Of a stretch of DNA of 48,209 nt, positions 1 through 48,209 are shown in pieces. The DNA is taken from contig JACNGQ010000116.1 of the NCBI GenBank assembly GCA_014384025.1, positions 1 through 48,209 on the forward strand, given 5' to 3'. The DNA comes from Planctomycetota bacterium. GTDB taxonomy: Bacteria; Planctomycetota; Phycisphaerae; Sedimentisphaerales; Anaerobacaceae. Made by a program: the position numbers and the translations under genes. The first letter of the stretch is position 1. Each line of letters begins with the position of its first letter. The notes beneath the pieces are model-generated. The model was given only the letters and a program-made list of their open reading frames with translations, was not told the DNA's origin and made no database searches.

Positions 1-1
1 T

Positions 2-148
2 GGCGTGATCTTGCTTCGGCTTGATGATGAGCGGTCCGCCTCGAAAATCAGGGTGCTATCAGATCTTCTTACTTTGTATCCGGACAGGATTCAAAATTCA
101 TTCATTGTTATATCAGAGGGACGAGTCAAATTCGCAAAAAGAAAATAG
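2..148 (+). CDS. DUF5615 PIN-like toxin, C-terminal part (cut by window edge)
   Basis: The frame is open from the first bases and stops at TAG 146-148, giving 48 residues. It begins GVILLRLDDER and ends with a strand-rich VISEGRVKFA segment. This is the usual end of the DUF5615 PIN-like family, the toxin-like partner of DUF433 antitoxins. The catalytic acidic N-terminal half and any antitoxin would lie upstream of the window. Whether the gene is intact cannot be judged. The family assignment comes from recognising the motif and was not searched. Confidence 0.6.
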   Translation, partial: GVILLRLDDERSASKIRVLSDLLTLYPDRIQNSFIVISEGRVKFAKRK

Positions 149-149
149 A

Positions 150-400
150 GCGGGATGATAGTGCTGCGAAAAGAAAATCTCTTTTGACGGACCGTATAGA
201 GCCTTCCATGCCTTGACTCTACGCTGTAGAGTACGTAGCTAGCCGTTGTGATACTTGCCCAGATATGCCCGTTGGAGAAATTCAAAGATGGTCTTCGCTT
301 CCAGGGTCGCCGGGGTGTCTTCTAGCATCTGCTCGACAAAAGCCCAGTCATCAGCAAGCGGATCCTTGCATGTCGGTCAAGTGTGCTCGACTCTGCATTG
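150..400 (-). pseudogene. IS21-family transposase (IstA) fragment
   Basis: Reading leftwards, one frame gives DPLADDWAFVEQMLEDTP, then a segment around EAKTIFEFLQRAYLGKYHNG, a stop, and LRTLQRRVKAWKALYGPSKE. The LRTLQRRV..W.AL.GP..E signature is typical of the middle of IstA, just before the DDE catalytic core. A TAG replaces the expected Gln before LRTLQRRV, and another stop lies further upstream in the same frame. No istB, terminal repeats or catalytic core follow. This is an old IS remnant sitting directly behind the DUF5615 gene. Confidence 0.65.
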
Positions 401-547
401 GCTGGGCAATTTGCCGCATTTTAAGTACTTATGGGCAGGGCAAGCGCATCTAAATTTTTTGTGATTCAAGACATCGTTACCGACAGTCCGATAACTCCTG
501 CGTAGATTGTTAGATTACTTTACCGAAGTTACGGACCCCAGGGTTGA

Positions 548-904
548 GCGGACAAAATTGCACAAATTGGAAGATATCCTGGCGATATCGAAGCGGTTTT
601 AACGTTGTCAGCTCAAGAGATCGCCGGTCCAAAGCATCCAGGTAAAAAAACCGGGGACATTACCTGGTATGGCCAGCAAAGTAATACCATTCCTTTATCC
701 AACCGAAAAGTGAGAGTCGATAAGCCACGTCTTCGACATAAAGGTAAAGGGGCCAACAAGGAAGTCGATGTCCCCGCTTATGAGACCATATTGGCCAACT
801 CAACCTTGGGACGCCTTATCCAGTCGGCGCAGAACTTCTATGCACAAATCATACTGACTGTTTTCCACGTAATGTGCTCCTTAAGAATTTTATCTGTTTC
901 TTGA
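548..904 (+). pseudogene. IS256/mutator-like transposase, N-terminal fragment
   Basis: The open frame contains IAGPKHPGKKTGDITWYGQQ, then RKVRVDKPRLRHKGKG and EVDVPAYE. This matches the N-terminal pattern of mutator-type transposases (AGPKH...G..V.L..RKV...RPR.R...G.EV..P.YE). Resemblance ends near 815 and the DDE catalytic region is absent. The only possible starts are weak, for example TTG at 605. I read it as a truncated remnant. It lies close to the IS21 remnant and shows repeated IS insertion and decay here. Confidence 0.6.
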
Positions 905-1169
905 CCTGAGAAAGTAGTTTTCTATATTTTGCTCGGTATTCTTTGGCCTGTTTATACTTCTGTATTTCTTTGTCACAGACTTCCTTGCCCTTATAGGTAA
1001 ATTTTACTTTGCCTTTTTCCCGTACAACCAGATAATAGTACTCATGCCCCTTGACATTCTTTTTTATCAAAGAACCTTTGGGCAATTTAGCCAATTCCTT
1101 CTCATAGTTCTTTTTCATTGCCAAAGAATTGGCCAGTTCTTCTTTCAGCACACTCTTTATGATTTTCAT
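849..1169 (-). CDS. Small basic protein, DUF6788-like
   Basis: A 106-residue lysine-rich protein. Starting at ATG 1169 (reading MKIIKSVL) gives it an AAAGGA ribosome-binding site about six bases upstream. A longer start at 1202 would overlap the operator. The centre reads LPKGSLIKKNVKGHEYYYLV and VKFTYKGK. This is the 'LPKGSL..K.I.G..YYYL..R..GK....Y.G' pattern of a small family (DUF6788) found beside mobile elements. The C-terminal half is a charged helix, possibly coiled coil. The function is unknown. A promoter and two inverted repeats upstream suggest it is regulated. Confidence 0.6.
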   Translation of the reverse strand: MKIIKSVLKEELANSLAMKKNYEKELAKLPKGSLIKKNVKGHEYYYLVVREKGKVKFTYKGKEVCDKEIQKYKQAKEYRAKYRKLLSQVKKQIKFLRSTLRGKQSV

Positions 1170-1199
1170 TTTTCTATCCTTTGGCCTAATAGCAGTTAT

Positions 1200-1285
1200 C
1201 ATACAATTTGCATTATATTATACTTTGTATGGTAACAAGGGTCAATGGGTTGTCATACAAATTTGCAATTCTTTGTATTTGTATG
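1200..1285. promoter_or_regulatory. Twin CATACAA/TTGTATG operators
   Basis: Two inverted repeats use the same half-site. CATACAA (1200-1206) faces TTGTATG (1225-1231), and CATACAAAT (1254-1262) faces ATTTGTATG (1277-1285). One covers the -10 region of the minus-strand promoter and the other lies just upstream of its -35. This is a typical arrangement for repression by a dimer. The regulator is unknown. The 849-1169 product is one candidate. Confidence 0.5.
1217..1245 (-). promoter_or_regulatory. Promoter of the DUF6788-like gene
   Basis: On the minus strand there is TTGACC (1245-1240), a 17-base spacer and TATAAT (1222-1217). This is a near-consensus sigma-70 type promoter about 50 bases upstream of the ATG at 1169. 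It overlaps the inner inverted repeat. Confidence 0.6.
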
Positions 1286-1790
1286 GTAAAAGGTAAAGAC
1301 GTTTCCATTCCAAAGGTTGGTGGCTTGCATCATCTCTACAAGCGAGTTGCGTGAAAACTCATCTGCTCATTTAGATCACATGGCAGAATATTGTGACACT
1401 CTTCAATCGAAAGAGAAGAGACACGGGGAATACAAAGCATGCCTAAATGAAAGAGCTATATTACGTCTACTCGACCATGATTTTATCAAAGAATACTGGT
1501 GCTCTCTTGCTCATGGAAAGGTAATCAGATTTATCAATGATTGACATCTGCATCAATATTACAGTATTGTAATTGGTACAGTATCATTACTATCGTCAAT
1601 CGGAAATATTTTTTCAACCATACTGACGATGGCACCATTTCCAATGTCTTTTTTTAACTTTTGCAAAGCAGAGAAACCTGACTTTCTTTTATACCGTTTG
1701 CAGGAGACCTGACTGAAGCAATAAATACCTGCTTTTGGTTTCACAAGGATTTGTTGCGGAAAAGCTTAGGAGGCCCCTAAGTTTGAATAA
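1283..1790. other. Region of orphan short reading frames
   Basis: No convincing gene is present. A 23-codon frame from ATG 1283 (ending VGGLHHLYKRVA) resembles the tail of some transposases or integrases, but this is weak. A frame of about 54 codons from ATG 1380 to 1544 (MAEYCDTLQ...) and a 61-codon minus-strand frame 1744-1559 (MKPKAGIYCF...) have no visible ribosome-binding site or recognised motif. I treat the stretch as decayed sequence. Confidence 0.3.
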
Positions 1791-1798
1791 ATTATGAG

Positions 1799-1827
1799 TT
1801 GCATGTTTTAAATCGATTTGTTACAAT
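1799..1827 (+). promoter_or_regulatory. Promoter of the dead ParDE-like module
   Basis: TTGCAT (1799-1804), a 17-base spacer and TACAAT (1822-1827) lie 75 bases upstream of the antitoxin ATG at 1903. Almost the same sequence lies upstream of the second HicB (16180-16208), where the -10 is a perfect TATAAT. That supports a real, shared promoter. Confidence 0.55.
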
Positions 1828-1902
1828 TGTTCCAGTAAGAGACGATATATCCAAAGGAAGCAATTACAAGGCAGTTAATGAAATTGAAAGGGATGTATTG
1901 AT

Positions 1903-2130
1903 ATGCTGAAAACTAATGAATTGATTGATGAAGCCATGTCGCTGCCCGTTGAGTTAAGGGCTCAGTTAATAGATAAATTACTAAAAAGCCTGAACCCATC
2001 TCAGGCTGAAATCGACAAGGTCTAGGCTTTAGAGGCTGAAAAGAGAGTTGCCGATATCGAGGCTGGCAAGATTCAACTCATACCGGGCGAAGAGGTTTTT
2101 AAAAGAATAAGGAAAAGACTTAATCAATGA
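1903..2130 (+). pseudogene. Addiction-module antitoxin (Unstab_antitox type), nonsense-mutated
   Basis: The frame is 75 codons long and begins [20 protein letters not shown], followed by [17 protein letters not shown]. This is the classic pattern of the 'putative addiction module component' antitoxins paired with ParE/RelE toxins. Codon 41 is TAG (2023-2025), where the family normally has Trp (TGG), and the remaining 35 codons stay in frame and look normal. One point mutation is therefore enough to explain the loss. The stop overlaps the toxin ATG (ATGA at 2127-2130), as in intact operons. Confidence 0.75.
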
Positions 2131-2429
2131 AATTCGCCTTTCATCCTGATGCCGAACAGGAGTTAAACCAAGCAGTTGACTACTATAACAATTGTCAGCC
2201 TTTGCTTTGATGGAGCTTTTTACGAGAGGTTTATTTCACGATCCAAAACATTCTCGCCTATCCCAATGCGTGGGCCACTCTTTCAAAAAACACTAGACGA
2301 TGCCTCGTGAATCGATTTCCCTTCGGTGTTATTTATCAGATCGTAAAAAATGATGTTTTTATAATCGCAATAATGCAATTGAATTGCAAGCCAGGCTATT
2401 GGCAAAACCGAATTGTGGATACCGATTAG
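2127..2429 (+). pseudogene. ParE/RelE-family toxin, nonsense-mutated
   Basis: A frame of 101 codons starts MKFAFHPDAEQELNQAVDYY and later shows FLREVYFTIQNILAYPNAW and RFPFGVIYQI, ending with a KPGYW element. This matches ParE/RelE toxins across the whole length. Codon 28 is TGA (2208-2210), probably from GGA Gly. The start overlaps the antitoxin stop. Toxin and antitoxin each carry one nonsense codon and no frameshift, so decay looks recent. The normal toxin would be an mRNA interferase or gyrase inhibitor, and this one should be inactive. Confidence 0.75.
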
Positions 2430-2448
2430 AAATTACGAGGCAGTTGCA

Positions 2449-2652
2449 ATGAAATTGAAAGTAATAATTCACGAAGCAGAAGAAGGCGGCTATTGGGCGG
2501 AAGTCCCCGCAATTCCCGGATGTGCGACTCAGGGTGATACTTTCGATGAATTGCTGCGCAATATCTATGAAGCGGTTGAGGGGTGTCTTTCTGTCGAGGT
2601 TCAGGAGATTGCAGTCACAGGAACAGATAAGATCATGGAGATAGCGGTTTGA
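2449..2652 (+). CDS. hicB: HicB antitoxin
   Basis: A 67-residue protein from ATG 2449, with GAGG about ten bases upstream. A longer frame from 2413 lacks a site. It has the HicB partial RNase-H fold pattern: [20 protein letters not shown] followed by [21 protein letters not shown]. No C-terminal DNA-binding domain is visible, so it is the short form. It is translationally coupled to hicA (its TGA overlaps TTG at 2649). Unlike most of this module-rich area, usual HicBA order and length are intact, so it is probably functional. Confidence 0.85.
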
Positions 2653-2843
2653 AGCCTATAAGCGGCAAAAAGTTCTGTCGCCTTCTTGAAGACAGTGGTT
2701 GGATATTGAAACGTATCAATGGAAGTCATCATATTTATGCCAAGGCCGGTATAAATGCTCGCATCTCCGTGCCGGTTCACGGCAATAAGCCGTTGAAAGC
2801 CGGATTACAGAGACACCTGATGAAAATTGCGGGGATACTGTGA
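2649..2843 (+). CDS. hicA: HicA mRNA interferase toxin
   Basis: A 64-residue protein with a TTG start inside the hicB stop (TTGA). It contains the double-stranded RNA-binding-like HicA signature: [15 protein letters not shown], then [13 protein letters not shown] with the catalytic His region GSHH, and [19 protein letters not shown]. HicA toxins cleave mRNA, and HicB binds and neutralises them. Length and motifs are complete. The coupled order here is hicB first, one of the two known arrangements. Confidence 0.85.
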
Positions 2844-3018
2844 TACAGCGGGCAAAATATATGAACGAGAAAACAATAAAACTTAGTGACCTCAGTGGGT
2901 GTGTGAGATTTATTTCTGGCGGCTATGCAGCTTTATGCCTTGATTTCCAATGTTTATCCCATTGATTGCTGTAATATATACTTGTGCCTACCAACAATTA
3001 CATCCGCAGTTAAATAGA

Positions 3019-3140
3019 GTCTTAAAAGAGAGTTATCCCTTGCAAAGTTTAAAACGTTTTGAACGCTCGTCTGACATCCTTTGTTGAATGGCGTCTTAAA
3101 AGAATTATTCCTTGAAAAGTTGTTCACGTTTTGAACACTC
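3019..3140. repeat. Two imperfect direct repeats of about 50 bp, spaced 74 bp
   Basis: GTCTTAAAAG starts at 3019 and again at 3093. Both copies end in ACGTTTTGAAC followed by R-CTC (to 3068 and 3140), with scattered differences between. The surrounding gene-free stretch 2844-3387 otherwise holds only very short frames, such as 28 codons from ATG 3190. Read on the minus strand the repeat encodes a repeated peptide (SVQNV.NF.R.NS), but no credible gene contains it. Confidence 0.5.
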
Positions 3141-3306
3141 AGCCGAGCAGGGGCATGCGAATTCACAAGACATAAAACTATAGGCTAGGTATGGTAGAAC
3201 AGCTTTTGCTAAGTATTTTTGGACAAAAAATTATCACTTCAGCTGACAATCATAAATTCTTAGGAGTGTCATCTTAAGCTTCAGCATGGCACAAAGGGAA
3301 ACATCG

Positions 3307-3327
3307 GCCAAAATCAGTTGACTTTTT
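3307..3327. repeat. Direct repeat A, copy 1 (left of NTase pair 1)
   Basis: A 21-base sequence starting GCCAAAATC recurs at 4281-4301 with two mismatches. The two copies sit just outside the 3388-4252 gene pair, 974 bases apart. Confidence 0.5.
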
Positions 3328-3387
3328 AACTAAGGTGTTTTACTTTATAAACGATAGTTATACACAAGAGGTAAGGAATTTCATGAA

Positions 3388-3654
3388 ATGATAACCCAAT
3401 CTCCTGATACTGCCCCTCAAGCAGAAAGAGTACAAATCGAATTGATTCGCGAATCAAGCGTTTGCAAGAGAATTTCGAAAGTCCGGTCACTATCTCAAAC
3501 TACTTTGTATCTCTCACGAAGGGCTATTCAGCGTACGAATCCCTCTCTGAGTGAACGAGAAGTGGATTTAGTTTTCGTTTCGAACCACTACGGAGAAAAA
3601 CTTGCTAAGTGTCTTCGCTTGTACATGGGTGTGAGCAGCCATGAAGAAACCTGA
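3388..3654 (+). CDS. Small partner protein of NTase pair 1
   Basis: An 88-residue protein starting at ATG 3388, with an AAGGA-like site nine bases upstream. It reads MITQSPDTAPQAERVQIELI, then LSQTTLYLSRRAIQRTNPSL and VDLVFVSNHYGEKLA. It is helical, and small proteins of this type are encoded directly before lone nucleotidyltransferases. It overlaps the next gene by 14 bases, so the two are translationally coupled. By analogy with HEPN-MNT and AbiE modules it may be the partner (antitoxin or target) of the NTase. No function is established from the sequence. Confidence 0.6.
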   Translation: MITQSPDTAPQAERVQIELIRESSVCKRISKVRSLSQTTLYLSRRAIQRTNPSLSEREVDLVFVSNHYGEKLAKCLRLYMGVSSHEET

Positions 3655-4252
3655 TATAATCGTTGCGTTGGATATGGTAATCGGATGTTTCGAGAAACTT
3701 GGAATAGCGTACTACATAGGAGGATCTGTGGCAAGTTCTGCTTATGGTATAGCCCGAGCGACAATGGATGTTGATTTGGTTGCCAAAGTCGAAATACGCC
3801 AGCTTAATCATTTAGTAAAAACTCTTGAAACAGATTACTACATCGATGCTGAGATGATCAGAGACGCAATTCATAGACGTTCTTCATTCAATCTGATTCA
3901 TCTTGAGACAATGATCAAAATTGATGTTTTCATTGTAAAGGATCAACCGTATGATTCGCAGGCTCTGACTAGACGTCAACTTGACACTTTGGATGAAGAA
4001 AGTTCTCGCAAATTCTATTTATCTTCTCCAGAGGATATTATACTCAACAAACTGCAATGTTATCAGATCGGCGGCGGAGTATCAGAACAGCAATGGAAAG
4101 ATGTTTTAAGTGTCTTGAAAGTTCAGGGTGATAAGCTGGATTTGGAATATCTTAGATACTGGGCTTCACGGCTAAATCTATCTGATTTGTTGAATCGTTC
4201 ATTTGATGATGCTGGCATAGGCAGCAAAGCTGTAGGTGGCATAAAGTGCTAA
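3641..4252 (+). CDS. MNT-fold nucleotidyltransferase (AbiEii/DUF6036-like)
   Basis: A 203-residue protein with the DNA polymerase beta-type NTase motif near residues 27-47: IGGSVASSAYGIARATMDVD, where GGS and the DxD are the nucleotide- and metal-binding elements. A third acidic position lies in the MIKIDVFIV strand (about 94-102). The second half (FYLSSPEDIILNKLQCYQ) is typical of AbiEii/DUF6036-like proteins. The family transfers nucleotides to tRNA or protein partners. It is coupled to the small gene upstream. Flanking direct repeats suggest the pair moved as a unit. Confidence 0.75.
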   Translation: MKKPDIIVALDMVIGCFEKLGIAYYIGGSVASSAYGIARATMDVDLVAKVEIRQLNHLVKTLETDYYIDAEMIRDAIHRRSSFNLIHLETMIKIDVFIVKDQPYDSQALTRRQLDTLDEESSRKFYLSSPEDIILNKLQCYQIGGGVSEQQWKDVLSVLKVQGDKLDLEYLRYWASRLNLSDLLNRSFDDAGIGSKAVGGIKC

Positions 4253-4280
4253 GCTCGTCCCCGTGAAAACAGGAATGCAA

Positions 4281-4301
4281 GCCAAAATCGGTTGAATTTT
4301 T
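4281..4301. repeat. Direct repeat A, copy 2
   Basis: This matches 3307-3327 with two mismatches and lies 28 bases after the NTase stop. Repeat B begins two bases further on. Confidence 0.5.
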
Positions 4302-4302
4302 C

Positions 4303-4386
4303 GCTTTTACTGTATTCTTACCCCTTGGTAACAACTTTTCCTAATTATTGCTGAAAAATAAGCATTTTACTTGGATATGGCCGATA
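4303..4386. repeat. Direct repeat B, copy 1 (84 bp)
   Basis: It aligns without gaps to 6478-6561, with 13 mismatches in 84 bases, and the last 31 bases are identical. The two copies frame the cysQ-like remnant and NTase pair 2. Confidence 0.65.
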
Positions 4387-4672
4387 GCCGTTCCGAGATA
4401 AAAAGAGGAGAGTTTGAACCTTTTGAATCCCTCGCCCAGATACATCCGTGCGGCTCCATTGCGTACAAGCTGGTTCTGGTCGCCGCCGGCATGGCAGATA
4501 TGCGACTTTCAGCCTCGGCCCTAAGAATGAGTGGGACATAGCTACAGGTGTTCTTCTCGTGAGCGAATCCGACAGTCACGCTACTAATCTAAATGGAACA
4601 CCATTTATTTTCAACCAACGTACAGCCTTAGTCGATGGGATTGTGGCTACTACCAGGCGCCATCACAGCTAA
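4377..4672 (+). pseudogene. CysQ/inositol monophosphatase-like C-terminal remnant
   Basis: One frame from 4377 reads MADSRSEIKRGEFEPFESLA and then CGSIAYKLVLVAAGMADM. The match then continues in another frame with PKNEWDIATGVLLV and NLNGTPFIFNQR. This is the C-terminal substrate-binding half of the CysQ/inositol monophosphatase family (GS.AYKL..VA.G.AD....PKNEWD.AAG). A frame change near 4505-4517 and the missing N-terminal half, with its metal-binding DPLDGT motif, make it a pseudogene. Its first codons lie inside repeat B. Confidence 0.65.
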
Positions 4673-4751
4673 TCAACAACTGGTAACTGCTCTACCGCTT
4701 GGCGCAAAACTGGATCAACGTTTGCGTACACCTTGTTTGTGTATCGGCGTA

Positions 4752-5798
4752 CTATTGAGAAGATTGCAAAAATAATCGGTTGGAAAACAATACAAGATTT
4801 TCTCTAAAATATTTGTCAAACTCTTCTATTGAAAAATTATGTTCGAGTGAGATTTCATTTATTTCTGTATCAGAACAATATGTGTCGATAGACAGTATCA
4901 GCTTTTTCAGTTCCGAGGAAAGCAGCAGCGAGTCAATTTTCTGTCTTGAGAGTTCACATAACTTTCGCCAGATGACTTCAACTGTTTTGAACAAGGGCGG
5001 CCAATTAATCCATCGTGTGGATTTGCTTTGGGGCTTTAGCAGTGCATCAAGTATGCCGGGCTTTAATCTGTAAAATTTTTCTTTTTTGGAAGTTCTTGTC
5101 AGAATTACGCCTGATTGAGCCATGTCAACCAGAGTTGTCTGTATCGTTTTCTGGTAATACGCGCTCATTCGGGCAGCTTTGCTGGGATGTATCTCTTTTG
5201 CCGATGCTAACAAACATAAAATCTCGGCTCTTGCATTAATACCAAGTAATGCCCTCAAACGAAGTAAAAGACAAGCAGGACTTTGTAAATCAAAAGCCTG
5301 TGAGTATTCCCTTAAATTTATCTGCCCTCGTTTTAAGCCATGACTCAGAAATTCTGGATTGGCATCTTTATCCGTTGGACAAGGCAGAGTATTGCCTTCT
5401 TTGTCAAAGAACAAAGGCTCTTTATGCTTCTGATAATATTTTTTAGCCAGCCCCGACCATTTAAGTCTATAACTTGATTTTTTGGCAAGAAGCTCTGCGA
5501 CGGCGCTAAGTTGCGGCCCACAGTTGAAATCATATTTCAGTTGTATCTGTTGTAATCGCTGTACGTTGATAAAACGACCGTTGTGAAATAACCAGTCGAT
5601 AATCTCATCAAACAAACGCGGCTCATACCGGCAGACGCTTAATGAAAACAACAACAATGTCTCAGGATCGACAATTCTATTGTCCTTTGATTTGGCTACG
5701 CTGGCAATTCCCAGCATACTCCACTGACGCCAGAGAAAATCAAATATCTGCTCCTGGAATTGGTCTTTAGATTTTATTAACCAGTCGTTCATAACCAA
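4752..5798 (-). CDS. Winged-helix protein, partner of NTase pair 2
   Basis: A 348-residue protein starting at ATG 5798, or at ATG 5792 two codons later. It is mostly helical. Residues around 190-250 look like a winged helix-turn-helix: RAEILCLLASAKEIHPSKAA, then an L..M..SGVILTR turn and a KFYRLKP wing. It lies 28 bases downstream of an NTase gene on the same strand, so the two form an operon. AbiEi-type antitoxins also combine a wHTH with a larger C-terminal domain, but I do not recognise this family and the order (NTase first) is reversed relative to AbiE. Confidence 0.6.
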   Translation of the reverse strand: MVMNDWLIKSKDQFQEQIFDFLWRQWSMLGIASVAKSKDNRIVDPETLLLFSLSVCRYEPRLFDEIIDWLFHNGRFINVQRLQQIQLKYDFNCGPQLSAVAELLAKKSSYRLKWSGLAKKYYQKHKEPLFFDKEGNTLPCPTDKDANPEFLSHGLKRGQINLREYSQAFDLQSPACLLLRLRALLGINARAEILCLLASAKEIHPSKAARMSAYYQKTIQTTLVDMAQSGVILTRTSKKEKFYRLKPGILDALLKPQSKSTRWINWPPLFKTVEVIWRKLCELSRQKIDSLLLSSELKKLILSIDTYCSDTEINEISLEHNFSIEEFDKYFRENLVLFSNRLFLQSSQ

Positions 5799-5826
5799 AT
5801 TCCCGTAAGAACAATTTTATTGCTGT

Positions 5827-6366
5827 CTAAAATCCTTCTGATGGATCGTGCGTTTTTGCCCATCGTACAGCCTGAAGTAATTCCTCGTCGGAAGGTGAAA
5901 GCTGTCTAAGGTCTGATGCATGATAACTGCCGAGCTGATCAATGGCAGCATATAGTTTGAAGTGTATCTGGTCCAATCGGCTGGCAAAATAAACCGTCAG
6001 CTTTTCACCCTGATAATTTTTTACAAGCCTTTCCTTAAATCCATCAGGCAATCCTAATCTGAAAAGACCTCCATCACCACTGCTTGGGCCATTGTTAAGC
6101 CAGTCTTGAGGAAGATTCAGTGTGTCAGCAACTTCTTTTGCTGCAACCAGCAGTTCTTCCGGTAGAGGGGCGGGATCTACAAGTTGGTTTTTGGAATCCA
6201 TCAAAGCAACTATGTCCACATCCTTTGTGGTTCGCTGAATCAATTGCATAGCATTAAGAGCCGTGCCGCCACAGACCACGAGCGAAAAACTGCTGCTTCG
6301 GTTTATCTTTAATCTGCCATCCAGCAACCGCAAGGCCTCGGTTATTTTATCGAATCCATAGTTCAT
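5827..6366 (-). CDS. MNT-fold nucleotidyltransferase (DUF6036-like), pair 2
   Basis: A 179-residue protein with VVCGGTALNAMQLIQRTTKD followed by VDIVAL near residues 30-56. The GG(S/T)A and D-V-D elements form the polymerase-beta-type active site. The later segment LTVYFASRLDQIHFKLYAA is typical of DUF6036-like NTases. It is the first gene of a two-gene minus-strand operon with the 348-residue wHTH protein. The acceptor molecule is unknown. Toxin function is inferred only from the family and from the neighbouring modules. Confidence 0.7.
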   Translation of the reverse strand: MNYGFDKITEALRLLDGRLKINRSSSFSLVVCGGTALNAMQLIQRTTKDVDIVALMDSKNQLVDPAPLPEELLVAAKEVADTLNLPQDWLNNGPSSGDGGLFRLGLPDGFKERLVKNYQGEKLTVYFASRLDQIHFKLYAAIDQLGSYHASDLRQLSPSDEELLQAVRWAKTHDPSEGF

Positions 6367-6456
6367 ATTAGCATTATCGGCAACAATAGCACTTATATCA
6401 AGTGGTATCGTTACTATTTATCTGTTTTTTCAAAAATTATGAGTCAATGCGAAGGG

Positions 6457-6477
6457 AATTATAATTGACGCTGGACA
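6457..6477. repeat. Direct repeat C, copy 1 (left of fic1)
   Basis: A 21-base sequence beginning AATTATAATTGACG recurs exactly at 8127-8147, so the two copies frame the first fic gene. It directly abuts repeat B copy 2. Confidence 0.65.
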
Positions 6478-6561
6478 GCTTTTACTGCATTTTCACTCTT
6501 TGATAACAATATTTCCTATTTATCACTGGTAAATAAGCATTTTACTTGGATATGGCCGATA
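6478..6561. repeat. Direct repeat B, copy 2 (84 bp)
   Basis: This is the second copy of the 84-base repeat at 4303-4386. It sits 49 bases upstream of fic1, so its right end may lie within the fic1 promoter region. Confidence 0.65.
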
Positions 6562-6610
6562 TATAACTATAATAATTGAGATATAAGTGTTTTACCAAAG
6601 GAATTAAGCT

Positions 6611-8119
6611 ATGACAAAGAATTCTAAGAGATCCGATACCGTCAGATCGGCAGGATATTCATTTTTGATCCAGCAGTTCGATTTGCAGGTATTGCTTCAT
6701 TGGCGTGCGTCAGAAGTCGGCGGTTCCAAGCATCAAAAAATCGTTGAGACGGATGGCTGTATCAGGGAAGTCTTTCCAAATTCTTACTGGCCTGGTGAAG
6801 AAAGGCTAAACCATCTTGAATTTGCCCTGAAATACGATGGAATCAATCTTGAGATCCTCTCCGAAGTTTTCAGCAAGGCGGATGTTAAAGAGCTTGTCTC
6901 CTGGATCATCGCTAAACCGCAGGGGCAATATACCCGGCGAATCTGGTATCTGTACGAATGGATGACAGGTAAACGGTTGCAGATCGATAATCTTACCAAG
7001 GGTAATTATATCGACCTTCTGAATAAAGATGAATACTACACTGCACAAGATATGATGGTCCGTCGACAGCGCATTCGAGATAACATGCTTGGCAATTCAA
7101 ATTTTTGCCCATTAGTTCGTAGAACTGAGACCATGCTAACATTTGAGAGTTCCGATCTAAGCAAGCGAGGTCGTAATATTTTGGCCGACTATCCGGCCGA
7201 ATTTATAAAACGTGCGATAAGTTACCTGTATACGAAGGAAACTAAAGCTTCATTTGCTATTGAGCATATTACCCCCAACGCCAGCCGAACCGAAAGATTT
7301 GCTTCATTATTGCAGATTGCTGAGAAAGATGATTTTGTCAGTAAGGATTCGTTGGTTGATTTACAGTGCCGCATTGTCGATCCCCGTTATGCCAATAAAG
7401 ACTACCGTGATAATCAAAACTATGTAGGTGAAACTGTTGCTTGGCGGCAGGAGAAAATCCATCACATCTCACCACGACCGGAAGACTTAAAAGATTTGAT
7501 GGATGGCCTTATTCTATCACATCAGCAGATGGATCGATCCCAGGTGCATCCGGTAGTCCACGCGGCAGCTATTGCATTCGGCTTTGTCTTTCTACATCCA
7601 TTTAATGATGGTAACGGCAGGATTCACAGATTTCTTCTACATAACATTCTTGCTCGCAGAGACTTTACGCCTGAAGGGCTTATCTTTCCTATTTCAGCGG
7701 CAATGCTGAACAATCTGGATGCTTATGATGCCGCGCTGGAGAGTTTTTCAAAACCATTGATGCAACTAATCAATTACGCACTTGATGAAGATGGACAAAT
7801 GACGGTCAATAATCAAACAGTCCTTTATTATCGCTATCCTGATATGACTGCAATAGCCGAAGCTCTATTTGGTTTTATCCAGGTAACTATTGAAAAAGAA
7901 CTTGTTGAAGAGTTGAATTTCCTGGAAAATTATGATGTGACCAAACGAGCCATACAGGAAATCATTGATATGCCGGATCAGCGGATCGATTTGTTTATCC
8001 GTTTCTGCCTGCAGAACAACGGTGTCATCTCATCGAAAAAACACAAGTCTCATTTTTCGGAATTAACCGATGATGAGATTGAAAAAATGCAGACCGCTAT
8101 TCAAAAAACGTATCATTGA
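6611..8119 (+). CDS. fic: Fic-domain AMP-transferase 1
   Basis: A 502-residue protein starting at ATG 6611, preceded by AAAGGAATTAAGCT. The Fic core lies around residues 280-400: HQQMDRSQVHPVVHAAAIAF, then the complete active-site loop HPFNDGNGRIHR with catalytic His, Asn and Arg. Fic enzymes transfer AMP from ATP to hydroxyl side chains of target proteins. A possible inhibitory helix, SFAIEHI, lies upstream (near 215) but lacks the usual Gly/Asn after Glu. The C-terminal roughly 100 residues (DVTKRAIQEIIDMPDQ...) are of unknown role. A truncated copy lies at 17450-17872. Confidence 0.85.
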   Translation: MTKNSKRSDTVRSAGYSFLIQQFDLQVLLHWRASEVGGSKHQKIVETDGCIREVFPNSYWPGEERLNHLEFALKYDGINLEILSEVFSKADVKELVSWIIAKPQGQYTRRIWYLYEWMTGKRLQIDNLTKGNYIDLLNKDEYYTAQDMMVRRQRIRDNMLGNSNFCPLVRRTETMLTFESSDLSKRGRNILADYPAEFIKRAISYLYTKETKASFAIEHITPNASRTERFASLLQIAEKDDFVSKDSLVDLQCRIVDPRYANKDYRDNQNYVGETVAWRQEKIHHISPRPEDLKDLMDGLILSHQQMDRSQVHPVVHAAAIAFGFVFLHPFNDGNGRIHRFLLHNILARRDFTPEGLIFPISAAMLNNLDAYDAALESFSKPLMQLINYALDEDGQMTVNNQTVLYYRYPDMTAIAEALFGFIQVTIEKELVEELNFLENYDVTKRAIQEIIDMPDQRIDLFIRFCLQNNGVISSKKHKSHFSELTDDEIEKMQTAIQKTYH

Positions 8120-8126
8120 ATAACTA

Positions 8127-8147
8127 AATTATAATTGACGCTGGACA
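8127..8147. repeat. Direct repeat C, copy 2
   Basis: It is identical to 6457-6477 and begins eight bases after the fic1 stop. The first ten bases reappear after the fic remnant at about 17863. The rest of 8148-8535 holds no convincing gene. One short frame, ending DPKDAEDLKFLRRLK at about 8502, is unassigned. Confidence 0.6.
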
Positions 8148-8535
8148 TTGTACAGTGATTGAACATGACATAAGTAGATTCACGATGTCCATTATAATGC
8201 GCCGTGAAAGTGTACAATCCGGCAAAGAAAGAGCTGTTCGCTGCCGCTTCCAGGCAAGGCGCATGGCTGATGTACTTTCTATGGCGGTTCAGGTTTCTGA
8301 TGTCTTTATTGACTGTTAAGCGTATTACTTCTTTGCTTCTTTTTAGCTTTAGCTTTTAGTTCTCGGCTAATCACTAATTAATACTATCCTTCTCCACTAC
8401 CTTGCAAATAATTCTCTTGTAAACTGTGGAGATTTTGGTACTATACTGGAAAAGAGTGATCCGAAGGATGCCGAGGACCTCAAGTTCCTTCGCAGATTAA
8501 AATAGAAAAAATGTAACCACTAATAGCTAAAATTT

Positions 8536-8760
8536 ATGAATGAGACAGAAAGTGAATCCGTTCGCCGATGGCTGGCGGGATGGCAAAGGGCGGCGCCCGT
8601 TCTCGAACGGTTGCGTACCGAGGCCATTCGTGGCAGTAACACTGCTACGGCTATCGAGCAATTATCAGATGCCTTTGAATCCGCGCTGCGTCATTGCCCG
8701 CCGGCAGCGACATCAGGTCTTGTGGAACAGCAGCGTCTCTTTGCACGGTGGCGGCGATGA
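8536..8760 (+). CDS. Small partner protein of NTase pair 3
   Basis: A 74-residue helical protein starting at ATG 8536 (MNETESESVRRWLAGWQRAA, then PVLERLRTEAIRG). Its stop overlaps the next start (ATGA at 8757-8760), so the two genes are tightly coupled. Proteins of this size directly before an NTase gene are common in putative toxin-antitoxin pairs. The family is not characterised to my knowledge. The pair is visibly richer in G+C than its neighbours, which fits separate acquisition. Confidence 0.6.
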   Translation: MNETESESVRRWLAGWQRAAPVLERLRTEAIRGSNTATAIEQLSDAFESALRHCPPAATSGLVEQQRLFARWRR

Positions 8761-9314
8761 AGTCCCTTTTTCGGGTGGCGGCGGAGCTGGATGCCCTGTT
8801 GGCCGGATGGGGCTGGCGATATTGTTTTATAGGAGGCCTTGCACTACAGCGATGGGGACAGCCGCGACTGACCAATGATATTGATCTTACGATTTTGACA
8901 GATTCCGACCGGGAGGTTCACTATGTGGATGAATTGCTGGGATTGTATAACGGTCGGTTACCTGATGCGAGGGAATTTGCGCTGAAGAATCGTGTACTGC
9001 TGCTTGTCTCCGGCGAAGGGATTCCAATAGACGTGGCGCTGGGTGGGATTGCTTTTGAAGAGCAGGTAGTATCGAGATCAACACGGTACGAGTTCCTGCC
9101 GGGACTATCATTGCTGACGTGTTCAGCTGAAGATTTAGTAGTCCTCAAATCGTTCGCAGATCGGCCAAGGGACTGGGCGGATGTCGAAACTATTGTAGTA
9201 AGACAGCAGGAACGGTTGGACTGGAGGTATATTCTTGAGCAGTTGAGGCCTTTATGTCAAATCAAGGAAGCTCCGGAAATTATTGAACGTATTAGGCATC
9301 TGCGCAATCGCTAA
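8757..9314 (+). CDS. MNT-fold nucleotidyltransferase, pair 3
   Basis: A 185-residue protein. The ATG at 8757, overlapping the previous stop, is preferred over an in-frame upstream start at 8694. The NTase motif is YCFIGGLALQRWGQPRLTND followed by IDLTIL (about residues 22-47), with the third acidic residue in GIPIDVALG. The C-terminal part contains LTCSAEDLVVLKSFADRPRD, typical of DUF6036-like NTases. It is predicted to transfer a nucleotide to an unknown acceptor. It is coupled to the 74-residue gene. Confidence 0.75.
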   Translation: MKSLFRVAAELDALLAGWGWRYCFIGGLALQRWGQPRLTNDIDLTILTDSDREVHYVDELLGLYNGRLPDAREFALKNRVLLLVSGEGIPIDVALGGIAFEEQVVSRSTRYEFLPGLSLLTCSAEDLVVLKSFADRPRDWADVETIVVRQQERLDWRYILEQLRPLCQIKEAPEIIERIRHLRNR

Positions 9315-9320
9315 TAACCA

Positions 9321-9713
9321 ATGGCTAAGCCAACTTTCAATCTCAAGAGGCTGACAATTGCAACTGTTTTCACTGCGATTGTGGTACTCGTTACTCACAT
9401 ACCGCAGGAAATAATGCCGAAGCGATTGCAGGTAAGTGGTCTTGACAAAATCGAGCACATCGTGGCATATGGAGCGATTACCTTCCTCTTTGTTCTTTCG
9501 CTCACGGCTCGTTTCTCATTGCTCTCGGCTGCGGTTCTTTTCTTTGCCATTTCAGTTGTCGGCGCTTTAGATGAACTGACCCAGCCTTTGGTCAACCGGA
9601 TCGCCAGCCCAATGGACTGGTTAGCCGATATTGTCGGCATTAGCATTGTTTTGCTTGCTTTTGTCTGTTTTAATCACACAAAACGCCAGGCTATGATAAA
9701 TGCTAATGTGTGA
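9321..9713 (+). CDS. VanZ-like membrane protein
   Basis: A 130-residue membrane protein. Four hydrophobic helices cover most of the length (about residues 11-28, 46-62, 66-84 and 98-117). Between them lie DKIEHIVAYGAITFLF and DELTQPLVNR..SPMDWLADI, the conserved polar motifs of the VanZ family (DK..H...Y..L and DE..Q...P.R..S..D...N..G). The VanZ family role is poorly defined, apart from low-level teicoplanin resistance for VanZ itself. It sits seven bases after NTase pair 3 and may be cotranscribed by chance. Confidence 0.75.
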   Translation: MAKPTFNLKRLTIATVFTAIVVLVTHIPQEIMPKRLQVSGLDKIEHIVAYGAITFLFVLSLTARFSLLSAAVLFFAISVVGALDELTQPLVNRIASPMDWLADIVGISIVLLAFVCFNHTKRQAMINANV

Positions 9714-9860
9714 TCTCTCAAATCTGATCACAGCTCGTTGGAATTGTATGACCATTCTTGGAGAAAGTTTCGATGGTAAAAAAGGAACTCATATCAGCCG
9801 ATAAATGCCGTTTAGGTATCTTGTTATCATCTGCTGGCAGGTTAGTAGTTATGCAGCTTT

Positions 9861-9928
9861 TTGAAAATAAGCCTACAGTTTATTTTCAATTTTACCGATT
9901 ATGCAAATAAGGTTATTGCTTATTTTCA
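9861..9928. promoter_or_regulatory. Twin palindromic operators upstream of fic2
   Basis: TTGAAAATAA (9861-9870) and TTATTTTCAA (9880-9889) form a perfect 10-base inverted repeat with a nine-base spacer. TGCAAATAAG (9902-9911) and CTTATTTTCA (9919-9928) form a second with one mismatch and a seven-base spacer, sharing the AAATAA core. They end 24 bases before the fic2 ATG, well placed for autoregulation by the C-terminal HTH of Fic2. Confidence 0.6.
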
Positions 9929-9952
9929 TTTTTCTGTTAAACTTCTTGTGTT

Positions 9953-11095
9953 ATGGTGAAGAAAAAGATTTCAGGGAAATACATTAAATGCACTGGCTAT
10001 GAAGCATTCGTTCCAGATCCGCTTCCACCGGAGATAGCCTGGACCGACCGGTTAATACGTTCTTTGTCCGATGCAGACCGTCTTGTAGGCCAATTATCAG
10101 GAGAAGGAAAACAATTGCCAAATCCGCATTTACTGATACGGCCTTTTATAAAACGTGAAGCTGTACTGTCCAGCAGAATCGAAGGCACGCAGGCAACATT
10201 GGGAGAATTGCTGGCCAATGAGGCAGGAGCTATAGTTAATCGCAGTCCTGATGACCTGCGTGAGGTCGGCAATTATGTAACCGCTTTGGATTACGGAATT
10301 AAAAGATTAAAGACTTTGCCACTGTCGCTCAGATTAATTCGGGAGGTGCATGGGAAATTGATGGAAGGTGTACAAGGCAACCATGCTACTCCGGGAGAAT
10401 TTCGCAAAACACAAAACTGGATTGGCCTCGCAGGTTGTACCTTACAAAATGCCACTTATGTTCCTCCGTCACCAGATTTACTGATGGATTGTCTTGGAAC
10501 CTGGGAACAATTTCTTCATGTTCAGAAAATCCCTCCGTTGGTCCAGGCAGGGCTGTTACATTATCAGTTTGAAGCCATCCATCCTTTCCTAGATGGTAAC
10601 GGGCGAGTGGGACGCCTTCTGATTATTCTCTTTTTAATAGAGCGAAAAGTGCTTACTGCTCCATTTTTGTATATCAGTGCCTTTTTTGAAGCCACACGCA
10701 GTGAATATTACAATCTTCTTTTGGTTGTAAGCAGAGAAAGCTCATGGAACCAATGGCTTGAATATTTCCTCAACGGCATCGCAAGAATGTCTGAGGATGT
10801 TCTCAGTCGTGCTGAAAGGATTAATCTGCTGCTTCAAAGTTGGAAAGAAAGAATCGCTGGTCAGAAGCCAAAAATTCTATATGATGTTATTGATTTACTG
10901 GCTGAAAATCCCTTCTGGAGCACGAAAAAGATTTCTGAACGTCTACAAGTAGCTTTCACTACGGCACAGCGGGCAATTAATGTGCTGGTTGAAAAAGAGG
11001 TGCTTTCTCAAGTGGATAATGCCCAAAGAGGCAGGGTTTTTTGTGCAAATGCTATAATGAAAATTCTTGATGAGCCTCCAAAAATCAAGCTGTAA
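9953..11095 (+). CDS. fic: Fic-domain AMP-transferase 2 with C-terminal HTH (COG3177 type)
   Basis: A 380-residue protein from ATG 9953. Residues about 65-80 carry LSSRIEGTQATL, the class II inhibitory motif (S/T)xxxE(G/N). The Fic loop HPFLDGNGRVGRLLI (about 207-221) has all catalytic residues. Residues about 300-365 form a winged helix (NPFWSTKKISERLQVAFTTA, then QRAINVLVEKEVLSQV). This layout is the common Fic/DUF4172-HTH protein, which can AMPylate targets and bind DNA. Two palindromes directly upstream are plausible binding sites. It appears intact, unlike the fic copy at 17.5 kb. Confidence 0.85.
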   Translation: MVKKKISGKYIKCTGYEAFVPDPLPPEIAWTDRLIRSLSDADRLVGQLSGEGKQLPNPHLLIRPFIKREAVLSSRIEGTQATLGELLANEAGAIVNRSPDDLREVGNYVTALDYGIKRLKTLPLSLRLIREVHGKLMEGVQGNHATPGEFRKTQNWIGLAGCTLQNATYVPPSPDLLMDCLGTWEQFLHVQKIPPLVQAGLLHYQFEAIHPFLDGNGRVGRLLIILFLIERKVLTAPFLYISAFFEATRSEYYNLLLVVSRESSWNQWLEYFLNGIARMSEDVLSRAERINLLLQSWKERIAGQKPKILYDVIDLLAENPFWSTKKISERLQVAFTTAQRAINVLVEKEVLSQVDNAQRGRVFCANAIMKILDEPPKIKL

Positions 11096-11135
11096 TTGTA
11101 CTAAGTGTCCAACCCTCCAACAGTTTGAATTCAGC

Positions 11136-11172
11136 AAATGTCACATGGTGCTATTGGTCCTTGATAAGCGCA
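11136..11172. repeat. Direct repeat D, copy 1
   Basis: A 37-base sequence (starting AAATGTCACATGG) is repeated at 16138-16174 with six mismatches and no gaps. The copies lie upstream of the AbiE module and upstream of the second hicB. The rest of 11096-11388 holds no gene. Confidence 0.55.
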
Positions 11173-11364
11173 GGCGACATCTGAATGACAGAAAATTGAC
11201 ACAAAGAGCAATGTTAGTAGTACTCCTGTGCAGATCGGCTCGATAGGTGGCTACTGCCATCGACAACGCCAAGGAGTATTATTTGTATTATCGATTGTAG
11301 CGCTAAAAAAGCTATTAAAGACTAATTTTTTGCCCTTTCTGAGCCGATATATATTGCAGTAATA

Positions 11365-11378
11365 TATCATATATGATA
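11365..11378. promoter_or_regulatory. Palindromic operator candidate upstream of abiEi
   Basis: TATCATATATGATA is a perfect 14-base palindrome ending ten bases before the abiEi start. AbiEi antitoxins repress their own operon through inverted repeats, so this is a natural candidate site. It is AT-rich, so a chance palindrome is possible. Confidence 0.4.
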
Positions 11379-11388
11379 AAATAATACA

Positions 11389-12021
11389 ATGAAGTATGAG
11401 GATTTGTTAAATCGAGTGGCGGATCTGCCATGTTTTACGACCAGGTTTCTGGCTGCCGGCGGGAATCTACCCCAAATCAGGCTACAGCTTAGCCGGTGGG
11501 TCAATAGCGGAAGGCTCATCAAGCTGCATAAAGGGTTATATACCTTGTCAGAGCCATTCAGAAAGATTAAGCCGGAACCATTCTCTATTGCAAACAGTCT
11601 CAAGTCCGCTTCGTACGTGAGCCTTCAGTCGGCCCTGGCCTGGTACGGTTTGATCCCTGAGTTTGTGCCGGTGGTTACGAGCGTTACTACCGGCAGGCCA
11701 AGGCTAATCGATACGCCAATGGGCAGATTTGATTTCAGGCACATCAATAAGAGCTTCTTCTGGGGATATCAACAGATCGAATTAATGGATGGACAAACGG
11801 CATTTATTGCCCGGCCGGAAAAGGCAATGCTCGACCTTGTTTATTTGACGCCAGGTGGCGATAAAGAGGATTTTATTAAAGAACTTAGAATTCAAGACGT
11901 TGAACAAATTGATAAAGCTGTTCTGAGGGAATTTTCCGAAAGGTCCCAAATTCCAAAGCTCAAACGGGCTTTTCAAAATATTGCAAGAATTATCGATAGA
12001 GGTGAAGGTGTTGCGCTATGA
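11389..12021 (+). CDS. abiEi: AbiEi-type antitoxin
   Basis: A 210-residue protein. The N-terminal winged helix (residues about 10-50: QIRLQLSRWVNSGRLIKLHK, then GLYTL) is the AbiEi wHTH. The following part (YVSLQSALAWYGLIPEFVP... and ...ARPEKAMLDLVYL) is the AbiEi_4-like C-terminal antitoxin domain. It would repress transcription and neutralise the AbiEii NTase. It overlaps the next gene by four bases (ATGA). There is no clear ribosome-binding site before ATG 11389. Confidence 0.85.
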   Translation: MKYEDLLNRVADLPCFTTRFLAAGGNLPQIRLQLSRWVNSGRLIKLHKGLYTLSEPFRKIKPEPFSIANSLKSASYVSLQSALAWYGLIPEFVPVVTSVTTGRPRLIDTPMGRFDFRHINKSFFWGYQQIELMDGQTAFIARPEKAMLDLVYLTPGGDKEDFIKELRIQDVEQIDKAVLREFSERSQIPKLKRAFQNIARIIDRGEGVAL

Positions 12022-12830
12022 AAGATTATTTAAGGCAACTGATTGACGCAATTGAGGATACAAATCTTGCACGATGTATTACCCGTGAATATCTTCAGGC
12101 AAGATTTCTTGAATGCCTCCAGGAAAACGGGGCTTTTGTAAATTGGGTATTTGTAGGTGGAACGTCCTTGAGGTTCCTGTATCAGATGCGGCGCTTCTCT
12201 GAGGATCTGGATTTTTCTCTTGCATCACCGGGTATTGAGGATAGTTTTACGGAACTTGTGAAAAAAGCTAAGGCCAGTTTCCAGGCAGAAGATTATTCTG
12301 TATCCATCAAGGCGAAGACCGAAAAAACAGTTAAGTCAGCATTTATTAAATTTGATGGATTACTTTTTGAAATTGGCCTATCGCCTCATCGTTCAGAGGT
12401 TATTTCAATCAAAGTAGAAATCGATACAAATCCGCCTTCTGGAGCCAATCTTCAAACGAGTATTGTAAGAAGGCATTGCCTGTTGAACTTGCAGCATTAT
12501 GACAAAGGCTCTTTGCTTGCCGGCAAACTCCATGCTTTACTTACACGCAAATATGTCAAGGGCAGAGATGCCTATGACTTGATGTGGTATCTTTCGGATA
12601 GAACCTGGCCTGAGCCAAATATTGTACTATTAAATAATGCCTTAAAACAGACTGGCTTCTCTGGTGCGGAAATGACGGCGACTAACTGGAGAAAAGAAAT
12701 TGCTCTTAAAGTTTCTGAGTATGACTGGCTTAAGGTTATTGCAGATGTCCATCCCTTCATTGAAAGACAGGAGGATTTGAAAATTCTCACTAAACAGAAT
12801 TTGATTAAATTATTAAACGCCGGCTCGTAG
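12018..12830 (+). CDS. abiEii: AbiEii-type nucleotidyltransferase toxin
   Basis: A 270-residue protein with the AbiEii signature VNWVFVGGTSLRFLYQMRRF then SEDLDFSL (about residues 41-68). GGTS and D-L-D form the NTase active site. A second conserved block, HALLTRKYVKGRDAYDLMWY (about 175-194), is the family's catalytic lysine/aspartate region. AbiE is a bacteriostatic, GTP-binding NTase toxin giving abortive infection, and related MenT toxins modify tRNA. The order antitoxin-toxin with ATGA overlap is canonical and both genes look complete. Confidence 0.88.
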   Translation: MKDYLRQLIDAIEDTNLARCITREYLQARFLECLQENGAFVNWVFVGGTSLRFLYQMRRFSEDLDFSLASPGIEDSFTELVKKAKASFQAEDYSVSIKAKTEKTVKSAFIKFDGLLFEIGLSPHRSEVISIKVEIDTNPPSGANLQTSIVRRHCLLNLQHYDKGSLLAGKLHALLTRKYVKGRDAYDLMWYLSDRTWPEPNIVLLNNALKQTGFSGAEMTATNWRKEIALKVSEYDWLKVIADVHPFIERQEDLKILTKQNLIKLLNAGS

Positions 12831-12911
12831 GCGGTATGTTTATATCCGGGCGGTCAAAGGTGGATCACTTCTTCAAAGTCGAGATATCTTCTTTTTGCCG
12901 CCACAATGACC

Positions 12912-12995
12912 GAGAAAAATCGTTCGGGGCCCCAGAGGCACAAATTTCCCACAAGGCAGCCCAAATTTGAGCCTGAAGCCCAAACGATTTTTCTC
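12912..12995. repeat. Long-loop inverted repeat after abiEii
   Basis: GAGAAAAATCGTT (12912-12924) and AACGATTTTTCTC (12983-12995) are exact complements, 58 bases apart, between abiEii and the minus-strand gene that ends at 13063. It could be the remains of element ends or a bidirectional structure. No T-run follows, so it is not a typical terminator. Confidence 0.45.
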
Positions 12996-13062
12996 TCGCC
13001 ACTCCAAGGACCTGATCTACCAGGAGCACCTACTCATTATCCGTCAAAGAACCAAACTTTTC

Positions 13063-13554
13063 TTATGGGATTCTGAGAAAAACCTCAACTCGCTCGACAA
13101 AAACCTTTAGTGAGTCTATTTTTTCTCGGGCGTTTAATTGCGTTGGATACAAATAACACCATTGCCGGCGATCTTCAAACCTTTCCATAGCCATTATCTG
13201 CTTACATAGCTGAGCCTCCCTCAATTCAAGCTCTGAGCGTTCTTGCTGTCGTCGGCCCTTGAAATATTCGGCAAGTCTAAGCAAAGTCGCCCCAGCATCT
13301 TCTGATATCTCACCTATCGATACCCTCCTTAGAATGCTGATAATCCTCGCTTTAGGGTCGTCTAATCCTTTATCAATCTCCACCAGCCTATCGGCGATAT
13401 TATCCAGATTCCTGGTCAGTTGCTCAATTCCATACCTCGCGGATAGAATAATATTGTCGAAGTTATCGGGATTTTCAAAGAAGGACACCAATCCAGCTAT
13501 AACGTGTTTTTCGATGGCTTTCTGATAAGATTCATTACTGTTTTCGTTTTCCAT
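13063..13554 (-). CDS. Coiled-coil hypothetical protein
   Basis: A 163-residue, highly charged protein. ATG 13554 follows GGAGGGG, a strong ribosome-binding site. The central part (ILRRVSIGEISEDAGATLLR, then LAEYFKGRRQQERSELELRE) is predicted to form long helices with coiled-coil character. I do not recognise a family. It is read in the same direction as the recombinase and lies downstream of it, so it may belong to the same integrated element. Confidence 0.55.
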   Translation of the reverse strand: MENENSNESYQKAIEKHVIAGLVSFFENPDNFDNIILSARYGIEQLTRNLDNIADRLVEIDKGLDDPKARIISILRRVSIGEISEDAGATLLRLAEYFKGRRQQERSELELREAQLCKQIMAMERFEDRRQWCYLYPTQLNAREKIDSLKVFVERVEVFLRIP

Positions 13555-13767
13555 TTACCCCTCCGGTTTGGACATAATAAAGATGCAATTCATTAAACCG
13601 ACATGTGCTTACTGTTGTTTTCTATTGATAATGCTGTAAATGGTCGGTATGGCCTGGTTCTCAGTGCCCTCAGCTTCAGCTTGAAAGCCAGCTGGGTGCC
13701 GCTGCGCCCTTATAGCTGAGGTATCGAGGCCTTATACGAACAAAAACATACGGCTTTTTTGCTTTTG

Positions 13768-15084
13768 TTAGGCGGACTTAGGGAACCGCCGTTTGCGGCG
13801 GCTGTAGGTTACAATTGGATGGGTGATATCGGCAGCGGGAATCGGACCTAAGAGCGATGCCTGTATGGCCCTGGCCTTTTGGAGGTCCTGCGGCTGGACC
13901 AGAAGATAATACTTCTGAGTGGTCCTGATATCACTGTGACCGGCCAATTGCTGTACTACGTGGATGGGAAGCTGGCCGGCCCAGTTGGTAATACAAGATC
14001 TTCGCATATCATGGAGAGTATATTCTCCGGAGCCCGCCGTTCGGCATATGGTCTTAAAGCGCCGCAGCAGATTATTAACCAGGTCCTGGCCATCACGCCA
14101 GCGGCCTTTTTCCACTTGCCGATGATAGTAATCCCAGCGGGCCTGCTCCATAAATACATAGGGACAACCTTCCGGGGCCACCGACTGCCAGGCGGTAAGC
14201 AGATCGACTGTCTGGCCGGGTAGGGGGATCAAACGCATCTCGTGGTCCTTTGGTGTCCAGGCCTGAACGAGACCGGCAGATTTTTTGCGGCTGATATGGA
14301 GCCGGCAGGTGAGAAAATCGAGATCACACCAGGTAAGATTAGTGGCCTCCCGCAATCGAATGCCCGAGGTATAGAGTGTTACCAGAAAGGCTCGCCAGAA
14401 TGCATCGGGCCCAGCACTGTAGATACCGGCAAAGACCTCAGGCCGGATGATCTCCTTTCGCACCGAACCTACCCTGAGCTTAGGGAGCCCCACGCAGGGA
14501 TTGGTTGCCTTGGGCATATAACCTCGCAGTATCGCCAGATTAAACAGGCGTTTTAAGACTGTTATGTCCTTATTGGCCGTAGCGGCGGCGAGACCTGTTT
14601 GAAGCCGGGATGCCCGGAACCGCTCGATGTCACGAACGCCGACTGTATGCATTGACCGCTCCCAGCCGAGGAGGCCGGCCAGCAGCTTTAGCGTAGCCAG
14701 ATGAAGGGAAAGGGTCCTGGCCGCTACGTTACCATCTGTGAGCGCTCTATGCTCTGTATGGAAATCCCGTAGTGAGATCTCAGTCAACCCGGCTGCCAGG
14801 GCATCCTGGATATGAATCTGTTTTTGGGCTGCGAATAACTGGGCCTGTCCTTTTGTCCTGAAGCTCCTGCTGTGTCTTTTACCCTCGCCGCAGATCCACC
14901 TCGCCACCCAGCAAAAGGACCTCTTCTTCGGCCAGTCGCTTTTGGCCAGCAACTGGCCCGATAAATCTACCGGGACCGGTTCAAGATATCTACGGTACAC
15001 CCCTACCTTTTTACCCGCTATTACACACCTCCGGTCCCTTTGGGCTGATAAAACACAAGCTCCCAAATTAAAGTATGCGCCCAA
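13768..15084 (-). CDS. Tyrosine recombinase/integrase 1
   Basis: A protein of up to 438 residues. The catalytic set is visible: Arg in LYTSGIRLREATNLTW, His and Arg in LHDMRRSC, His in LAGHSDIRTT and the Tyr nucleophile in QKYYL. The recognisable N-terminus begins GKKVGVYRRYLEPV. A strong GGAGG (15032-15028) is followed after six bases by ATA GCG GGT (15021) instead of ATG. The annotated start at ATG 15084 adds 21 residues that look unrelated. The original start may therefore have mutated, and expression could be reduced. It may have integrated the phage-like remnants just upstream. Confidence 0.8.
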   Translation of the reverse strand: MGAYFNLGACVLSAQRDRRCVIAGKKVGVYRRYLEPVPVDLSGQLLAKSDWPKKRSFCWVARWICGEGKRHSRSFRTKGQAQLFAAQKQIHIQDALAAGLTEISLRDFHTEHRALTDGNVAARTLSLHLATLKLLAGLLGWERSMHTVGVRDIERFRASRLQTGLAAATANKDITVLKRLFNLAILRGYMPKATNPCVGLPKLRVGSVRKEIIRPEVFAGIYSAGPDAFWRAFLVTLYTSGIRLREATNLTWCDLDFLTCRLHISRKKSAGLVQAWTPKDHEMRLIPLPGQTVDLLTAWQSVAPEGCPYVFMEQARWDYYHRQVEKGRWRDGQDLVNNLLRRFKTICRTAGSGEYTLHDMRRSCITNWAGQLPIHVVQQLAGHSDIRTTQKYYLLVQPQDLQKARAIQASLLGPIPAADITHPIVTYSRRKRRFPKSA

Positions 15085-15488
15085 AAAGGCAACTCACAAA
15101 TGGAAAATAAAAAAAATAAAAACCGGCCCCGGAAAGGTTGGTAGAGACGGCTTGCGCCAGGGATTTATTGCATCCATCCCGTAGTACTACGAAGGATGTA
15201 TTGACGAGGACTTTCATTTCAATGCTATTAATCTGATCGATTTTATGATGGAGCAGGGGCAGGAGAAGATAGATAGACTTAAGTCAGCTTTGATATTGGG
15301 ATTTGATCTTATATTTGAGCGCTGGCAATAAGAACCTATCCTTCTGCCCCAGGCCGATGGTTATTTGGCAGATTCAACGCAAATATGAACTACAGTAGCC
15401 ACAAGAGTTTGAAAACAACCTCGGTCTATTCAGTTCTATCAACACAGGTAACAACTAAGACATATCGTAGGATTAAAGGATATGGAAT
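15085..15488 (+). other. Gene-poor stretch with an orphan coding fragment
   Basis: From 15185 to 15331 one frame reads YYEGCIDEDFHFNAINLIDF, then MMEQGQEKIDRLK and IFERWQ before TAA. It has protein-like composition but no start codon after the preceding TAG. I do not recognise it. It may be the tail of a phage gene lost upstream. The remaining bases show nothing clear. Confidence 0.35.
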
Positions 15489-15950
15489 GTGGATTTAAAT
15501 GGCACCAAGGCTGCGATTAGGGCTTCAATACTCTCCAAACCCCCGGCAGTTGCTGCTTCACAGGGCAATGAGAACCTGCAAAACCCTAAAATCAGAAAAG
15601 TCATTCGCAAACTTATTGCCGAACGAAACACAAGGACCCTTGTGGCCGCTGACAGGGTTATAGGCGAGCTGGAAGAAATAGCATTTGACACCCAAAATTT
15701 TGAAACCAGAAACAGACTCTGAGCTTTGGACATACTCGCAAAGCACACACAGGCATTTAGCCGGGACAGTTATGACGTTCTGGAGTTCCTCACAGCTGGT
15801 GAGAGACTTCGTGTGCTAATCGAATCGGTTCCTTATGCAGACAGATGCTTTTTCGCGGTTTGTACTCTTTTGGGCCCTGAGTATGATGCATATTACTTCA
15901 ACGGGTTTATTGCGAAAGAAATAGCTGCCCCCGAAAAGGAGAGCGCATAG
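15489..15950 (+). pseudogene. Phage terminase small subunit, interrupted by TGA
   Basis: From GTG 15489 the frame contains NLQNPKIRKVIRKLIAERNT, then RTLVAADRVIGELEEIAF. After TGA 15720-15722 it continues in the same frame with ALDILAKHTQAFSRDS. This follows the Terminase_2 pattern (NP.I...I......RT...AD.VL.EL..IAF ... K..AL..L.KH...F). The N-terminal HTH part is poorly conserved and the tail is unusual. A single nonsense codon plus a degraded start make it inactive. It is a prophage remnant close to integrase 1. Confidence 0.55.
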
Positions 15951-16137
15951 TGCTAAGAGAATTAGAATCGGCGGCCCCCAGGGAGCTGCTGATATTTAAG
16001 TCTGCAATTTCCAACCGAAGCGATAGTGAGAAAGTTGGGGCTCAATCCTTCCAAAACAGAGATTATAGCAGAAAGTGAGTATAATAGCGAGCGAGGAGCC
16101 CAAGGGCGTAAATGTCTATTTTGTAAAAGGTTAAACT

Positions 16138-16174
16138 AAATGTCACGTGGTCCTATTGGCTCTTGACAAGTGCA
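16138..16174. repeat. Direct repeat D, copy 2
   Basis: This is the second copy of the 37-base repeat at 11136-11172, six bases before the hicB2 promoter. The gap 15951-16274 otherwise has only a 42-codon frame (from GTG 15950) without recognisable features. Confidence 0.55.
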
Positions 16175-16179
16175 ATAGG

Positions 16180-16208
16180 TTGCATATTTTAAATCAATTT
16201 GTTATAAT
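16180..16208 (+). promoter_or_regulatory. Promoter of hicB2
   Basis: TTGCAT (16180-16185), a 17-base spacer and TATAAT (16203-16208). The sequence is nearly identical to the promoter at 1799-1827, including the spacer. Confidence 0.6.
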
Positions 16209-16274
16209 TATTCCTGTAAGTGTAGGATCAGAGCATTTTCGCTGATATAGCAAAGTACAGAGAAACTGAGGAAT

Positions 16275-16481
16275 ATGAAATTTGTTATCACCCTATTCCA
16301 GAACGAAGATGGCGGGTTTATTGCGGAATGTCCATCTATCCCCGGTTGTGTCAGCCAGGGTAAAACCGAGTCGGAAGCAGAGAGTAATATTTACCAAGCA
16401 ATCAAGGAATGTTTGGAGGTGCGAGAGGCCAAGGGCATACTTCTTATGGTGAGTATCCGCCAGGTCGAGGTTGCCGTCTAA
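16275..16481 (+). CDS. hicB: HicB antitoxin 2
   Basis: A 68-residue protein with MKFVITLFQNEDGGFIAECP then SIPGCVSQGKTESEAESNIY, the HicB fold. AAACTGAGGA lies just upstream of ATG 16275. Its stop overlaps the start of a truncated hicA (TAATG), so it is now an antitoxin without a working toxin. It is clearly diverged from the hicB at 2449 and is not a recent copy. Confidence 0.8.
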   Translation: MKFVITLFQNEDGGFIAECPSIPGCVSQGKTESEAESNIYQAIKECLEVREAKGILLMVSIRQVEVAV

Positions 16482-16561
16482 TGCCACCCGTGCCGGTCTT
16501 GAGGCTCAGAGAGGTTGTGAAAACATTTGAGAAACTTGGAAATCTGACTGATGACTATTGA
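16481..16561 (+). pseudogene. hicA: Truncated HicA
   Basis: The frame reads MPPVPVLRLREVVKTFEKLG and ends six codons later at TGA. This is the normal first helix of a HicA toxin. The catalytic His region and the rest of the domain are gone, replaced after about 16540 by AT-rich sequence containing a CTATTG-like motif also seen as a tandem repeat at 21.5 kb. The break looks like a deletion or insertion junction. Confidence 0.7.
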
Positions 16562-16627
16562 CAATCAGCAACCAACAATAAATAATCGATTTATTGTGGA
16601 CTATAAGATTTGACATCAGTAACAGTA

Positions 16628-17017
16628 ATGAGTAAAAAAATAGAACAAAATTGGTTTTCGCTTGCAGAGTATGATTTGGCGACAGCAAAGGCCATGCTTC
16701 AAACTAAACGTTATCTCTATGTTGCGTTTATGTGTCAACAGGCCATAGAAAAGATACTGAAGGCTTGCTATGTGAAGCGCCTCGCCTCCACACCACCTTA
16801 CACTCACAATCTTCTTCGACTTATCAAGGAATTGACCTTCAAGGGCGAAATGGGTGATGAGATGATGGGGGCGATTGAAGAGTTAAATTCGCACTATATC
16901 GAGTCTCGGTACACAGAGGACATCGAAGAGTTGACAAGGCAACTCACAGAGGTAAAAGCAACAAGTATCTTGGAATCAACAGAGGGAATTTTTCAATGGA
17001 TCAAGGCCAGGCTATAA
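16628..17017 (+). CDS. HEPN-domain protein (module 1)
   Basis: A 129-residue helical protein. ATG 16628 (MSKKIEQNWFSLAEYDLATA) is preferred over a TTG at 16610. The HEPN pattern W...AE.DL..AK.ML...RY..A.F.CQQA.EK.LKA is clear at residues 9-50. It then has PPYTHNLLRLIKEL and SRYTEDIEEL near the end. It is the MNT-associated HEPN type without an RNase Rx4-6H motif. It overlaps the NTase gene by 22 bases. HEPN-MNT pairs behave as toxin-antitoxin modules, but which partner is toxic varies among families. Confidence 0.8.
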   Translation: MSKKIEQNWFSLAEYDLATAKAMLQTKRYLYVAFMCQQAIEKILKACYVKRLASTPPYTHNLLRLIKELTFKGEMGDEMMGAIEELNSHYIESRYTEDIEELTRQLTEVKATSILESTEGIFQWIKARL

Positions 17018-17319
17018 TCCGTGAAAAGGTATTGAGATTCTATAAATCAGTGGAAAAGCTGTTCCCAATAAAGAAGGTCTTTCTTTACGGCTCATACGCT
17101 AAAGGTCTGGCAAATGAACACAGCGACATTGATGTAGCAGTTGTTGTTGATGAAGCTGATCATTCGAAGCGTATCGAGATTACCGCCAAATTATTCCACT
17201 TCGCCTTCGATGTTGATGCGTCAATTGAGCCCAAGTGCATCTTCTGGGATGAATATAACAACTATGACAAAGCCAGCATTTTATCTGAAATTATTAACAC
17301 AGGCGTTGAAATTGCATAA
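16996..17319 (+). CDS. Minimal nucleotidyltransferase (MNT, module 1)
   Basis: A 107-residue protein with VFLYGSYAKGLANEHSDID followed by VAVV (about residues 27-49), the complete GSx10DxD motif of minimal NTases. The third acidic residue may lie in the FAFDVDASIEP strand. It is translationally coupled to the HEPN gene. MntA-type enzymes AMPylate their HEPN partner, and the same is inferred here. Confidence 0.8.
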   Translation: MDQGQAIIREKVLRFYKSVEKLFPIKKVFLYGSYAKGLANEHSDIDVAVVVDEADHSKRIEITAKLFHFAFDVDASIEPKCIFWDEYNNYDKASILSEIINTGVEIA

Positions 17320-17449
17320 AAAGTCCAAATCTATGCCACGGGCCAGCCTTACCGTGGATGAATGCTTAAAAGCCTTGAAGGGATGATCTAAGAATTTAGC
17401 TAATTCATCGTTCGTATTTCTGCTTTTTCCTTTTGCTTTACTCTTTGTG

Positions 17450-17872
17450 CCTTATCCTATCACATCAGTAGATGGATCAATCCCAGGTGCATCCGGTAGT
17501 CCACGCGGCAGCTATTGCATTCGGCTATGTCTTTATGCATCCATTTGATGATGGTAACGGCAGGATTCACAGATTTCTTATACATAACATTCTCGCTCGC
17601 AGAGACTTTACGCCTGACGGCCTTATCTTTCCTATTTCAGCGGCAACGCTGAACAATCTGGATGCTTATGATGTGACCAAACGAGCCATACAGGAAATCA
17701 TTGATATGCCGGATCAGCGGATCGATTTGTTTATCCGTTTCTGCCCGCAGAACGACGGTGTCATCTCACCGAAAAAATGCAAATCTCATTTTTCGGAACT
17801 AACCGATGATGAGATTGAAAAAATGCAGACCACTATTCAAAAAACGTATTATTGAATAACTAAATTATAATC
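17450..17872 (+). pseudogene. Truncated, internally deleted copy of fic1
   Basis: This segment is almost identical to 7507-8139, covering the Fic active-site loop (HPFDDGNGRIHR) and the C-terminus. It lacks about the first 300 residues. It also lost exactly 207 bases (69 codons, in frame) between two TTATGATG copies (7723-7730 and 7930-7937 in the parent). A frame from ATG 17472 could still make a 127-residue Fic fragment with an intact catalytic loop, so activity is not fully excluded. Ten bases of repeat C follow the stop. Confidence 0.85.
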
Positions 17873-17934
17873 GCTATTGATTCAAACGGTTAAAATTCAT
17901 ATTTACATAATATTGGAACCAAACCTTTATTTTT

Positions 17935-18117
17935 TTAAGCTACATGTTTTGCATTTTGTTTTTTTCTCGCATAACATTTTACTCTTTCGAGAAAACCGTT
18001 ATCTCCAACTTCTGTCTTAAATTTGCTGCAATTAATTTTGGCTGGCAAATAAACCACTTGGTCATTAGCTTTTTTAAATTTCATATTCATCTTCAATCCT
18101 TTTTCGTAAGCCTTCAC
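17935..18117 (-). CDS. Short basic hypothetical protein
   Basis: A 60-residue lysine-rich frame from GTG 18117, ending CYARKKQNAKHVA. The frame stays open upstream to about 18195 with more protein-like sequence (ILSRKANYKKTIEKLKKAFL) but no standard start there. It may be a remnant of a longer protein. No family is recognised. Nothing else is seen between the fic remnant and the helicase gene. Confidence 0.35.
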   Translation of the reverse strand: MKAYEKGLKMNMKFKKANDQVVYLPAKINCSKFKTEVGDNGFLERVKCYARKKQNAKHVA

Positions 18118-18234
18118 AGTTTTGCGGCGAACCTTTCGCAGAAAAGCTTTCTTCAGTTTCTCTATCGTTTTCTTATAGTTAGCTTTCCTACTTAATATAG
18201 CAAAAAGGGCTGTTTGGTGTTATGATAGAGCCCA

Positions 18235-19653
18235 ATGAGTGGATTAGAAACACAAAAACAAATATCCCTATCGTTTAATCGAGGGACACTTTTGCTTACA
18301 GGGTTAACTCGTAAGGAGTTACCTGACGCTTGTGGTTCGTGTGTTTGGAGATGGGATACTCGTGTTGGGGCCTGGCGGTGTGATGCAATTCATTATGCTA
18401 CAATTTATAAGGCTTTACTTGAGCGATTTGGGGCGGACTTTTCTGATGAAGTTATGAAACCTGCTTGTGTTTCCTGGCCCAAGATAGAACTGCCGAAACT
18501 AAGGCCGGAGCAGACAGAAGCACTTGCCGCGTGGAGTCAGGCTGGCTGTCGCGGACAGATAATTATGCCGACCGGAACAGGCAAGACTGAGGTGGCACTT
18601 GCGGCAATGGCTCGGACGAAAACAGCGACGCTGGTAGTTGCGCCGGTTCGGGATTTGATGTATCAGTGGCACCGGAGGATTTTGCGGGCCTTTGATGTAG
18701 ATGGCGGTATCGTCGGCGATGGCTTGTCTAATATAAAGTCGGTAACAGTTACAACGTATGACAGTGCGTATATTCATATGGCTAAGATGGGAGCTGGTTT
18801 TGGGCTGTTGATCTTTGATGAAGAGCATCATCTACCCGGCAAATTCCGCCGTGAGGCAGCTATTCTGAGTACCGCAACAATGAGGCTTGGATTGACAGCT
18901 ACGCCGCACCGGTCGGATGGTTTACATAAGGATTTGGATTGGCTAATTGGTCATGTTGTTTATGATATGCCATTTAGGGAAGCTAAAGGTTCGACCTTAG
19001 CCGATTTCGATGTTGTGCGTATTCCGGTGGTATTGACTGACAGCGAACAGGCGACGTATGATCAGTGCAGCCGGGTGATTCGGCACTTTATAATCTCACG
19101 TCGCAAGGAACAGTCAGGCTACAAGTGGCAGGATTTATGTAAAGAATCAGGCAAAGACCCACAGGCCCGCAATGCACAGAAAGCTTATTATCTCAAGCAA
19201 TCTATCGAGAATCGTGCCGCTGAAAAGCTGCGGGTGTTGGAAGACATCTTCAGGCTACATAAAGGTCAGCAAATTCTTGTTTTTGCAGGCTCGAATATAA
19301 TGGCAATAGAAGTATCCAGGCGTTTCCTTGTGCCAACGATCCTGTCGCATACCCGCAAACGCGAACGTCTCGCCGTGCTGGATAGTTTTGCTAACGGCAA
19401 ATTTGAGGTTCTTGTTGCCAACCGTGTTCTGGATGAAGGAGTTGATGTGCCTGAAGCGAAAGTGGCTGTTGTTATTGGCGGTCAAGGCTCAACCCGTCAG
19501 GCCAAACAAAGACTCGGCAGGGTTTTGAGAAGAACCGGCAGTGCCAGGGCTACTTTGTATGAAGTAATCTGTGAGAATACCAAGGAAGTTCAACGCAGCC
19601 GAAAGCGACGAAAAAGCGATGCTTACGAGCGAACAATCCATCGTAGACTTTAA
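18235..19653 (+). CDS. XPB/Rad25-type superfamily 2 helicase
   Basis: A 472-residue SF2 helicase. Motif I MPTGTGKTEVA lies at 111-121, motif II DEEHH at 195-199, motif III LTATPHRSDG at 220-229 and motif VI QAKQRLGRVLRR near 425-436. The roughly 85-residue N-terminal region before LRPEQTEAL resembles the damage-recognition domain of XPB. DEEH rather than DEAH or DEAD, and the neighbouring Bax1-like nuclease, both fit the prokaryotic XPB family. It would unwind DNA for nucleotide excision repair or a related process. It overlaps the next gene by 35 bases. Confidence 0.8.
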   Translation: MSGLETQKQISLSFNRGTLLLTGLTRKELPDACGSCVWRWDTRVGAWRCDAIHYATIYKALLERFGADFSDEVMKPACVSWPKIELPKLRPEQTEALAAWSQAGCRGQIIMPTGTGKTEVALAAMARTKTATLVVAPVRDLMYQWHRRILRAFDVDGGIVGDGLSNIKSVTVTTYDSAYIHMAKMGAGFGLLIFDEEHHLPGKFRREAAILSTATMRLGLTATPHRSDGLHKDLDWLIGHVVYDMPFREAKGSTLADFDVVRIPVVLTDSEQATYDQCSRVIRHFIISRRKEQSGYKWQDLCKESGKDPQARNAQKAYYLKQSIENRAAEKLRVLEDIFRLHKGQQILVFAGSNIMAIEVSRRFLVPTILSHTRKRERLAVLDSFANGKFEVLVANRVLDEGVDVPEAKVAVVIGGQGSTRQAKQRLGRVLRRTGSARATLYEVICENTKEVQRSRKRRKSDAYERTIHRRL

Positions 19654-20836
19654 GGCCGGACGGGCCATTCCCGACCGCCTGAGGCGGAGTACGCATCGGC
19701 ATTATACCGAATATGCCGAGAAGATGCTCTCTGTGTACAGCAATGGTGTGGGCCAACAGCGGCGCCAGTTGCACCGCCAGGTTGAATCCCTTTTTGCAGA
19801 TGAGCCTGATTGTCCCATTCGTCGAATTCAGGCTTTTTGCAAGCTGCTGGATGACACAAGTGTTTATCAAACTGACCCTGATGGTAAAGCGGCAAAACTT
19901 CGGTTGCAGGTTTTCACTGAAGCCGGCCGTTTCCACCCGCTTGTTGAACAGCCGGATCAGCTTTTTGAACATGATGAAAAAAGGATAAAGCAGGAGCTTT
20001 CAAACAAGCTCGGCCTGCCGTGGGACCAGATTGAACAGAGTCTGTATTCAGACGTGATAGCTTACCAACGGCTGGAACGCTTTGATGGATATCCCAATTC
20101 CTCAGCTTTACTGTCTCGATATAATGTGGCTCAGCTTCAGGCATGTCTTTACAGGGCTGAGAATATGATTGTATCAACAACGGATGATTTCAAAACCATA
20201 CTCCGTTACGCCAAGTTAGCTCACCTTTTGCACGATATAGTATGTTCAGGTCCTTCGAAATACAGGATTACTTTTTCAGGGCCGGCCTCGGTATTGCATG
20301 AGACTCGTCGATATGGCGTAAATTTTGCCAGGTTTCTACCGGCGTTGCTGGCCTGTAAAGGCTGGAAAATGACTGCATTGGTTAAAACTCCATGGAACCG
20401 GTCTGCAAAACTTGTTATTTCCGACAAAAACGGTTTCACCAGCCATTTGCCTTCACCAGATGAGTTCGACTCAACTCTGGAAGAATCCTTTGCTAAGAAA
20501 TTCGGCTCTGAACGTAACGGCTGGCAGTTGATTCGTGAAGGCCGGATTTTACATGACCATCAAAAAACTTTTGTTCCTGATTTTACTTTCCGTCATAAAA
20601 ACGGCACCGAGGTACTTTTAGAAATCGTTGGTTTCTGGACACCGGAATATCTGGCACACAGACGAGAAACCTTGCAACAATTTCGACATAACAGGATTAT
20701 AATTGCAGTGCCGGAAAAAACCCTGCGGGAAGGAGCAAACATCGGGGAAAATGTACTGGTTTATAAAACAGTATTAAAACTATCACCTTTAATGGAAGCC
20801 CTGGAGAGAATCCGAAGCGAAAACACAACAACTTAA
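19619..20836 (+). CDS. Bax1-like (DUF790) nuclease, XPB partner
   Basis: A 405-residue protein from ATG 19619 (MLTSEQSIVDFKAGRAIPDR). An in-frame start at 19571 would overlap the helicase much more. The N-terminus matches DUF790/Bax1. The C-terminal region has FVPDFTFRHKNGTEVLLEIV followed by GFWTPEYL. This is the PD-(D/E)xK nuclease core, with Asp in PDF, Glu in LLEI and a W/Y-rich conserved segment. In archaea Bax1 is the nuclease that works with XPB helicase. The 35-base overlap indicates coupled synthesis of the complex. Confidence 0.78.
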   Translation: MLTSEQSIVDFKAGRAIPDRLRRSTHRHYTEYAEKMLSVYSNGVGQQRRQLHRQVESLFADEPDCPIRRIQAFCKLLDDTSVYQTDPDGKAAKLRLQVFTEAGRFHPLVEQPDQLFEHDEKRIKQELSNKLGLPWDQIEQSLYSDVIAYQRLERFDGYPNSSALLSRYNVAQLQACLYRAENMIVSTTDDFKTILRYAKLAHLLHDIVCSGPSKYRITFSGPASVLHETRRYGVNFARFLPALLACKGWKMTALVKTPWNRSAKLVISDKNGFTSHLPSPDEFDSTLEESFAKKFGSERNGWQLIREGRILHDHQKTFVPDFTFRHKNGTEVLLEIVGFWTPEYLAHRRETLQQFRHNRIIIAVPEKTLREGANIGENVLVYKTVLKLSPLMEALERIRSENTTT

Positions 20837-20841
20837 ATATT

Positions 20842-21060
20842 TTACCTTATACCAAGTTGGTAGCGCATCTCACTAAAGTTAGGTGACTCCATAAAAGCTT
20901 GGACTTCCTTTGCAATGAATGGGTCGCGTTTATCTTCTTTCCGTACGCGTTGTATCTCATTACGGATTCGTGGTTTTTCTTCTTGGCAACTGTTCTCCAC
21001 CATTTCTTGGGTAAGTTCTCTTTTAGCTTCGGCTATTCGACCACTGTGGCCTAACGATGA
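20842..21060 (-). pseudogene. C-terminal protein fragment of unknown family
   Basis: Directly after the DUF2442 stop the same minus-strand frame stays open for 72 codons (SGRIAEAKRELTQEMVENSC, then EIQRVRKEDKRDPFIAKEVQ, ending SEMRYQLGIR). The composition is clearly protein-like, but no ATG or GTG precedes the conserved-looking part. It is probably the tail of a gene whose 5' end was lost where the DUF2442 gene now ends. I do not recognise the family. Confidence 0.4.
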
Positions 21061-21306
21061 TTATGCAGAGATTTTAACATTATCATGTAGAAACTCAGGC
21101 GCTAAATCCACACCATTTTCCCAGACAATAGTCTCTAACATAGGGTCAACTTTAAATGACTTGAAAAGATTCTTGTCTTTTAGAGGCCCAAAGATTTCCC
21201 CAGTTAATTCATATTCTAAATCAACTTCTCCTTCGATGCTGTCATTGAACTTAATCCAAATAACATAATCATGTAAATATTTTGCCTCTTTAACATGTAA
21301 AATCAT
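21061..21306 (-). CDS. DUF2442 protein
   Basis: An 81-residue protein from ATG 21306 with GGAG about nine bases upstream. It reads MILHVKEAKYLHDYVIWIKF, then EGEVDLEYELTGEIFGPLKD and VDPMLETIVWENGVDLAPEF. This is a near-textbook DUF2442 domain (W.NG.D..PE.L). These small proteins usually pair with DUF4160, which is present here as a broken gene ending four bases upstream. The pair is thought to be a toxin-antitoxin type module, but its activity is not established. Confidence 0.8.
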   Translation of the reverse strand: MILHVKEAKYLHDYVIWIKFNDSIEGEVDLEYELTGEIFGPLKDKNLFKSFKVDPMLETIVWENGVDLAPEFLHDNVKISA

Positions 21307-21310
21307 AATC

Positions 21311-21420
21311 TTACTCCAAAGGATTAATTGCAAACAGAGCTTTTTTCTGTTCAGCCAGTTCCTAGTTTGTTAATAACTCATCTTTATGTAGTTTACTATC
21401 ATAAAGTAAGCTGCCTTAGC
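21311..21420 (-). pseudogene. DUF4160 remnant
   Basis: The minus-strand frame reads SKLHKDELLTN, stop (TAG, complement of 21362-21364), ELAEQKKALFAINPLE, stop. DUF4160 proteins end L..W..LHR.ELL.NWELA......I.PL, so TAG replaces the conserved Trp. Upstream sequence is degraded and no N-terminus is found. It would have been the partner of the intact DUF2442 gene. Confidence 0.6.
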
Positions 21421-21678
21421 GATAAAGTCATCTGATTTTGGTTTGCATCTTTGTTTGCACGGAGACAAGTTTATCGCTTTGTGCCACCGGTATATTTACA
21501 TTGACTATTGACTATTGACTATTGATAATTGATTACTGATAATTAAAACCGAGCATCGAATATGGAAAATCAAGAATCGGGCAATAAATATGCCGGGGGG
21601 CATGAATGTGATTAATTCCGAGAGTTGGGGTTGAACCCCAATCGCCGAATTTTATAACAGAGCGCACAATAAGCAGCT
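21421..21678. repeat. Repeat-rich gap before recQ
   Basis: The 20-base sequence at 21463-21482 recurs exactly at 29672-29691. Three tandem ACTATTG units (21504-21524) are followed by degenerate ones. TTGGGGTT (21625-21632) and AACCCCAA (21634-21641) form an 8-base inverted repeat with a one-base centre, 38 bases before the recQ start, and could be an operator or hairpin. Confidence 0.5.
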
Positions 21679-23853
21679 ATGATGGAAAACATTCAAAAGG
21701 CGTTGAGTAAGTATTGGGGCTATGATGGTTTCCTGCCGTTGCAAAAGCAAGCTATGGAGTGTATCACTCGCCGACAGGATTCGATTGTGGTGCTGCCAAC
21801 CGGTGGCGGCAAATCACTTTGTTTTCAGGCCCCGGCCGTGACTATGCCGGGACTTGCTGTTGTGGTATCGCCTCTTATATCTTTGATGAAGGACCAGGTT
21901 GACGCATTAACAGAATGCGGTGTTTCCGCAATGAGGATTGACAGTTCCATGTCTGTAAGTGAACGCGATAATGTTATTGCCAGAATCAATGAGCAAACGC
22001 TGAAACTGCTGTACCTGTCTCCTGAGCGGTTTTTGTCTGACGGCTTCGTTGATTTTCTTAAAAAAACGAAGCTGTCCTTTATCGCTGTTGATGAAGCTCA
22101 CTGTGTCAGTATGTGGGGCCATGATTTTCGGCCGGAGTATCGTCAACTGGGGTCATTAAAGCAGATTTTCCCTGACGTTACCATTGCGGCTTACACTGCT
22201 ACCGCTACTGAACACGTTCGCAACGACATTGCCGAGCAGTTGCGACTCAAAAACCCTCAAATGCTAATCGGCTCATTCGACAGGCCAAATCTGGTCTATA
22301 AAGTTCGGCCAAGAAAAACGATACTAAAACAGGTCTGTGCCGTACTTGACCGCCACAAAGGCGAGTCCGGCATTATCTACTGCATCCGGCGCAAAGACGT
22401 CGATTCCATGTGTGCTCAACTGGCCGCTAAAGGCTATAGTGTCGTACCATACCACGCTGGTATGACAGATGAAGACCGCAAAAAAAATCAGGAACAATTC
22501 ATCAATGAAAAGGTCGATACCATTGTAGCGACAATTGCTTTTGGCATGGGTATCGACAAATCTAATGTTCGTTATGTCATTCACACCGGTATGCCCAAAT
22601 CTCTTGAGCACTATCAGCAGGAAAGCGGCCGGGCAGGCCGGGATGGACTTGAAGCCGAATGTTGCCTGTTCTATTCAGGTGGTGATTACGGCATCTGGAA
22701 AAGCTTAATGAGAGATATGCCTGCAGAGGCCCGGAAGATTGCCATGATTAAACTTAGCGGAATCTATAGCTACTGTACCGGCGGGGTATGCAGACATAAG
22801 GCGATTCTTCGTTACTTCGGCCAGGACCTCAACAAGGATAACTGCACCGCCTGTGACATGTGTCTTGGCGAATTGGATTGTATAGATGACTTATTAGTAA
22901 CCGCTCAGAAAATCCTGTCCTGCATAGCTCGTCTTGACCAGCGATTTGGCGGCACCTATACCGCCCTGGTATTGACCGGCTCAGAAGATAAGCGAATAAT
23001 AGAAAACAACCATGACAAGCTAAGTACCTATGGCTTACTTAGCGACTACTCGAAACATATCGTACATGACTGGATTGAACAGCTTGCAGGTCAGGATTAC
23101 ATCGAAAAAAGCGGCGAATACAATGTGCTGAACATAACAGAGAAAGGCTGGCGTGTTCTAAAGGGAACAGAGACGCCCCGGCTGCTGAAACCGGTAGAAA
23201 GACCCGTTAAAGCATCCAAGATTGTTACGGATTCATGGGAAGGTGTTGATAAAGGCCTATTTGAAGCTTTACGAAAATTACGAGCAACAATTGCAAGCAA
23301 AAAGAAAGTGCCTGCTTATGTAGTCTTTGGCGATACAACGCTGAGAGACATAGCCAGACGAAGGCCTTCCACTCTTGATGGTTTTCTCGGAGTCAAAGGC
23401 GTGGGTGAGGCAAAATGCAAACAATATGGCGAAGTTGTCCTTGCAGCCATTAAAGATTACTGCCAGACAAATTCGTTGGAGATGGATGTTGGAGCAACTT
23501 CAGAAACAACCTCTTTCGACCCCCCAACAGGTGAGCCCCAAAAAGGTTTGAAGCTGAGCAAAGCAAGACAGCTTGCCTTTGATATGTTTGAGCAGAAACT
23601 TTCTATTGAGGAAGTGGCAAAGTCTGTTAATCGAGCGGAATCAACAACAATCCAATATCTGGTCGAATACATTAAGCGAGAGAATATCAATAAGCCGTAT
23701 CCCTGGGTAGATGAGCAAACTTTTGGTCGTATTATCGATGCCATGAAACAGGTCGGTAGCGGTCGGATGAAGCCCATCTTTGATTTACTAAACGGCGAAA
23801 TAGATTACAATCAGATACGGATCAGCGTTGCGTGTCTTTGTAACAATGGTTAG
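21679..23853 (+). CDS. recQ: RecQ-family ATP-dependent DNA helicase
   Basis: A 724-residue protein. The Q-motif region is at about 14-25, Walker A VLPTGGGKSLC at 38-48, DEAHC at 138-142 and QESGRAGRDG near 313-322. The RecQ zinc-binding cysteines follow (GVCRHKAIL and CTACDMCLG, about 370-400). An RQC-like winged helix comes next. An HRDC domain (about 515-600: DTTLRDIARRRPSTLDGFLG, then VKGVGEAK) precedes a C-terminal HTH_40 (FDMFEQKLSIEEVAKSVNRA, about 635-655). This is the long RecQ form. ATG 21679 is followed by a second ATG, and no clear ribosome-binding site is seen. Confidence 0.92.
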   Translation: MMENIQKALSKYWGYDGFLPLQKQAMECITRRQDSIVVLPTGGGKSLCFQAPAVTMPGLAVVVSPLISLMKDQVDALTECGVSAMRIDSSMSVSERDNVIARINEQTLKLLYLSPERFLSDGFVDFLKKTKLSFIAVDEAHCVSMWGHDFRPEYRQLGSLKQIFPDVTIAAYTATATEHVRNDIAEQLRLKNPQMLIGSFDRPNLVYKVRPRKTILKQVCAVLDRHKGESGIIYCIRRKDVDSMCAQLAAKGYSVVPYHAGMTDEDRKKNQEQFINEKVDTIVATIAFGMGIDKSNVRYVIHTGMPKSLEHYQQESGRAGRDGLEAECCLFYSGGDYGIWKSLMRDMPAEARKIAMIKLSGIYSYCTGGVCRHKAILRYFGQDLNKDNCTACDMCLGELDCIDDLLVTAQKILSCIARLDQRFGGTYTALVLTGSEDKRIIENNHDKLSTYGLLSDYSKHIVHDWIEQLAGQDYIEKSGEYNVLNITEKGWRVLKGTETPRLLKPVERPVKASKIVTDSWEGVDKGLFEALRKLRATIASKKKVPAYVVFGDTTLRDIARRRPSTLDGFLGVKGVGEAKCKQYGEVVLAAIKDYCQTNSLEMDVGATSETTSFDPPTGEPQKGLKLSKARQLAFDMFEQKLSIEEVAKSVNRAESTTIQYLVEYIKRENINKPYPWVDEQTFGRIIDAMKQVGSGRMKPIFDLLNGEIDYNQIRISVACLCNNG

Positions 23854-23951
23854 AATCCATTTCTTTCAGGTAGTTGGAAAATAATTTAGAGTTAAGCATG
23901 CATTCACGAAGAGATGAGAGTACGATTAATTTTATAATAAGGATTTGACGG

Positions 23952-26381
23952 ATGGCCAAACGCAAAACTAGGAAGAAAACACCAAAGGGGGGTAAAGTCA
24001 CAAAGATTTCACGTCTGCGAAAACCAGAAGATATGCCTTTGGAGCAATGGCAGATTGCTTTACGCAAACAGTTTGCTCAGAAGCAGAATTTTCGACTTAA
24101 GAACATTGGCGAAGAACTAATATTCTCTGAATTTATTGTCACAAATCCGGAAACCAGCGGCGAATATCGCGTTGCAATTCGTGGGCAAAGAATCGGTGAT
24201 AATTACTGTTCGTGCCCGGATTTTGCGGTTAATACCCTTGGGACATGTAAACACATTGAGTTTACACTTGCCAAGCTACAGCGAAAACGCGGAGGCAAAA
24301 AAGCTTTTACAGATGGCATCCAACCGGCCTATTCAGAAGTTTATCTGCGTTACGGTGCCAAGCGAGAAGTGATGTTTAATCCCGGAACGAAATATCCTGA
24401 ATCTCTTCTGGAGCTTGCATCACGTTACTTCAATAAGCATGGAATTCTAACGCCACAAGGTTACTCCCAATTCGATACGTTTATGAGAAAGGCTGGAGCA
24501 ATCAAGCATGATTTGCGTTGCTATGATGATACAATAGAATTTATCGCCCAGGTCAGGGACCAGGCTCTTCTAAAGAAACGAATTGAAAAAGCTTTTCCAA
24601 GCGGTGCCAACAGTGCTGCTTTCAGGAATCTATTGAAGGTCTCGTTGTATCCTTACCAGCGCAAGGGAACTTTATTTGCTGCAAAAGCAGGACGAAGCCT
24701 GATTGCTGATGATATGGGCCTTGGCAAAACCATTCAGGCAATTGCGGCAGTTGAGATATTAGTCAGAACAGTCGGCCTTGAGCGTGTACTGATTATCTCT
24801 CCGACTTCGCTGAAGCATCAGTGGAAACAGGAGATTGAAAAATTCTGTGACCGCTCAACTCAAGTCGTAGAAGGCTCTCTCGCAAAACGGGCCAGGCTTT
24901 ACACATCTGATTCATTTTATAAGATCATCAATTATGAAGTTGTCCATCGCGACCATGATCTTATCCGCAATTGGGCGCCAGAAATGATCATTCTTGATGA
25001 AGCCCAGCGAATCAAAAACTGGAAAACCAGAAGAGCACAAAGTGTAAAAAAGCTTGATTCCAAGTATGCCCTCGTACTTACCGGAACACCGTTAGAGAAT
25101 CGGCTGGAAGAACTACACTCCATTGTTGAATTTGTCGACCGCTTCCATCTGGGTCCGATGTTCCGTTTCCTTGCCGAGCATCAGCATGTAGACAAAGATG
25201 GCCGAGTGATAGGATACCGTAATCTTTCCATGATTGCCAAATCATTAGAAACGGTTCTCGTTCGACGCACCAAAAAGGAAGTTTTGAAGGAATTGCCGGA
25301 ACGTCTGGATAAGAACTATTTCGTTCCAATGACCAAGGAACAAATGAAGTATCATGAAGAAAACCGGGAAACTGTTGCACGTATCGTTGCCAAATGGCGA
25401 CGGCTCGGGTTCTTACCCGAAACCGACCAGAGAATCCTTATGATTGCTCTGCAAAATATGCGAATGAGCTGCAACAGCACATATCTTCTTGACAAAAAAA
25501 CCGACTATGGCATTAAAGCTGATGAATTGATATCAGTACTTGAAGAAATATTTGAACAGCCGGATGCAAAGGTAGTTATATTTAGCCAATGGCTGGGAAC
25601 ACATGAAATACTTCTGGATCGTCTCAAATCATCTAAACGCAATTATGTGTTGTTTCACGGTCGTATCCCAGGTTCCAAAAGAAAGGACTTGATAAGACAA
25701 TTCAAAAATGACCCTGATTGCCAAGTGTTTCTCTCGACAGATGCCGGCGGGGTAGGACTAAACCTGCAAAATGCCTCAGCAGTTATTAACATGGACCTGC
25801 CCTGGAACCCGGCAGTGTTAGAACAGCGTATTGGACGGATTCATCGTCTTGGCCAGCACAGACCGGTGCGCGTAGTAAACTTTGTAGCTCAGGGCACAAT
25901 CGAACATGGTATGCTTTCACTGTTGTCATTTAAGCAATCCCTTTTCTCAGGGGTTCTTGACAAAGGAAAGGATGAAGTTTTCTTAGGTGGAACACGTCTG
26001 AAACGCTTTATGGACTCAGTCGACAAAACTACAAGTGCCATTCCTGAATCAATGCCTCAACAAGCCAAGGCCGGAGAAAACGGTGATGGCACAGAGCAGG
26101 AAGTTTCAACTGAAACAAAAAAGAAGGAAACATCAGAAACCCTGCAGCAGCAAACTTGGGAAGACCTTGTTTCAACGGGCTTATCATTCCTTGACAAACT
26201 TGGTCAAACACTGCTTGGCCAGGAAAGTCAACCACACGAGCCACTTTCGAAAGCGTTTTCAGGATTAAAGGTTGAAACAGATAAAGCTACCGGCCAACGT
26301 CATCTCAAACTACCAATACCAAAAAAGGAAGTTCTCACTGGCTTAGCTAATCTGTTTAACGAACTTTCAAAAAGGATGTGA
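23952..26381 (+). CDS. SWIM zinc finger-SNF2 DNA translocase
   Basis: An 809-residue protein. A basic N-terminus is followed by a SWIM zinc finger (CSC at 86-88, CKH at 99-101). The SNF2 ATPase has Walker A DDMGLGKTIQA near 250 and DEAQRIKNW near 348. The helicase C half has LSTDAGGVGLNLQNA and the motif VI region PAVLEQRIGRIHRLGQ. The last roughly 120 residues are a polar linker and a short helical tail of unknown role. AAGGA lies ten bases upstream of ATG 23952. Bacterial SWIM-SNF2 proteins (HepA/RapA-like group) remodel protein-DNA or RNA polymerase complexes and also occur in defence loci. It follows recQ on the same strand after about 100 bases. Confidence 0.88.
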   Translation: MAKRKTRKKTPKGGKVTKISRLRKPEDMPLEQWQIALRKQFAQKQNFRLKNIGEELIFSEFIVTNPETSGEYRVAIRGQRIGDNYCSCPDFAVNTLGTCKHIEFTLAKLQRKRGGKKAFTDGIQPAYSEVYLRYGAKREVMFNPGTKYPESLLELASRYFNKHGILTPQGYSQFDTFMRKAGAIKHDLRCYDDTIEFIAQVRDQALLKKRIEKAFPSGANSAAFRNLLKVSLYPYQRKGTLFAAKAGRSLIADDMGLGKTIQAIAAVEILVRTVGLERVLIISPTSLKHQWKQEIEKFCDRSTQVVEGSLAKRARLYTSDSFYKIINYEVVHRDHDLIRNWAPEMIILDEAQRIKNWKTRRAQSVKKLDSKYALVLTGTPLENRLEELHSIVEFVDRFHLGPMFRFLAEHQHVDKDGRVIGYRNLSMIAKSLETVLVRRTKKEVLKELPERLDKNYFVPMTKEQMKYHEENRETVARIVAKWRRLGFLPETDQRILMIALQNMRMSCNSTYLLDKKTDYGIKADELISVLEEIFEQPDAKVVIFSQWLGTHEILLDRLKSSKRNYVLFHGRIPGSKRKDLIRQFKNDPDCQVFLSTDAGGVGLNLQNASAVINMDLPWNPAVLEQRIGRIHRLGQHRPVRVVNFVAQGTIEHGMLSLLSFKQSLFSGVLDKGKDEVFLGGTRLKRFMDSVDKTTSAIPESMPQQAKAGENGDGTEQEVSTETKKKETSETLQQQTWEDLVSTGLSFLDKLGQTLLGQESQPHEPLSKAFSGLKVETDKATGQRHLKLPIPKKEVLTGLANLFNELSKRM

Positions 26382-26482
26382 TAAAACGCTTACAATGTCA
26401 ATACTCATTGATAAATCCATGTCTCTGTTGTTTTTTCAAACTCAATGCCCACATCCCCTAGGGCCTATGCATATCTTTGAAG

Positions 26483-26510
26483 TTGACAATTGACTGAAGA
26501 TTATTATCCT
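26483..26510 (+). promoter_or_regulatory. Promoter upstream of the epimerase
   Basis: TTGACA (26483-26488), a 16-base spacer and TATCCT (26505-26510), 34 bases before the ATG at 26544. The -35 is perfect and the -10 weak. Confidence 0.45.
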
Positions 26511-26543
26511 TTGCGTATAACAAAGTTTTTCCAAAGGACTTAC

Positions 26544-27500
26544 ATGAGAGTATTAATAACAGGTGGAGCAGGTTTTATCGGGTCTCATTTGACGGAAAGG
26601 CTGCTCAAAGACGGCCATAAGGTTACTGCTATTGATAACCTCAGTACCGGAAGTCTGAAGAACATCGAGAATTACAGAGAACATTCCGGATTTGAGTTCG
26701 TCAAGGGCGACATCCGTAATGCAGAGCTAATGGAGCCTCTGGTCGAGCACAGCGATATGATTTTTCATCTTGCTGCGGCTGTTGGCGTTAAGCTTATAGC
26801 CGAGGATCCGGTGCTGACGATCGAAACGAATATTGGCGGTACTGAGATAGTGCTGGATATAGCCAATAAATTCGGCAAAAAAACCTTCCTTTCTTCAAGC
26901 AGCGAAGTCTATGGTAAAAGCGAAGCAGTGCCGTTCCATGAAGATGATGATATCGTGCTCGGCAGCACAAGTGTTTCCCGGTGGGCGTATGCATGCAGTA
27001 AGGCGATAGACGAATTTCTGGGTCTGGATTTCTATCAGCAGTACGGATTGAGTGTCGTAATCGGCAGGTTCTTTAACACGATTGGGCCAAGGCAGACAGG
27101 CCAATACGGAATGGTGGTACCTCGATTCGTTCAAATGGCGCTCAAAAATGAGCCTATTCTGATATGTGGGACAGGAAAACAAACACGATGTTTCTGTTAC
27201 GTGGGCGACCTTGTAGAGGCTGTCATCAAGCTGATGAATTGCGAGCATGCGGCCGGTAATGTGTACAATATCGGTTCGAACGAAGAAATATCCATCGAAG
27301 AGCTTGCTGATAAGATTATCGAAATGACGGGCAGCAAAAGCAAGAAGCAGTTTGTGCCATATGAACTTGTTTATGGAAGGCCGATAGATGATATGATGCG
27401 TCGGGTGCCGGCTCTGGAGCGAATCAAGGAAACGATCGGCTGGGAGTCCAAAACGCCCTTGGACGAAATCCTGCAAGTAATCACCGATAGTCTAAAATAA
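26544..27500 (+). CDS. NAD-dependent sugar-nucleotide epimerase/dehydratase
   Basis: A 318-residue extended short-chain dehydrogenase. ATG 26544 (MRVLITGGAGFIGSHL) with AAAGGA upstream is preferred over a longer frame from 26490. The Rossmann motif TGGAGFIG is at 6-13, the catalytic Ser lies in LSSSSEVYG and the Tyr/Lys pair in WAYACSKAIDE. The GRFFNTIGPRQTGQYGMVVP segment and the DD..RRVP end resemble UDP-glucuronate decarboxylase/dTDP-glucose dehydratase-like enzymes. It probably supplies a nucleotide sugar for cell-surface polymers. The exact substrate cannot be read from the sequence. Confidence 0.85.
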   Translation: MRVLITGGAGFIGSHLTERLLKDGHKVTAIDNLSTGSLKNIENYREHSGFEFVKGDIRNAELMEPLVEHSDMIFHLAAAVGVKLIAEDPVLTIETNIGGTEIVLDIANKFGKKTFLSSSSEVYGKSEAVPFHEDDDIVLGSTSVSRWAYACSKAIDEFLGLDFYQQYGLSVVIGRFFNTIGPRQTGQYGMVVPRFVQMALKNEPILICGTGKQTRCFCYVGDLVEAVIKLMNCEHAAGNVYNIGSNEEISIEELADKIIEMTGSKSKKQFVPYELVYGRPIDDMMRRVPALERIKETIGWESKTPLDEILQVITDSLK

Positions 27501-27575
27501 AAACCAGTATCTCAAGGTAAACAATTTAGCCTGTTTTGTGAATAAAAGTACAATTATTTTGGATTGCGTTATGTA

Positions 27576-28664
27576 ATGCGTGCAAAAGTTGCGGTTATTA
27601 AAACTCGCCCTGAAACCGTAATCGAAGACATCGACGGGCTCGTCGAAACAGCCGGTCTCAAAGATGCTCTGCCTTTGGATAAACCGACCATACTAAAAGA
27701 CAACATATCCTGGCATATGCCATTCCTGAGCGCCAACACAACACCATGGCAGTTGGATGGTATCATAAAAGCTCTGGGTAAACGCGGATACCGGAATGTG
27801 GTCTGTGTTGAGAACCGTACTGTGGTAACCAATCCTGTCAAAGGTCAACGTCTTAATCATTATACTCCTGTGTTGATCGAAAACAGCATTCCCGTGAAAT
27901 CTAATTTCAATCCAGACCACATGCGATGGATCAGATACGAGCCAAAGGCCGAGATGCTGGTTTTGCACAAGGTGTATCCAAAGGGTATTTATTTGCCTGA
28001 TTACTTCTTTGACAAGAACATTATTCATCTGCCTACGATGAAATGCCACATTTATACCACTATGACCGGTGCTATGAAAAACGCATTCGGCGGACTGCTT
28101 AATCACAAACGCCATTACACCCATAGCGTCATACATGAAACGCTTGTGGATTTGCTGGCTATACAGAAGGAAATTCACTCGGGCATTTTTGCCCTCACCG
28201 ACGGCACAGTGGCCGGTGATGGTGCTGGTCCGCGGACTATGATGCCTGTAATCAAGAATTACATGCTTGCCTCTGCAGATAGTGTGGCTGTTGATGCTGT
28301 CTCGGCGAAGATGATGGGATTCGATCCTATGAGCATCGGCTGCATCCGCATTGCCCACGAACGTGGCCTTGGCGTTGGTCGGCTTGAAGAGATAGAAGTA
28401 GTTGGTGAGGACATTTCCAAAATTAATTTCAACTTCCGGCAATGCGACAACTTCGTAAGCCGTGCCGGTAAGCTCTTCTGGTTCGGGCCGCTGAAATCTT
28501 TGCAGACATTAATGTTTCGCACACCTTTAGTCTATGCATTCATTTTCGGCTCGTTTTTTTATCATGATTATATCTGGTGGCCAACCGTTGGCAAAAGACG
28601 CATGAAACAAATCGAAGACTCCGGATGGTACAAGCTGTTCCAGAGCTATAACGAGCGGATTTGA
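27576..28664 (+). CDS. DUF362 domain protein
   Basis: A 362-residue protein from ATG 27576, preferred over a TTG at 27564. It contains the DUF362 landmarks: IIHLPTMKCHIYTTMTGAMK then NAFGGLL (about 150-180), ALTDGTVAGDGAGPR (about 210-225) and ASADSVAVDAVSAKMMGFDP (about 233-252). DUF362 proteins are often iron-sulfur-linked, but no CxxCxxC ferredoxin motif is present here. The C-terminal 70 residues are aromatic-rich and may touch the membrane. The function is not established. About 90 bases of its middle are repeated as a remnant at 29701-29790. Confidence 0.8.
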   Translation: MRAKVAVIKTRPETVIEDIDGLVETAGLKDALPLDKPTILKDNISWHMPFLSANTTPWQLDGIIKALGKRGYRNVVCVENRTVVTNPVKGQRLNHYTPVLIENSIPVKSNFNPDHMRWIRYEPKAEMLVLHKVYPKGIYLPDYFFDKNIIHLPTMKCHIYTTMTGAMKNAFGGLLNHKRHYTHSVIHETLVDLLAIQKEIHSGIFALTDGTVAGDGAGPRTMMPVIKNYMLASADSVAVDAVSAKMMGFDPMSIGCIRIAHERGLGVGRLEEIEVVGEDISKINFNFRQCDNFVSRAGKLFWFGPLKSLQTLMFRTPLVYAFIFGSFFYHDYIWWPTVGKRRMKQIEDSGWYKLFQSYNERI

Positions 28665-28856
28665 TCAAGTGGTTGATTTTTAATAAAACTTTTCTGATTG
28701 AAGCAAGATATCTTAATAGAAAAGCTTCATTTCTCTTGTGTTCCAATCTGCCTATCAAATAATTAAAATACAGCCAAAAACTCCAACCTTAATCATGTAT
28801 CCAGTTTTTTCGGGAGTATTATAGCGGTCTTCTTGATACCAACACAATGTTAAGGA

Positions 28857-29186
28857 TTAAAGCATTTTCTGGCAGGTGCTTTCTAATGCATCGAGTTTGT
28901 TTTGGATTACGTCCCAGACAATTGTGAGATTAACACCAAAATATTCATGAATAAGGATATTCCGCAAGGCTATAATTTTGTACCATTCTATTTCCTCATT
29001 TTTTTGCTTGATCTCGTCAGGTATAGTTCGGGCAGCTTCGCCGATAACTTCAAGATTGCGGATAACAGCATCCTGGGTTTTTTTGTCAGCTTCAAAAGCC
29101 TTATAGTCCGTATCCTTAACATATTCCCGGATAAGAGCTATCGCTTGTAGTATATCGTCAAGCTGTTGTTTATAGTCCCTTGGCAT
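28857..29186 (-). CDS. hepT: HepT-like HEPN RNase toxin (DUF86)
   Basis: A 109-residue helical protein with the DUF86/HepT pattern: QLDDILQAIALIREYVKD, then RNLEVIGEAARTIPDEIK. It has a complete RNase motif ALRNILIHEYFGV (RN....H.Y, about residues 74-86). In HepT the Tyr after the His is the AMPylation target of its antitoxin. It is downstream of mntA with a 17-base overlap, the standard MntA-HepT operon. Both genes look intact. Confidence 0.85.
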   Translation of the reverse strand: MPRDYKQQLDDILQAIALIREYVKDTDYKAFEADKKTQDAVIRNLEVIGEAARTIPDEIKQKNEEIEWYKIIALRNILIHEYFGVNLTIVWDVIQNKLDALESTCQKML

Positions 29187-29469
29187 AAATTACTTCCTTA
29201 TCAATAATGGGCTTAAGACGGGGCTTGACAGTATCAGCGATTACTAAATCGACAGGCCTGTCAAACAGTCTCTCCAAATAAAATTTCAAATCCATGTAAT
29301 GGTCAAATGTTGGCTTGACAAAATCTACCAAGATGTCAACATCACTTTTATTGTCAGCCTCATTGCGGACCAATGAGCCAAAAAGACCTATGCTGCGGAC
29401 AGAAAAATTCTGTTTTAATTCCTCTGCCTTCTTATTTAGCTGTCCCAGAATGTCTTCTTGTGTGAACAT
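29170..29469 (-). CDS. mntA: MntA-type nucleotidyltransferase antitoxin
   Basis: A 99-residue minimal NTase with SIGLFGSLVRNEADNKSDVD followed by ILVDF (about residues 26-50), the GSx10DxD motif, and a third acidic residue in PVDLVIAD. AAAGGGGATG before ATG 29469 is a good ribosome-binding site. MntA AMPylates the HepT tyrosine and so neutralises it. This is the third NTase/HEPN-type layout in the window and the one that best matches the characterised system. Confidence 0.85.
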   Translation of the reverse strand: MFTQEDILGQLNKKAEELKQNFSVRSIGLFGSLVRNEADNKSDVDILVDFVKPTFDHYMDLKFYLERLFDRPVDLVIADTVKPRLKPIIDKEVIYAKGL

Positions 29470-29918
29470 TCGGCATCCCCTTTTTCGTTTTCCACGTGGT
29501 TATTTTAATCCCGTCTTTATAACACTGCTCTACCAGTTCAATTCTGTCCTGATGTTTCTATATTAGTCATACTTTACTGTCATACACTATATTGCTGTAA
29601 TGAAAGAGTCAACTTTTTTTTCCTGTATCTCTGTTATCTGCATGTAAAGGCAAGAGTTTCAAGTTTTACGAAGACAAGTTTATCGCTTTGTACTGTTGGT
29701 TTTCATGAAACACTTGTTGATTTGCTGACTATCCAGAAGAAGGTCCACTCGGACATTTTTGCTCTCACCAGTAGTACCGTGGCCGGTGACTACTCCTCAA
29801 GGCGAGCTCTTCATAGGTGGTCTGTGAGGTGCTTTAAACAGAAAGAATCGTCTTTGCGACCGAATGGGTGAAAGCGTTTACTTAAACAGCTGTGGGTAGT
29901 TGGTGCGAATCCACAATT
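29470..29918. repeat. Gap with duplicated fragments
   Basis: At 29672-29691 lies an exact 20-base copy of 21463-21482. At 29701-29790 lies a 90-base remnant of the DUF362 gene (parent 28131-28220). It reads HETLVDLLTIQKKVHSDIFA against HETLVDLLAIQKEIHSGIFA, with no gaps. No gene is otherwise visible. Confidence 0.65.
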
Positions 29919-30329
29919 CTATTCTTCACGTAGCTGCTGCGCCAAAGCAACCATTTCCTTCGCTTCCTGATCACTCACAACGCCAGCTCGTTCATAACCT
30001 CCGATATTGCGTTTCTTGCGGAACTGGTTCAATTGAGCGATAAGCTTTATGTCCGCACCTATGGTATATGCCAGCGAGTGAATGACCCTGTAATGATGCG
30101 AATCGCGCGCCGCTCGATATCCTACAGCTGCCAAGGTAGCCGTTGCTGCTTGCAATGCCGCATTATATGCAATGTTCATCCGCCAATCTGTACTGAGACC
30201 AGCAGATTTACAATCACTCAGGTCACGGTCAGCCACACCTAATAGATCTACAATCTCCTGTTGGCTAGTTTTATGTTCGACAAGCCAACTATTGTTCAGC
30301 CAGTCTTGCAAGCTCATCTTCGTTTCCAA
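29919..30329 (-). CDS. HEPN-domain protein (module 3)
   Basis: A 136-residue protein with MSLQDWLNNSWLVEHKTSQQ at its start, then AALQAATATLAAVGYRAARD and FRKKRNIGGYERAG. The RN-x-x-x-Y(E) element occupies the position of the HEPN RNase motif, with Tyr instead of the usual His. It is downstream of the HTH-NTase gene and overlaps it by 41 bases. This HEPN type typically accompanies an HTH-NTase gene. A likely better start is ATG 30314 (MSLQDW). Confidence 0.7.
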   Translation of the reverse strand: METKMSLQDWLNNSWLVEHKTSQQEIVDLLGVADRDLSDCKSAGLSTDWRMNIAYNAALQAATATLAAVGYRAARDSHHYRVIHSLAYTIGADIKLIAQLNQFRKKRNIGGYERAGVVSDQEAKEMVALAQQLREE

Positions 30330-30852
30330 TCAAGAAAACCTTTGACTCTCTAAGAATAGTTTTAAGAAAATGATGCTCTGCCTCTAATTTTTTCTGAAAT
30401 TCATCAAAAGGATAGACAGAAGGATTGACCTCTCGGTAGAGTTTTTCCTGTCCCTGCATCAGCGCTTCGACAACTTCGCCCAAACTGCACTCGCCGATGA
30501 CCATCAGGTCAACATCGCTTTGGCTTTTGGCCGAACCGGATGCCATACTTCCATAAATGAAAGCAACTTTTATTTTTCTTGCTAATGACTCCAAGGCTTC
30601 ACTTAATACATCAACCAAACCTGCCGTCTTGCGAAGCAAACCTGAAAGTTCGGTGAAGAACGGACAGACTGTATTTGCCTGGTAATATGTACGATTGCCA
30701 TCTTTACTTTTGGTTATTATTCCTGCATTTGCAAGGCCTATGAGTTCTCTTCGCACTGTTCCAATGGCTAGGCCCGTTCGGCGTTCAATATCGCGCAAGT
30801 ACAACTGCTGATCCGGTTTGGCCAGCAATAGCGCCAGCACCTTCTTGCGCAC
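30289..30852 (-). CDS. HTH-nucleotidyltransferase fusion (module 3)
   Basis: A 187-residue protein from GTG 30852. Residues 1-65 form an ArsR/winged-helix domain (LYLRDIERRTGLAIGTVRRE, then LIGLANAGIITKSKDGNRTYY). The NTase domain follows with VAFIYGSMASGSAKSQSDVD then LMVIG (about 94-120). Upstream of the GTG the frame stays open and reads KPIDWLFPEVRKK, so a non-standard earlier start is conceivable. A DNA-binding NTase with a palindrome at its own start fits autoregulation plus modification of its HEPN partner. Confidence 0.8.
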   Translation of the reverse strand: MRKKVLALLLAKPDQQLYLRDIERRTGLAIGTVRRELIGLANAGIITKSKDGNRTYYQANTVCPFFTELSGLLRKTAGLVDVLSEALESLARKIKVAFIYGSMASGSAKSQSDVDLMVIGECSLGEVVEALMQGQEKLYREVNPSVYPFDEFQKKLEAEHHFLKTILRESKVFLIGNEDELARLAEQ

Positions 30853-30893
30853 TTCAGGAAAAAGCCAGTCAATTGGTTTTTTGTTACCACAAT

Positions 30894-30922
30894 GCGCACA
30901 ATTGTGCGCTAAAAGCGCACAA
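30894..30922. promoter_or_regulatory. Operator of the HTH-NTase/HEPN operon
   Basis: GCGCACAATTGTGCGC (30894-30909) is a perfect 16-base palindrome. After five bases a third half-site, GCGCACAA (30915-30922), follows in direct orientation. It lies 42 bases upstream of the GTG start of the minus-strand operon. The protein's own winged helix is the obvious candidate to bind it. The rest of the gap to 31404 shows nothing else clear. Confidence 0.7.
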
Positions 30923-31404
30923 TATTCAAGAATTAATTTTCAGGATTTTCTGTCTTTTTCAATCGTGGTTCAATTAAATCTGTCACTGTTATTCCATGCT
31001 ACTTGCAATTCCACTTATGTGCATATAGGTATAGGTAAGGCTAAATAACACTCATATTAACGATGTTGACAGACTAATATGGCAAAAATGTTATTTTGAG
31101 TATATTTTTAGATAAATTCTTATATTATAAGGATTTATCTAACTTTTTCACTTGACCTTGTTCTTGTGTCTGGTACAATGTAAGTTATGGCTTAATAAGG
31201 GTTTATATTGAAAAATGCGACAAATCATCAATCCGTAGAAAATGACCTTTTTTGAGTGTTTCAATACTGCATTACTACTGCCGGTATGCAGAGCTTTATT
31301 TATAATACATATTCTATACTTTGCTGGGAGGTCTGATTATTCATTCACAATAGTGGTTAAATTGAATCTTAGATAGGGAAGAAATCTAAAGAGGAGGTCA
31401 AGAC

Positions 31405-32607
31405 ATGATTTCGAAAGTCGGTTTGTATCGTAACCTGCGCAATAAAAAGCTGTGGGTGGTCCGGTGGTACGGCGAGTATGAGCCTGCTACAGGCAAGCGG
31501 AAACGCTACAGTAAATCCTTCAAATTAAAAGGAGATGCTGAGGCGTTTCGACTGCAGAAGGAAGTTGAGTTTGATCAGGGACACAGACGTGATAAGCCCA
31601 AAGAGATTACCCTCGAGGAATTCTGTAAAATCTATACCGAATGCCTAACTGTCAGACCGGAGACTGTAAAACTCTACGACAACACCCAAAGGCGACTCCT
31701 TCAATATTTTGGTAGCGGGGCTTCACTTAACCAGATTACACCCTTAAATGCAGAGCGTTTTATGGCATCACTGAAGCCCCTGAACGGTAAAGGGGAGCTT
31801 TCAACCTCAGCTGTGCACAGGGTTCTGCGCAACTGCCGAACCATGTTCAACAAAGCTGTTATTTGGGAAATTCTCAACAGGAATGCCTTTGCCAAAGTCA
31901 CTGCTGTGAAGGTGGTGACAAGAGACTGGCACTATCTAACGCCTCAGCAGTACAAGCTGCTCTTAAAGGCGGCCCCATCTCTTCGCTGGCGTGCCTTTTA
32001 TGCCTTGTGCTATACAGCAGCCCTAAGGTTAGGTGAGGCCCTCTCGATACTCTGGACCGACATCGATTATGAAAAACGGCAGGTCAAAGTTCAGCGCCGT
32101 CCAGGGACTGTCACACTGCCGCCCTTTGAGATAAAAGACAAAGATTCTCGAACAGTTGATCTGCCGCGACAATCCATAGAGGCCCTTGAGGACCTGTATA
32201 GTTACTATGATGGGACGCAGACTTATAGCCCCTATATCGTGCTCGATAGAGAGCAATATGAACGGGTCAAGGCGAAGTGGACCATGTACCAGAAGCAAAG
32301 AAAGCCCTGGAAAAATAAGAACCTTCTCAACAATGTTTTAACTAATTTCAAGCGGCATCTAAAGAAGGCCGGTATCGAACCCGAAGAAGGCAAGACTCTT
32401 TCTGTCCAGACCTTGAGGAAAAGCTGCATACAGAACTGGGCCAACAATATCACTAATCCGGAGGTCGTTAAGGTGCTGGCAGGTCATTCTGATCTAAAGA
32501 CGACCATGCAGTATTACTGCCGGATCGACAGTGATCAGAGGGCAAAAGCAGCCGCTGCAATTGAAAATTTGCTCAGAGAGGCTGATGCCGGAATTATTGA
32601 CTTTTGA
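31405..32607 (+). CDS. Tyrosine recombinase/integrase 2
   Basis: A 400-residue protein. ATG 31405 follows AGAGGAGGTCAAGAC, a strong ribosome-binding site. The N-terminus (SKVGLYRNLRNKKLWVVRWY) is an Arm-type domain like that of integrase 1, though the proteins are clearly diverged. Catalytic residues: Arg in AALRLGEAL, Arg in LRKSCIQNW, His in LAGHSDLKTT and Tyr in MQYYC. Where the first catalytic His of HxxR is expected the protein has Gln (VQTLRKS). Gln or other residues are tolerated in some family members, so activity is uncertain rather than excluded. Confidence 0.82.
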   Translation: MISKVGLYRNLRNKKLWVVRWYGEYEPATGKRKRYSKSFKLKGDAEAFRLQKEVEFDQGHRRDKPKEITLEEFCKIYTECLTVRPETVKLYDNTQRRLLQYFGSGASLNQITPLNAERFMASLKPLNGKGELSTSAVHRVLRNCRTMFNKAVIWEILNRNAFAKVTAVKVVTRDWHYLTPQQYKLLLKAAPSLRWRAFYALCYTAALRLGEALSILWTDIDYEKRQVKVQRRPGTVTLPPFEIKDKDSRTVDLPRQSIEALEDLYSYYDGTQTYSPYIVLDREQYERVKAKWTMYQKQRKPWKNKNLLNNVLTNFKRHLKKAGIEPEEGKTLSVQTLRKSCIQNWANNITNPEVVKVLAGHSDLKTTMQYYCRIDSDQRAKAAAAIENLLREADAGIIDF

Positions 32608-32631
32608 GCCTAAAATAATGTAGTATCACTG

Positions 32632-32751
32632 CTATGGTAAAGGCCCTGTTACGCGCTCTGCACGAAGATCGACTATCGATTTGGCCTCTGTTACGGTCCG
32701 GAGCTGCTTTGCTTCTTTTCGACTCATATATTTTGCTCTGTCGATAACCAT
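32632..32751 (-). pseudogene. Tyrosine recombinase N-terminal fragment
   Basis: A 39-codon minus-strand frame from ATG 32751 reads MVIDRAKYMSRKEAKQLRTV, then TEAKSIVDLRAERVTGPL, and stops. The EAKQLRTVTEA..I.DL..GR.TG pattern resembles the start of the catalytic domain of a second recombinase type. Nothing follows it, so it is a fragment, converging on integrase 2. Confidence 0.4.
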
Positions 32752-33238
32752 TAGCCTGCCCTTTCAGTTTAATATTCTATATGTTACATATATTTTATTT
32801 GGAATATTTATGTGATAATATGTGGGCAATGTGGCCGTTTTGGCAGCTTTAGGAAGCGTGTTGGAGATTCTATAAATAGACTTGACTGCCTTTTCATTGC
32901 AACAAGCGTGCAAATATTTTCAAAAAATAGTTGTTTTTTTTGTATAGTCCTATAAAATGCCTCTTTGTTCAGTGTATATAAGGATTTCTGGATAATATAA
33001 ACGAATGGATTCGCTATATCAAATAGAGTGTTTCGGGGGGGGCATCCCGATTATTACATCTTCCCCAGGTTGTTTGCACTGCCTGCTAAGGTCAAATCTC
33101 TATTAGTGTGGATCCTGTTTGGTGATTTAGCTAATGTTTGTTGAAGCTTTATCAAACACTTGTAGCCTATGCAATTGGATTTTTTTCAACGGCATATTTA
33201 ATTTTGTGGATTTATCAAGCTTGGGGGTTTAATAAAAA
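32752..33238 (+). pseudogene. Decayed CPBP protease copy upstream of gspC1
   Basis: Within this gene-free stretch, 33010-33150 aligns to 37290-37435, the 3' part of the intact CPBP gene. Shared pieces are TTCGCTATATCA, CCCGATTATTACAT against GCCGATTATTACTT, and TTTAGCTAATGTTT. One frame still reads KVKSLLVWILFGDLANVC, against KTKSLLAPVLFHGLANVF. The catalytic His is lost (FGD for FHG). The rest of the gap is AT-rich with no clear gene, and the gspC1 promoter is not obvious. Confidence 0.65.
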
Positions 33239-34138
33239 ATGAAGGGCGTTTTAGAAATACGCAAATTATTTTGGATTATAAATGCAGTATTGATAGCAAT
33301 TCTGGTGTATATCATAGTTGGTTTTAGCCCTGGTGACTATGCAGGGAAGAGTATCTATGCCAATCCAATTCCTATTAAAGAAAAAGTGGAAATTATCCCC
33401 CGTGAGAATCCATTGTTGCCCGGCAGGCATAAGATTATTATGGAGCGGAACATTTTCGGCTCTTCAGGATTGAGTCGGGCTGGGGAGAATCCGCAGCGAG
33501 AAAAAACTGAACCTCCGATTTCTATTATTAAATCGCAATTTCGATTACTTGCCACGGTCGCAGGAGATGAGGTAGTGGCTTGTGCTGTGATTGAAAATTT
33601 GAAATCTAAAATGCAGGATATTTATAAGACTGGAGATAATATTGGCGGGGCACGGATTGAAGGAATTGAGCGAAACAAAGTAGTCGTTTTATACAGGGAT
33701 CAGCATGAGGTATTAAACTTGAATATAATGTGTAAAGTCTTAGATCCTGTTGGTAAAGACGAAGAACCTGTCATAGCCCAAAAACAAAATGCAACTGAAT
33801 CTGTAAAAGCTGTTTCACCCTTTGAGAGAGGAATAGTTAAGAGAGCACTTGTCACACAAGTTCCAAGGATAGAAGTCTTTTTAGAAAAAATGGAAGCAGC
33901 TCCTTATATTATAAATGGACAGCAAGAAGGATTAAGTATAACAGGTTTGGATGGTTTGAGTATGGCCAAGTATTTTGGACTTGAGAATGGTGATGTTATT
34001 CAGACTATAAATGGACAAATGTTAACTAATAAGCAAAAGGCTTTTCAGGTTCTTAAGAAAGCCCGGTCACAATCTTCGTTAAACGTCGAACTTTTGCGAA
34101 ATAAGCACAAGATGGATCTTTCATTCGAATTAAATTAA
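33239..34138 (+). CDS. gspC: Type II secretion protein C, copy 1
   Basis: A 299-residue inner-membrane protein. One N-terminal helix (FWIINAVLIAILVYIIVGF, about 10-28) is followed by a linker and the homology region (IMERNIFGSSGLSRAGENPQ, then FRLLATVAGDEVVACAVIEN). A C-terminal PDZ-like domain (about 225-299: GLSMAKYFGLENGDVIQTIN) follows. This is the GspC layout, in which HR contacts the GspD secretin and PDZ contributes to substrate handling. A clear paralogue lies at 37513. GGGGG lies upstream of ATG 33239. Confidence 0.8.
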   Translation: MKGVLEIRKLFWIINAVLIAILVYIIVGFSPGDYAGKSIYANPIPIKEKVEIIPRENPLLPGRHKIIMERNIFGSSGLSRAGENPQREKTEPPISIIKSQFRLLATVAGDEVVACAVIENLKSKMQDIYKTGDNIGGARIEGIERNKVVVLYRDQHEVLNLNIMCKVLDPVGKDEEPVIAQKQNATESVKAVSPFERGIVKRALVTQVPRIEVFLEKMEAAPYIINGQQEGLSITGLDGLSMAKYFGLENGDVIQTINGQMLTNKQKAFQVLKKARSQSSLNVELLRNKHKMDLSFELN

Positions 34139-34270
34139 AGATTATATAATCCGCTTTATTTCATCCAAAACAGCTATTTACGGGCCGGATTGGCCTATTT
34201 GAACAATGAGAAGACCGCAAAATCGCAACCGGAGATAAGCAGGATACAATAGACAAAGAAGAAGTTTTTA

Positions 34271-34300
34271 TTGACAAATAGTATTTGTGAAAATTATAAT
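34271..34300 (+). promoter_or_regulatory. Strong sigma-70 type promoter
   Basis: Perfect TTGACA (34271-34276), an 18-base spacer and perfect TATAAT (34295-34300). Transcription should start near 34307. Confidence 0.7.
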
Positions 34301-34306
34301 CTGACG

Positions 34307-34371
34307 TAATAATAACTTTTGATGGTTGTAGATTCATTGCTAAGATCAGCATGGTTGCTGACGCTTTTTTT
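34307..34371 (+). ncRNA. Candidate short RNA or attenuated leader
   Basis: Between a consensus promoter and a terminator-like hairpin there is room for a transcript of about 65 bases without a reading frame. It could be an independent small RNA or an attenuator for the propeller gene that starts 149 bases further on. No known riboswitch motif was recognised. Confidence 0.35.
34346..34371 (+). terminator. Rho-independent terminator-like hairpin
   Basis: TCAGCA (34346-34351), loop TGGT, TGCTGA (34356-34361), then CGC and seven T (34365-34371). The stem is short, but the T-run is good. Confidence 0.5.
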
Positions 34372-34519
34372 GTGAATAATTTCAATTATATTGGGTGTTT
34401 TTGGGGACATAAGCTTAATTGCAATAATTGAGTTTGTATAATTCGGGGTGAGCAGGGGGCCCATGATGAAAAAGAGGGGATCCTGATCTGATATTTTAAC
34501 CTAAATGGAGGGTACTATT

Positions 34520-36681
34520 ATGAAACGTCACATTATTTTTCCATTGATGTTAATTAGCCTTTTTGTTATTCAAAGCAGTTCCTATGCACAGGCACCGCCC
34601 GATGAAGTGGCGTCCTTTGTTACGAACTGCTCACCTGCTCCCGACGACGACCAGGTGCCTTTGAACAACCTGATTAGCTTTGATATTACTGATGATGGTA
34701 CAAACGTCAATATTGATTCAGTAGAGGTTAAAGTGGCCAATAAAAAAGGGAAGTCCTTCAATGGTAATTGCCAAAAGGTGCTTAAGTCGGTTAATAATAA
34801 GAAGCGTGATTATACGATTGTTTACCAGTCTAATCAAATGTTTGATAACGAACAGGATATAACTATTACCATAACAGCTTTCGACTATGCCGGTAATGAA
34901 CTGAAAAGTTATGAATATCATATCATAACAGAGATGCGTTCATTCGGACAGAACAGAAAGGTCAATTCTGACCTGGGAAATATCGATAGTAGTCACCCTG
35001 TAACGGTATGTGACAGCATTAGCGGCAATACCTGGGTGACCTGGCAGGCCGGGCCGGTAGGCAGTAGAGATATTTATGTTAGCAAACTTCCATCGGGAGC
35101 GGTAAGTTTTGATAGTGCCGTTAAAGTGACCGGCAATGCCAGCGACCAGTGTAATCCTGCTATTGCTCTTGATAGTAACGGTAAACCGTATGTTGTATGG
35201 CAGGACAACAGTAGCGGGAACTGGGACATATACTTGTCTATCTATGATGGAACAGACTGGTCCAGTGAGAGAATGGTTAATGAACCTGAAAATAATCAGA
35301 CGAATCCTGCTTCTAATCAGGTGAATCCTGCTATAGTTCTTGATGGTCAAACTCCAAACCAGGTTTACGTTGTCTGGCAGGATGACGATGCAGGCAATCA
35401 GGATATATATATATTGCGAATTCGAGTGATGGTTTTGCAACACCAACTGTATCGCAACTAATAACCTCCAATACAGATACTTCCGATCAGATAGAGCCTG
35501 CTATTACAGTCGATTCGGCCAATACGGTTTACATAGTATGGACGGATGGGCGTAACAGTTCAACCGATATTTACGGAGCGGCCTCAAATAATACATGGAC
35601 AAATGTTGCGGTTGTGGACGACACGAACAACCAGACGAGCCCGGTGATTGCAGCCGAAGAAGCAGGTACAATCCTGCATTTGTTGTGGGTTGACGATACA
35701 CCCGGCGACAATGACATATTCTATGCGACATCGGAAAGTTTGTCCGATTGTCCTTTGACCGGCAGTAGTATTATCGATGAACCTGGTACCAACCAAAAAG
35801 AGCCGGCGATTTTCGTAACCGGCAGCACAGGTAATAATCTGAGAGTCTATGCCAGTTGGCAGGATTGGCGGAACGTTGACACTACGAACCCAAATGATAC
35901 GGACATATACTTTGCTGAGCTGAGTTCCAGTCTCGGAACAAATATTTTCGTGGGCGATGGGGGTACAAATTCATACCAGGGCGAACCGGCGGTAGGAGTA
36001 TGCAAGCTTGGCTTTCCATACCTCGTATGGACTGATGGCAGAAACGCGAACACAGATATTTATTACGCCGCCAGCACTTTTGTAGATCCTCTTCCCGTTT
36101 GGACACAATATGTTCAACACATTAATGGGGCCAACTGGGGTGATGATAAGGTAGGTCAACTGAATAGTCCGGGTGAAATCAACATTAAAATACCACCACG
36201 AGCATTTCCATTTGACTGTGATATGGTCATCAGCGCCTCGAGAATAATGAATACGAATACACAAAGATTCACGGCAAAAGAGTGCAAGGGTCAGTTCGAG
36301 TTCGGTCCGAGCGGGATTCACTTTAGTGTGCCGATTACTATTACAATTGCATATGCACCCTCGAGCGCTCCGGCTGAAGTATATTGGTATGATCCGGAAA
36401 ATGATATTTTAAGACAGGATGGGATAACAAATGTTGAGTATATAGAAAAAGCAACTGTGCATCTTGTGCGTTTCAAGACGAGGCACTTTACGTCGTTTTA
36501 TCTGGTCGAAGGCGATGCTGCTGCAGCAGTTGTTGGAGGTGGCGGAGGCGGAGGTGGTGGTTGTGCTATATCTGCCAACGGCCGGGGTAACGTGATTGAA
36601 TACATGCTGCCATACGTTTTCTACATTTTTGTCTTATTAATGATAAAGCTAAAGGATGCACACAATCGAAAGATAATATAG
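34520..36681 (+). pseudogene. Secreted beta-propeller protein with Gly9-Cys sorting tail (frameshifted)
   Basis: ATG 34520 follows GGAGGG. A signal peptide (IIFPLMLISLFVIQSSSYAQA) starts a protein of about 720 residues. After an Ig-like region there are at least six repeats of the type V.WQD...NWDIY.S or VWTDGRN..TDIYYA, a beta-propeller. The frame breaks at (AT)6 (35403-35414). Removing one AT restores DIYIANSSDG and a frame to 36681. The C-terminus has a ZU5-like region, nine Gly, Cys, a hydrophobic helix (YMLPYVFYIFVLLMIKL) and KDAHNRKII, a sorting-signal layout. The neighbouring CPBP protease is its likely processing enzyme. The break could be phase variation, mutation or sequencing error. 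Confidence 0.75.
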
Positions 36682-36718
36682 CATAAAAGACAATACATAG
36701 TATAATAAACAAGGCTTT

Positions 36719-36760
36719 GCATCTGGCAGTGGCAGGTACCGTTGCCAGATGCTTTATTTT
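36719..36760 (+). terminator. Rho-independent terminator after the propeller gene
   Basis: GCATCTGGCA (36719-36728) pairs perfectly with TGCCAGATGC (36743-36752), followed by TTTATTTTG. It separates the propeller gene from the CPBP gene. An upstream TTG (36742) in the CPBP frame overlaps this stem, so it is not the start. Confidence 0.75.
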
Positions 36761-36777
36761 GTGTGGGGAAGAAAGTC

Positions 36778-37461
36778 TTGATTGAAGGCAGAGATAAATT
36801 AAGTGTTGCCGGAATGCTTCTTTTGGTTGAGATGCTGTGTGTTACTGTTGTTACGATAGGGCTAATAAAGCTCTTGCGTAATAATGTAAATATCAGGGGA
36901 GACTGGTTCCTGGCTCCCTTTATATTAATAACGGCGGCTTTGGTCCCTACCCGTTTAAGGAAAAGAAGTTTCGCTGAGATTGGTCTTCGAGTAGGGCCGC
37001 CGGGATTGATTTTGAGGGTGCTCTGTGCAGCTTGTGTCATAGTATTTCCCCTTCTATTGATAGGCATATTATTGCTGAAACACCTTAATATCCAGTTACC
37101 ATTAAGTCCGATAATTCCGGAGGGGCGTTGGTTCTCATGGTTGGCTTATCAATTCATGTATGTTGCAGTCGCCGAAGAGATTTTCTTCAGGGGGTATTTT
37201 CAGTGCAATGTACTGTCTTTATTAACTATGTCCGCGCAAAAAAACCGTTTATTTTTGGAAATAATCGGTATAATAATATCAGCAACCGTCTTCGCTATAT
37301 CACACTGTTTAATTCTGGGAAGTGTAATGCCGATTATTACTTTTTTACCGGGATTAATTTTCGGTTGGTTGCTCGTTAAGACTAAATCGCTGTTAGCGCC
37401 GGTCTTGTTTCACGGTTTAGCTAATGTTTTTTATGGCTTAATCGCAGCGATGTTGGCTTAA
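36778..37461 (+). CDS. CPBP-family glutamic intramembrane protease (myxosortase-like)
   Basis: A 227-residue protein from TTG 36778, with GGGGAAG six bases upstream. It has several membrane helices. The CPBP/Abi motifs are complete: EE and R in AEEIFFRGYFQ (about 132-142), His in FAISHCLILG (about 175) and H...N in PVLFHGLANVFY (about 211-216). These form the catalytic glutamate/histidine site of Rce1-like proteases. It lies directly after a protein with a Gly-rich Cys tail and inside a type II secretion locus, as do the sorting proteases for MYXO-CTERM-like tails. Dedicated processing is inferred. A decayed copy lies upstream of gspC1. Confidence 0.82.
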   Translation: MIEGRDKLSVAGMLLLVEMLCVTVVTIGLIKLLRNNVNIRGDWFLAPFILITAALVPTRLRKRSFAEIGLRVGPPGLILRVLCAACVIVFPLLLIGILLLKHLNIQLPLSPIIPEGRWFSWLAYQFMYVAVAEEIFFRGYFQCNVLSLLTMSAQKNRLFLEIIGIIISATVFAISHCLILGSVMPIITFLPGLIFGWLLVKTKSLLAPVLFHGLANVFYGLIAAMLA

Positions 37462-37512
37462 GCAATTTGGCAGTAAGAAACGTGAAGAGAATTTTCAATA
37501 TTGATAAAGAGC

Positions 37513-38412
37513 ATGAAGAACGTTTTAGAAATACCAAGAATATTGTTGATTACGAATATAGTCCTGCTGGTACTCCTGGGATATATAGTCGCCGGATTTA
37601 TCTTTCGTAACGATAGTGGGCAAAGTGCCGTTTTAGAGCCGATTTCCACAACGGATGGAGAAAAAAATGCCCTCAATAAAGACCCTGTCGAGGTGGATAA
37701 TCCTGATATTATTCTTGAGCGTGATATTTTCGGCTCTTCAGGATTGAGTTCAGCTAAGCAGAATCCGGAACAAGAAATAACAAAGAATTCGATTTCTGTT
37801 CTTAAGGCACGGCTTCGGTTGCTTGCTACTGTTGCTGGAGATGAGGAAGTGGCCTGCGCTGTGATTGAAAACATAAAAACTAAAATACAGGATCTGTATA
37901 GGATCGGAGATACTATCGAGGGTACACGGATCGAAAGAATTGATCGGAATAAAATAGTCCTTATAAACGAGGGGCGCCGTGAGGTCTTAAGTTTGTATGT
38001 AACAGATAGGATTTCAGATGGGATTGAAAAGAGTATCGAACCGGTGATTGCCCAAACACCCGATGCTGCTGAGGCTGTGAATGTTATTTCGCCGACCGAA
38101 CGGGAAATAAACACGAAAGCGTTTCTTGCAAGAGTGGGGGGGATGGAGGCCATTATGAAAACAGTGGAAGTCGCTCCTTATTTGGAAGATGGTCAGGAGA
38201 AAGGTGTGCGTATCACAGGCTTGGAAGGTTTGAGCATGGCCAGGTTCGTAGGATTTGAGAATGGTGATATTATTCAGAACATAAATGGCAGCACGGTAAC
38301 TAACAGGCGAAAGGCTTTCCAGATTCTTAGAAAAGCAAGGTCGCAATCTTCAATAGAAATTCAGCTTTTGCGGGGTCAACAAGAGAAGAAGCTTTCGTTT
38401 GGGATTAAGTAA
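37513..38412 (+). CDS. gspC: Type II secretion protein C, copy 2
   Basis: A 299-residue protein. ATG 37513 (MKNVLEIPRILL) aligns with the start of copy 1 and is preferred over a TTG at 37501. It has the same layout: an N-terminal helix (LLITNIVLLVLLGYIVAGF), the HR domain (ERDIFGSSGLSSAKQNPEQ, then LRLLATVAGDEEVACAVIEN) and a C-terminal PDZ-like domain (GLEGLSMARFVGFENGDIIQ). By eye about half the residues match copy 1, with the HR and PDZ cores best conserved. It stands next to gspD and is probably the main GspC of the locus. Confidence 0.85.
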   Translation: MKNVLEIPRILLITNIVLLVLLGYIVAGFIFRNDSGQSAVLEPISTTDGEKNALNKDPVEVDNPDIILERDIFGSSGLSSAKQNPEQEITKNSISVLKARLRLLATVAGDEEVACAVIENIKTKIQDLYRIGDTIEGTRIERIDRNKIVLINEGRREVLSLYVTDRISDGIEKSIEPVIAQTPDAAEAVNVISPTEREINTKAFLARVGGMEAIMKTVEVAPYLEDGQEKGVRITGLEGLSMARFVGFENGDIIQNINGSTVTNRRKAFQILRKARSQSSIEIQLLRGQQEKKLSFGIK

Positions 38413-38456
38413 CGATTGTACAATCTGATATTATTAATTAATCAAGAGCGCGAATT

Positions 38457-40478
38457 ATGTCAATATTATATGATAAAAAACGGCCGGGATTGTTGGGTAC
38501 AAGAATTTCTTTATTGTTTTTAGTGCTTTGCAGTTGTTTTCTGATAGCGGAACTGCAATCATCAGTATCTCTTGCAAATGAGCAGTCCAAGAGCCAGGTA
38601 TCCGACAAATCTACAAAGATGGCAGGTCCGAAAGTATATATGCCGGAACTCCTTAAGCCCGGCGTGGCGGACAAACTGATTTCACTGGATTTTGACCAGG
38701 TGGATATTAAAATTTTTATCAAGACTATCGGTGAGCTTACAGGGATCAATTTTCTTATTGATGACAGTATTCGCGGTACCGTTACACTTATTTCACCTAC
38801 TCAGATACGACTTGGAGAGGTCTATGAAGTATTCGAGTCTGTACTGCAGGTCAAGGGCTTTGCCGCTGTGCCTGCAGGAAAGATAGTCAAAATTATTCCT
38901 CGTGCAGAAGCGTCAAAAAGTAATATCTTAATACGTGTTGGGAGTGATCCTGAATTAATACCTCAAAATGACGCTGTCGTAACACAAATTATTCCAATAC
39001 GTTTTGCCAACATTGCAGAGATAAGCAGCTCACTTACACCGTTAGTATCGACCGGGGGAAATTTAACGACATATGTTCAGTCAAACTCAATTATTTTAAC
39101 CGATACTTCGTCCAATATCCACAGGATGGCAAAGCTTATTCAGGAGCTTGATACTGAAGGGGCAAAAGAGAATATCGTTTTGCTCCGTCTTCAATATGGT
39201 TCCGCTAATACTATTAGCGAACAGATTAAACAGATTATGGAACAAAGTGCTGTGGCATCCGGCGGCAGGGTGGCAAGGGCCGTTCCTCCAGGGGCGGGTG
39301 CTACATTGAAGATTTTGCCCGATGAACGGACCAATTCTTTGATTGTGTTGGCAAATCCTGATGATACCGAAATAATCAGGGGACTTGTCAATGAATTAGA
39401 TGTCGAACGTCCTGTCGAAGCGGGTAACGTGCATGTAATTTATCTTAACCATGCAGAAGCTGCTGATGTTGAAAAGTCGCTTTCAAAAGTATTGGGACAA
39501 CTGGTTTCAGGCAGCAAAATCGAATCCCGTGAGCCTTTACAGATAACCGCAGACGAAAGCACAAACTCGCTCATTGTTGTGGCTTCATCTCAGTACTACA
39601 GGATTGTCGAAGATATAATTGGAAAATTAGATGTGGTCCGTGAGCAGGTGCTGGTCGAGTTCCAGATAATCGAAGTTAGCGAAGAAGTCTTAAAAGAAAT
39701 CGGTGTTGACTGGGCGACACTTGACCAGGCAATCGCTGATAGTGTTCGCGGTTTCGCACTGACAAATCTTGGCCCCAGGGTTGAAGCAGCATCAGGCGAC
39801 CTTGAAGGCCTGGCTATCGGTTTACATAAAGAGGTTGGGGGGCAGGTAACAATTGGTGCCGTTTTAAAAGCCCTTGAAAAACAGGCAGGAGTTAACATTC
39901 TTTCAACGCCGCATGTGCTTACTTCCAATCATCAAGAGGCAACTATCATAGTAGCCGACAATGTTCCCTATGTGAGAGATTCACGTGTTACGGAAATTGA
40001 CCCGGCCACGCCTACTAAAATTCAAACGTACGATTTCAAGGATGTTGGTATCGAACTAACAGTCACGCCTCACATCAGTCCTGGTGATTATGTACGCCTT
40101 GAAGTTGATGCGAGTTTTAGCAAGCTCGTACCCTCAGCGGCGACCGGGGTAATAAGCGGCGACACTCCGACAACGGCCACTCGGGACGTTAAAACCGTTA
40201 TTTCTATCCCGGGTGGTGCAACTGTTGTCATAGGTGGATTGATACGGGATGACAAGGAAACTCTTGAGAAAAAGATACCGTTACTCGGAGATATACCACT
40301 CATCGGAGGATTGTTCAGAGTCGATAGAGACCGTGTCCAAAAAACGAATCTGCTTCTTTTTATAACTCCCCATGTTCTGACAACCAGGGAAGCCATCGAA
40401 CAAATAACGGAACTGAAAAAACGGCAGACGTTAGAACCCAAGGCAAGTTTTGAAGAGGAACTAAGTTTTTTGTTTTAA
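38457..40478 (+). CDS. gspD: Type II secretion secretin GspD
   Basis: A 673-residue outer-membrane secretin with an N-terminal hydrophobic signal (LLFLVLCSCFLIAEL). The N0 domain (LDFDQVDIKIFIKTIGELTG, about 80-100) is followed by N1-N3 repeats (IPIRFANIAEISSSLTPLVS, then VIYLNHAEAADVEKSLSKVL). The secretin core comes last (VLVEFQIIEVSEEVLKEIG, about 396-414, and VVIGGLIRDDKETLEKKIPL with LLGDIPLIGGLF). Length and domain order are usual. It forms the outer-membrane channel fed by GspC-M. Confidence 0.93.
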   Translation: MSILYDKKRPGLLGTRISLLFLVLCSCFLIAELQSSVSLANEQSKSQVSDKSTKMAGPKVYMPELLKPGVADKLISLDFDQVDIKIFIKTIGELTGINFLIDDSIRGTVTLISPTQIRLGEVYEVFESVLQVKGFAAVPAGKIVKIIPRAEASKSNILIRVGSDPELIPQNDAVVTQIIPIRFANIAEISSSLTPLVSTGGNLTTYVQSNSIILTDTSSNIHRMAKLIQELDTEGAKENIVLLRLQYGSANTISEQIKQIMEQSAVASGGRVARAVPPGAGATLKILPDERTNSLIVLANPDDTEIIRGLVNELDVERPVEAGNVHVIYLNHAEAADVEKSLSKVLGQLVSGSKIESREPLQITADESTNSLIVVASSQYYRIVEDIIGKLDVVREQVLVEFQIIEVSEEVLKEIGVDWATLDQAIADSVRGFALTNLGPRVEAASGDLEGLAIGLHKEVGGQVTIGAVLKALEKQAGVNILSTPHVLTSNHQEATIIVADNVPYVRDSRVTEIDPATPTKIQTYDFKDVGIELTVTPHISPGDYVRLEVDASFSKLVPSAATGVISGDTPTTATRDVKTVISIPGGATVVIGGLIRDDKETLEKKIPLLGDIPLIGGLFRVDRDRVQKTNLLLFITPHVLTTREAIEQITELKKRQTLEPKASFEEELSFLF

Positions 40479-40583
40479 AATGCTCACTAATGAAAATCCC
40501 AATCAAGTCCTAATCCCGTGCTTCGAGAACAGCTATTAATACCGAATACTAACAGGGCCGGCGATAAATAAGAGAATGAAAAT

Positions 40584-42290
40584 ATGAAGGTGGAATTATT
40601 AGGACAGATACTATTAAGGCAAACCTCACTTGCAGAGCAGCAATTAACCGATGCTCTACGGCTGCAAAATAATGAAAATCAAGGCCAAAGAATCGGTCGA
40701 ATACTAACCAGGGCCGGCAATGTCACTGAGATTGAGGTTCTCAAAGCCCTGGCTCAACAATGGGGGCTTTCTTATTTGGATAATATACCGCAGAAAAAAC
40801 TCAACAAAGACTTAGTTGCAAATTTGCCGATTGAATTCTTAAAAAAACACAGGATTCTCCCGTTTAACGGGGCCCAGGAAACAGTTAGTCTTGCTGTGAG
40901 CGATCCCCTTGATGTAATGGCGTTTGATGCCGTCGTTAAAATGCTTGGCGTTAGCTGCGAGAGGATTATTTGTGCGCCTTCTGTGATTGAAGACAGACTC
41001 AGCCACTATTATTATCAAAGTGAAGGCTCCGCCACAGAGGCATTAACCGAACTGGACGGCAGCATGGATTTTATCGGTTTGACTTCGGGGTCCGCCTCAG
41101 AAGACCTTTTGGACCTGGCGAACAGGGCGCCGGTTGTTAAATTGGTTAATACTATTTTTTTTCAGGCTGTCCAGGCCCGAGCAAGTGACATACATATCGA
41201 GCCGTATGAGGATGAGGTGACTGTTCGTTTTCGAATAGATGGTGTGCTGCATAACAAATTTGCTCTTCCGAAGCAGTATGTTGCTGCGTTGGTATCGCGC
41301 CTGAAAATTATGGCAAATTTAAACATTGCCGAACGCAGACTTCCGCAGGATGGGCGAAGCAGGATTAAAATAAGTGAAAATGAAATAGACATCCGGGTCT
41401 CGACCGTTCCCAGTTCAGATGGTGAACGTGTTGTTCTGCGGCTTTTGGACAAGAGCGGGGCACGTTTCGGCCTCAGCCAGTTGGGATTTACTGCCGGCAC
41501 TGGAAAGGAATTTCAGCGGCTTATTCATATACCTCACGGCATAATTCTTTTAACAGGACCTACCGGCAGCGGTAAAACAACTACGCTTTACAGTGTCCTT
41601 GGGGAACTGAACACGGAAGTTCGGAACATTATGACGGTTGAGGACCCGATAGAATACAAGCTTGCCGGGATTGGTCAGATGCAAATACATCCGAAGATAG
41701 GCCTGACTTTTGCAAATTACCTGCGGCATATTCTCAGGCAGGACCCGGACGTAATTATGATTGGAGAAATCCGTGATCTTGAAACTGCCCAAATCGCTAT
41801 CCAGGCAGCTTTAACAGGACATCTGGTTTTAAGTACGCTCCACACAAACGACTCTGCGAGTGCTATAACCCGTTTGATTGATATGGGGATTGAGCCTTAC
41901 CTGGTTTGTTCTTCTGTTATCGGGATAATGGCACAAAGGCTGGTAAGGATTATCTGCCCGCAGTGCAAGGCTCCCTACACGCCAGGTGAAGAAGAGCTGG
42001 AAGTATTTGATGCCCAGTTACAGTATCGTAAAGAAAATTTATATCAAGGCAAAGGATGCCCGAATTGTATCGGTACCGGATATGTGGGACGAGAGGGAAT
42101 ATTCGAATTGATGACGATTGACGATGAGATAAGAGAGTCGATTATGGCGAATTCCGGGTCAAATCAGATAAAACAGATTGCAGTAAAAAAAGGTATGTTT
42201 ACGTTGCGCCAGGATGGTCTAAGAAAAGCCTTCTCAGGTGAAACAACTATTGAAGAAGTTCTGCGTGTGGCACAGGATGCGGCAGTATGA
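40584..42290 (+). CDS. gspE: Type II secretion ATPase GspE
   Basis: A 568-residue cytoplasmic ATPase. The N-terminal T2SSE_N domain precedes the motor. ARASDIHIEPYEDEVTVRFR then IDGVLH is the conserved N2 segment, Walker A GPTGSGKTTTLYS is near 326-338, the Asp box is DPIEYKLAGIGQMQIHPKIG and Walker B is DPDVIMIGEIRD. CPQC (near 457) and CPNC (near 491) form the zinc-binding tetracysteine typical of GspE/PilB. It powers pseudopilus assembly together with GspF and GspL. Confidence 0.94.
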   Translation: MKVELLGQILLRQTSLAEQQLTDALRLQNNENQGQRIGRILTRAGNVTEIEVLKALAQQWGLSYLDNIPQKKLNKDLVANLPIEFLKKHRILPFNGAQETVSLAVSDPLDVMAFDAVVKMLGVSCERIICAPSVIEDRLSHYYYQSEGSATEALTELDGSMDFIGLTSGSASEDLLDLANRAPVVKLVNTIFFQAVQARASDIHIEPYEDEVTVRFRIDGVLHNKFALPKQYVAALVSRLKIMANLNIAERRLPQDGRSRIKISENEIDIRVSTVPSSDGERVVLRLLDKSGARFGLSQLGFTAGTGKEFQRLIHIPHGIILLTGPTGSGKTTTLYSVLGELNTEVRNIMTVEDPIEYKLAGIGQMQIHPKIGLTFANYLRHILRQDPDVIMIGEIRDLETAQIAIQAALTGHLVLSTLHTNDSASAITRLIDMGIEPYLVCSSVIGIMAQRLVRIICPQCKAPYTPGEEELEVFDAQLQYRKENLYQGKGCPNCIGTGYVGREGIFELMTIDDEIRESIMANSGSNQIKQIAVKKGMFTLRQDGLRKAFSGETTIEEVLRVAQDAAV

Positions 42291-42311
42291 TTGATTAAGG
42301 AATGATAATAC

Positions 42312-43535
42312 ATGCCCCTATTTAAATATATAGAGTTAAACAGCACAGGCCGGAAGGAACGTGGAACGATCGATGCGGCTTCAATTGCAGAGGCAAGAAG
42401 GACACTTCGTGCGGCCAAAGTACATCTTCTGGAAATCACAAGTATGCAGAAAGATATTCATCGTCAGCTCGGCGCCGGAACAAGGACTATCAGCTTTCGC
42501 AGGATAAAACAAAAAGATGTCTCGGTTGCCACAAGGCAACTGGCGACCTTGCTGCATGCGGGCATTCCGCTTGTGCCCGCCTTGTCTGCTTTGGTTGAGC
42601 AGCTATCGACTCAGCCTTTGGAAAAAGTCTTTGCGCCGATACGTGACAGGGTTAATGAAGGTATTCCATTGGCAAAAGCGATGGCTGAATACCCGGGTGT
42701 TTTTTCGGAAGTCTTCGTCAGCATGATAAGGGCCGGAGAGGCTGCTGGTACTCTGGAAAATGTCCTGTTGCGATTGGCTGAAATTGCGGAAAGACGCACT
42801 AATCTTACTAATAAGGTAAAAGCTGCTATGGCTTATCCGGCATTTATGGCAATCGTGGGTGTAAGTGTAATAGTGTTTATATTTACGTATGTAATTCCCA
42901 GTATTACAAAACTGTTTCTTGAGATGAATCGTCAGCTTCCCTGGCCGACTGTTATGTTAATGAGAATAAGTAATTTTATTCAGAATTACTTCTGGTTTTT
43001 GATAATTATCCTGATTGTAATGATAGTTGCCCCGATATTTTGGTCAAAGACAACGAAAGGCCGAAGAGTTTGGGATCAAATAAAATTGAAATTGCCGCTG
43101 TTCGGCAATCTTAATCGCAAGATAGCAATATCCCGCTTTTCACGGACATTGGCGGTACTTTTAGCCAGCGGGCTTTCAATCGTTGAAACACTTGACCTTT
43201 CCAGGCAGGTGATAGGTAATACGGTCATTTCCGACGTAGTTGACCAAGCAAAGAATGCGATCAGCCATGGGGCTGGGATCGCCGAATCGTTCCGAAGAAG
43301 CGGAGTTTTTCCGCCTATTGTTATTCATATGATTTCAGCCGGTGAGAAAAGCGGGGGAATCGAAGAAGGGCTTACAAATGTTGCAGATGCTTTTGATAAT
43401 GATGTTGAGGTAACGGTAAAGGCACTGACGTCGCTTCTTGAGCCGGTAATGATTGTTCTATTGGGGATTATTGTCGGATTCATTGTTCTTGCGATTTTAA
43501 TGCCGATTTTTGATATTAATCGTGCTATAGCTTAG
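42312..43535 (+). CDS. gspF: Type II secretion inner-membrane protein GspF
   Basis: A 407-residue protein with two repeated T2SSF domains (VATRQLATLLHAGIPLVPAL near 73-92 and SRFSRTLAVLLASGLSIVET near 277-296) and membrane helices (AFMAIVGVSVIVFIFTYVIP, FLIIILIVMIVAPIF, and a C-terminal LLGIIVGFIVLAILMPIF). It forms the platform that couples GspE rotation to the pseudopilus. It sits 21 bases after gspE. Confidence 0.93.
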   Translation: MPLFKYIELNSTGRKERGTIDAASIAEARRTLRAAKVHLLEITSMQKDIHRQLGAGTRTISFRRIKQKDVSVATRQLATLLHAGIPLVPALSALVEQLSTQPLEKVFAPIRDRVNEGIPLAKAMAEYPGVFSEVFVSMIRAGEAAGTLENVLLRLAEIAERRTNLTNKVKAAMAYPAFMAIVGVSVIVFIFTYVIPSITKLFLEMNRQLPWPTVMLMRISNFIQNYFWFLIIILIVMIVAPIFWSKTTKGRRVWDQIKLKLPLFGNLNRKIAISRFSRTLAVLLASGLSIVETLDLSRQVIGNTVISDVVDQAKNAISHGAGIAESFRRSGVFPPIVIHMISAGEKSGGIEEGLTNVADAFDNDVEVTVKALTSLLEPVMIVLLGIIVGFIVLAILMPIFDINRAIA

Positions 43536-43547
43536 GAGAACATACAA

Positions 43548-44003
43548 ATGAAAATATTGAGATATTCAGAACGCAGTGTTCGGCTGCCCGGTTTTACCTT
43601 GATAGAATTGATGGTAGTAATAGTCATTCTCGGACTTCTCGCCACAATAATAATGCCAAAGATTCTGGACAGGCCCGAGCAGGCACGAAGATTAAAAGCA
43701 AAAGTTCAGATTAAGAATATTCAGTCGGCGCTGGCGCTTTTAAAAACGGACACGGGGCGATTCCCCACAACTTCACAAGGTTTGGAAGCCCTTATAAACG
43801 ACCCAGGATTGAAAGGATGGAAAAAGGGCGGGTATATAGAAGGAGGCAAGGTACCTTTAGATCCATGGGGTAATCCATATATGTATCTTTGTCCCGGCGT
43901 GCATGGTGAGGATTATGAAATAGAATCATACGGCAAGGACGGAGAAGATGGTGGCTCCGGAGATGATGCAGATATTGAGAGTTGGAACATTGACCAGGAG
44001 TAA
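43548..44003 (+). CDS. gspG: Major pseudopilin GspG
   Basis: A 151-residue type IV pilin-like protein. ATG 43548 follows AGGAGA. The prepilin signal is GFTLIELMVVIVILGLLATI with Glu at +5 after the Gly cleavage site, preceded by a 17-residue basic leader. The GspG landmarks follow: LKTDTGRFPTTSQGLEALIN, then VPLDPWGNPYMYLCPG and SYGKDGEDGG (calcium-binding-type Asp cluster). It is the main subunit of the pseudopilus. Confidence 0.94.
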   Translation: MKILRYSERSVRLPGFTLIELMVVIVILGLLATIIMPKILDRPEQARRLKAKVQIKNIQSALALLKTDTGRFPTTSQGLEALINDPGLKGWKKGGYIEGGKVPLDPWGNPYMYLCPGVHGEDYEIESYGKDGEDGGSGDDADIESWNIDQE

Positions 44004-44009
44004 TCACTC

Positions 44010-44510
44010 ATGCAGTGGCGCCAAGGTGGATTTACACTGGTCGAATTGGCAGTAATTATTTTGATTATAGCTGCCTGTGTAACGGTTGTATTTCCAAAGT
44101 TTTCCAATGTTTTGTTGGATCAACAGCGACTTAAAAGCAGTGTGAGCAAAATTGCCAGCATTGCTGAATATGCCCGTCAAAGAGCTGTTTCTACACACTT
44201 AACACACCAGCTTCACTTTAATATTGAACAGGGAACATACTGGGTAACGGCCCATACGCCGGATGGCAGGCTGATGCCGATGACTGATGGGCTTAATTTA
44301 AAGGGCCGGCTTCCTGAAGACATCCGTTTTTACGGTATAGATTTTCCAGATATAAGGACCGATTCGGGGGATGTTGTCGCCATAGAGTTTAGTCCGCAGG
44401 GTTGGATTGAGCCTGCAACAGTTTATGTAGCTTCCTCTCAAGGAAGGAAAATGAGCGTTGTTATGCACGAGATGCTGGGTTACATTGAAACGCTTGAGGT
44501 GTTTGAATAA
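44010..44510 (+). CDS. gspH: Minor pseudopilin GspH-like
   Basis: A 166-residue protein with the prepilin motif GGFTLVELAVIILIIAACVT right at the start (Gly-Phe site at about 6-7, Glu at +5). The C-terminal domain has beta-strand composition ending EFSPQGWIEPATVYVASSQG, characteristic of GspH/FimT-like minor pseudopilins. It sits six bases after gspG. Confidence 0.85.
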   Translation: MQWRQGGFTLVELAVIILIIAACVTVVFPKFSNVLLDQQRLKSSVSKIASIAEYARQRAVSTHLTHQLHFNIEQGTYWVTAHTPDGRLMPMTDGLNLKGRLPEDIRFYGIDFPDIRTDSGDVVAIEFSPQGWIEPATVYVASSQGRKMSVVMHEMLGYIETLEVFE

Positions 44511-44522
44511 ATAGATTTCAAG

Positions 44523-44972
44523 ATGTGGAAGAATAGTAAAAACAAATGGTCTCTTCATACAATCAGGGCGTTTACCCTGATAGAAGTGCTGATTGCCCTG
44601 GCCATTACTGTAATCGGCCTGGTACCTCTTCTGCATTTACTTACTGCAAGCATTCTTATGACCGATTCGGCATGGAATTTATCCCAGGCAACACTAATAG
44701 GCAGCGCCAGACTTGCGGAAGTAATTTCTCAGAATGACATTAAAATCGGTACGGACAAAGGAAGTGTCGAGGGTCGGGAAAAAGAGATTGTTTTCGACTG
44801 GCAGTCAAAAGTAACTGAAGCGTATATTGAAGAGCTTCAAGAGACAAATACGACCGACCTGCGTAAGGTGACCGTTACTGTGATGTGGCCTGAAGGCCAA
44901 AGCCAAAAACAGATATCATTGACGACTTATGTTTTCATCGACAAGACTGTGACTAAGGCCGGTGCGATCTGA
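44523..44972 (+). CDS. gspI: Minor pseudopilin GspI-like
   Basis: A 149-residue protein with the prepilin motif RAFTLIEVLIALAITVIGLV (Ala-Phe cleavage site, Glu at +5). The soluble domain ends with DLRKVTVTVMWPEGQSQKQI, the usual 'V.V.W..G' end of GspI. It begins the GspI-J-K tip complex. Confidence 0.85.
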   Translation: MWKNSKNKWSLHTIRAFTLIEVLIALAITVIGLVPLLHLLTASILMTDSAWNLSQATLIGSARLAEVISQNDIKIGTDKGSVEGREKEIVFDWQSKVTEAYIEELQETNTTDLRKVTVTVMWPEGQSQKQISLTTYVFIDKTVTKAGAI

Positions 44973-44973
44973 T

Positions 44974-45756
44974 ATGAAAATGCCCGAAAGAACAGCTAAA
45001 AGAGAAGCTTTCACCTTATTGGAGATTATCATAGCTCTAAGCATGATTGTACTGATTTTAGGAAGTGTTTACGGCGCTTATGCGGCTGCTGCGAGGGCTT
45101 TGGCGCATTCTAAACCAAAACATGCTTTGCAGCAGCAGGCTACGGTCTTTTTACAAAGGATAGCGTCGGAAATACGCTGCAGCTATGCCGGTTACCAGGA
45201 GGAATCTCCGCAGCCTGCAGCAAGCAATATTCGAACTGGCGAAAGAGAACGCCTCAGGCAGGAAGATGCATCTTTATTTGAGGGCAGAGAAGTTTCATCC
45301 GGGCGGAGTTTTTTGCAGTTCGTAACTTCGGCAGTGGCCTCAAAACGAGAGCATAGCCTCGGAGGTCTTGCTATAGTCGAATATATGCTGGATAGCTCAA
45401 CGAACACTTTATCGAGAAGTAAACGAAGATATATAGGTGGATTCGAGGTCGATAAGGATAGTCACAATTGGCTTGTTGTTTTGGAGAACGTACAGGCGAT
45501 TTCGGTTGAGTATTTCGACGGCGACGAATGGCTCAATGAATGGAATTCGAATGGTATGAAAGGATTGTTACCTCAAGCTGTCGGGATATCACTTGTTATG
45601 CAATCTGAGGATGTTGGGCCTTTGTCGTTTGAATCTACAGTTAAGATAGTGTGCAGGGCAAATAAATTAGGCGGTGTTGCCGTTCAAAAGACCACGGAAA
45701 GCGAGAAAAAATTACAAAGTATCGGTAATGGTAATAATCCAAGATCAAATGATTAA
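44974..45756 (+). CDS. gspJ: Minor pseudopilin GspJ-like
   Basis: A 260-residue protein. ATG 44974 lies one base after the gspI stop and is preferred over GTG 44962. The prepilin motif is EAFTLLEIIIALSMIVLILG. The large soluble domain (FLQRIASEIRCSYAGYQEES, then VSVEYFDGDEWLNEWNS-like sequence) matches GspJ. It overlaps gspK by eight bases. Confidence 0.85.
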   Translation: MKMPERTAKREAFTLLEIIIALSMIVLILGSVYGAYAAAARALAHSKPKHALQQQATVFLQRIASEIRCSYAGYQEESPQPAASNIRTGERERLRQEDASLFEGREVSSGRSFLQFVTSAVASKREHSLGGLAIVEYMLDSSTNTLSRSKRRYIGGFEVDKDSHNWLVVLENVQAISVEYFDGDEWLNEWNSNGMKGLLPQAVGISLVMQSEDVGPLSFESTVKIVCRANKLGGVAVQKTTESEKKLQSIGNGNNPRSND

Positions 45757-46780
45757 AAAAATAAGAAAAAATAAAGACAGAGGTTTTGTTTTAATTGCGG
45801 TCCTGTTGATAATATCCGTCCTGGTAACGATTATCCTGGAATTCAATTATGAATCGCGGATGAAACTTCATCTTTCTGATAACTTTCATAATGCTTCGAA
45901 GGCCTTAAATTATGCCGAAGCCGGTATTTCTATTGCAATGGCGGGCCTGAAACAAAATGAAAATATACTCTCTGATGAAAGATTTATCCCTCTTTTTTCA
46001 GGAGGGATTCAAATTCCGGTTGAAAACGGTTTTTGCACTATATTGATTAACGATGAAAGCGGTAAAATTAATGTAAACGCACTTAAGACATCTGATGATA
46101 AAATTGTACGGCACAGAGTTGACCAAATACTGAAACTGATTGACCTTTTGAATTATCAATACCGGGAACAATCTCCTGTTAGCTACAGCTTGATTCCCGC
46201 CATAATCGATTGGGTTGATTATGACGATGAAGTGACAATTCTGCCCTTCATAAAAAGAGAAAACGAAGGTGCTGAAAGCAATTATTATCGGGACCTTATT
46301 GACCCGTATAAATGTAAAAATGCTCCTTTTGAAACACTGAATGAACTGTTGCTGGTAAAAGGGATGACCCCGGTAATAATCTATGGGCACACCGGCGATG
46401 AAACTCAGAATATAGGACCTGTAGATGGAATTCGGCAATATTTAACCGTTTACGGCGATGGTAAGATAAATATTAATGAAGCTTCGCCGATGGTTATTAT
46501 GAGTTTGTCTGAAAAGATGAGCGCCTCCCTGGCGCAGAGTATCGTTGAACAACGGAAAATCAAGCGGTTTGTTAGTGTGGGACAACTGCAAAATGTACCT
46601 GGTATGACACCCCAGGTGTATGAGTCTGTCCGTGAATTAATAACTGTTAAACCCCGGGATCATTATTATAATGTAACTGTAACCGGCGTGGCCGGCCAGT
46701 TTATACGAAAAGTTCAGATTGTACTTAGAAGTGACAGTAGCACCGCCCGATTAGAGACAATTTTACGCATAGAACTCTAA
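45749..46780 (+). CDS. gspK: Minor pseudopilin GspK
   Basis: A 343-residue protein. ATG 45749 (MIKKIRKNKDRGFVLIAVLL) overlapping the gspJ stop is preferred over upstream starts. The prepilin motif RGFVLIAVLLIISVLVTIIL has no Glu at +5, as expected for GspK. Later come DESGKINVNALKTSDDK, IPAIIDWVDYDDEVT and KININEASPMVIMSLSEKMS with SVGQLQNVPGMT, the two helix-hairpin-like SAM regions of GspK. It caps the pseudopilus tip. Confidence 0.9.
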   Translation: MIKKIRKNKDRGFVLIAVLLIISVLVTIILEFNYESRMKLHLSDNFHNASKALNYAEAGISIAMAGLKQNENILSDERFIPLFSGGIQIPVENGFCTILINDESGKINVNALKTSDDKIVRHRVDQILKLIDLLNYQYREQSPVSYSLIPAIIDWVDYDDEVTILPFIKRENEGAESNYYRDLIDPYKCKNAPFETLNELLLVKGMTPVIIYGHTGDETQNIGPVDGIRQYLTVYGDGKININEASPMVIMSLSEKMSASLAQSIVEQRKIKRFVSVGQLQNVPGMTPQVYESVRELITVKPRDHYYNVTVTGVAGQFIRKVQIVLRSDSSTARLETILRIEL

Positions 46781-46832
46781 CGGGTGCATGCAAAATGACA
46801 GCGATCTGCAATAACTGTTAAGGTGAAATCCT

Positions 46833-48209
46833 GTGAAGCGGTCGATAGGGATAGATATTAATAAAGACACAATCAGCATAGTTCAACTGTGCTTTACGGG
46901 AGGTAAATTTTCTCTGGAGCGCGCGAGTGTCCGCCAAATGCATGAAAGCGGTTCATCCGAAGACAAATCTACGATAGATATCGAAGCTTTGATTAACGGC
47001 ATGTTAACCGAAGATAATTTTGATATGTCGGCTAAGGTTACAGTGACGGCGCCGGCTGACAGGATTTTCTTTCAAAATTTCAGAACGGATCTTTCGGCAA
47101 ATGAAGATGTACAGCAATTGATTAAATTTGAACTTGAAGACGATTTTCCGATTCCTTTTGACGAACTTGTCGCAGGTATTTGTGGCAGCCGTGAACTCAA
47201 AGGAAATGACAGGGAATATCTCATAAGCGCTATCAACCGCCTGGAGCTCCAGGAACGGATTAAAACAATAAAACAGGCAAATCTAAAATGCTCGATTGTT
47301 ACGGCCGATGTTTGCGCGCTTTATGCCGCAGCATCATTAAGTGATAATCTGATTGATAATACTCCATCCGTGATTGTCCATGCTGATAATTCCAGGATAA
47401 TCCTGGCAATAAGTGAAAAAGGCAGACTTGTTTGCGTCAGACATTTTAACAGTCAGGATTTGGCCCAGGCCCAGGGCGATACACCGTTAACTCCGGTACA
47501 AGTCTTGACACGTGAGATTGAAATGACCTTAAGGGTGGTATTTGGCCCGGATACTGATACCAGGCGAAAAATATTTATAAGTTCGAATAACAAGCTTCTT
47601 GACGGCTTATTTACGGGATTACCGGAATCAATGAATTGTGAGGTAATTGCATTAAATCCCTTTGCAAAGATAGATTGTTCTGGCCGGCAGCAGCCAAATC
47701 CCGATATTGTAATTGCTGCAGGCTTAGCGCTGATAGGAACTAATGAAATTCCCGATGTACTAAACTTTATTGCTGTCGATGAATCCAGGTTGGACCAGGC
47801 AGTGGAAATAAAACGAGGTCTGTATATTGCCGGGGCCTTGCTTTTTGTCATTGGTGCCTTGTTGGTTGTAATGCTTTTCTTCGAACTTAATAATCTTGAA
47901 AACCATCACGAGCTTGTAAAAAAGCAGATTCGCGAGGTGTTCGTACAGACTCTTCCTCAAGAAAAGAATATTGTAAACGAGCTTGCGCAGTTGAACGAAC
48001 AGTTGGAAACATCACAGGCCCAATACAATGCCCTTGCAGCCGGACTGAGTGATAGAGTCTTGCCGCTTAGAATCCTGCAGACTATAAGCGAAAAAATTAC
48101 ACCGGATCAGAATATTCGTATTAATGATATTTCAATGGCCCCTGAGTCGGTTCGTTTGACAGGTGTCGCTCCTTCATTTGAGTCAGTGGATAACCTGATG
48201 AGTGTTTTG
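46833..48209 (+). CDS. gspL: GspL/PilM-PilN-like assembly protein (cut by window end)
   Basis: The frame is open from GTG 46833, with AAGGTG about eight bases upstream, to the window end (459 codons). Residues 1-310 resemble an actin-like PilM/GspL cytoplasmic domain: KRSIGIDINKDTISIVQL, APADRIFFQNFRTDLS and IKFELEDDFPIPFDEL. One membrane helix (GLYIAGALLFVIGALLVVML, about 329-348) and a PilN/GspL-like periplasmic coiled segment follow, so PilM and PilN parts are joined in one protein. It would anchor GspE to the membrane. GspM is expected next, outside the window. Confidence 0.85.
   Translation, partial: MKRSIGIDINKDTISIVQLCFTGGKFSLERASVRQMHESGSSEDKSTIDIEALINGMLTEDNFDMSAKVTVTAPADRIFFQNFRTDLSANEDVQQLIKFELEDDFPIPFDELVAGICGSRELKGNDREYLISAINRLELQERIKTIKQANLKCSIVTADVCALYAAASLSDNLIDNTPSVIVHADNSRIILAISEKGRLVCVRHFNSQDLAQAQGDTPLTPVQVLTREIEMTLRVVFGPDTDTRRKIFISSNNKLLDGLFTGLPESMNCEVIALNPFAKIDCSGRQQPNPDIVIAAGLALIGTNEIPDVLNFIAVDESRLDQAVEIKRGLYIAGALLFVIGALLVVMLFFELNNLENHHELVKKQIREVFVQTLPQEKNIVNELAQLNEQLETSQAQYNALAAGLSDRVLPLRILQTISEKITPDQNIRINDISMAPESVRLTGVAPSFESVDNLMSVL

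Follow-up and report, generated by a model that had tools for sequence, protein, structure and literature searches.

In the 48,209-nucleotide stretch of planctomycete DNA analysed here (the window), the gene for a protein with a signal peptide and a Gly-rich, Cys-containing C-terminal tail is followed by the gene for a CPBP intramembrane protease inside a type II secretion (T2SS) gene cluster, and we regard it as probable that the two form a myxosortase-type sorting pair built into the T2SS operon, with lipid anchoring and T2SS export of the client as parts of one pathway. The anatomy of the two proteins, the intact catalytic motifs, the conserved gene order, the co-occurrence of the genes and the predicted folds are matters of observation. 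The T2SS genes span position 33239 to the right edge of the window in the order gspC1, client-CPBP pair, gspC2, D, E, F, G, H, I, J, K and a gspL-like gene. The features are listed below; L046 denotes the locus of the closest relative (VRUK01000065.1), the protease of which is 91% identical.

33239-34138, + strand: gspC1, T2SS inner-membrane/PDZ component (NCBIfam GspC_delta 107 bits, cut-off 150; L046 orthologue at the same place)
34520-35410, + strand: 5' part of the substrate, with signal peptide (about 34520-34594) and first beta-propeller-like repeats (open reading frame; beta_prop_Msarc repeat below cut-off)
about 35402-35415, + strand: TA run, two bases longer than in L046, which breaks the substrate frame (alignment with L046)
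35411-36681, + strand: 3' part of the substrate, with more propeller-like repeats, ZU5 domain and sorting tail (frame open 35386-36681; homologous to the intact L046 reading frame)
36073-36519, + strand: membrane-proximal ZU5-fold domain, ending in RFKTRHFTSFYL (predicted structure; Pfam ZU5 over cut-off in relatives)
36535-36681, + strand: C-terminal sorting tail, with nine Gly, Cys (36562-36564), AIS, PY, membrane helix (about 36592-36675) and basic end (alignments A1 and A4; 49 proteins)
36745-37461, + strand: CPBP intramembrane glutamic protease, myxosortase-like, start codon uncertain (Pfam Rce1-like, PF02517, 59.9 bits, cut-off 22.4; fold of Rce1)
37174-37179, 37303-37305, 37411-37413 and 37423-37425, + strand: CPBP motif residues EE, H187, H223 and N227, respectively (invariant motifs)
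about 37513-38412, + strand: gspC2, the gspC that lies directly 3' of the CPBP gene in relatives too (GspC_delta 128 bits, cut-off 150; Pfam T2SSC over cut-off)
38457-40478, + strand: gspD, secretin (TIGR02517, 472.9 bits, over cut-off)
40584-42290, + strand: gspE, ATPase (TIGR02533, 686.5 bits, over cut-off)
42312-43535, + strand: gspF (TIGR02120, 416 bits, below the cut-off of 424)
43548-44003, + strand: gspG, major pseudopilin (TIGR01710, 148.9 bits, over cut-off)
44010-45756, + strand: gspH, gspI and gspJ, minor pseudopilins (T2SSJ over Pfam cut-off; H and I are best matches below cut-off)
45674-46780, + strand: gspK (T2SSK over Pfam cut-off)
46827-48209, + strand: gspL-like gene, continuing past the window end (PilM_2 N-terminal and GspL C-terminal matches; best match below cut-off)

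The core of a T2SS (gspC, D, E, F, G and minor pseudopilins) is thus found in one cluster, in which GspD, GspE and GspG exceed their NCBIfam cut-offs and T2SSC (gspC2), T2SSJ and T2SSK their Pfam cut-offs, while F, H, I and L stay below. The two gspC products of the window are 48% identical and therefore may recognise different clients. In the window and in L046 gspC flanks the pair on both sides; it is single at the locus in the other genera examined. A tyrosine-type phage integrase (31405-32607; PF00589, 77.6 bits) lies about 630 bases ahead of the T2SS locus. A preliminary description, made from the letters of this DNA, had placed the pair between two gspC genes, had given the client an end of nine Gly, one Cys, a membrane helix and a basic tail, and had seen EE..R, H and H...N motifs in the product of the adjoining gene, and all three statements agree with the present analysis.

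The substrate begins with the signal peptide MKRHIIFPLMLISLFVIQSSSYAQA at 34520. As assembled, its gene is split over two frames: the frame from 34520 stops at 35461, and the tail is encoded in another frame, which is open from 35386. The break lies at GATATATATATATTGCG, at about 35402-35415, where L046 reads GATATTTATATTGCG and possesses one intact open reading frame of 747 codons; either an assembly error or a recent dinucleotide slip could account for it. The single open frame assumed previously is therefore present in the relative and not in this assembly. The substrate had also been described as a signal-peptide beta-propeller protein, which holds for the signal peptide and, in part, for the propeller-type repeats, which are weak (beta_prop_Msarc below cut-off); the domain that precedes the tail has a ZU5 fold, so that the protein is not propeller only. 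The ZU5 domain is predicted by AlphaFold2 with a pLDDT of 84.4, matches the ZU5 domain of ankyrin-B (Z 12.3 over 127 residues) and also resembles GAIN-containing CD97 (Z 8.9). Pfam ZU5 is over its cut-off in the relatives L048 and L053 and below it in the window copy (15.2 vs 21), and the matches in relatives together with the fold assign the domain to ZU5. ZU5 domains and the GPS of GAIN domains have been described as related and autoproteolytic (PMC3482391). In nearly all of 49 tail-bearing proteins the ZU5-like domain ends in TTHF[TS], at the turn that joins the final two predicted strands.

The nine Gly codons of the tail (36535-36561) comprise three different codons (GGA, GGT and GGC); the run is therefore no DNA repeat and looks selected as protein. 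The predicted membrane helix corresponds to model residues 176-203, and the substrate ends in KLKDAHNRKII. The Cys and one Pro are invariant both in an alignment of 20 tails and in one of 39. Across the 49 proteins the cassette consists of the ZU5-like domain to near TTHFT, about 18-42 residues with the Gly-rich run, then C[SA]x[SA], a helix close to PY and a basic C-terminus, with few deviations, and it is attached to differing passengers (propeller, Calx-beta, Ig-like, InlB B-repeats and a possible beta-helix). A search of the window's genome with the tail pattern gave two matches, the second being a protein at C395, and the reversed control pattern gave none; relatives encode one to five tail proteins per genome. 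Considering this control and the conservation across dozens of genomes, the tail and the pair are beyond chance.

None of the curated sorting-signal models exceeds its cut-off on any of the 20 tails. MYXO-CTERM (TIGR03901) matches 0 of 20 up to an E value of 10 (HMMER filters on), and the GlyGly-CTERM and PEP-CTERM models have no match among them. The nearest model is JDVT-CTERM (NF033191), which scores 14.2 bits on the window tail, below its cut-off of 27, and weakly matches 11 of the 20 (best member E 5.6e-4). Judged by these comparisons, the tail class falls outside the curated models and annotation pipelines would miss such tails, which fits the earlier suspicion that the tail type might be undescribed.

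The CPBP gene starts about 63 bases after the substrate gene. Its product belongs to the CPBP/Rce1-like family (PF02517) by score, by the motifs EExxxR, H and HxxxN and by predicted fold, and EE..FR, H187 and H223xxxN227 are invariant across 25 orthologues. The predicted structure (pLDDT 86.6) aligns with Rce1 (4cad; Z 14.8, 190 residues, rmsd 3.2), which is also the top Foldseek match with a probability of 0.97, and with SpdC (6u0o; Z 16.4 over 200 residues); the CPBP profile, run against PDB sequences, found no match. The protein's highest NCBIfam scores all come from myxosortase models, every one below its cut-off: MrtP 87.7 bits (cut-off 250), Mrt_core (NF040914) 80.8 (100), MrtC 77.2 (195) and MrtX 53.3 (180). 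Two further orthologues reach 82 and 87 bits on Mrt_core, the cut-off of which is 100. In a quick tree of 81 CPBP cores and 120 columns the proteins of this order form one clade (SH-aLRT 99), nested in a branch (SH-aLRT 95) with CPBP proteins of Myxococcota, Nitrospirota, Aquificota and Synergistota, some of them scoring above the Mrt_core cut-off; six CPBP paralogues from the window's own genome are placed outside this myxosortase-type branch. Given scores under all Mrt cut-offs and a clade of its own in a quick tree, the protein is not filed as a named myxosortase. It probably works like a myxosortase and is a near relative of that family. A bacteriocin-immunity type of CPBP protein is ruled out: the clade stands apart from the other CPBP proteins of the genome, which score at most 23 bits against the clade profile.

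Orthologues of the protease, a few of them fragments, were found in 45 of 148 relatives; those with names are Planctomycetota, several labelled Sedimentisphaerales or Phycisphaerae. In a class-wide sample the clade is confined to this order (28 of 397 genomes). Of 30 orthologue loci, 21 have a tail protein directly upstream of the protease gene; gspC lies directly 3' of the latter in 26 of the 28 loci with room for it. The order client-CPBP-gspC-D-E-F-G-I-J-K is kept, as far as the contigs reach, in six loci (L046-L048, L053, L055 and L056), and five loci (L018, L027, L030, L033 and L037) have the protease and gspC without an adjoining client; in the single-contig genome G044 the pair is far from its own gspC. 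Among the genes common to the conserved loci no lipidating enzyme was seen, and the upstream genes are mostly not conserved. Partial CPBP copies occur in G005 (L217, 236-5156), beside a second tail protein, and in G002 (L241 and L242), beside gspC, which suggests duplication and decay of the pair.

Over the 148 relatives, protease, tail and gspC are strongly associated. Counted as both present, only the former, only the latter and neither, protease and tail give 36/9/5/98, protease and gspC 41/4/10/93, and tail and gspC 39/2/12/95; all three are present in 35 genomes. Fisher p values are about 1e-20 to 1e-22, with kinship ignored. Most of the genomes are draft assemblies, and where an assembly is incomplete, linked genes are lost as a block, which inflates the co-occurrence as far as it concerns linked genes. 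Two controls reduce this worry. Tail proteins encoded on another contig or far off also track the protease, which is present in 18 of the 23 genomes that have such unlinked proteins (a list compiled by hand) vs 27 of the 125 others (p 3e-7). Within the seven genera that include genomes both with and without the protease, the tail goes with the protease in all seven, some of the negative genomes being incomplete. The tail was found without a detected protease in five genomes (G001, G021, G054, G062 and G080), and in one of them, the 94% complete G054, the tail gene abuts gspC and the protease is missing; nine genomes have the protease without a detected tail protein. G002, which belongs to the window's genus, retains beside gspC only CPBP fragments without the EE motif, and no tail protein was found in it, a state that looks like joint decay of protease and tail. 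The expectations that further proteins would share the tail, that they would co-occur with this CPBP clade, and that the clade would group with myxosortase-type proteases and be tied to the T2SS instead of joining the genome's other CPBP proteins are thus all confirmed. The term "dedicated", by which the pair had been characterised, is only loosely right, because one protease would serve one to five clients.

The precedent for the function of such a pair comes from Myxococcus xanthus, where cleavage of TraA by MrtX depends on the Cys and TraA requires the T2SS (PMC11980579). According to the model proposed for MYXO-CTERM proteins, such a protein is exported by Sec, is retained by its tail helix, receives a lipid on the Cys from a general enzyme, is cut by the CPBP protease, and is then exported in folded form by the T2SS and anchored in the outer membrane; the enzyme that adds the lipid in that pathway is still to be found (PMC11980579). 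From the MrtX/TraA case we infer cleavage, cut site, lipidation, T2SS export and anchoring for the system described here. After Sec export, the C-terminal helix would hold the client in the inner membrane, with its basic end facing the cytoplasm. A general enzyme such as Lgt would probably attach a lipid to the Cys that follows the Gly run. The CPBP protease would then cut between the Cys and the helix, leaving the client free of the helix and still anchored by its lipid, and the adjoining T2SS would carry the folded client, a propeller or other passenger on its ZU5 stalk, to the exterior side of the outer membrane. Other proteins with this tail, encoded elsewhere in the genome, would be clients of this protease too. 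The CPBP protease very probably cuts the Gly-Cys tail of its client.

What the cut would achieve can be read differently. If the Gly-Cys junction were a release site, the T2SS would export a soluble protein to the medium; this is the main rival to lipid anchoring. Such a cut takes off the sole membrane helix, many T2SS clients are soluble, the conserved operon includes no lipid-transfer gene, and release was discussed besides tethering by the authors of the GlyGly-CTERM study for their own system (PMC3237569). A plain release site, however, has no need of the Cys that is invariant in the alignments of 20 and 39 tails, and the MrtX precedent is one of Cys-dependent anchoring (PMC11980579), which makes release unlikely. 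Alternatively, the C-terminal helix could be a permanent membrane anchor and the gene order could reflect inheritance of the T2SS operon instead of a relation of enzyme and substrate. Uncleaved tripartite tails can indeed anchor proteins, and the pair and the T2SS are inherited together in most loci; but the unlinked tail proteins track the protease as well (18 of 23 genomes), the Cys and Pro of the tail are invariant, and T2SS export of a client on an uncut inner-membrane helix would be hard, so that we consider permanent anchoring very unlikely.

It is also conceivable that another enzyme, an exosortase or a rhombosortase, processes the tail and that the CPBP protein is a neighbour with a different role, for instance in the maturation of T2SS parts or in stress control. 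On the one hand, exosortase genes are present in 141 of the 148 relatives, some unlinked tail proteins are encoded 1-4 kb from such a gene, and the tail is Gly-rich like that of GlyGly-CTERM proteins. On the other hand, exosortase genes are equally common in tail-free genomes and do not track the tail, and three of the inspected exosortase loci (L234, L236 and L237) carry their own client ending in VPVPGAVLLG (PEP-type); exosortase is rejected as the processor because it is nearly universal and because these loci carry such clients. Neither the tail match nor the co-occurrence places the tail proteins in the PEP-CTERM/exosortase system. The rhombosortase model (TIGR03902) is over its cut-off in just 2 of the 41 tail-bearing genomes, the window's genome not being one of them, and neither GlyGly-CTERM nor PEP-CTERM models match the tail; with neither tail match nor enzyme in the genome, membership of the GlyGly-CTERM/rhombosortase system is not seen and rhombosortase is likewise ruled out as the processor. 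Taken as a whole, processing by one of these enzymes is highly improbable. The exosortase genes at L234-L238 are preceded, at a distance of 1-4 kb, by tail proteins, and in three of these loci a VPVPGAVLLG-tailed client follows, so that two sorting systems stand side by side.

Compared with known systems, the pair most resembles MYXO-CTERM/MrtX (with MrtC and MrtP), which likewise combines a CPBP glutamic intramembrane protease with a tripartite tail that contains an invariant Cys (PMC11980579). MYXO-CTERM surface proteins are T2SS-dependent (PMC11980579), and the clients here would be so too. MrtX has 35 predicted client proteins in M. xanthus (PMC11980579) vs one to five clients here, where the protease is encoded inside the T2SS operon beside a client; moreover, unlike the myxosortases, the window protein falls below the Mrt_core, MrtP, MrtC and MrtX cut-offs and its tail has no MYXO-CTERM match. 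JDVT-CTERM/MrtJ likewise has one tail-protein gene and one CPBP protease gene as neighbours (PMC11980579, on the basis of earlier work); it is described from beta- and gamma-proteobacteria, and the proteobacterial CPBP proteins L117 and L121, assigned to the MrtJ kind by organism only and by no model, branch elsewhere in the CPBP tree. Synerg-CTERM/MrtS also has an Mrt-type CPBP beside T2SS genes (L077), but it differs in phylum, in its short protease (about 185 aa) and in its place in the tree. GlyGly-CTERM/rhombosortase has a Gly-rich motif, a membrane helix and a basic end in species with a T2SS, and its single-client genomes have adjacent pairs, as here (PMC3237569). However, rhombosortase is a serine rhomboid protease and the enzyme here is a glutamic CPBP, and whereas no link to a T2SS subclass was found by the GlyGly-CTERM authors (PMC3237569), the link here is physical.

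Similar arrangements occur in other phyla. In the Nitrospirota loci L067 (8428-20273) and L072 a T2SS run (E, F, G ... K) is followed by a subtilase-like protein with a GGGGGGGCSIG tail and a helix, and then by an Mrt-like CPBP gene in convergent orientation. In L101 (Nitrospirota) and L089 (which groups with Nitrospirota) a protein with a GGGG(G)CSIG-type tail directly precedes a CPBP gene; these Nitrospirota tails have no NCBIfam sorting-signal match. In Synergistaceae, MrtS (184 bits, cut-off 130; L077) adjoins gspG. T2SS linkage of Mrt-type proteases is therefore not confined to this order.

The kind of system, myxosortase-type sorting, is known. Literature searches on Planctomycetota T2SS sorting and on Sedimentisphaerales CPBP proteins found nothing on this system, and as far as they reach, four of its features are undescribed: the protease clade, the class of tail, the stalk with its ZU5 fold and the location inside a T2SS operon; an earlier remark on T2SS linkage is possible.

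A further proposal, which we hold to be distinctly unlikely, is that there is a subclass of T2SS, in this order and separately in Nitrospirota, with an operon-encoded sorting protease and client, specialised for building the cell surface, and that the planctomycete clients combine a ZU5/GAIN-like stalk that would cleave itself at the conserved HF|T hairpin with a Cys tail cut by the CPBP protease. If this two-step reading of the cassette is true, the passenger would be held non-covalently on a lipid-anchored stub and could be shed.

The sorting pair itself physically ties myxosortase-type sorting to type II secretion, as the genes for client, protease and export machinery adjoin one another. 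One operon holds all three across an order of Planctomycetota, and Nitrospirota offer a parallel. The system is small, with one protease and few clients, and it makes the cleavage site, the modification of the Cys and the recognition by the T2SS directly testable.
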